Source: Solidesulfovibrio sp. (GTDB lineage: Bacteria; Desulfobacterota; Desulfovibrionia; Desulfovibrionales; Desulfovibrionaceae). From it: a stretch of DNA of 33,640 nt. This document shows positions 1 through 33,640 of this stretch, in pieces (the first letter of the stretch is position 1; the number at the start of each line of letters is the position of its first letter). Under the pieces are notes generated by a model. That model had not been told where the DNA came from. It saw only the letters and a program-made list of their open reading frames with translations, and did no database searches. Both the position numbers and the translations under genes were made by a program. Location: assembly GCF_029978005.1 (NCBI RefSeq), contig NZ_JARKOZ010000018.1, positions 1 through 33,640 on the forward strand, given 5' to 3'.

Positions 1-687
1 AACCACGACAAGTACCCGGCGCGCTTCACCGCCGACCCCTCGCTGGCCGTGCTGGCCGCCGCCGGCGCGGCGCGCGTGCTCGACGCGCCCGGGCTTTTCG
101 CCAGGCTGGTCTCGCCCACGGGCACGGCCGTGCTCGGGGCCTCGCCCGACGGCGCGCCCCTGCCGGCCAGCGTGGAGACGGCCCCGGGCGAGGAGAGCCT
201 GTGGCTCGCCCACCACAACGTGGGTTTTCCGGATTTCCTGGACAAGCACGTGAAGATCCGGGAGATTCCCGGCCTCGACTGGGTGGTCAACGGCCACATC
301 CACCGACCCCAGCCCACGGTGGTCGCCGGGCGCACCCGCTGGGCCAACCCCGGCAACATCACGCGCTTGCAGTTTAGCCGCCGCGCCAGGGAGCGCGTCC
401 CGGCCGCCGCCGCGTGGCGGCCCGGGGCGGCGGACCTCGAAATCTGGCCCGTTCCCCACCGTCCCTTCGCGGAGGTCTTTCCGGACCAGGAGTTCCCGCC
501 CGAGGAGGAGGCCGCGCCCGCCGGCGAGTCGCGCTTCCTGGAGGGGCTGGCCCGGCTGGCCTGGCGGCGCACCCGCGAGGGGGCGGGGCTCGGGGAGTTC
601 CTGCGCGCCAACCTGAACCCCGAAAACCCCGAGACGGACGTCATCTGGGAACTGTACCGGGAGGTCACCCATGCCGCCGACGAATGA
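1..687 (+). CDS. Metallophosphoesterase, SbcD/Mre11-like, 5' end cut by window
   Basis: The reading frame is open from base 1, so the N-terminal part lies outside the window and 228 residues are visible. Three calcineurin-like phosphoesterase metal-binding motifs can be seen in order: NHD (bases 1-9, the end of the usual GNHD), HHN (211-219) and GHIH (292-303). The missing upstream part should carry the DxH and GDxxD motifs. The family hydrolyses phosphodiesters with two metal ions; SbcD/Mre11 members are DNA nucleases. After the core there is a C-terminal extension of about 110 residues, rich in Pro, Glu and Arg, ending in a helical stretch. The stop overlaps the next gene by 17 bases, and an SbcC-like ATPase half lies 1.7 kb downstream. 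A DNA-processing role is therefore inferred rather than shown. It could instead be a nucleotide or protein phosphatase. Confidence 0.8.
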   Translation, partial: NHDKYPARFTADPSLAVLAAAGAARVLDAPGLFARLVSPTGTAVLGASPDGAPLPASVETAPGEESLWLAHHNVGFPDFLDKHVKIREIPGLDWVVNGHIHRPQPTVVAGRTRWANPGNITRLQFSRRARERVPAAAAWRPGAADLEIWPVPHRPFAEVFPDQEFPPEEEAAPAGESRFLEGLARLAWRRTREGAGLGEFLRANLNPENPETDVIWELYREVTHAADE

Positions 688-991
688 CAGGCCGCGCGCC
701 GCCGAGGCCGACGCCGCCGCCCAGCGCGAGCTGGCCGAACTCAAGGCCGCCTACGAGCGCTTACGGGACGACAAGGTCCGGGCCGAGCAGAACCTGGCCA
801 ACCTCACCCGGCAACTCGACGAGCTGGAGGCCCGGGCCCGGGCCGAATACGGCACGGCCGACCCGGCGGAGCTGGCCGCTCTGCTCGAGGGCATGCGCGC
901 GGAAAACGCCCGCCTGGTGGCCGAATACCGCGAACATATTTCCGGCGTGCGCCGCGACCTGGCGGCCGTGGAACGGGAGTTCGAGGAGTAA
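671..991 (+). CDS. Small coiled-coil protein in metallophosphoesterase operon
   Basis: A 106-residue protein, almost entirely charged helix with heptad-like Leu spacing (residues about 15-60 and 75-105) and a short break near the Tyr-Gly-Thr-Ala stretch at about 60. No catalytic motif, signal peptide or membrane segment is seen. The ATG at 671 follows a GGGAGG ribosome site and overlaps the end of the phosphoesterase gene by 17 bases, so the two are probably translationally coupled. A coiled coil between a phosphoesterase and an SbcC-type ATPase half could be a structural subunit or the separated arm of such a complex, but that is inference. The gene ends at the exact point where base composition switches from about 70% GC to strongly AT-rich. 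Confidence 0.75.
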   Translation: MPPTNDRPRAAEADAAAQRELAELKAAYERLRDDKVRAEQNLANLTRQLDELEARARAEYGTADPAELAALLEGMRAENARLVAEYREHISGVRRDLAAVEREFEE

Positions 992-2372
992 TAATATGCT
1001 CAGAATGAGTTCGCAAAAAAACGCAGTGGTTCGAGTGTGATGTGAATATAGTAACAAATCGAGATATCGCGATTTTGTTATGGATGAGTGTATTTTTGGG
1101 TTGCATTTTGTTTAATTCGAGGAGAAAGAAATTTTTAACATGTATTTATGGCATGCTAAAGTGTCTTTTTCATCCGACATTTGCTTTGGTTTTGATATTC
1201 TTTTTTATATATGTCGGAGTAGTATTGCTTTTGCTCTCAAGGTTTAACATATTTAACATTTCTCAGGTAAAGGATGTTGCTATATGGGTAGTGTTCTTTG
1301 GAGTTTTTAATTTTATAAAGCATGCGAATTCTGATAATATTGATTTTAAGAACCTTGTTTTTAGCAGCGTAAGGATTGAAGCTGTCATACAGTTTTTGAC
1401 TTCTAGATATGTTTTGCCCTTGCCTTTAGAGATTGCGTCCGTTCCAATAATTTTATTTCTTAGTTTTATGTATAGTGTATCTGTGAAAGATGGATATAAG
1501 AAAGTTGAATACTTTGGTGGGTTGGCTCTGTTCTTTATTGGAATAATGTTCATAATTTATTCTATGGCTTGTATTGTGATGAATTTTCGTAACGAAATAA
1601 ACGGATTGTTATTGAATGATTTTATTGTGACACCTTTGTTGACAGTATTTTATATTCCATTTCTGTTTGCATTTTCAGTGTATTGCAAGTATGAGGCTGC
1701 ATTTGCTAGAATGAGAGTATTTATTAGAGATAGGTCAATTTTATCTCGGGCAAAATTCCTAGTTTTTAAAGATTTTTTACTTGACATTGGAATGTTGAAT
1801 AGATGGCTGAGTGATATTCATTGTCAAGATACTTCCGATATTGAAGGAATTACGAAATCTATAAAAAGAATTAGACGGTTGGCTCGTCAATCAATGCAAT
1901 CCAAAAAAAACCAGACAGGTTGGAATCCTGCAAGTGTGGGAGATTTTTTGGCAACGAAAGGGCTAAAAACAGGATTTTACAAAGAAATTTGTGCGGGGGA
2001 TTGGGGGGCTAGCTCTTCGATGCTCCCAGTTAATGATGAATTGTTGGCCGACAATATCTCGTATTATGCTGAAGGTGTTGAGAATGAGGTTAGGAAATTA
2101 AAAATTATTTTTAATGCACATAATAAAAGCATGATAGAGAGTGGTTATCCTCTGTTTAAAGAGTGTGTTTTTGTCCTTGTGAATGTAGCACTCGATTCTG
2201 CTGCCATGCCCGGCCTTGTCGATGCATTAAATAGAAAAGTAGAATATGAAGAGAAAGTCTCAATGTGCGTCGTTAAACTGGAGATAAGTACGTGGATAAG
2301 CGGGATTGTTGGTGGGGTGACTTATAAACTTACACTGGATGCTGATAGTGTTCGCGCTGAAAGTTGAGTAGT
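992..2372. mobile_element. AT-rich insertion of foreign DNA (single-gene island)
   Basis: Composition drops abruptly after the stop codon at 989-991 and recovers around 2400, inside the first codons of the next gene. The stretch is AT-rich with A/T-ending codons, unlike everything around it. It holds one gene (1042-2367) and almost nothing else. I see no transposase, integrase, terminal inverted repeats or obvious target-site duplication, so the mechanism is unknown. Recombination into an operon of an otherwise GC-rich genome is the simplest explanation. Confidence 0.6.
1042..2367 (+). CDS. AT-rich polytopic membrane protein of unknown function
   Basis: A 441-residue protein. The N-terminal half has about six hydrophobic segments (approximate residues 8-25, 45-67, 76-93, 125-146, 157-182, 195-216). 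The C-terminal half (about 220-441) looks cytoplasmic, with a basic patch near 274-290 (KRIRRLARQ) and no catalytic motif I recognise. The start is GTG (1042) with no clear Shine-Dalgarno sequence. The N-terminal pattern (a short Asn-Arg-Asp/Glu segment, then Leu-Trp and a helix, then a Lys-Asp...Ile-Trp helix near 77-82) reminds me of hypothetical membrane proteins carried on genomic islands; this is recall, not a search. Codon use is strongly A/T-ending, unlike all neighbours, so recent transfer is likely. It sits inside a nuclease/ATPase operon and its stop codon is five bases before the ATPase ATG, so co-transcription is likely. A defence effector is possible but unproven. Confidence 0.75.
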   Translation: MNIVTNRDIAILLWMSVFLGCILFNSRRKKFLTCIYGMLKCLFHPTFALVLIFFFIYVGVVLLLLSRFNIFNISQVKDVAIWVVFFGVFNFIKHANSDNIDFKNLVFSSVRIEAVIQFLTSRYVLPLPLEIASVPIILFLSFMYSVSVKDGYKKVEYFGGLALFFIGIMFIIYSMACIVMNFRNEINGLLLNDFIVTPLLTVFYIPFLFAFSVYCKYEAAFARMRVFIRDRSILSRAKFLVFKDFLLDIGMLNRWLSDIHCQDTSDIEGITKSIKRIRRLARQSMQSKKNQTGWNPASVGDFLATKGLKTGFYKEICAGDWGASSSMLPVNDELLADNISYYAEGVENEVRKLKIIFNAHNKSMIESGYPLFKECVFVLVNVALDSAAMPGLVDALNRKVEYEEKVSMCVVKLEISTWISGIVGGVTYKLTLDADSVRAES

Positions 2373-3095
2373 ATGTCTGCTAGTGAGCGAGAGAGTTTAG
2401 GCGAAATGCGCCGGGAGCTGACGCGCCGCCTGGACCGGCTGTCGGGCGTGGCCGAGGGAAGGGTGCGCGAGCACCTCGACGCCCGGCAGGCCCTCGGCGC
2501 GGCGGCGGACTTCCTGGAGCTGTCGCCCCGGGTGGCGGCGCGCCTGGAGGAGCTCACCCGGGAACTCTTCGGCGAGGTCCTCGACGAGGTCGAAACCGAT
2601 CTCACCCATGCCGTGCGCGAGATCCTCGGCCAGGACCGCAAGGTCGTCTCGCGCCGGGAAGTCAAAAACAACCGGCTGTGCATCGAGTTCGAGATGGAGC
2701 AGGACGGCCGCACCGAGGACATCCTCACCGGCCAGGGCGGCTCGGTCTGCAACATCCTGTCCGTGGGCCTGCGCCTGATCGCCCTGTCCCGGCTGGACCC
2801 GGCCGCGCACCGGCCGTTTCTGGTCCTCGACGAGCAGGACTGCTGGCTGCGGCCCGACCTCGTGCCCGGCTTCGTGCGCCTGATCGCCGCCATCGCCGAG
2901 CGCCTCGACCTGCAGGTGCTCTACATCAGCCACCACCCGGTGGACCATTTCGCCGGCCAGGCGAGGCGCGTCTTCGCCCTGCGCCCGAGCCGCGAAGGGG
3001 GGCCGCGCCTGGACATCCTGTCCGAGCGCCCGGCCGGGGAGGCCGAACTGCCGGGATTTTCCGTCAGCGCCGCGACCGAGCCCGGGGGCGAGTGA
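2373..3095 (+). CDS. SbcC/Rad50-type ATPase, C-terminal half only (no Walker A)
   Basis: About 240 residues. An N-terminal helical region (about 10-90) leads into the C-terminal ATPase lobe of an SMC/Rad50-like protein: an ABC-signature-like stretch TGQGGSVCNILSVG (about 119-132), Walker B LVLDE with the expected Asp-Glu pair (about 150-154), a following D-loop-like segment, and a switch His pair in YISHH (about 184-188). No Walker A P-loop exists in this frame or nearby, so on its own it cannot bind ATP in the normal way. The start is uncertain: ATG 2373 is used here; TTG 2364 overlaps the upstream stop, and ATG 2406 is also possible. The first codons come from the AT-rich insert, so the original N-terminal half may have been lost. 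Alternatively it is a true split subunit whose partner lies elsewhere. Expected partner: the phosphoesterase at 1-687. Confidence 0.7.
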   Translation: MSASERESLGEMRRELTRRLDRLSGVAEGRVREHLDARQALGAAADFLELSPRVAARLEELTRELFGEVLDEVETDLTHAVREILGQDRKVVSRREVKNNRLCIEFEMEQDGRTEDILTGQGGSVCNILSVGLRLIALSRLDPAAHRPFLVLDEQDCWLRPDLVPGFVRLIAAIAERLDLQVLYISHHPVDHFAGQARRVFALRPSREGGPRLDILSERPAGEAELPGFSVSAATEPGGE

Positions 3096-3105
3096 GCCTT
3101 TCCGG

Positions 3106-3122
3106 GCCGCCGGCGCGGCGGC
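3106..3122. terminator. GC hairpin downstream of ATPase gene
   Basis: GCCGCC and GGCGGC separated by five bases, 11 bases after the ATPase stop. There is no T-run, so termination is only plausible. It lies between convergent genes. Confidence 0.35.
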
Positions 3123-3209
3123 ATGCCGTTTGCGAATAATCGATATGGATGCCGGGGCGTTGCTGGCCGGCTGCCGGAGGCGTTACGTTCGAGGCTGACG
3201 CGTCTGGGA

Positions 3210-3383
3210 TCAGCCGCAGCCGCAGCCCAGGACCTTGCATTCGCAGCCCAGGCAGCTCTGGGGCGCGGTCAGGACACGGTCGCCGTAGGCGGACAGGGCG
3301 TCGGCCGGCGCGGCCTTGGCCAGGGCGAAAAGCGCGCAGCACAGGACCAGGGCCAGGCCGGCCAGGAAGGAAAGGCTTCGCAT
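3210..3383 (-). CDS. Small secreted Cys-rich peptide (57 aa)
   Basis: A 57-residue protein. The N-terminus is a clear signal peptide: Met-Arg, a hydrophobic core to about residue 22 and a likely cleavage near AKA (about 24-25). The mature part is only about 32 residues and ends in five cysteines at 44, 47, 49, 54 and 56 (CxxCxC then CxC, with Gly between). This could bind a metal or form disulfides in the periplasm; the function is unknown. The ATG at 3383 has an AAGGAA site six bases upstream on the minus strand. It lies 11 bases after the CBS-domain gene and is probably co-transcribed with it. It is easy to miss because a much longer antisense-type frame runs through the same bases. Confidence 0.65.
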   Translation of the reverse strand: MRSLSFLAGLALVLCCALFALAKAAPADALSAYGDRVLTAPQSCLGCECKVLGCGCG

Positions 3384-3394
3384 GACGGGGTTCC

Positions 3395-3868
3395 TTACAG
3401 GTTTTGCACCAGGAAGTGCAGGATCATGCGGCGGGTGATCTCGCCCACCAGCACGCCGTTGGGGTCGATGACGGGCAGGGCGTTGATGCCCTTTTCCACG
3501 ATCAGCTCGTTGGCCATGACGAACAGGTCCTCGGGGTGGGCGAAGGGATAGTCCGCGTCCATGAGGGTGCCGACGGGGGTGTCGGAAAGCGTGCCCATGT
3601 TCTGGCGCAGGGCGTCGAGCAGTTCCTCGCGGCCGTCGAGCTCCCCGGCCTTGGCCCGGGCGGTCACGGTGGGCGGCACGATGACCGACAGGAAGGTGTG
3701 GATGGTCACCACGCCGAGCAGCCGGTCGCAGTGGTCCACCACGTAGGTGTTGCGAAATACGTGGGCCATGCCGCCGTACCAGATGAGCACGTTGCCGATG
3801 GGCGCTTCCGGACGGACCTTGATGAGCGTCGTGCGCATGATGTCGGAGATGAGCATGCCGTAACCCAT
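3395..3868 (-). CDS. CBS-domain protein, two CBS motifs
   Basis: A 157-residue protein made of a CBS pair. The first motif begins at about residue 6 (ISDIMRTTLIKVRPEAPIG) and continues through VVDHCDRLLGVVT. The second begins at about 99 (VGTLMDADYPFAHPEDLF) and ends in LPVIDPNGVLVGEITRRMIL. CBS pairs bind adenine nucleotides (AMP, ATP, SAM) and regulate an attached or partner protein. No other domain is present, so this is a stand-alone sensor. Between the motifs there is an insertion of about 30 residues. The ATG at 3868 has a weak AGG site; an internal Met at residue 5 is an alternative. It is transcribed away from the cupin gene and is followed after 11 bases by the Cys-rich peptide gene. 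Confidence 0.85.
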   Translation of the reverse strand: MGYGMLISDIMRTTLIKVRPEAPIGNVLIWYGGMAHVFRNTYVVDHCDRLLGVVTIHTFLSVIVPPTVTARAKAGELDGREELLDALRQNMGTLSDTPVGTLMDADYPFAHPEDLFVMANELIVEKGINALPVIDPNGVLVGEITRRMILHFLVQNL

Positions 3869-3934
3869 GTCCTGTGGTTTGTGAAAAAAAGTACTTCAAC
3901 CTTACCAACGGGCCGCGCCGCCGTAAAGGGGAAT

Positions 3935-3973
3935 CGGCCCGGGTCTGCAAGATCGTCCAAGAATCCCGGGCCG
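3935..3973. promoter_or_regulatory. 9-bp inverted repeat upstream of cupin gene
   Basis: CGGCCCGGG (3935-3943) and CCCGGGCCG (3965-3973) are perfect complements 21 bases apart, in the divergent promoter region between the CBS and cupin genes. It may be an operator or a leader hairpin; GC-rich palindromes are common in such genomes, so the evidence is weak. Confidence 0.3.
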
Positions 3974-4011
3974 GTCCGTGGCAGGGTGGGCGAAACGCAA
4001 GGAGGTGCGTC

Positions 4012-4404
4012 ATGAAATCCGATGCCGATGCCATGCTGCTTTGCGGCCGCACGGTCAACGTCCCGTCCGGCGCGCGCGACGCCGGCGAACTGCCCTGGAA
4101 CCCCCATCCCGCCTACGAGGGCGTGGCGCTCAAGCACCTGGTGCGCGGCGAGGACACGCAAGGGGCGCTCAGTTGCCACCTGGTGCGCCTGGAGCCCGGC
4201 AAGGGCCTGGCCGGCCACATCCACGAAGGCCAGTGGGAGCTGCACGAGGTGCTGGCCGGCTCGGGCGAGGCCGGGGTCTCCGGGGAGCGTCTGACCTACC
4301 TGCCGGGGGTGACCACCGTCGTGCCCCAGGGCGTGGTCCACGAGGTCACGGCCGGGCCGGAGGGCCTGATTTTTTTCGCCAAGTTCTTCCCGGCCCTGCT
4401 CTGA
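4012..4404 (+). CDS. Cupin-domain protein
   Basis: A 130-residue single-domain cupin. Motif 1 is recognisable as GHIHEGQWELHEVLAGSGEAGV (about residues 67-88, His/His/Glu ligands in the region) and motif 2 as PQGVVHEV (about 106-113). Such small beta-barrels bind a metal and may be enzymes, sugar binders or effectors; the substrate cannot be read from the sequence. The ATG at 4012 is chosen because AAGGAGGT lies six bases upstream at 3999-4006; the longer open frame upstream has no comparable site. A strong hairpin follows the stop, and the next gene is a cupin/AraC regulator on the same strand, which suggests they share a stimulus. Confidence 0.85.
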   Translation: MKSDADAMLLCGRTVNVPSGARDAGELPWNPHPAYEGVALKHLVRGEDTQGALSCHLVRLEPGKGLAGHIHEGQWELHEVLAGSGEAGVSGERLTYLPGVTTVVPQGVVHEVTAGPEGLIFFAKFFPALL

Positions 4405-4409
4405 TGCTG

Positions 4410-4445
4410 CGCCCGGGAAACGCGCCTGCGTGCGTTTCCCGGGCG
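4410..4445 (+). terminator. Perfect 14-bp hairpin after cupin gene
   Basis: CGCCCGGGAAACGC (4410-4423) and its exact complement GCGTTTCCCGGGCG (4432-4445) with an 8-base loop, starting six bases after the stop. There is no T-run, so it may be an inefficient terminator, an mRNA-stabilising hairpin or a regulator site for the AraC gene downstream. Confidence 0.5.
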
Positions 4446-4558
4446 TAGCGCCTTCACAAGGCGCGCGGGCCGGCTTGTCTTCCCGGCCAGGCGCCGGTAT
4501 CCCGGGGCGGGGACGCCGCCGGCCGGTCCCGGGGGGCGGCGCGCAAGGAGCGGGAGCG

Positions 4559-5356
4559 ATGGGCAAGGATCAAGGCCGGGCCGAGGCCTGGCTCGCCGTG
4601 ACGCGGCATCCGGCCGTGCCCGGGCTCGAGGCCGTGCGCGGCCTGGGCGTGGCCGCGGACATCGTCCGCCATGCCCACGCCCGCACCGTGGTGGGGCTGT
4701 GCCTGTCCGGCGGCCGGCGCATCGAGGTCGACGGCGGCCAGTGGCTGATCGCGCCGGGCGAGGGCTTCGTCATCCCGCCAGGCGTGGCCCACGCCTGCTC
4801 CCCCTGGGGGGCGTCCGGCCACGGCTACCTGGTCCTGGTCGCTTCTCCCGAATGCTTTTCGCCCCACCGGCGGGTCGATGTCCCGGCCGGCGTCCGGCTG
4901 CGCTCCTGGCGCGATCCCGACGCGGCGGCGCTGCTCGAGGATGTGGCCGAGACCCTGGCCGCCGGCCGGCCCGAGGCGGCCGGGCGCTTCGCCGCCTTGT
5001 GCGAGGTGCTCGACCTGCGCGCCGGGCCGCTGCCCGAGCTCCATCCGGCCATCCGCGCCGCCATGGCCGTGGTGGACGCCGCGCCGGACGCCCCGGTCAG
5101 CCTGGCCGATCTGGCCGCCGCCGCCGGCGTGGGGCCCTTTCGCCTGGAGCGCCTTTTTCGGCGCGACCTCGGCCTGCCGCCCGGCGAATACCTGCTGTCG
5201 CGCCGGGTGGCCCTGGCCGCCGCCCGCATCGGCGCGGGCGAACCCCTGGCCGAGGCCGCCCTGGCCGCCGGCTTTTGCGACCAGAGCCACCTCTCCCGCC
5301 ACTTCCGCCGCCGCATGGGCGTGCCGCCCGGCCGGTACAGGAGGGAGGGGGAATAA
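4559..5356 (+). CDS. AraC-family transcriptional regulator with cupin sensor
   Basis: A 265-residue protein. The N-terminal part (about 1-100) is a cupin-like ligand-binding domain containing IPPGVAHACSPWG, as in AraC sensors. The C-terminal part (about 160-262) is the double helix-turn-helix domain: LADLAAAAGVGPFRLERLFRR for the first, and LAEAALAAGFCDQSHLSRHF followed by RRRMGVPPGRYR for the second, the classic AraC signature. The ATG at 4559 is preferred because AAGGAG lies nine bases upstream; an earlier in-frame start at 4430 would add a Pro/Arg/Gly-rich tail and lacks a good site. The ligand is unknown; the adjacent cupin gene is a possible target. Confidence in family assignment is high. 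Confidence 0.93.
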   Translation: MGKDQGRAEAWLAVTRHPAVPGLEAVRGLGVAADIVRHAHARTVVGLCLSGGRRIEVDGGQWLIAPGEGFVIPPGVAHACSPWGASGHGYLVLVASPECFSPHRRVDVPAGVRLRSWRDPDAAALLEDVAETLAAGRPEAAGRFAALCEVLDLRAGPLPELHPAIRAAMAVVDAAPDAPVSLADLAAAAGVGPFRLERLFRRDLGLPPGEYLLSRRVALAAARIGAGEPLAEAALAAGFCDQSHLSRHFRRRMGVPPGRYRREGE

Positions 5357-5378
5357 AAGGGGGGAGAGCCTCCGGCGG

Positions 5379-5404
5379 CCAGGAGGGGGACCTCCCCCTC
5401 CTGG
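5379..5404. terminator. 26-base palindrome between convergent genes
   Basis: CCAGGAGGGGGA-CC-TCCCCCTCCTGG, two perfect 12-base arms, between the convergent AraC and membrane-protein genes. It is preceded by GCCTCCGGCGGCC, which together resembles a repeated intergenic element I recall from Desulfovibrio genomes. Probably a bidirectional terminator. Confidence 0.55.
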
Positions 5405-5419
5405 ACCTCCCGTATGGGG

Positions 5420-6502
5420 TCAGAACAGGAGCAGCGAGGGCAGGGCCAGGCCCAGGGACAGGCCGAGGAGCAGGGGAAGCGGGGGCGCGAGGGGAGGGAG
5501 CGTCTTCCTGTCGCGGACAAGGGCCAGGGTTTGGCCGGCGGCGTAGGCCGCGACCAGGGCCGGCAGGAAGTCGAAGAGGCCGCCGCCCGAGGCGGCGAAG
5601 GCGAAGAGCAGGCCGAGCAGCACGGCCGCGTCGGCCAGGCCCGCTCCCAGGGAAGCGGCCGTGGCCCGCCCGCCGTCTCCCGTCCCGGCGCACAGCAGCA
5701 CGCCGGCCAGACCCGCCGCGGCCAGGGGGGCGCAGGCCAGGAGCACGGCCGTAAGCCCCTTGGCCGCCAGCGTCCCGGGCAGGGGCGCGGTCGGAAGCGC
5801 CTCGGCGGCGCGGCCCCATTCGAAGACGGCCAGCCGCTCGTCGATGATCCCCGAAAGCGGCAGGACCACCACGAAGCAGACGGCCAAAAGCGACAGCCAG
5901 GTCTCCATGCGCCGGCCGTCCGGCGCGCCGGCGGCGCAGAGCACCCCGGCCACGCAGCAGCCGATGGCGGCGTCGAGGCTGCCGTTTAAGGGCGTGAGCT
6001 TGGGCAGGACCACGGCCTGCACGAAAAAAGCTCCCAGAGCCGCGCCCAGGGCCAGTCCGGCCGTCGGCGACAGGCGCGACGGGGCCGTCCGGCGCGTCTC
6101 GACCCTCCCCGTCAGGGCGATCCCCGCACCGAGCACCAAGCCCAGGGGAACAAAAGCGACCACCCCGGCGAAAAGGGCGAAAGCCGGGCCGGCGGCCACG
6201 GCGGCCAGGACCGGCCGCAGGGCGCGGAAAACCAGCAGGGAAAGCGGCAAACACACGGCCAGCAGGCCGAGCGCGGGCGCGAGCAGGTCGGCCGGGTCGC
6301 GTCCGGCGGCCAGGCGCGGGGCCAGGCGCACTCCGGCGGCCAGGCACAAGGGCAGCAGGGCCAGGGCCAGACCCATGGCCGGGGCGTCGCCGCAGGCCAG
6401 CAGGAGTTCGCGGGCCAGCAGGCAGGCCATGGCCGCGCCGCCGAAGCCGAGGGCCAGGGCGGCCGGAACGGGCCGGCCGGTGGGACAGGGGCATTGGGTC
6501 AT
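5420..6502 (-). CDS. Polytopic inner-membrane protein, unknown
   Basis: A 360-residue protein that is nearly all hydrophobic, with about ten or more transmembrane helices rich in Ala, Leu and Gly and short polar loops (for example GRVETRRTAPSR at about 140-151). It resembles the membrane module found in fused MFS/spermidine-synthase-like proteins, without a catalytic domain. That likeness is from recall and tentative. No signature transporter motif is clear. The ATG at 6502 overlaps the stop of the upstream MscS-type gene by four bases (ATGA), so the two are translationally coupled and may work together, for example in osmotic or ion stress. It ends 16 bases from the 5379-5404 palindrome, its likely terminator. 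Confidence 0.6.
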   Translation of the reverse strand: MTQCPCPTGRPVPAALALGFGGAAMACLLARELLLACGDAPAMGLALALLPLCLAAGVRLAPRLAAGRDPADLLAPALGLLAVCLPLSLLVFRALRPVLAAVAAGPAFALFAGVVAFVPLGLVLGAGIALTGRVETRRTAPSRLSPTAGLALGAALGAFFVQAVVLPKLTPLNGSLDAAIGCCVAGVLCAAGAPDGRRMETWLSLLAVCFVVVLPLSGIIDERLAVFEWGRAAEALPTAPLPGTLAAKGLTAVLLACAPLAAAGLAGVLLCAGTGDGGRATAASLGAGLADAAVLLGLLFAFAASGGGLFDFLPALVAAYAAGQTLALVRDRKTLPPLAPPLPLLLGLSLGLALPSLLLF

Positions 6503-8016
6503 AGGAACAACTTGCAGAAGCGGGCGAAAAGGTTGAGAGCCTCGTCCGCGGCCTCGGGGGCGGCGGCGCTGCGGTTGGCGGCGGCGCGGGCGGAAAAGAT
6601 GGCCCGCACCCGGTCGATGATTTCGGGGTGTCGGGCCAGGACCATGCGGAAGCCCTCGCGGTCGACCTCCAGGCAGCGGGTCTGTTCCACGGCCCGCACG
6701 TCGGCCTGGCGCGGCTCGCCGGTGAGAAGCGCCATCTCGCCGAAGATCTGGCCGGCGGACAGTCGGGCCACCTCCCGGTCGCCGATGACGACCGCGACCT
6801 GACCCGAGAGAATGAAGCACATGGTCGTGCCGCCCTCGCCCTTGGCCACGATGGTCTGGCCCGGGGCGAAGCCGCGCACCACCGAGGCCCGGGCCAGCAT
6901 CTCCAGGTCGGCGTCGGTCATGCCGGCCAGGAGTTCCACGTCGCTTAGGGCGGCGAGCCCCTCGGGCCGGCCGCGCTGCGGGTCGGGCGCGTCCATGAAC
7001 ACGCGCCGGGTGGGGGCCGGAATCTCGATGTCGCGTTCCAGGAACTGGTACCATACGCCCGAAAGCACGGCATCGGCGGCGGCCAGCCGGCCGTCGAAGC
7101 GGGTGATGGTGTAGGCGGCCGAATAGACCAGGCGGTCGGCCTGGATTTCATGGAGCCTGACCAGGGGCGGCGGGATTTTCGACACTCCCTCGGCCCGGGA
7201 CAGGGCCGTCTGGATGGCCGTCTTGACCTTGACCGGCGGCGCGTCCGGCGGGGCCGGCACGTAGAGGATCTGGCGCAGGGAGCAGGTCGGCCGGTTGTAG
7301 TTGACGAGCCGGTCCTTGGCCACGGCGTTGTTGGGCAAAAGGACTTCGTTGTTGTCCAGGGTGACGACCTTGGTGTAGCGCCAGGTGACCTCGCTCACCT
7401 TGCCCTCGACGTCGCCGGCGCGTATCCAGTCGCCTTCGTGGAACGGTTTTTCCACCTGCAGGAGCAGGCCGGAAAAGAGGCTCCCGATGGTGTCCTGCAT
7501 GGACAGGCCGATGACCGCCGTGAGGATGGCCGACGAGGTCAGGATGGAGCCGATCTGGATGTCGGTGAGCTGGCGCAGGCCCGTGCCGACGATGACGGCC
7601 AGGATGCAGAACTTGAGCAGGTCCTGGAGGATGTGGCGGCCGCGTCCGCCGTCCGGGCGCGCCGCGGCCAGCTTGAGGTAGAGGTAGTCCACGGCCTGGC
7701 AGGCGGCCATGAAGGCCATGGCCAGGTAGGCCACGGTGAAGGCCGCCCGGCCCTCTGCGGCGACGGAGGCGGGCAGGACGGCCTCGAGCAGGCGGACGAG
7801 TCCCAGTCCCGCCAGCCAGCGCAGCAGGCCGGCCAGGGGGCGGCTCAGCACGCCCCGGCGGCGCAGGAGCGACAGCAGCGCCGCCACGGCCAGAAACCCC
7901 GCCGCGAATCCGGCCAGCCGCAGGCCCACGCCCACGGTCTGGGCGCTGGCGTCGGCGAGGGAACCGGAGAAGCTGGCGAAGTCGGGCAGAAGGGACGGAT
8001 CGCTTCCTTGCGGCAT
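6499..8016 (-). CDS. MscS-type mechanosensitive channel with cyclic-nucleotide-binding domain
   Basis: A 505-residue membrane protein. Residues about 25-175 hold five or so hydrophobic segments. The pore-lining helix and beta domain follow, with SSAILTAVIGLSMQDTIGSL (about 160-179), then VEKPFHEGDWIRAGDVEGKV and LPNNAVAKDRLVNYNRP, typical of MscS. Residues about 365-480 are a cNMP-binding domain: the phosphate-binding cassette reads FGEMALLTGEPRQADVRA, with the expected Gly-Glu and Arg. Such fusions are thought to gate or tune the channel with cAMP or cGMP. The ATG at 8016 has an AAGG site five bases upstream. It is divergent from the TatD gene 67 bases away and overlaps the downstream membrane-protein gene by four bases. 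Confidence 0.92.
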   Translation of the reverse strand: MPQGSDPSLLPDFASFSGSLADASAQTVGVGLRLAGFAAGFLAVAALLSLLRRRGVLSRPLAGLLRWLAGLGLVRLLEAVLPASVAAEGRAAFTVAYLAMAFMAACQAVDYLYLKLAAARPDGGRGRHILQDLLKFCILAVIVGTGLRQLTDIQIGSILTSSAILTAVIGLSMQDTIGSLFSGLLLQVEKPFHEGDWIRAGDVEGKVSEVTWRYTKVVTLDNNEVLLPNNAVAKDRLVNYNRPTCSLRQILYVPAPPDAPPVKVKTAIQTALSRAEGVSKIPPPLVRLHEIQADRLVYSAAYTITRFDGRLAAADAVLSGVWYQFLERDIEIPAPTRRVFMDAPDPQRGRPEGLAALSDVELLAGMTDADLEMLARASVVRGFAPGQTIVAKGEGGTTMCFILSGQVAVVIGDREVARLSAGQIFGEMALLTGEPRQADVRAVEQTRCLEVDREGFRMVLARHPEIIDRVRAIFSARAAANRSAAAPEAADEALNLFARFCKLFL

Positions 8017-8083
8017 CCTGCCTTTTTACGTCGCCAGCGTCCCGGCGTCAACGCGGGGCGGAAAACACAAGGAGGCAACGGCG

Positions 8084-8911
8084 TTGTCCAAGAAGAAGTC
8101 GCGCCCGCGCCCCGATCCGGCAAGCCTCGGCCTGCCGCCCGGGGGCGTGGAGAGCCATGCCCACCTGGACATGGGCGAATACGACGAGGAGGGGGTCGGC
8201 GCGGTCCTGGACCGGGCGGCGGCGGCCGGCGTTTCCCGCGTCGGCAACGTGTTTCTCGGCCCGGCGGCCTACCGCGCCCATCGGGCGATGTTCGCCGACC
8301 GGCCAGAGGTGTTTTTTCTCCTCGGCGTGCATCCCTGCGACGCGGGAGGGGCGGCTCCGGGCGACGTGGCAGCCATGGCCGAGGCCTTCGCCGCCGACGC
8401 CCGTCTGCGGGCGGTCGGCGAGATCGGCCTCGACTACTACTGGGACGCCGCCACGGCCGAGGCGCAAAAAAGGATTTTTCGCGACCAGCTGGCCCTGGCC
8501 CGGGAGCTCGGCGTGCCGGCCGTCGTCCACAGCCGCGACGCCGCAGCCGACACCCTGGCCGTGCTCGACGACATGGGCTTTCGCGACCGCGCCCTGGTGT
8601 GGCACTGCTTCGGCGGGGACGCGGCCCTGGCCGGGGAGATCCTCTCGCGCGGCTGGCACGTCTCGGTCCCCGGCCCGGTGACCTACGCCAGGAACACGGC
8701 CCTGGCCGAGGCGGTGGCCGGCATGGCCCTCGATCGGCTGCTTCTCGAGACGGATTCGCCGTACCTCGCGCCCGAGCCCTGGCGGGGCAAGCGCAACGAG
8801 CCGGCCTTTCTGGCCTTCACCTGCCTGCGCGTGGCCGAGCTCCTGGGCCGCGACCCGGCCGAGGTCTGGCGCGCCACGGGCGACAACGCCCGCCGGGTGT
8901 TCGGGCTGTAA
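8084..8911 (+). CDS. TatD-family metal-dependent deoxyribonuclease
   Basis: A 275-residue TIM-barrel hydrolase. The metal ligands are all visible: HAHLD (about 24-28), VGEIGLDYYW (Glu near 111), VVHSRDA (His near 146), VWHCFGG (His near 171) and LLETDSPYLAP (Asp near 221). TatD proteins are magnesium-dependent 3'-5' exonucleases acting on DNA or RNA, often linked to repair or RNA turnover. The start is TTG at 8084, supported by AAGGAGG eight bases upstream; the frame is open further upstream but without a site, and that part overlaps the MscS gene. N-terminal residues (SKKKSRPRPDP) are basic. It is followed 100 bases later by a radical SAM gene on the same strand. Confidence 0.92.
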   Translation: MSKKKSRPRPDPASLGLPPGGVESHAHLDMGEYDEEGVGAVLDRAAAAGVSRVGNVFLGPAAYRAHRAMFADRPEVFFLLGVHPCDAGGAAPGDVAAMAEAFAADARLRAVGEIGLDYYWDAATAEAQKRIFRDQLALARELGVPAVVHSRDAAADTLAVLDDMGFRDRALVWHCFGGDAALAGEILSRGWHVSVPGPVTYARNTALAEAVAGMALDRLLLETDSPYLAPEPWRGKRNEPAFLAFTCLRVAELLGRDPAEVWRATGDNARRVFGL

Positions 8912-9011
8912 CGTTTCCCTTCGCGGCATTGCATGATTATTGCTTGAAAAGCGAAATCGCCCTCGGGCGACGGCGAACCGACGGTCCCAAGGCACAGGGA
9001 GGGCGTTGACG

Positions 9012-10124
9012 GTGGATGGGCTCAAGGAAAAACTCGTTACGGATCCCAGGTACAGGCAGGGCCTCGAACGGCGGCTGGAGCGGCCGGCCGTGCTCGTGGC
9101 CCCCACGAACGTGTGCAACCTGGCCTGCGCCTATTGCTCCACCCGAAACGTCCATCCGCCCCGCCGGGACATGGACGTGGCGCTGGCCAAAAGCCTCATC
9201 GACCAGACCCTGGGCAACGGCTGGGCCTTGAGCTTCGGCCAGACCTACGAGCCCTTCCTGCACCCGCGCATCGAGGAGCTCGTCCGCCACGTCCACGACA
9301 AGGGCTCGACCTTCCAGAGCGCCACCAACGGCCTGGCCATCCGCCGCGCCGCCTACGACCTGCCCATGAACCTCCTGGTCAGCTACAGCGCCGACGAGGC
9401 GGACTTCGCGCACCGCGGCGCGAAGCTCTCCTTCGACGCCTACCAGAAACGCCTGCTGGCCTTTTTCCGCCACCGCCTCGACAAGCGGGTCCCCGGCAGG
9501 CTGTCCGTCCAGATCGCCGACTATTCCATCTTCCGGGGCGACCTGACCTACGACAAGAAGATCGCCGACGTCGACGGCATCTTGCGCAAGGCCAGGCTTC
9601 TGGCCGAGCGTCTGGACCTGGCCTCCGCCTTCGACGCCCTCGATCCCAAGGAGGCCCTGGAGCGCATCGCCGCCCGCGCCCCCCTGGTCCTTTTCGAGGC
9701 CGGCGACTGCCGCCTGGAAGTGCAGCCGACCAAGATCATGCCCAATTCCTACGACGCCTTCACCGACCTGCCCGAGCCGGCGACGCCCGGGGGCTACTGC
9801 GATTCCTGCTGGACCATGCTCTCCGTGCAGGCCGACGGCGGGGCGGCCTTTTGCTGCTGCGATCCGGCCGCCCGGGCCGTGGCCGGCAGGCTCACGCCCG
9901 AAACGGACCTGGCCGCCTTCTGGCGCGGCCCGGAGATGGAACGCATCCGCCGGGGCTTCCGGGAATTCAGGCCCGTGCACGCCTTCTGCTCCCGCTGCCT
10001 GGCTCTGACCTCCGAGCGCATCAAGCCCTTGCTGACCGTGCACGACCCGGGGCTCGTGGCCGCGATCCTGCGCGAACGAGGGGTTTCGCAGGACCTGCCC
10101 TGGTTCGCCTTTCCCCGCGGCTGA
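9012..10124 (+). CDS. Radical SAM protein with SPASM-like C-terminal Cys cluster
   Basis: A 370-residue protein. The radical SAM motif is CNLACAYC, with Cys 35, 39 and 42 binding the catalytic 4Fe-4S cluster. The C-terminal region contains a second Cys-rich area (about 258-330: GYCDSCW, FCCCDP, FCSRC), as in SPASM/twitch proteins that hold auxiliary clusters and modify peptides or other substrates. The central segment has no family I can name. GTG at 9012 is chosen since AGGGAGGG ends eight bases upstream; TTG 9006 is too close to the site. No precursor-peptide gene is evident next to it; the next gene (10204) is an unknown 213-residue protein 79 bases on, perhaps in the same operon. Confidence 0.85.
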   Translation: MDGLKEKLVTDPRYRQGLERRLERPAVLVAPTNVCNLACAYCSTRNVHPPRRDMDVALAKSLIDQTLGNGWALSFGQTYEPFLHPRIEELVRHVHDKGSTFQSATNGLAIRRAAYDLPMNLLVSYSADEADFAHRGAKLSFDAYQKRLLAFFRHRLDKRVPGRLSVQIADYSIFRGDLTYDKKIADVDGILRKARLLAERLDLASAFDALDPKEALERIAARAPLVLFEAGDCRLEVQPTKIMPNSYDAFTDLPEPATPGGYCDSCWTMLSVQADGGAAFCCCDPAARAVAGRLTPETDLAAFWRGPEMERIRRGFREFRPVHAFCSRCLALTSERIKPLLTVHDPGLVAAILRERGVSQDLPWFAFPRG

Positions 10125-10203
10125 GGGCCGCCCGGTTGCCCAAAAAGCCGGCCGAGGGTAGTGTCTCGCGGCAATCCACCAGAAAACCCGGGAGACGCAC
10201 CGC

Positions 10204-10845
10204 ATGGCCCTTCACATCACCACCCACGGCGACATCGACCAGATCATCGTGACCTCGCTGTCGCGGGACTTCGTGCGCAAGATCTACCGCCACTGCTGGG
10301 GCAAGAACAACACGCCCTATTTCGCGGGCAACTGCTTCCGGGGCGTGCTCTATTTCGACGAACGCCTGGCCGCCAAATACGCCGAAGACCTGGGGCTTGC
10401 CTGGAACGGCTGGCTGTCGGCCCCGAAATTCCTGCACCGGACCGGAGCCTGCTACGAGCACGGCCTGACCCTTGGCGTGGATGCCGGCCAAGGCCCGCGG
10501 ACCCTGGCCGTGGGCGGGCTGGCCGTGGTCGAGGAGCGGCCCCGCCTGGACGACTTCCTGTCGCGCCTCGGCGAAAACGAGGTGCTGTGCCTGCTCGGCG
10601 CGGTGGACAAGGGCGAGATGCATTTTTCCCTGCCCGACTTCGAAGGGCCCTTCGACCCCGAAAAGCTCGCCGTGCGCGTCGAGCGCCTGACCGACCTCTA
10701 CTGCGAGGAGGCGCTTGTGGCCGGGCTCGCCTACGACGGCCGCACCCTGTCCATGGAGACCGGCCAGTCGCGGGGCAAGAACATGATCGACCCGCTGCTC
10801 GTCGGCCCTGACGGCAAGCTGCTCGACATGTACGATTTCGCGTAA
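10204..10845 (+). CDS. Conserved-looking hypothetical protein
   Basis: A 213-residue soluble protein I do not recognise. It begins with MALHITTHGDIDQIIVTSLS and has a mixed alpha/beta look, several Cys (in HCWGKN, GNCFRG, GACYEH) and aromatic residues in the first half. The second half is acidic and ends in GPDGKLLDMYDFA. There is no signal peptide or membrane segment. The ATG at 10204 follows CGGGAGA. It lies 79 bases after the radical SAM gene on the same strand and may be co-transcribed; a partner or substrate role is only a guess. Confidence 0.7.
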   Translation: MALHITTHGDIDQIIVTSLSRDFVRKIYRHCWGKNNTPYFAGNCFRGVLYFDERLAAKYAEDLGLAWNGWLSAPKFLHRTGACYEHGLTLGVDAGQGPRTLAVGGLAVVEERPRLDDFLSRLGENEVLCLLGAVDKGEMHFSLPDFEGPFDPEKLAVRVERLTDLYCEEALVAGLAYDGRTLSMETGQSRGKNMIDPLLVGPDGKLLDMYDFA

Positions 10846-10959
10846 GGCGCGCCGTCACACGCCCGGGACGTCCCCGTCTTGACGCCCGGCGACCCCGGGC
10901 CTATAGGCTGGAAGAAAGCGGCGCCGCCGCGCCGCGCAACCGCAGCCGGAGACGCTCCC

Positions 10960-11337
10960 GTGAAGCTGGTACTGGTGGTTGACGACGACCCGAGCATCCG
11001 CGCTCTCCTGCGACTCTATCTGGAAGGCGCGGGCTACGGCGTGGCCGAGGCCGGCGACGGCCGTCAGGCCATGCGGCGGATCGTCGAGCAGCCGCCGGAC
11101 CTCGTGGTGCTCGACATCTTCATGCCCGAGATGGACGGGCTCGAGGTGCTGCAGCAATTGCGGGAACAGACCCGGCCTTGCAAGGTCATGGCCATTTCCG
11201 GCGGTTCGGCCAAGATCGGCATGGACCTGCTCGGCCACGCCGTCATCTTCGGCGCGGACGACGTGCTGGAAAAGCCCTTCGACGCCCCGACCCTCCTGCT
11301 CAAGGCCGCCGCCCTGATCGGTCCGCCCGAGGCCTGA
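10960..11337 (+). CDS. Stand-alone response regulator receiver protein
   Basis: A 125-residue single CheY-like receiver domain. The acidic pocket is DDD (residues 8-10), the phosphoacceptor is Asp52 in VVLDIFMPEMDG, the conserved Ser/Thr region is MAISGGS and the conserved Lys is in LEKPFD. No output domain follows, so it acts through partner binding or phosphorelay. The start is GTG at 10960, with GGAGA eight bases upstream; a longer frame from 10879 adds a basic low-complexity tail. It is convergent with the receiver-HPt gene (end at 11492), and no histidine kinase is in the window. Confidence 0.92.
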   Translation: MKLVLVVDDDPSIRALLRLYLEGAGYGVAEAGDGRQAMRRIVEQPPDLVVLDIFMPEMDGLEVLQQLREQTRPCKVMAISGGSAKIGMDLLGHAVIFGADDVLEKPFDAPTLLLKAAALIGPPEA

Positions 11338-11491
11338 GCGCCCCGACGTCCCGCGGTCCGCTCCCTGCCGCAGGCAAGGCGCATCCGCCGTCATGGCGCG
11401 AGCTGTCCCGGCGCGCCGCCGCCCCGCCCCTTTCCGAGCAACCCCGCATCCTTGCCGGTCGTGTGCCGGAGCCTTGCGGCGCGTCGGCCTT

Positions 11492-12214
11492 TCAGTCCGC
11501 AAAGCCCCGGCGGGCTTCGGCCAGCAGGGCCAGGGCCCGGTCCAGGGCGGCGGCGGCCTTGTCGGCATCGCCGTCCTCGCCGGCCCGCTCCAGCTCCAGG
11601 GCGGCCTGGCCCAGATGCTCGAAGCCGTAGGACAGGGCCGAGCCCTTGAGCTTGTGTCCCTGGCGTCGGGCCGTTTCCAGGTCGTCGGCGTCCAGGGCCT
11701 GGCGCGCGCCGTCCAGGGTGGCGGCGGCGGTCGCGAAGAAGATGGGCAGCAGCGGGCGCAGGAGCTCCAGTTCCCCGTCCGGGGCGGGAGCGGCGGCCGG
11801 CCGCCGGCGAGGGGGCCCGCCGTCGCCCAGATATCTGGCCACGGCTTCGAGCACGGCGTTCTTGCGCACGGGCTTGGTCAGAAAGTCGGTGCAGCCGGCC
11901 TCGTCGCAGCGCTGGCGGAACTCGTCCAGGGCATGGGCCGTGAGCACCAGGATGGGCACGGCCGGACGCCCCGCCCGGCGCTCCATGTCCCGGATGGCCC
12001 GGCTGGCCTCGTAGCCGTCGAGGATGGGCATCTCGAGGTCCATGAACACGAGGTCGTAGGCGGCTGCCGCGAACTTGTCCACGGCCTCGCGTCCGTTGGA
12101 GGCCACCTCCACCTGGTAGGGGGCGTCGCCGAGATAGAGCTGCATCAGCATCAGGTTGTCGACGTTGTCGTCCACGAGGAGGATGCGCGGCAGGGTGGAG
12201 ACGGCGGTGGGCAT
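11492..12214 (-). CDS. Response regulator with C-terminal HPt domain
   Basis: About 240 residues. Residues 9-130 are a receiver: acidic DDN at 15-17, phosphoacceptor Asp59 in FMDLEMPILDG, LTAHA at 92-95 region and Lys114 in LTKPV. After an Ala/Pro/Arg linker (about 131-147), residues about 150-240 form a histidine phosphotransfer domain with His187 in GHKLKGSALSYGF. Such receiver-HPt proteins sit inside multistep phosphorelays with hybrid kinases. ATG 12214 is used; GTG 12223 would add three residues (a GGTGA stretch precedes 12214). It is divergent from nothing close by, and runs toward the stand-alone receiver gene. Confidence 0.92.
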   Translation of the reverse strand: MPTAVSTLPRILLVDDNVDNLMLMQLYLGDAPYQVEVASNGREAVDKFAAAAYDLVFMDLEMPILDGYEASRAIRDMERRAGRPAVPILVLTAHALDEFRQRCDEAGCTDFLTKPVRKNAVLEAVARYLGDGGPPRRRPAAAPAPDGELELLRPLLPIFFATAAATLDGARQALDADDLETARRQGHKLKGSALSYGFEHLGQAALELERAGEDGDADKAAAALDRALALLAEARRGFAD

Positions 12215-12283
12215 GGCGTTCACCGAAGTTCGGGTTGCCGGGCCGGGAAGGCGCGCACCGGACCGTACGAGTCTCGACCGAAA

Positions 12284-12583
12284 TTATGCGACCGGGAAGG
12301 CGTTGGCAACCGGAAAGGGCCCGGGACGCAGGCATACCGCGGCTTCCGGGCACATGACCGCCAGGTCGGCCACGAAGGCCTCCACGGCGGCGGCCGCCTC
12401 GGGAGCGTAGAGGAGCCGCACCACGGCGGCGAAACGGTCCACCACCGTGGGCAGGGCCAGGTTGTCGTGGGCCTCCAGCAGGAACTTGAGCAGGGCCACG
12501 TTGCGCGGGGCCAGGCGCACGTAGAGCCGCCCCGAGGCCTGGGGGGCGCGGTAGGGCGGCTGTCGCCGGGGGCGCCGCCTCAT
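12284..12583 (-). CDS. DUF4911-like small protein
   Basis: A 99-residue protein. Residues about 17-70 read LYVRLAPRNVALLKFLLEAHDNL followed by a short Ala/Leu/Pro link and VVDRFAAVVRLLYAP, the pattern of DUF4911 (a strand, a helix with Phe-Leu-Glu, then a Val-Asp strand). The function is unknown. The ATG at 12583 overlaps the stop of the aminopeptidase gene by four bases (ATGA), so translation is coupled. The N-terminus is very basic (MRRRPRRQPPYRAPQ). Such coupling with peptidases or similar is common in these genomes but gives no function by itself. Confidence 0.75.
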   Translation of the reverse strand: MRRRPRRQPPYRAPQASGRLYVRLAPRNVALLKFLLEAHDNLALPTVVDRFAAVVRLLYAPEAAAAVEAFVADLAVMCPEAAVCLRPGPFPVANAFPVA

Positions 12584-13662
12584 AGCGTCACGCAGCCGTC
12601 CTCGGTGACGAGCGCCATGTGCTCCCAGCGCGCGCCGCCCCATTCGGGGTAGTACAATCCCGGCTCCACCGTGACCACCATGCCGGGCGTGAGCGCTCCC
12701 TCCGAGGAGGGGTTGAGGCTCGGGCCCTCGTGGGTTTCGAGCCCGATGCCGTGGCCCAGGGAATGGGTGAACCGCTCGGCCACGCCCTCGCGCAGGAAGA
12801 CCTCCCGGGCCAGGCCGTAGGCCTCGCGGAAGGCCATGCCCGGACGCAGGGCGGCCAGCACCGCGGCCTGGGCGCGCCGCACCTGGTCGAGGAGCCGCAG
12901 GAACCGTTCCGGGGGCTTTCTGCCCACCCAGACCGTGCGCGTCTGGTCGGAGCAGTAGTCGTCGCGCCGGCCGCCTACGTCCACGAGCACCAGGCATTCG
13001 TCGCGGATGACGGTCTCGCCGGGGATGGCGTGGGGCAGGGCGGCGTTGGCGTCCACGGCCACGATGGGGGCGAAGGCCAGTTCGCTGGCCCCGAGCTCCC
13101 GGAAGAGCTTTTCGATCTCCCAGGCGGCTTGCGCTTCGGTGCGGCCGGGCAGGAGCACCTCGGGCAGGCGGTCCATGACGGCGTGGTTCACGGCGGCCGA
13201 GCAGCGCATGCGCTCGATCTCCCGGGCGTCCTTGATCAGGCGCAGGGGCTCCACGGCCTGGGCCGCGGGCGTGAGGGCGATGTGCTCGGCGAGCCGCGCG
13301 TGGGTGTCGAAGGAAAGGCCCGTGGGTTCGAAGCCGAGGCGCGTGATGCCCCGGTCCTTGAGGAAGTCGGCGATGGAGGCGAAGCGCCCGGCCCCGTAGA
13401 TGCACAGGTCCTTGGCCGGCCACAGGCGCAGCGCGGCGTCCCGGTAGCGGGCGTCGGTGAAAAGCGCGTCGCGGCCGTTTGCGGCCACGCACAGGTAGCC
13501 GGCGGTCTCGTTGCACTGGGGGTCGTGGAGTTCGAAGCCGCTCAGGTAGAACCGGTTGGCGGCGTGGGAGACGAGCAGGGCTTCATGGCCGGCGGCGGCG
13601 AGGCGTTCGCGCAGCCGGTCGCGTCGGGCCGCGTACACGGCCGTGTCCATGGGGTCGTTCAC
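12580..13662 (-). CDS. Xaa-Pro aminopeptidase (M24 family)
   Basis: A 360-residue protein with a creatinase-type N-terminal domain (about 1-135) and a pita-bread catalytic domain (about 140-360). The dimetal ligands are seen in order: Asp in VLVDVGG, Asp in YCSDQTRTVW, His in HSLGHGIGLETHEGP, Glu in TVEPGLYYPEWGG and Glu in GARWEHMALVTEDG. It should remove an N-terminal residue ahead of proline or act as a prolidase (pepQ-like). The start is GTG at 13662, with AAGGAG ten bases upstream; ATG 13650 is less favoured. It overlaps the DUF4911 gene by four bases. Confidence 0.93.
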   Translation of the reverse strand: MNDPMDTAVYAARRDRLRERLAAAGHEALLVSHAANRFYLSGFELHDPQCNETAGYLCVAANGRDALFTDARYRDAALRLWPAKDLCIYGAGRFASIADFLKDRGITRLGFEPTGLSFDTHARLAEHIALTPAAQAVEPLRLIKDAREIERMRCSAAVNHAVMDRLPEVLLPGRTEAQAAWEIEKLFRELGASELAFAPIVAVDANAALPHAIPGETVIRDECLVLVDVGGRRDDYCSDQTRTVWVGRKPPERFLRLLDQVRRAQAAVLAALRPGMAFREAYGLAREVFLREGVAERFTHSLGHGIGLETHEGPSLNPSSEGALTPGMVVTVEPGLYYPEWGGARWEHMALVTEDGCVTL

Positions 13663-13735
13663 GGGGGGATCGCTCCTTGCGTGGCTGGGGACGGGAGTCC
13701 CTGGCCGGCCGGTATCGCGGATTGGGGCGGCGGCG

Positions 13736-15121
13736 TCAAGGCTGGAGCGTGTAGACCGTCTCCGGAGCCTCGCCGATCATGCGCTGGGCCCACTCCACGC
13801 CCTGCATGAAGGAGTGGTCCATGTTGCCCACCTCGTACTTCCAGCCGCCGAAGCGGCCCCGGGACTGGACGCCCCGGGCCTCGAGCGCCGGCTGGAGCAC
13901 GGCCAGGGCGGCGTCGCGCTCCAGGCACGGAATGGGATAGGCGTAGTCCACGCGCATCTCCCAGGTGGAGACCAGCCGGTCCGCGTCCCCGGGGGCGATG
14001 AGCGTGGTGTCGACCAGCCCCTGCACGGTGCGGGGCACGAGCGTGTCCAGGTCCTCGGGCTTGTAGGCGGAGTAGCTGGTCTCGGTCATGATGGCCCGCT
14101 TCCTGGGCCGCGTCCCGTCCGGGTCCGGGGTGTTGTTGTAGGAATAGTTGTGGAAGTTGGTCACCCGGTAGAAGGGACAGTCGGATTCGGGGAAGTACAT
14201 CCAGCAGCGGGGGTCGGGCGGGGCTCCCGCGAAGCCGAGGCCGTGGATGGCCGAGCCGTTGTGCTTGAGGCGGCCGGCGGCCTCGGCCATGGCCGGGGTC
14301 GCGTCGGCCAGGACGTCGAGGACCAGCCTGTCCAGGGGCATGGTGGAAAGGATATGGTCGTAGGTGACGGTTTCGCCGTCGGCCGTGCGCACGGTCCTGG
14401 CCGCCGCGTTAAGCACGGCCATGGGCGCGGACAGGCGCACCCGGTCGGCGAAGCGGGCGGCCAGGCGGCGGTAGATCTCGCCCGTGCCGCCGCGAAGGGG
14501 AAAGCTGAAGGTGTTGTTGGGCCCCCAGGCCACGTCGTCGCGGCCGAGGATGATGTTCTTGATGACCCGGCCGGCGTCGACCACGGAGACGCGCTCGCCG
14601 ATCCAGCGGTGGGACATGACCTCGCCGGGATGGGCCCAGACCTTGAAGTTGTAGGGGACCATGAACAGGCGGGCGATGCCCGGACCGAACACCCGGTCCA
14701 CCCATTCCCGGAAATGGGCCGGCGGGCCGTTGCGCTCGCCGGCGGCCGCGGCCCGGCCGGCCTCGAGCAGGCCCTCCACGCATTCCCAGGCGAGCTCCGG
14801 GGGCAGGCGGCGGACGTTGTTCTGGAAGGGGTAGGGCACGAAGACGCCGGCGGCGCGGATCCACGATTCGCGCTGGTGGCGCAGCACGTCGTCGCCGAGG
14901 AGCGTGGCAAGCAGCCTGTCGAAGGCCTCGTAGTGGGAAAAGACCACGTGGCCGCCCACGTCCCAGGTGAAGCCGGCCGCGTCGGTGAAGCTGGCGGCGA
15001 GGCCGCCGACGTAGTCGTGGCTTTCGAGCACGAGGAAATCGTTCTGGCCGAGTTCGGCCAGCCGCCAGGCCGCGCCGAGGCCGGTGGGGCCGGCGCCGAT
15101 GATCAGGTATTTGACGTGCAT
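13736..15121 (-). CDS. FAD-dependent oxidoreductase, UDP-galactopyranose mutase-like
   Basis: A 461-residue flavoprotein. The N-terminus is a Rossmann dinucleotide-binding fold: YLIIGAGPTGLGAAWRLAE (GxGxxG) ending in LVLESHDYVGG, where the Glu would bind the FAD ribose. The second FAD region is VRTADGETVTYDHILSTMPLD. The C-terminus has RGRFGGWKYEVGNMDHSFMQG, which resembles the end of Glf/UDP-galactopyranose-mutase and related amine-oxidase folds. The substrate is not clear; a protoporphyrinogen- or sugar-nucleotide-linked role is possible. The ATG at 15121 has AGGAGA upstream. It lies 73 bases upstream of the aminopeptidase gene, so co-transcription is possible. Confidence 0.8.
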   Translation of the reverse strand: MHVKYLIIGAGPTGLGAAWRLAELGQNDFLVLESHDYVGGLAASFTDAAGFTWDVGGHVVFSHYEAFDRLLATLLGDDVLRHQRESWIRAAGVFVPYPFQNNVRRLPPELAWECVEGLLEAGRAAAAGERNGPPAHFREWVDRVFGPGIARLFMVPYNFKVWAHPGEVMSHRWIGERVSVVDAGRVIKNIILGRDDVAWGPNNTFSFPLRGGTGEIYRRLAARFADRVRLSAPMAVLNAAARTVRTADGETVTYDHILSTMPLDRLVLDVLADATPAMAEAAGRLKHNGSAIHGLGFAGAPPDPRCWMYFPESDCPFYRVTNFHNYSYNNTPDPDGTRPRKRAIMTETSYSAYKPEDLDTLVPRTVQGLVDTTLIAPGDADRLVSTWEMRVDYAYPIPCLERDAALAVLQPALEARGVQSRGRFGGWKYEVGNMDHSFMQGVEWAQRMIGEAPETVYTLQP

Positions 15122-15294
15122 GGGCTTCTCCTGGGGATCGGGGCAGCGGTAGCAGAAAAGCGCCCGGGAGGAAAGGCGCGCCGGTCGTTTGGCCGTGGCG
15201 CGCACGAAAGGCGTTGCGCGGACACGAAGGAGAGGCGCGGCGTGGCGAAAAGATCAGTCGCGACGGGAAGGAAACGCCGGAGACGGCGTCCGGG

Positions 15295-15329
15295 CTCCCG
15301 GAGCCGCGCAAGGCTGGCGGCTCCGGGAG
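15295..15329 (-). terminator. Perfect 13-bp hairpin downstream of RRM gene
   Basis: CTCCCGGAGCCGC (15295-15307) and GCGGCTCCGGGAG (15317-15329) with a 9-base loop, about 20 bases past the stop of the RRM gene on the minus strand. No strong T-run follows; a GC-type terminator or 3'-stabilising element. Confidence 0.55.
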
Positions 15330-15350
15330 GCGAAAGAGTGTCGGGTGGGC

Positions 15351-15629
15351 TTACCAGGCCGGACGGCGGGGCGGCCGGGGGGCGCGCGGCTTGGCCTCGT
15401 TGACCTTGAGGCTGCGGCCCTCGAACTCGGCGCCGTCCAGAGCGCGGATGGCCTCGTCGGCGGCGGCGTCGTCATCCATCTCCACGAATCCGAAGCCGCG
15501 CGGTTTGCCGGTCTCGCGGTCGGAAATCAGTTTGACGGATTGGACTTCGCCGTAGCGCCCGAACAGATCGCGGACGCTGTCCTCGGTGGTGCGGAAAGGC
15601 AGGTTGCCAACGTAGATGTTCTTGGACAT
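15351..15629 (-). CDS. RNA-binding protein, single RRM
   Basis: A 92-residue protein with one RNA recognition motif. RNP2 is IYVGNL (residues 5-10) and RNP1 is KPRGFGFVEM (about 42-51), with the aromatic positions intact. The tail (about 77-92) is Arg/Pro-rich and basic. Proteins like this in bacteria (RbpA-type in cyanobacteria and several delta-proteobacteria) bind single-stranded RNA and are often cold- or stress-responsive. The ATG at 15629 has a GGGAG site about ten bases upstream. A 485-base intergenic region separates it from the divergent TPR gene. Confidence 0.93.
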   Translation of the reverse strand: MSKNIYVGNLPFRTTEDSVRDLFGRYGEVQSVKLISDRETGKPRGFGFVEMDDDAAADEAIRALDGAEFEGRSLKVNEAKPRAPRPPRRPAW

Positions 15630-16114
15630 GAGACACGGACTCCCAAACGGTTGACGTCAATGCGATCCCGAAGCGAGACGGAGGTCGGTTTGCCAACGAA
15701 CCGCCGGCTACGCTCCTTCCCTGGACGATTCCATCGGCCGCGTGGCCGGAATGGCCCGATAGTCGGAGTGCATCCGTCGGCTGCAGCTGCGTGGGGGCGA
15801 TGAACGGTCGGCGCGCACTCTCTGTTGACTCCCCAAGCGTGCCGTTTGCACATGCGCAGGACAAATTCCCGTGGACACGAGCGGTAGCGTCACGTCTTTG
15901 GATGAAGATGAAAAAACGTATCGAATCATGATACGTCTGGCAAGGGAAAAATGTTCTTTTCTCCTGTTTCTCGCTGAAATGCTTGCCTGTTCTCTTATTG
16001 GAAAGACTATCGTCCGGCCTTTGGAGGAACCGGGGCGCCTTTGGTGCCAATGCCGGCGTTTTTTGCTAGGGAAACGCCGAGGCGAGTCCGGGCCGACTCG
16101 GGGAGGTGTTGCGC
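15630..16114. other. 485-bp gene-free region between RRM and TPR genes
   Basis: No convincing coding frame on either strand: the open frames have poor codon bias and no ribosome site. It becomes moderately AT-rich in 15880-16030. It holds the 21-base dyad at 15916-15936. It is a plausible place for the promoter and a long 5' leader of the RRM gene, or a small RNA; I see no consensus promoter. Confidence 0.5.
15916..15936. promoter_or_regulatory. 21-base dyad, operator-like
   Basis: ACGTATC-gaatcat-GATACGT: two perfect 7-base arms with a 7-base spacer, in the divergent gap. Symmetric and not GC-rich, so less likely by chance here than the GC palindromes; it looks like a regulator-binding site for one of the flanking genes. 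Confidence 0.35.
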
Positions 16115-16879
16115 ATGGGCGAGAAGAACGAAGCCGAACGGTTCGCCGTGGCCGTGTCGGTGCGGGAGTCCTACAAGGTGGGGATCGGCGGCACCACCAA
16201 GGAAAGCGAGCGGGTGCTGTACTACTACGCCGAGAAGACGCCGGAGGCCGGCATATCGGTTCAGGCGCTCAACGCCAACAGCGTGCCGAGCGGCGAGCGC
16301 ACCAAGGTGACGGAGCAGGAGTTCCTCGAGAAATACCGTCCCGAGCCGCTGATCTACTACAATCAGGTCAAGCCGCGCATGGAGGCGATGCTGGCCGAGC
16401 TCGACAAGGGCGAGAAGCATCTGGAGGCCGGGCGCACGGACAAGGCCGAGGCCTCCTTCCAGAAGGCCCTGGAGTATGACGCCGAGAACCTGCGGGCCAT
16501 CTTCGGCCTGGGCAACGCCTACCTGACGGCCGGCAAGATGGAGGAAGCCAAGGAGATCTTCGAGAAGATCATGTCCATCGACCTGGCCTTCGGCCCGGAG
16601 AACAAGTTCCTGTTCAACGAGTTCGGCATCCGCATGCGCAAGCACGGGCTGCTGGAGATGGCCCGGGCCTATTACCAGAAGGCGCTGGTCGCCTCCGAGG
16701 CCGACGAGAACCTGCATTTCAACCTGGGCCGCATCCATTACGAACTGGGCGAGTTCGCCGCGGCCATCGCCGAGGCCGAGCGCTGCCTGGCCATCAATCC
16801 GGGCTTTCTGATCGCCGGCAAGATGAAGAAGGCGGCCGAGAAGGGGCTGGGGGCCGTGACCCGCCTGCATACGGAGTAG
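16115..16879 (+). CDS. TPR-repeat protein
   Basis: A 254-residue soluble protein. The first 85 residues or so form a separate region (VSVRESYKVGIGGTTKES, LYYYAEKTPEAGISVQALN). The rest is helical tetratricopeptide repeats: AGRTDKAEASFQKALEYDAEN, AGKMEEAKEIFEKIMSIDL, HGLLEMARAYYQKALVA and LGEFAAAIAEAERCLAINPG are recognisable. TPRs bind partner proteins. No enzyme motif is present. The ATG at 16115 is chosen because GGGGAGG lies eight bases upstream; an in-frame GTG at 16106 overlaps that site. A short GC hairpin and T-run follow the stop at 16880-16921. Confidence 0.85.
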   Translation: MGEKNEAERFAVAVSVRESYKVGIGGTTKESERVLYYYAEKTPEAGISVQALNANSVPSGERTKVTEQEFLEKYRPEPLIYYNQVKPRMEAMLAELDKGEKHLEAGRTDKAEASFQKALEYDAENLRAIFGLGNAYLTAGKMEEAKEIFEKIMSIDLAFGPENKFLFNEFGIRMRKHGLLEMARAYYQKALVASEADENLHFNLGRIHYELGEFAAAIAEAERCLAINPGFLIAGKMKKAAEKGLGAVTRLHTE

Positions 16880-16921
16880 GCGGCCTGGGCCGCACATCGC
16901 GCCTGCAGCGCCGTCTTTTTT
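16880..16921 (+). terminator. Likely terminator after TPR gene
   Basis: GCGGCC-tg-GGCCGC (16880-16893) right after the stop, then GCGC-ctgca-GCGC (16899-16911) followed by TCTTTTTT. Modest stem strength but a good T-run. Confidence 0.45.
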
Positions 16922-17119
16922 CTCGCCGATGTTCCTGGCGTCGGTTTGGGTCGGGATCGTTGCGGCTGTCGCGCATGATGCTATCCCCCTCTTGTGGCGT
17001 AAGAAATATATCCTTGCTTCTTTGCGGTTGCGGGGGTGGTTTTTTTTGTTCTGCTACGAAAAATCTATATTTACTTTTGCACTTGTCGTGGTATGGCCCA
17101 AAGCAAAGGAGGGCGGGCC

Positions 17120-18583
17120 ATGGAACCCAGAATGGTGCGATCGTTGTTGCTTCTCATCGTGGTCTCGATGCTGGCGGTGGGCTGTACGAAGGTGAACAAG
17201 GTGACGGCGATCGACGAAGTGAAAGACGGGAAGATGGGGCTCGTCTATGTCTTGCCGAAGACGCAAGTCGTCGTGGAAATCCCGATAACGGTCAGCGTGA
17301 AAAATGGCGCGTTGGAATTCGCCTCGCTGGATTCTGTGTCTCCAGGAGTGAAGGAAAAAGAAGTCGTCGATTGCAAATTGTATTATCAAAGTAAAAATCA
17401 TCCTGTGACAACGTCCATTAAAGTGGGTGAATACGCCTTGACCGGCGAGCCCGTTCCCGATCTGGATCGGGTCTACAACATCGACCTGGATTCCTCATTT
17501 TTGAAGGATGCCAAGAAGAACCTGCAATTTAACGACAAGGGCATGATCGTGTCCGGCGGTTTTTCGGCGAAGGACAAGACCCTGGAATTCACCGTGCAGG
17601 TCGTGAAGACGGCCGTGAGTATTGCGACCCCGTTTTTGGCTCCAATTCCTAGGCCGGCACCTCAGGCCCCAAGCGAGGCGGACGCCAAGAAAGCGCAGGC
17701 GGACAATGCCGCGGCTGAGCGGCAAGCCATTGCCGCCAGAAAGGCGGCATGCCGGAAAATGAGAACCGATGCCTTGGCTGCATATAATAAGAAGGAGGGC
17801 GAGCGGAACAGATTCAAGCGGCTGAAGGAGAACGTCCTTTTTGGCGTCAATGCCGGAGGAGTGGATCGTTCCTTCGACGCCTACAAGAAACGGATAGATG
17901 ACATCGATGCGTATGTCGCCGCCGAGACTGGTGATGGTGAATTGAATAAGACGGTCAAGCTGACGTATAGAAGGGTGCTGACGGATGCGGAATTGAAGCA
18001 GGGCGAAATTAAGCTCTTCGCGATCGAGGATGACACGATCGTGGTGGATTCGCTGGAGTATTTCAGCGAGGGCGGCAAGTCGCCGTATGTCTCCCGGCGA
18101 CTCGTCGGAGTGGGAAAGGGACCGGTCGTTTCCCTGCACATCAAGCCGACGCCCAACGATCTGGCCACGGCGGTTTCCGGGGCGGCCTCCTACGCCGAGC
18201 CGAAGGGGGAAAAGGGCCTGTACTACAGGTTGCCCGGGCTCGCGGAAGCGTATTTCACCAACGGCGAAGCGAAGTCGAAGCCGCAGCTTCTGCCCATCGC
18301 CCAGTGGGGGGCGCTGCTGGCCCTGCCCACGACCATGCATTCCACGGATTCCGCCATATCCTTCGAGTTCTTCGCCGACACCGGGGCGATCAAAACCATC
18401 GGCACGGAGAACAAGGCCATCGACATGGAGCAGGTGGGCAAGCTCGGTGATGCGGGCGTTTCTCTTGTGCAGGCGATTTACGCCAGCAATGACGAGATCA
18501 CCAAGCTCAAGCAGGAAAAAGAAAAACTCACCCTGCAAAAGGACATCCGCGACCTCAAGACGTCGCTCCAGACGGGGCAGTGA
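17120..18583 (+). CDS. Lipoprotein, DUF4831-like
   Basis: A 487-residue protein. The signal peptide ends in a lipobox, LAVGC, with Cys22 as the lipidated residue, so it should be anchored in the inner or outer membrane. The C-terminal part contains LTYRRVLTDAELKQG and GLYYRLPGLAEAYF, the pattern of the DUF4831 family. A central helical segment (about 195-240) is Ala/Lys/Glu-rich, and the last 30 residues look like a coiled coil (KLKQEKEKLTLQKDIRDLK). ATG 17120 is chosen for AAAGGAGG upstream; the longer upstream frame is poor coding DNA. Codon use is less GC-rich than its neighbours in the first half, which hints at transfer. The function is unknown. Confidence 0.75.
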   Translation: MEPRMVRSLLLLIVVSMLAVGCTKVNKVTAIDEVKDGKMGLVYVLPKTQVVVEIPITVSVKNGALEFASLDSVSPGVKEKEVVDCKLYYQSKNHPVTTSIKVGEYALTGEPVPDLDRVYNIDLDSSFLKDAKKNLQFNDKGMIVSGGFSAKDKTLEFTVQVVKTAVSIATPFLAPIPRPAPQAPSEADAKKAQADNAAAERQAIAARKAACRKMRTDALAAYNKKEGERNRFKRLKENVLFGVNAGGVDRSFDAYKKRIDDIDAYVAAETGDGELNKTVKLTYRRVLTDAELKQGEIKLFAIEDDTIVVDSLEYFSEGGKSPYVSRRLVGVGKGPVVSLHIKPTPNDLATAVSGAASYAEPKGEKGLYYRLPGLAEAYFTNGEAKSKPQLLPIAQWGALLALPTTMHSTDSAISFEFFADTGAIKTIGTENKAIDMEQVGKLGDAGVSLVQAIYASNDEITKLKQEKEKLTLQKDIRDLKTSLQTGQ

Positions 18584-18589
18584 CCCGTC

Positions 18590-18627
18590 GCGCCGCCCCC
18601 GGCCGTCGCGGCGGCCGGGGGCGGCGC
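18590..18627. terminator. Bidirectional GC hairpin between lipoprotein and purU genes
   Basis: GCGCCGCCCCCGGCC (18590-18604) and its exact complement (18613-18627), 8-base loop, between the ends of two convergent genes (18583 and 18634). Confidence 0.6.
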
Positions 18628-18633
18628 TTGCGC

Positions 18634-19491
18634 CTACCGAAACACCACCGTCTTGTTCCCGTACACGATCACCCGGTCCTCCAGGTGCCACTTGACCGCC
18701 CGGGCCAGCACCGTGCGCTCCAGGTCGCTGCCCGTGGCCTTGAGGTCGGCCACGGAGAAGCGGTGCGTCACCCGGGCCGTGTCCTGCTCGATGATCGGGC
18801 CGGCGTCGAGCTCCGACGTCACGTAGTGGGCCGTGGCCCCGATGAGCTTCACCCCGCGCTCGTGGGCCTGGCGATAGGGGTCGGCCCCGACGAAGGCCGG
18901 CAGGAACGAATGGTGGATGTTGATGACCCGGTGCTCGTAGGGCCGCAGGAAGTCCGCCGAAAGAATGCGCATGTACCGGGCCAGCACGATGAGGTCCGTG
19001 TCCGCGCCAAGCAGTTCCGCCATCCGCGCCTCGACCTCGGCCATGCCGCCGTCGCCCACGGGCACGCAGGAAAACGGCACGCCGAAGCCCTCCACGCTCC
19101 CTTTGAGGTCTTCGTGGTTGCTGACGACCATGGCCACCTGGCACGGCAGCTCGCCCCGGGCGTGCCGCCACAGGAGTTCCATCAAACAGTGGTCGTGGCG
19201 CGACACCAGAAACACCGCCCGGCGCGGCACGTCGGTGTAGGTCAGCCGCCAGTCCATGGCGAACCGCGACCCCACCACCTCGCCGAAGGCCGCTTCCAGG
19301 GCCGTGCGCGAAATGTCGATGTAGGGCGCGTAGAATTCCAGCCGCATGAAGAACGTCCCGCCCTCGGGGTCCGTGGAGTGCTGGTCCAGGTCGATGATGT
19401 TGGCCCCGTGGGCGTGCAGGAAGGTGGTGACCGCGGACACGATGCCGGGCCGGTCGGGACAGGTGATGCGCAAACGGGCGATATGTGTCAT
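18634..19491 (-). CDS. purU: Formyltetrahydrofolate deformylase
   Basis: A 285-residue cytoplasmic enzyme: 10-formyl-THF + H2O gives formate + THF, which balances the one-carbon pool and supplies formate for purine synthesis. The N-terminal ACT domain (about 1-80; [18 protein letters not shown]) is a regulatory site. The formyltransferase-like domain follows with the Asn-His-Asp set: [21 protein letters not shown], then [20 protein letters not shown]. Start ATG 19491 is the conventional position ([16 protein letters not shown]) with AAGGA about ten bases upstream; an earlier start at 19527 would add 12 residues. It is divergent from ald, with a 231-base shared promoter region. Confidence 0.95.
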
Positions 19492-19594
19492 AAACGTGGT
19501 ATCCTTGCAGTGGAGCGTCCGGGCCATGCCGGGGAAAAGCCCATACCCCAGAACGCTTTTTGAGGCCAGCGGGCTTTCTCCAAAGATTATTCGG

Positions 19595-19604
19595 ACAATA
19601 TTGT
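19595..19604. promoter_or_regulatory. ACAATATTGT palindrome in purU/ald promoter region
   Basis: A perfect 10-base A/T-rich palindrome within the only A/T-rich stretch (19590-19627) of the divergent promoter region. An overlapping TTGTTA (19601-19606) and TTTAGA (19622-19627) could be a weak promoter toward ald (15-base spacing, short). An operator is possible. Confidence 0.3.
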
Positions 19605-19722
19605 TATTTTCCGTAAATTCGTTTAGAGAAGCCCATCCACCGCGGGTGGGCCCCCGTTTCGAACGCGCCGCGGCCGAAGGGAAGCCGAACTTTTAACGAT
19701 TCTTTCCCAGCGAGGACCTCCT

Positions 19723-20829
19723 ATGCTCATTGGCATTCCGAAGGAAATCAAGGTGCTGGAAAATCGCGTGGCCATGACCCCGGGAGCGGTGGAGACGCTT
19801 GTCCGGCGCGGCCACGAGGTCCTCGTCGAGGCCGGCGCGGGCCTGGGCTCGGGGCTTGCCGACGACCAGTACGCCCGGGCGGGCGCCAAACTTGTCGATG
19901 CCGCCGCGGCCTGGGGCGCGCAGATGGTCGTCAAGGTCAAGGAGCCCATCGCCTGCGAGTACAAATACCTGCGCAAGGGCCTGCTTCTTTTCACCTACCT
20001 GCATCTGGCCGCCGACCGGGCGCTGACCGAGGCGCTGCTCGCCTCCGGTGCCACGGGCGTGGCCTACGAGACCGTGCAACTGCCGAGCGGCGCGCTGCCG
20101 CTGCTCGTCCCCATGAGCGAGGTGGCCGGCCGCATGGCCCCGCAGGTCGGGGCCCACGCCCTGGAGAAGTCCCAGGGCGGGCGCGGCATCCTGCTCGGCG
20201 GCGTGCCCGGCGTGCCGCAGGCCTCGGTGGTGGTCCTCGGCGCGGGCGTGGTCGGGGCCAACGCCTGCAAGTTGGCCGTGGGCATGGGCGCGCAGGTGAC
20301 GGTCCTCGACGTGAACCACGCCCGGCTCCAGTACCTCGACGACATCTACCAGGGCCGCATCGTCACCATGGCCAGCAACGAGGCCAACATCCGCAAGGCC
20401 GTGACCTACGCCGACCTGCTCATCGGCGCGGTGCTCATCCCCGGGGCCAAGGCCCCCCACCTGGTCAGCCGCGACATGCTGCCCACCATGAAGGAAGGCT
20501 CGGTCATCGTGGACGTGGCCGTGGACCAGGGCGGCTGCGTGGAGACCATCAAGGCCACCACCCACGCCAATCCCACCTACGTCATCGACGGCGTGGTCCA
20601 CTACGGCGTGGCCAACATGCCCGGGGCCGTGCCGCGCACCTCGACCTACGCCCTGTGCAACCAGACCCTGCCCTATGCGCTGCGGCTTGCGGCCCACGGC
20701 CTCGGCGCGCTGCGCGACGACGCCGCCCTGGCCAGGGGGCTCAACACCCATGCCGGCAAGCTCACCTTCGCCGGCGTGGCCGAGGCCTTCGGATTGCCGC
20801 TTTTTCCGGTTGCGGCGGCCCTGGCCTGA
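19723..20829 (+). CDS. ald: Alanine dehydrogenase
   Basis: A 368-residue NAD-dependent enzyme: L-alanine + NAD + H2O to pyruvate + ammonia + NADH. The N-terminal catalytic domain has [20 protein letters not shown], the substrate-binding Lys in VKVKEPI, and His in TYLHLAAD. The NAD-binding Rossmann fold is at about 168-200: [21 protein letters not shown]. The catalytic Asp lies in [10 protein letters not shown]. Length matches the family. The ATG at 19723 follows a GAGGACC site. In sulfate reducers it is linked to alanine use and pyruvate supply; the liv-type transporter 268 bases downstream may feed it with amino acids (inference). Confidence 0.96.
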
Positions 20830-21096
20830 CGTCGCGCGCCTTGAAAAATGCGGCGGTATCTTTTAAGAAAGCAGAGCTATTTGAAAGTGTTGTTCCATAC
20901 ATTTGTGTTCGTGCGCTTTCGGGACACGGCGAATGCCGGAAATGGCGGGGAAGGGGAGCGGCCCGTTCCGCCGAGTTTCACAAATATGTGTCAAGGAGGG
21001 GGGCGGGGGATTCCCATCCCGGCCGAGTTCATGTATCTCCACAGGAACTTGACTTTGGGCTAAGTGGTTGAAATCGACTGTAAACAGGAGGCGTCC
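20830..21096 (+). promoter_or_regulatory. Leader of amino-acid ABC transporter operon
   Basis: A 267-base gap before the binding-protein gene. It has a locally A/T-rich start (20850-20910) and imperfect complementary segments (near 20899-20908, ACATTTGTG type, and 20981-20992, CACAAATATGTG type) that could pair across about 80 bases. No named riboswitch is recognised. It probably holds the transporter promoter. Confidence 0.35.
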
Positions 21097-22263
21097 ATGA
21101 AAAGGTCCTGGCTCATTGCCCTGTTGCTCGTCCTCGGGATGGCCGCGCCGGCCCGCGCCGCGGACACCATCAAACTGGGATTCAACATCCCGCTGACCGG
21201 CGACATCCCGGATGTAGGCGAATCCTCGAAGAACGCCGCCGAGATGCTGAAAAAGAAGATCAACGACGCCGGCGGGATCGAGGTCGGCGGCAAGAAGTAC
21301 CTGGTGGAATTCATCTACGAGGACAACGAGTCCAAGGCCGAATCCGCCCTGTCCGCCGCCCGCAAGCTGATCACCCAGGATGGCGTCCTCGGCATGGTCG
21401 GCCCCCAGTCCAGCAAGCAGGCCGTGCCCGCCGGCGAGGCCGCCAATGACCTCAAGACCCCGATGATGGCCCCCTGGTCCACCAACCCCAACACCACCAA
21501 GAACCGCCCCTACGTGTTCCGCGGCTGCTTCCTCGACACCTTCCAGGGCCCCACGGCCGCCAAGTTCGCCAACGAGGAATTCAAGGCGAAAAAGGCCGCC
21601 GTGCTCTACGACATCGCCTCCGACTATCCCAAGGGGCTGGCCGAGGACTTCAAGGCCGCCTTCGAGAAGATCAACGGCCCCGGCTCCGTGGTCGCCTTCG
21701 AAACCTTCACCACCAAGGACGTGGACTTCTCGGCCCAGCTGACCAACATCGCCAAGTCCGGCGCGGACGTGCTGTTCGTGCCCCAGTACTACAACGAAGT
21801 GCCGCTGATCGTGAAGCAGGCCAAGTCGCTCGGCTTCAACAAGCCCGTGCTCGGCAGCGACTCCTGGGGCTCCGGCGACCTGATGGGCCTTTGCGGCGAC
21901 GACTGCAAGGGCTACTTCTTCGTCACCCACTACGCCGCCGCCGGCGCCAAGGGCAAGACCAAGGAATTCATCGACGAGTACACCAAGCTCTACAAGAAGA
22001 CCCCGGACGACGTCGCCGCCCTGACCTGGGACGGCGCCAACCTGATGCTCGACGCCGTCAAGACCCTGCCCGCCCTCACCGGCGACATGCCCAAGGACCG
22101 CGAGGCCCTCATGAAGGCCATGGCCGGCATCAAGAAGTTCGAGGGCATCACCGGCGACATGTCCTATCCGCCCACCGGCGACCACGACCCCATCAAGTGC
22201 GCCGTGGTGGTGAAAATCGACGACGCCGGCAAGTTCGCCTTCTACAAGTCCGTCTGTCCGTAG
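21097..22263 (+). CDS. Branched-chain/neutral amino acid ABC transporter substrate-binding protein
   Basis: A 388-residue periplasmic protein of the Leu/Ile/Val-binding (Peripla_BP_6) type. The signal peptide spans about 1-21 with cleavage in PARA|ADT. The mature domain starts IKLGFNIPLTGDIPDVGESSKN, and LGSDSWGSGDLMGLCGDDCKG lies in the C-terminal lobe. Such proteins deliver hydrophobic amino acids or small amides to LivHMGF. The ATG at 21097 has CAGGAGG five bases upstream. First gene of the five-gene operon, followed by a strong hairpin before the permease genes; this usually gives more binding protein than permease. The precise ligand cannot be read; alanine or leucine-type amino acids fit the ald neighbour. 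Confidence 0.93.
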   Translation: MKRSWLIALLLVLGMAAPARAADTIKLGFNIPLTGDIPDVGESSKNAAEMLKKKINDAGGIEVGGKKYLVEFIYEDNESKAESALSAARKLITQDGVLGMVGPQSSKQAVPAGEAANDLKTPMMAPWSTNPNTTKNRPYVFRGCFLDTFQGPTAAKFANEEFKAKKAAVLYDIASDYPKGLAEDFKAAFEKINGPGSVVAFETFTTKDVDFSAQLTNIAKSGADVLFVPQYYNEVPLIVKQAKSLGFNKPVLGSDSWGSGDLMGLCGDDCKGYFFVTHYAAAGAKGKTKEFIDEYTKLYKKTPDDVAALTWDGANLMLDAVKTLPALTGDMPKDREALMKAMAGIKKFEGITGDMSYPPTGDHDPIKCAVVVKIDDAGKFAFYKSVCP

Positions 22264-22295
22264 CCCCGGCCCGGCCTCGCGCCGGCCGGCCGCGC

Positions 22296-22331
22296 CCCGG
22301 CGACGCCGCCCCCTTCGGCGGCGTCGCCGGG
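22296..22331 (+). terminator. Hairpin between binding-protein and permease genes
   Basis: CCCGGCGACGCCGCC (22296-22310), 6-base loop, and the exact complement GGCGGCGTCGCCGGG (22317-22331), followed by a short A-run not a T-run. Likely an intra-operon attenuator or 3'-end stabiliser that lets the binding protein be made in excess. Confidence 0.6.
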
Positions 22332-22410
22332 CAAAAAGCCGCAACCTTCGCCGCCCGGGCCGCGCGCCCGGACGGACAGGCTCGAACAATTTGCGCCAAG
22401 GGGGTCTCCG

Positions 22411-23334
22411 TTGCTGCAAAGCCTCATGCAAAATCTCCTCAACGCCCTGCAGTGGGGGAGCTTCTATTCCCTGATCGCCCTTGGCTACTGCCTCGTCTAC
22501 GGCGTATTGCTCCTCATCAACTTCGCCCACGGCGACATCTTCATGGTCGGGGCCTACATCGCCTTTTACGTGTGCATGCTCTTTCTCGGCAAGTTCGGCT
22601 TCATCCCCGGCATGCCCGGCTGGCTGGTGCTGGCCTTGGCCGTGCCCCTGACCATGCTGCTGACGGCCGTGGTCGGCGTGACGCTTGAGCGCGTGGCCTA
22701 CCGGCCGCTGCGGCGCAAGGGCGTCAACCGCCTCTACGTCGTCATCACGGCGCTCATGTGCGGGCTGATTCTCGAAAACGGCAACCTCGCCCTGCTCGGG
22801 GCCAGCCGCAAGAGCTTCCCCACGCTCCTGCCGACCAAGGTGTTCGACGTCTTCGGCGTCACCGTGACCAACATCAAATTGATGGTCATCGGCGTGGCCA
22901 TCTTCTCCTTCCTGCTGCTCCACTTCATCGTCACGCGCACCAAGATCGGCATGGCCATGCGGGCCATTTCCTACGACCGCTTCGCCGTGCCGCTCATGGG
23001 CATCCCGGCCGACACGGTCATCGTCTTCACCTTCGTGCTGGGCTCGGGCTTCGCCGGCCTGGCCGGGCTCTTCTTCGCCATGACCTACCCGGTCATCGAC
23101 CCCTACATGGGGGCGCTCATCGGCTGGAAGGCCTTCATCGCGGCCGTGGTGGGCGGCATCGGCTCCATCGCCGGGGCCTTTGCCGGAGGCTTTCTCCTCG
23201 GGTTCGTGGAGATCATGGTGGTGGCCTTTTTCCCGTCCACCTTCCGGGACCTCATCGCGTTCTCGATTCTGCTCCTCATCCTGTCCATCCGGCCCACCGG
23301 CCTCTTCGGCGTGGCCCGGCGGACCAAAATCTAG
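22411..23334 (+). CDS. livH: Liv-type ABC transporter permease (LivH)
   Basis: A 307-residue inner-membrane protein with about eight transmembrane helices. Family marks include SFYSLIALGYCLVYGVLLLINFAHGD near the N-terminus, MRAISYDRFAVPLMGI in the middle, the conserved GSGFAGLAGLFFA segment and GGIGSIAGAFAGGFLLG. It forms the transport pore with LivM. The start is TTG at 22411, with AAGGGGG seven bases upstream; ATG 22426 (five codons in) is the alternative. It follows the binding-protein gene after 147 bases and precedes livM by 20 bases. Confidence 0.93.
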   Translation: MLQSLMQNLLNALQWGSFYSLIALGYCLVYGVLLLINFAHGDIFMVGAYIAFYVCMLFLGKFGFIPGMPGWLVLALAVPLTMLLTAVVGVTLERVAYRPLRRKGVNRLYVVITALMCGLILENGNLALLGASRKSFPTLLPTKVFDVFGVTVTNIKLMVIGVAIFSFLLLHFIVTRTKIGMAMRAISYDRFAVPLMGIPADTVIVFTFVLGSGFAGLAGLFFAMTYPVIDPYMGALIGWKAFIAAVVGGIGSIAGAFAGGFLLGFVEIMVVAFFPSTFRDLIAFSILLLILSIRPTGLFGVARRTKI

Positions 23335-23354
23335 GGTCGGCAAGGGGGATACCG

Positions 23355-24434
23355 ATGAAGCGCCTGACCGTTCCCGCCCTGCTGGCCCTGCTGCTCGCCG
23401 TGCTGCTTTGGGCCTGCATGAGCGGCGCATTGAACGCCTATTGGCAGTCCGTGATCCTGTTCATGGGCGTCAACATCATCCTGTCGTCGAGTCTCAACAT
23501 CATCAACGGCAACATGGGCGAATTCTCCTGCGGCCATGCCGGGTTCATGGCCGTTGGCGCCTACGTCTCCTCTTTGCTGTCCGTGGCCCTTTTCACCAAG
23601 AGCGCCGTGTTCGGCGAACCGCTGCTCTCGCCCGACCTGGCCGTGTGGCTTTTCCCGCTGGTTCTGCTGGCCGGGGCCTTGGCCGCCTCGGTGGTCGGCC
23701 TGCTCGTGGCCATCCCGTCGTTCAAGACCCGGGGCGACTATCTGGCCATCATCACCATCGCCGCCGCCTATATCGTCAAGTCCACCATCGAGAACATCGG
23801 CGTCATCGGCGGGGCCAGGGGATTCATGGGCATGGGCGGCGTCATGAACGCCATGACCGCCACCGCCAACCTGCCCTGGATCATGATCTGGGTCTTCGTC
23901 GGCACGGTCTTTTCCGTGTGGCTCATCCGCCGCTTCATCTATTCCACCTTCGGCAAGGGCGTGGACGCCATCAGCCAGGACGAGATCGCGGCCGAGATCA
24001 TGAGCGTCGACACCGACCGGGTCAAACTGGTGGCCTTCATGGTCTCCTGCGGCCTGGCCGGCCTGGCCGGCGGCCTGTTCGCCCACATCCTGGGCTACGT
24101 CAATCCGGGCACGTTCACGATACTCAAGTCCACGGAAATCATGGTCATGGTCTATCTCGGCGGCATGGGCTCCCTGTCCGGCTCCGTCCTGGCCGCCATC
24201 CTCATGACGCTTTTGATCGAGTACCTGCGGGACGCCTTCGGCTACATCAACACCTTCCTGCACTACATTTCCGTCATCCCGGATTCCTACGAGGTGACGC
24301 AGGTCTGGAAGTGGGTGCTGATCCCGCTGCTGCTCGTTTTGCTGATGCAGTTTCGGCCCGAGGGCATCATGGGGCGTCGCGAGCTGGCCGACGTGTTCCC
24401 GGGGCTGCGCAAATTCTACAAGTTCAAGGGGTAG
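23355..24434 (+). CDS. livM: Liv-type ABC transporter permease (LivM)
   Basis: A 359-residue inner-membrane protein of the LivM family with eight to ten helices. Recognisable pieces are LNIINGNMGEFSCGHAGFMAVGAYVSS near the N-terminus, IPSFKTRGDYLAIITIA, GGARGFMGMGGV, and in the C-terminal half CGLAGLAGGLFAHILGYVNPG plus EIMVMVYLGGMGSLSGSV. It pairs with LivH. The ATG at 23355 follows AAGGGGG. The C-terminus ends in a basic KFYKFKG. The next gene, livG, starts three bases after the stop, typical of a coupled operon. Confidence 0.93.
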   Translation: MKRLTVPALLALLLAVLLWACMSGALNAYWQSVILFMGVNIILSSSLNIINGNMGEFSCGHAGFMAVGAYVSSLLSVALFTKSAVFGEPLLSPDLAVWLFPLVLLAGALAASVVGLLVAIPSFKTRGDYLAIITIAAAYIVKSTIENIGVIGGARGFMGMGGVMNAMTATANLPWIMIWVFVGTVFSVWLIRRFIYSTFGKGVDAISQDEIAAEIMSVDTDRVKLVAFMVSCGLAGLAGGLFAHILGYVNPGTFTILKSTEIMVMVYLGGMGSLSGSVLAAILMTLLIEYLRDAFGYINTFLHYISVIPDSYEVTQVWKWVLIPLLLVLLMQFRPEGIMGRRELADVFPGLRKFYKFKG

Positions 24435-24437
24435 GCC

Positions 24438-25205
24438 GTGGCGCTGCTGGAAGTAAATGAAATGACGCAGTACTTCGGCGGGCTGTGCGCCGTGTCGGAG
24501 TTTTCGGTGGCCCTTGACGAGGGCCAGATGGTGGCGCTGATCGGCCCCAACGGCGCGGGCAAGACCACGGTCTTCAACCTCGTCAGCGGCTTCTACAAGC
24601 CCACGCGCGGCGAGATCCTCTTCAAGGGCCAGTCCATCAAGGGGCTCAAGCCCCACCAGGTCACGGCCCGGGGCATCGCCCGCACCTTCCAGAACATCCG
24701 GTTGTGGTTCGACATGACGGTGCTCGACAACATCCGCATCGCCCAGCACCACGCCCTGGGCTACGGCCTGCTCGACTGCTTCCTGCGCACCCCGCGCTAC
24801 ATGCAGCGCGAGCGCGACATCGAGGACCACGCCATGGAGCTGCTCTCGCGCCTGGGCCTGGGCGAGGTGGCCCACGAGTTTCCCAAGAACCTGCCCTACG
24901 GCGTGCAGCGCCTGGTGGAGATCGCCAGGGCGCTGTCCACCAGGCCGGCGCTTTTGATGCTCGACGAGCCCGCCGCCGGGCTCAACTCCTCCGACGTGGA
25001 GGGGCTGATCAAGCTCATCGCCGACATCCACAAGGATTTCGGCCTGGCCATCTGGATGATCGAGCACCAGATGGACGTGGTCATGAGCCTGTGTTCGTGG
25101 ATCAAGGTCATCGATTTCGGGGCCACCATCGCCGAGGGTTCGCCCGAGGAGATCCAGAACAACCCCGAAGTCATCAAAGCCTATCTGGGAGACGATACAA
25201 TCTGA
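24438..25205 (+). CDS. livG: Liv-type ABC transporter ATP-binding protein (LivG)
   Basis: A 255-residue cytoplasmic ATPase that powers LivHM. Walker A is GPNGAGKTT (about residues 36-44), the signature region is LPYGVQRLVEIARAL (a variant of LSGGQ), Walker B is LLMLDEPAAGLN, and the switch His lies in IEHQMDVVM. The LivG-type insertion FKGQSIKGLKPHQVTARGIARTFQN is present. The start is GTG at 24438, three bases after livM. The stop shares one base with the start of livF (TGATG), so translation is coupled. Confidence 0.95.
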   Translation: MALLEVNEMTQYFGGLCAVSEFSVALDEGQMVALIGPNGAGKTTVFNLVSGFYKPTRGEILFKGQSIKGLKPHQVTARGIARTFQNIRLWFDMTVLDNIRIAQHHALGYGLLDCFLRTPRYMQRERDIEDHAMELLSRLGLGEVAHEFPKNLPYGVQRLVEIARALSTRPALLMLDEPAAGLNSSDVEGLIKLIADIHKDFGLAIWMIEHQMDVVMSLCSWIKVIDFGATIAEGSPEEIQNNPEVIKAYLGDDTI

Positions 25206-25933
25206 TGCTGCTCTCCGTTGAAAACCTCCGGGTCAAGTACGGCAACATCGAGGCCCTGCACGGCATCTCCTTCCACGTGAACCGCGGGGAGATCGTCGCG
25301 CTGATCGGGGCCAACGGCGCGGGCAAGACCACCACGCTCCTTTCCATCATGCGCCTGCCGCCCCCCGAAGCCCCCAAGGTGGTGGAGGGCGACATCAAGT
25401 ACGAGGGGAAGTCCATCCTGTCCATGGAGCCCCACGACGTGGTGCGCAAGCTCCACATGGACCTCTCCCCCGAAGGCCGGCGCATCTTCGGCAACCTCAC
25501 GGTCATGGAGAACCTGGTGCTCGCCACCTACGCCCGCAAGGACGGGGAGGAGGCCGTGGCCCGCGACCTCGACCGGGTGCTGTCGCTTTTCCCGCGCCTG
25601 TCCGAGCGGCGCAGGCAGCGCAGCGAATCGCTCTCCGGCGGCGAGCAGCAGATGCTGGCCGTGGGCCGGGCCATCATGACCGGCTGCGACTTCATCCTCC
25701 TCGACGAGCCGAGCATGGGCCTGGCCCCGCTGCTCATGTACGAGATGTTCCGCACGCTCAAAAAGCTCAACGAGCAGGGGCTCACCATCCTTTTGATCGA
25801 GCAGAACGCCAAGGTGGCCCTGTCGTTCGCCCACCGGGGCTACGTGCTGGACACCGGCGAGATCAAGACCTCGGGCACGGCCGAGGAGCTCAAGTGCGAC
25901 CCCGAAGTGAAAAAGGCCTATCTCGGCGGCTGA
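25205..25933 (+). CDS. livF: Liv-type ABC transporter ATP-binding protein (LivF)
   Basis: A 242-residue ATPase, partner of LivG. Walker A is GANGAGKTT (about residues 35-43), followed by the LivF mark LSPEGRRIFGNLTVMENL, signature LSGGEQQMLAVGRAIM, Walker B ILLDEPSMGLAP and the switch His-region LLIEQNAKVALSF. It has LivF's usual length and lacks the LivG insertion. ATG 25205 overlaps the livG stop by one base. It is the last gene of the operon and is followed by a strong terminator. Confidence 0.95.
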   Translation: MLLSVENLRVKYGNIEALHGISFHVNRGEIVALIGANGAGKTTTLLSIMRLPPPEAPKVVEGDIKYEGKSILSMEPHDVVRKLHMDLSPEGRRIFGNLTVMENLVLATYARKDGEEAVARDLDRVLSLFPRLSERRRQRSESLSGGEQQMLAVGRAIMTGCDFILLDEPSMGLAPLLMYEMFRTLKKLNEQGLTILLIEQNAKVALSFAHRGYVLDTGEIKTSGTAEELKCDPEVKKAYLGG

Positions 25934-25954
25934 GGTAGCCCGCAACGACGCTTG

Positions 25955-25989
25955 AAACCCGGCCGGGCGTTCGCCCGGCCGGGTTTTTT
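25955..25989 (+). terminator. Strong rho-independent terminator after livF
   Basis: AAACCCGGCCGGGCG and its exact complement CGCCCGGCCGGGTTT around a two-base loop, followed by further Ts. It closes the transporter operon. Confidence 0.9.
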
Positions 25990-26053
25990 CATTTGGTCCA
26001 TGACTTGCTTGTAACCGCCTGCCGGCCGCCGCGTCGGCAGTTTCTGCCTTTTC

Positions 26054-26071
26054 CCGGCACGCCTCTTGCCA
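26054..26071 (+). promoter_or_regulatory. Sigma-54 (RpoN) promoter
   Basis: CCGGCACGCCTCTTGCCA: GG at 26056-26057 and GC at 26068-26069 with exactly ten bases between, and the flanking GGCACG and TTGC match the -24/-12 consensus closely (a C replaces T before the GG). The predicted start of transcription is about 26080, 50 bases ahead of the Ser/Thr-rich gene. Sigma-54 needs an activator ATPase and in this group often drives flagellar or metabolic genes. Confidence 0.75.
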
Positions 26072-26130
26072 CTCTCCCAGCGGGGAACGCCTCGCCCGGC
26101 AAAAATTTCCCGCCCAAAGGAGAGATGGAC

Positions 26131-27270
26131 ATGAGCGTATCATCCGTAGGTCAGTCATCGAGCGACTACTGGCTCCAGCAATTGCTTGCCAGCTACGGGC
26201 AGACCTCTTCCACCGGCAGCCAGTCGTCCGTCCTCAGTCTCCTGTCGCAGGGAAGCGACGCCACCGACGCCACGTCGGCAACTTCTTCCGGGTCCTCGTC
26301 GTCCACGTCGAGTTCCGCCGGAAGCTTCAACGACATCCTCGCCGCCCTCCTGGCCGGAAACGGCTCCCTGTCCTACGACATGGAAACGGGAACGCTGACC
26401 ACGGCCAGCCAGGACGAAGAGGGCGACACGCCGTCCCCGCCGCCCATGGACGGGGCCCAGGGCGGATCCGGCGAGTTGAACCGGTCCGAGTCCACCACGA
26501 CCAACGCGGATGGTTCCACGACCACCACCGCCACGTTGACGGACTCCAGCGGCAACCAGGTCGGCACCGAAAAGACCGTCGCCAACGCCGACGGCTCCTA
26601 CACCACCACCATCACCATGACCGACCCGTCGGGCAACTCCACCACCCGGACCATCACCGGGGAAAACACTTCCGACGGGTTCAAGGAAACCGAAACCCTC
26701 ACGGACGGCGACGGCAACGTCCTGGAGTCCGGCAGCATGCTGACGGCTTCCGACGGCAGCGTCACCGCCACCATCACCCGAAACGGCCCGGACGGCGGCT
26801 CCGTGACGGAAAACGCCAGCTACGACGCCGACGGCAACCTGGTCTCCTCGTCCACCTCGTCCACGGCCGCGACGACCGCGACCGCCGACGCCTCGAGCGC
26901 CTCCTCGACCTCGTCGTCGAGCACGTCGAGCTCTTCGAGTTCCTCGGGCTCTTCCGGAGCGTCCTCTTCCGGCTCTTCGGACGACAGCGACAACACCACC
27001 ACCGTGACCATGACCTTCACCTCCGAAGGCATCCAGGAAACCACCACCGTGACGGACGCCGACGGCAACATCGTCAGCCAGTCCACCAAGGAGATTCCCT
27101 TCAGTTCCACGGCCGAGGGCCAGGCCTACGGCTCGTCGCTGAAAAAGGGCGACGACCTGACCGACCTGCTCGGGCAGTACGCCGCCAACCGCTACGACGC
27201 CTACCAGAATTCCTACGAGCAGCAGGCCATGCAACTGGGCTCCGACGGGGGCGTCGACCTGCAGGCCTAG
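26131..27270 (+). CDS. Ser/Thr-rich low-complexity repeat protein, sigma-54-driven
   Basis: A 379-residue acidic protein with no signal peptide and no membrane segment. The N-terminus (about 1-35, Gln/Ser/Tyr-rich, SDYWLQQLLASYGQ) is followed by degenerate repeats of about 22 residues built on NADGSTTTTATLTDSSGNQVG: copies at about 125, 152, 190, 215 and 305 share Asp-Gly/Asn then Thr-rich strands. From about 237 to 288 it is almost pure Ser with Thr and Ala. The C-terminal 50 residues are ordered-looking (YAANRYDAYQNSYEQQAMQL). ATG 26131 fits AGGAG eight bases upstream; ATG 26125 is too close. The repeats resemble beta-strand repeats of surface proteins; I cannot name a family. Export through a flagellar or type I route is possible. 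Confidence 0.75.
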   Translation: MSVSSVGQSSSDYWLQQLLASYGQTSSTGSQSSVLSLLSQGSDATDATSATSSGSSSSTSSSAGSFNDILAALLAGNGSLSYDMETGTLTTASQDEEGDTPSPPPMDGAQGGSGELNRSESTTTNADGSTTTTATLTDSSGNQVGTEKTVANADGSYTTTITMTDPSGNSTTRTITGENTSDGFKETETLTDGDGNVLESGSMLTASDGSVTATITRNGPDGGSVTENASYDADGNLVSSSTSSTAATTATADASSASSTSSSSTSSSSSSSGSSGASSSGSSDDSDNTTTVTMTFTSEGIQETTTVTDADGNIVSQSTKEIPFSSTAEGQAYGSSLKKGDDLTDLLGQYAANRYDAYQNSYEQQAMQLGSDGGVDLQA

Positions 27271-27365
27271 CCAGGCAACAAAAGGAGCGCGCCGGCCTCG
27301 AAGGGGCGAGGGCGCGTTTCGAGGACGCGACGCCGCGCGGACCGACGGGCGCGGCGGTCTCCAAG

Positions 27366-27394
27366 GGCGGCCCCCGCGGGCCGCCTTTGTTGTT
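27366..27394 (+). terminator. Terminator after Ser/Thr-rich gene
   Basis: GGCGGCCC and GGGCCGCC around a four-base loop, followed by TTTGTTGTT. Lies about 95 bases after the stop. Confidence 0.7.
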
Positions 27395-27496
27395 GGCGGC
27401 CGGGCCGATTCATGACAGTTTGGGAAGGGTGGAGCCGTGGGGCGATTGTCCGCCCGGGCCGGAGAAGCGCCCGGTCTCGGAGCGTGGAGGGCCTGC

Positions 27497-27889
27497 ATGC
27501 GCAACAAGTTCCTGGGCACGGGCGAGCCGGGCTGGCGCCCGGTGCGCAAAATCCTGGTGGTCCTGTCGGGGCTGCGCTTCGCCGTGGTCTACGACGTGAG
27601 CGTGGCCTGGAAGGCGGCGGTCTCGGCCGTGGCGCTCCTGGTCTTCGCCCTGGCCGGCCATTGGCGGGATTTCCTGATCGTGCTCGTGGCCACGGGCCAG
27701 ATGCTGGCCGTGGAGCTCATCAATTCCGCCATAGAAGGGGTGTGCGACTTCCTGGTGGACCGGGAGGACCGGCGCATCAAGGCCATAAAGGACATGGCCG
27801 CCGCCGGGGCCGGCATCGGCATCGCCTTCTGGCTGCTGGTGATCGTCTGGGAGGCGGGCTACCTGTTCGACGCCTGGCCCGGCCCCTGA
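27497..27889 (+). CDS. dgkA: Diacylglycerol kinase, DgkA family
   Basis: A 130-residue integral membrane enzyme that phosphorylates diacylglycerol (or undecaprenol) and recycles lipid. The family mark is VELINSAIEGVCDFLVD (about 74-90), including the catalytic Glu-Asn-Ser-Ala-Ile-Glu set, preceded by the first helices (FAVVYDVSVAWKAAVSAVALLVFALAG) and followed by IKAIKDMAAAGAGIGIAFW. Three transmembrane helices match the family. ATG 27497 has GGAGG six bases upstream; a longer upstream frame lacks a good site. A GC hairpin follows the stop. Confidence 0.93.
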   Translation: MRNKFLGTGEPGWRPVRKILVVLSGLRFAVVYDVSVAWKAAVSAVALLVFALAGHWRDFLIVLVATGQMLAVELINSAIEGVCDFLVDREDRRIKAIKDMAAAGAGIGIAFWLLVIVWEAGYLFDAWPGP

Positions 27890-27910
27890 GGCGGCGGCGC
27901 ATCCGCCGCC
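27890..27910. terminator. GC hairpin between dgkA and a convergent gene
   Basis: GGCGGCGG and CCGCCGCC around a five-base loop, directly after the dgkA stop, in the 134-base gap to the minus-strand gene. There is no T-run. Confidence 0.4.
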
Positions 27911-28023
27911 GCCCTGACCGGAAAGGGCAGCGGCGCTTGCTTCACGTCCCTGCGCCGTTGCCCGGAAGGTCCTGCCGGTGGCGGGCCGCGCCGCCGCCGA
28001 CGGAGGCGGGCGGGGGGCGCGGC

Positions 28024-28308
28024 CTAGAATTTTCCCCTGGCCCGGGCCAGGGCCTCCTTGAGGTCGGCCAGGGCGGTCTCGAAGCCCTCGCGCAGCTCGG
28101 AGAGGGCGTCGCCGCCGCCTTTTCGCAACAGCGTCAGCTTGTACCGCGCCCTGTCGTATTTCTCGAGCAGGTGCTCGAGCTCTCCTTCCCATCGATCGAA
28201 AAAGTCCGGGCCCTTTTCCTTGGCCGAGGCCCTGGCGGATTCGATCTTGGCCTTGTATCCGGCCAGCACTTCCTCCATGTCGACGCCGAAAGGCTTTTTC
28301 CCGTCCAT
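28024..28308 (-). CDS. Small helical coiled-coil protein, unknown
   Basis: A 94-residue cytoplasmic protein with heptad-like Leu/Ala spacing: residues about 12-30, 40-62 (EGELEHLLEKYDRARYKLTLL) and 72-94. It is highly charged with no catalytic motif. The ATG at 28308 has GGAGGG five bases upstream on the minus strand. It has no obvious partner nearby and is convergent with dgkA. The function is unknown. Confidence 0.65.
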   Translation of the reverse strand: MDGKKPFGVDMEEVLAGYKAKIESARASAKEKGPDFFDRWEGELEHLLEKYDRARYKLTLLRKGGGDALSELREGFETALADLKEALARARGKF

Positions 28309-28629
28309 ACGTCCCTCCGGGTGGCGTTATGTCCGGGAAACTACAGGAAGGGCGGGGCAGTGGCAATATTTTCCCAGCCTCCCTTCCTCTCTTGCGGAGC
28401 CGTCCCGTGTCTGCTAAGAAGATGCACAGTTAGGAGGTCGGGCGGCGTCGTTCCGGGGAGGAAAAGAGACGTCCGCCCCCTGGTCAAGTCCCGAAGGCGA
28501 CTTATGTCTTGCTCCAGACGTCCGCATACACGGCTGCCCGGCGCGGCCCTTGGTCGCCGGGAAAAGCAAGCGGGACGTCTCGCCAACGGAATGCAACGCT
28601 CAACGTGCTTGTATCCAAGGAGGAAGGCC
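28309..28629. other. 321-bp region before the outer-membrane protein gene
   Basis: No convincing gene. It should hold the promoters for the minus-strand coiled-coil gene and for the outer-membrane protein gene. I see no clear -35/-10 or sigma-54 pair. Ribosome-site-like AGGAGG stretches at 28433-28438 and 28619-28624; the second fits the downstream start. Confidence 0.4.
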
Positions 28630-29247
28630 ATGAACGCGCGTGTGCAAAAGATTTTGGTGCTGATGCTGGCGGCCTTTATCGGCCTGACGGCGCTGCCCTC
28701 CCGCTCCTTCGCCATCGGCGAGGCGGGCACTGTCTACGTCACGCCGGAATTCGGCGTCTACGGCACCGGGCAGAAGGCGGTGGAATCCTACCTGACCTTC
28801 GGCGCCAACGGCGGCTATTTCGTCATGGACGGCCTGTCCATCGGCCTGGAAGCCCTGGCCTATTCGTTCAACCAGAAGAAGATCGACCGCAACACCGCCG
28901 CCGGCTCCTTCGTCAACGCGGTGGCCACCCATGAGGGTTATTCCCAGAATCCCTGGGCCTTCGGCGCCAACGCCCTGATCCGCTACTACCCCGTGCGCAC
29001 CGACAAGGCGGCCATGTTCATCGGCACCGGCATCGGCGGCATCTTCTCGAACGACCGGATCCCGTTCTGGGAGAACGGCGGCAAGGGCAACTACTCCAAC
29101 CCGACCTGGCCCGTGGACATCGGTTTCACCGTGGCCTTCAGCCCGTCCGTGTCCTTCGAGATCGCCGGCCGCTACCAGCGCATCGGCTTCGACAACCACG
29201 GCATCGACGGCTGGGGTGGCCATGCCGGCTTCCGCTTCACTTTCTAG
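28630..29247 (+). CDS. Outer-membrane beta-barrel protein
   Basis: A 205-residue protein with a signal peptide (about 1-28, ending SFA) and a mature part of alternating polar and hydrophobic strands rich in Gly and Tyr: VYVTPEFGVYGTG, LTFGANGGYFVMDGLSIGLEALAYSF, WAFGANALIRYYPV, and the C-terminal GGHAGFRFTF ending in Phe, the usual signal for BamA-assisted insertion. It looks like an eight-stranded OmpA/OmpW-style barrel. ATG 28630 follows AAGGAGGAAGG. A very strong terminator lies 32 bases after the stop. Confidence 0.85.
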   Translation: MNARVQKILVLMLAAFIGLTALPSRSFAIGEAGTVYVTPEFGVYGTGQKAVESYLTFGANGGYFVMDGLSIGLEALAYSFNQKKIDRNTAAGSFVNAVATHEGYSQNPWAFGANALIRYYPVRTDKAAMFIGTGIGGIFSNDRIPFWENGGKGNYSNPTWPVDIGFTVAFSPSVSFEIAGRYQRIGFDNHGIDGWGGHAGFRFTF

Positions 29248-29279
29248 GCTGACAAACTCCGAGAAGTAGGGTAATACGT

Positions 29280-29322
29280 CAGGCCCTCCCGCCCGCACAG
29301 GGTGGGAGGGCCTGTTTTTTTT
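29280..29322 (+). terminator. Strong rho-independent terminator
   Basis: CAGGCCCTCCCGCCC (29280-29294), a five-base loop and GGGTGGGAGGGCCTG (29300-29314; one G-U pair), then eight Ts. It isolates the str operon from upstream transcription. Confidence 0.93.
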
Positions 29323-29342
29323 GCCGGCTGACCCATTGCCGC

Positions 29343-29371
29343 TTGACACGGCTTGGCGATGGGTCTATATG
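29343..29371 (+). promoter_or_regulatory. Strong sigma-70 promoter of the str operon
   Basis: TTGACA (29343-29348), exact consensus, 17 bases, then TATATG (29366-29371). Transcription should begin about 29378, about 40 bases before rpsL. Confidence 0.88.
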
Positions 29372-29418
29372 CCTCTGTCTTTGCCATACACTACGATTTT
29401 TCTTGAACGGAGACGGCT

Positions 29419-29790
29419 ATGCCCACGATCAATCAACTTATCCGCAAGGAGCGGGCCAAGGTGGCCAAGCGCCGCAAGACGCCCGCCCTGCAAGCCTGCC
29501 CGCAGCGCCGGGGCGTGTGCACCCGCGTGTACACGACCACGCCCAAAAAGCCGAACTCGGCTTTGCGCAAAGTCGCCCGCGTGCGTCTGACCAACGGCAT
29601 CGAGGTGACCTCGTACATCCCGGGCGAAGGCCACAACCTGCAGGAACACTCGGTGGTGATGATCCGGGGCGGCCGCGTCAAGGACCTTCCCGGCGTGCGT
29701 TACCACATCATCCGCGGCACGCTCGACACCGCCGGCGTGTCCGATCGTCGCCAGGGCCGTTCCAAGTACGGCGCCAAGCGGCCCAAGTAA
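29419..29790 (+). CDS. rpsL: 30S ribosomal protein S12
   Basis: A 123-residue ribosomal protein at the decoding centre. It carries the conserved PTINQLIRK start, [19 protein letters not shown] and [13 protein letters not shown], with Lys at both positions where streptomycin-resistance substitutions usually occur. Length matches the family. First gene of the str operon, behind the strong promoter at 29343. Confidence 0.98.
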
Positions 29791-29814
29791 TTCCGGACAA
29801 AGGAGAAAGCGCGT

Positions 29815-30285
29815 ATGCCGCGTAAAGGTCCCGTATCCAAGCGTTCGGTGCTGCCCGATCCGAAGTTCGGCAGCCATCTGGTGATGAAGTTCATCAACCG
29901 TCTGATGTACGACGGCAAGAAGGGCGTGGCCGAGGGTATTTTCTACAAGGCCGTGGACGTCCTGGCCGAGAAGTCCGGCGAGGATCCCTTGAAGGCCTTC
30001 GAGAAGGCCGTGGCCAACGTCAAGCCCCACATGGAAGTCAAGCCCCGCCGGGTCGGCGGCGCCACCTACCAGGTGCCCATGGAAGTGCGGCCCGAGCGGC
30101 AGCTGACCCTGGCCCTGCGCTGGCTGGTCGGCAACGCCCGCTCCCGCGGCGAGAAGGGCATGGCGGAGAAGCTGTCGGGCGAACTGCTGGACGCCTATCA
30201 CAATCGCGGCGGCGCCGTGAAAAAGAAAGAGGATACGCACCGCATGGCGGACGCCAACAAGGCGTTTGCCCATTACCGGTGGTAG
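29815..30285 (+). CDS. rpsG: 30S ribosomal protein S7
   Basis: A 156-residue primary assembly protein of the small subunit head. It starts [16 protein letters not shown], contains [22 protein letters not shown] and [27 protein letters not shown]. The ATG at 29815 follows AAAGGAG, 24 bases after rpsL; fusA follows after 18 bases. Normal length for the family. Confidence 0.98.
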
Positions 30286-30303
30286 TCGCACAAGGAACGC
30301 GTC

Positions 30304-32376
<2,073 letters not shown>

Positions 32377-32394
32377 CGTCCGGCGCGCCGGACG
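32377..32394. terminator. 18-base perfect palindrome after fusA
   Basis: CGTCCGGCGCGCCGGACG begins on the base after the fusA stop. There is no T-run; perhaps a partial terminator or mRNA stabiliser inside the operon, allowing different levels of fusA and tuf. Confidence 0.4.
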
Positions 32395-32446
32395 AGGGTG
32401 AAGCAAAACAACGACCCGCCACGGCGGAAAGTTCCAGGGGGACGAC

Positions 32447-33640
<1,194 letters not shown>

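Follow-up and report, generated by a model that had tools for sequence, protein, structure and literature searches.

An AT-rich membrane-protein gene within a predicted split Rad50/Mre11-type operon of Solidesulfovibrio: horizontally acquired cargo and candidate anti-phage protein

Several described systems bear on the locus reported here. CBASS effectors act at membranes or at other targets, and a class of single-gene abortive-infection-type membrane proteins exists as well. Orphan accessory genes at defence-type sites are of a kind already known. The operon that hosts our gene resembles Mre11-Rad50/SbcCD in its components, which in the order seen in a more distant relative of another genus (G029) are a Walker-A-type N-half with an AAA_23 match, a phosphoesterase, a coiled coil and a C-half. 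It differs in that the ATPase is split into separate genes and in that the inserted gene is no part of the complex. According to our analysis, it is well supported that a single horizontally acquired gene entered this core operon without breaking it. We lean towards the view that this gene encodes a stand-alone anti-phage membrane protein.

The window, that is, the whole stretch of 33,640 nucleotides that was analysed, corresponds to contig C68 of its genome. A two-breakpoint maximum-likelihood fit of GC content over positions 1-3400 placed the AT-rich segment at 987..2407, with 2-lnL support of 969-991 for the left border and 2398-2409 for the right one, and was better than the model without an insert by about 242 lnL units. 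A sharp change after the stop codon at 991 and a recovery near 2400, in the first ATPase codons, had been proposed from the letters alone, and both are borne out. The inserted gene has 35% GC versus about 72% in its flanks. GC and codon statistics over the junctions confirm this contrast, GC3 being 0.32 in the inserted gene and 0.88-0.93 in the phosphoesterase, coiled-coil and ATPase genes. Among 1300-bp stretches, the minimum of the window (34.2% GC) lies at the insert, and stretches elsewhere go no lower than 54.5%, with a mean of 67.0% (sd 4.4%). Features of the locus are collected in Table 1.

Table 1. Coordinates of the features of the insert and of its host operon in the window.
Feature	Position	Strand	Basis
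Metallophosphoesterase (SbcD/Mre11-like), truncated 5' at the start of the contig	1..687	+	Metallophos_2 match and orthologues
Small coiled-coil protein of 106 aa, with the stop codon that forms the left insert border	671..991	+	ORF and orthologues
AT-rich foreign insert, ~1.4 kb	992..2407	+	GC breakpoints and alignment to G001-G003
Open frame of 14 codons; 1 nt separates its end from the GTG of the inserted gene	996..1040	+	Sequence
Inserted gene, 441 aa: multi-helix membrane part (~6-227) and C-terminal domain (~290-433)	1042..2367	+	ORF, alignment, models, hydropathy
C-terminal domain, with many of the most conserved residues (G293, W294, Y313, Y341, G345)	1894..2364	+	Alignment, model
Rad50/SbcC-type C-half ATPase, ATG 2373, native sequence from ~2406	2373..3095	+	Motifs and operon by eye, alignment
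Candidate native C-half start; in-frame ATG where GC composition changes on the right	2406..2408	+	Sequence, G001-G003 alignment, GC fit

The left border falls on the stop codon of the coiled-coil gene (989-991). Pairwise DNA alignments to the near relatives G001-G003 agree with it: similarity stops at 993 and 994 in two of them, and in the third a weak gapped tail reaches 1043. On the right side, local alignments to the same three genomes are weak from 2335-2337 and good, as judged by eye, from about 2406. An in-frame ATG stands at this border, some 35 nt downstream of the annotated start of the ATPase frame. Since codons 2373-2405 have 48% GC and are unlike those of relatives, either the insert supplied a new start codon or the native start is ATG 2406. 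Consequently, the earlier description of junctions sitting on a stop and on a start codon holds at the left and fails at the right for the first ATG (2373). It is exact if ATG 2406 is the native start and otherwise nearly right.

No mobility gene was seen in the insert, whose single ORF is without a family match; this is as the sequence-only reading had it, with one membrane-protein gene and none of mobility type. A search for repeats at the borders found neither terminal repeats nor a target duplication. The sole repeat pair with arms at both borders, 17 nt at 82% (948-964 and 2407-2423), lies in host coding sequence on both sides. A transposon or IS origin was rejected, as the insert has no transposase, no terminal inverted repeats and no target duplication. 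The stop codon of the inserted gene stands 5 nt before ATG 2373 and about 40 nt before the border, leaving little room for the attC site expected behind an integron gene cassette.

The phosphoesterase matches Metallophos_2 with an E of 0.0015, under the gathering score, and shares 74-89% identity with the orthologues present in 11 same-genus loci. A coiled-coil orthologue was found in 18 of the 21 relatives' first loci, and in 20 once longer stretches were taken for the remaining three. The C-half ATPase is 56-86% identical to its best match in 21 relatives; it has no Pfam match of its own, and its type was assigned by eye from motifs and operon. The N-half of G029 (458 aa) precedes the phosphoesterase, and the C-half motifs there were likewise read by eye. 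In the genome of the window, an N-half match occurs at the very end of another contig (C41:9-1031), with 46% identity over residues 2-343 of 457. Because of this terminal position, the operon is probably whole in the source genome, the contig gap falling within it and the N-half presumably adjacent. By its gene content, we read the set as a predicted split Rad50/Mre11-type operon.

A faulty assembly that joined unrelated pieces is conceivable in a genome of 4.8 Mb in 224 contigs with 4.14% contamination. We consider this very improbable, since the two sides of the insert are consecutive genes of one conserved operon in the right order and orientation, the flanks are 82-89% identical to the G001-G003 genes, the borders sit at frame ends and a similar island surrounds other members of the gene family.

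The uninterrupted operon that was to be sought in relatives does occur. The C-half was present in all 13 same-genus genomes searched, and in 11 of them it is separated from the coiled coil by 4-171 bp. Among eight further relatives with a C-half, the two genes overlap or lie at most 17 bp apart in six. The inserted gene was found in none of the 13 same-genus genomes, and among the genomes compared that of the window is alone in having a gene of this family at the gap. Neither fixation of the gene in the genus nor uniform composition, which would have spoken against an insertion, was encountered. The idea of variable defence cargo is supported: the insertion and the absence in relatives argue for cargo, while defence is suggested by loci of the family elsewhere.

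The gap itself appears to have been altered more than once among relatives. In G004 and G011 the C-half is on the opposite strand about 5.5 kb away, in line with the recombination at the locus that had been suspected. In G029 a 1,024-bp gap between coiled coil and C-half contains a gene for an Rce1-like CAAX protease. This is a different gene at the same site, as had been predicted, though with host-like GC and without a PADLOC match. The 13.6 kb available for G018 showed no coiled-coil gene. The gap of G001-G003 and of G010 carries a GC-rich palindromic repeat, recognised by eye, which the window gap does not have; its core occurs 103 times in the genome of the window. These changes, the high-copy repeat and the altered first codons of the C-half would suit a damaged locus, with a gap prone to recombination, an insert that rides along neutrally and a C-half whose proper production has ceased. 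We regard such damage as improbable: every frame is open, the C-half is undamaged from 2406 onwards, and the inserted protein retains 19 of the 20 alignment columns that are invariant in the other 20 collected members of its family.

The inserted gene lies on the same strand as the operon, 50 nt after the coiled-coil stop and 5 nt before ATG 2373. It starts at a GTG, a start consistent with its homologues. A GGAG at 985-988, within the end of the coiled-coil gene, precedes the ATG of the 14-codon frame, and translational coupling of this frame to the inserted gene is possible. In our reading, a foreign gene gained by horizontal transfer settled between the coiled-coil and C-half genes, lodging in the direction of the operon with no reading frame broken, and we hypothesize that it would be expressed from the host operon with the help of such coupling. 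Promoter-like sites numbered 9 versus 2.2 in shuffled sequences and terminators 3 versus 3.1, but the shuffles blend the AT-rich and GC-rich parts and nothing is inferred from these counts. No RNA or tRNA genes were found in the window.

Strand, close spacing and possible coupling could also be expected if the inserted protein were a working partner of the Rad50/Mre11-type complex, as a membrane tether or effector. An Arcobacter member of the family lies directly behind a gene for a coiled-coil AAA_13/SMC-like ATPase that matches the PADLOC model PDC-S06, which points the same way. However, a tblastn search of the available DNA flanking the other 20 members did not detect any of the three operon proteins, and in G020 the family gene is not on the contig that carries the operon. 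A dedicated partnership is, in our judgement, a poor candidate. A gene that came to the operon as independent cargo remains the reading we prefer.

The inserted protein had no match in Pfam, PADLOC, NCBIfam or PHROGs, with no PADLOC family at E up to 1, and a profile search against solved structures gave no match either. Domain scans of nine family members returned weak single matches only (best PADLOC E 0.019). No description of the family was found in a limited literature search that included part of PMC7767384. The family is new in the sense that it lies outside these four libraries and the literature searched. A single copy is present in the source genome. Relatives at 23-29% identity occur in six of 198 other genomes of the taxonomic family, and a sample across the phylum gave relatives in five of 394 other genomes, three of them short or partial. 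A profile search of a class sample found relatives in seven of 246 other genomes, one being a fragment with a stop. Further relatives are on four plasmid records and, by a search with two motifs, on 12 genome contigs (Pseudomonas, Photobacterium, Aliidiomarina, Shewanella, Ewingella, Mangrovibacter, Aeromonas, Serratia, Sphingobium, and MAGs of Hyphomonas, Nitrospinaceae and a gammaproteobacterium). By sequence similarity, the family appears to range over the taxonomic family of the window, gamma- and alphaproteobacteria, Arcobacter and a Nitrospinaceae MAG. The complete E. coli genomes gave no DNA match to the Salmonella homologue. A phage origin was also rejected: a search of 50,697 phage records found no homologue, and neither did two scans of viral contigs with motifs.

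We collected 21 full-length members, leaving out the partial or short sequences G143, G189, G408, G477 and CP082516.1 and a second Arcobacter record, CP129951.1. The window copy is 21-30% identical to the other 20. Pairwise identity among the gammaproteobacterial and Arcobacter members is 52-90%, and thus the 21 members are not independent. Residues invariant over all 21 include R7, K77, W82, E130, P206, Y217, W255, G293, W294, Y313, Y341, G345 and G425. Of the 43 columns in which 18 or more of the 20 others agree (90%), 35 are the same in the window copy. As most conserved columns are retained, the inserted protein looks functional.

The full-length model (pLDDT 78.5, pTM 0.53) has eight long helices in residues 6-227, followed by a C-terminal domain of strands and two helices; residues 281-441 modelled separately gave a pLDDT of 86.5 and a pTM of 0.83. 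Hydropathy marks six membrane-like stretches within residues 1-210, of which two overlap, and one more in the C-terminal domain. Given eight model helices versus six hydropathy stretches, the number of membrane passes is uncertain. At E <= 0.001, the full-length and C-terminal models matched nothing in the PDB and the full-length model matched no viral model. This predicted anatomy fits a membrane effector with a C-terminal sensor, in which the C-terminal domain would sense an infection cue or ligand and the membrane part would act on the inner membrane.

The AT-rich character of the gene is shared by much of its family. Over the 21 members, gene GC is 0.375 (sd 0.058) and flank GC 0.508 (sd 0.104), with a correlation of 0.22. 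In 15 members the gene is more than 8 points lower in GC than its flanks, and six, including Sphingobium at 57% GC, show no contrast. With host-like GC required in every available 500-nt bin within 1 kb on both sides, six of the 15 contrasting members are clean one-gene islands (the window, G393, G449, G575, G491 and the Nitrospinaceae MAG), and in the other nine more AT-rich DNA adjoins the gene. A lenient footprint measure, by which the AT-rich stretch extends at most 400 bp past either end of the gene in 14 of the 15, stops at the first host-like 100 nt and so understates the adjoining AT-rich DNA. Integrases lie near some family members.

Cargo has been exchanged at two family sites, those of G491 and G449. 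In G491 the family gene and a RhuM gene stand between phosphoglucomutase (pgm) and ychF, an interval of about 500 bp in G467. In G539, a sister species of the same genus, this site holds a CBASS set with PADLOC E values of 7e-81 for the E2, 8e-117 for the cyclase and 3e-107 for the phospholipase. G507 and G519 have another AT-rich gene there, with RhuM pieces. Behind the G491 family gene there is a 68-bp multicopy repeat, which may be an attC-like site. At the second site, the G449 interval of about 4.5 kb comprises an FmdE-like gene, a transposase-like gene (by eye) and the family gene; in G271, with which it shares flanks, about 1.7 kb carry a different AT-rich (42%) membrane gene that matches 8xMP under the gathering score. 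In G393 the right side was compared, and similarity to G612 sets in with the final base of the family gene's stop codon; the G575 comparison also covers the right side alone. Alternative cargo genes at family or operon sites (L084, L104, L040) matched no PADLOC family.

The neighbourhoods were scanned with 84 ORFs from 20 relatives' loci, called with a simple ORF caller and not a gene finder, 25 of 109 picked ORFs having been dropped by eye as distant or doubtful. Pfam matches among them include nSTAND3 (3), Phage_integrase (3), RhuM (2), Integrase_1 (2), rve (2) and N6 methylase (1). PADLOC neighbours were confirmed gene by gene at three of the 20 loci, namely L024 (PDC-S06), L047 (PDC-S73) and L050 (PDC-S05). 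Candidate defence neighbours are also present at L048, with a homologue of the L047-type neighbour, and at L061, with a type I methylase and RhuM. The assignment of these two draws on the Pfam matches and on the best 25 of the 249 matched PADLOC families, where members are not named. A DUF4365 gene at L061 had no PADLOC match. In Sphingobium a ParE toxin gene precedes the family gene. For rough comparison, 26 ORFs of the window gave matches to 13 PADLOC families versus 249 families for the 84 neighbours, counts that include redundant models and make no real test. The strong window matches, such as PycTIR (9e-22) and mad3 (5e-19), are probably cross-hits of common domains. No defence gene adjoins the insert in the window, and since the remainder of the window, read by eye, consists of ordinary host genes, the insert seemingly lies outside any defence island here.

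We infer an anti-phage role from position, mainly from the exchange with CBASS at one site and from the candidate defence neighbours. The family could instead be mobile accessory cargo of another kind, such as a protein of membrane-stress, transport or superinfection type whose gene happens to lie in the same islands as defence genes. The small share of loci with a confirmed PADLOC neighbour is compatible with such a role, as are the metabolic neighbours (by Pfam, aconitase, UbiA and glycine cleavage H protein) and the ligand-binding folds, UTRA and chorismate lyase, whose entries recur as weak, non-significant items in the PDB lists. The CBASS exchange speaks against it, and so do the restriction, STAND-NTPase, RhuM and toxin-antitoxin genes near some members. 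We think that non-defence cargo is rather unlikely, though it deserves to be kept in mind. On the side of defence, it is tempting to propose, tentatively, a new family of stand-alone membrane-embedded anti-phage proteins with a C-terminal sensor, often carried as a lone AT-rich gene.

These results have several implications. The family is broad, conserved, foreign cargo, found once at the site of CBASS in a sister species, and is a ready candidate for a one-gene defence test. If our reading is true, it can slip into a host operon behind a stop codon and use host transcription and translational coupling. The case shows that a core operon can take up foreign cargo and stay intact, at a place that searches limited to defence islands would miss.

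Among known proteins, the closest are WP_010989066.1, a 'membrane protein' of a Salmonella IncHI2 plasmid, and WNL17972.1, a 'hypothetical protein' of an Arcobacter plasmid. Both are full-length homologues of about equal length that share the conserved residues; they differ in their 21-28% identity and their other neighbours, and the records give no function. The CAAX protease of G029 (Rce1-like, PF02517) is, like the insert, a lone membrane-protein gene between coiled coil and C-half, but it is an unrelated protein with host-like GC (0.69) in another genus. CBASS, in G539 an E2, a cyclase and a patatin phospholipase, shares the pgm-ychF site with the G491 gene. It comprises several genes with a nucleotide cyclase, while the family gene matches no CBASS model, and no CD-NTase gene stands beside the insert, whose neighbours are the coiled coil and the C-half ATPase, with no cyclase match. 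The known single-gene abortive-infection-type proteins are set apart by the lack of a PADLOC match in our gene, and the likeness to them rests on gene anatomy: a single accessory, AT-rich gene whose product joins a membrane part to a soluble domain.

The Rad50-type ATPase is split into an N-half and a C-half gene, with the phosphoesterase gene and a small coiled-coil gene lying in between. We found the C-half in 22 of the 59 genomes searched, a count that includes the window's own genome (G000).

A GC-rich palindromic repeat with the core GCCTCCGGCGGCCNGGAGGGG was also observed in the window, and the same repeat lies between the coiled coil and the C-half in stretches L002-L005. The core is matched 103 times in G000, 79 in G001, 145 in G003 and 95 in G010, while the reversed core, used as a control, gave no match in these four genomes. 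In G575, L049 carries a multicopy repeat of up to ~300 bp; G653 and G620 each match it many times, with spacings of ~370-380 bp between some of the matches.

Features by stretch (L) and genome (G)
Feature	Stretch	Positions	Genome
Split Rad50-type operon	L040	6644-11029	G029
Split Rad50-type operon	window	1-3095	G000
Palindromic repeat	window	~5368-5388	G000
Multicopy repeat	L049	~61-413	G575
Short relative, 301 aa	L034	6899-7804	G143
Short relative, 285 aa	L035	7934-8791	G189
Family copy WP_010989066.1	L025	7995-9317	Salmonella IncHI2 plasmid
pgm-ychF interval	L050	6825-9859	G491
AT-rich membrane gene, G449 site	L084	13417-14127	G271

Regarding the relatives of the membrane protein encoded by the insert, similarity in the two short ones covers the membrane part, and the C-terminal domain is missing from both. 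The Salmonella copy is flanked by integrase genes, and its stretch also carries fljA, ptsG and an SgrR-family gene, all three chromosomal as a rule.

The interval between the phosphoglucomutase and ychF genes is a cargo hot spot (also L104-L107). It is almost empty in G467, holds CBASS in G539 and RhuM plus the family gene in G491, and contains in G519 an AT-rich 200-aa gene with genes judged by eye to be glycosyltransferase-like. A second copy of 260 bp of pgm-side sequence is present in G519.

Compared with 8xMP, the octameric membrane protein family, the G271 gene at the G449 site (where G449 has its family gene) gave a weak match, scoring below the gathering score. PADLOC matches, obtained for a set of 26 window ORFs as a whole, include PycTIR (9e-22), mad3 (5e-19) and QatD (2e-15), and the matches to these systems are probably common domains cross-hitting.
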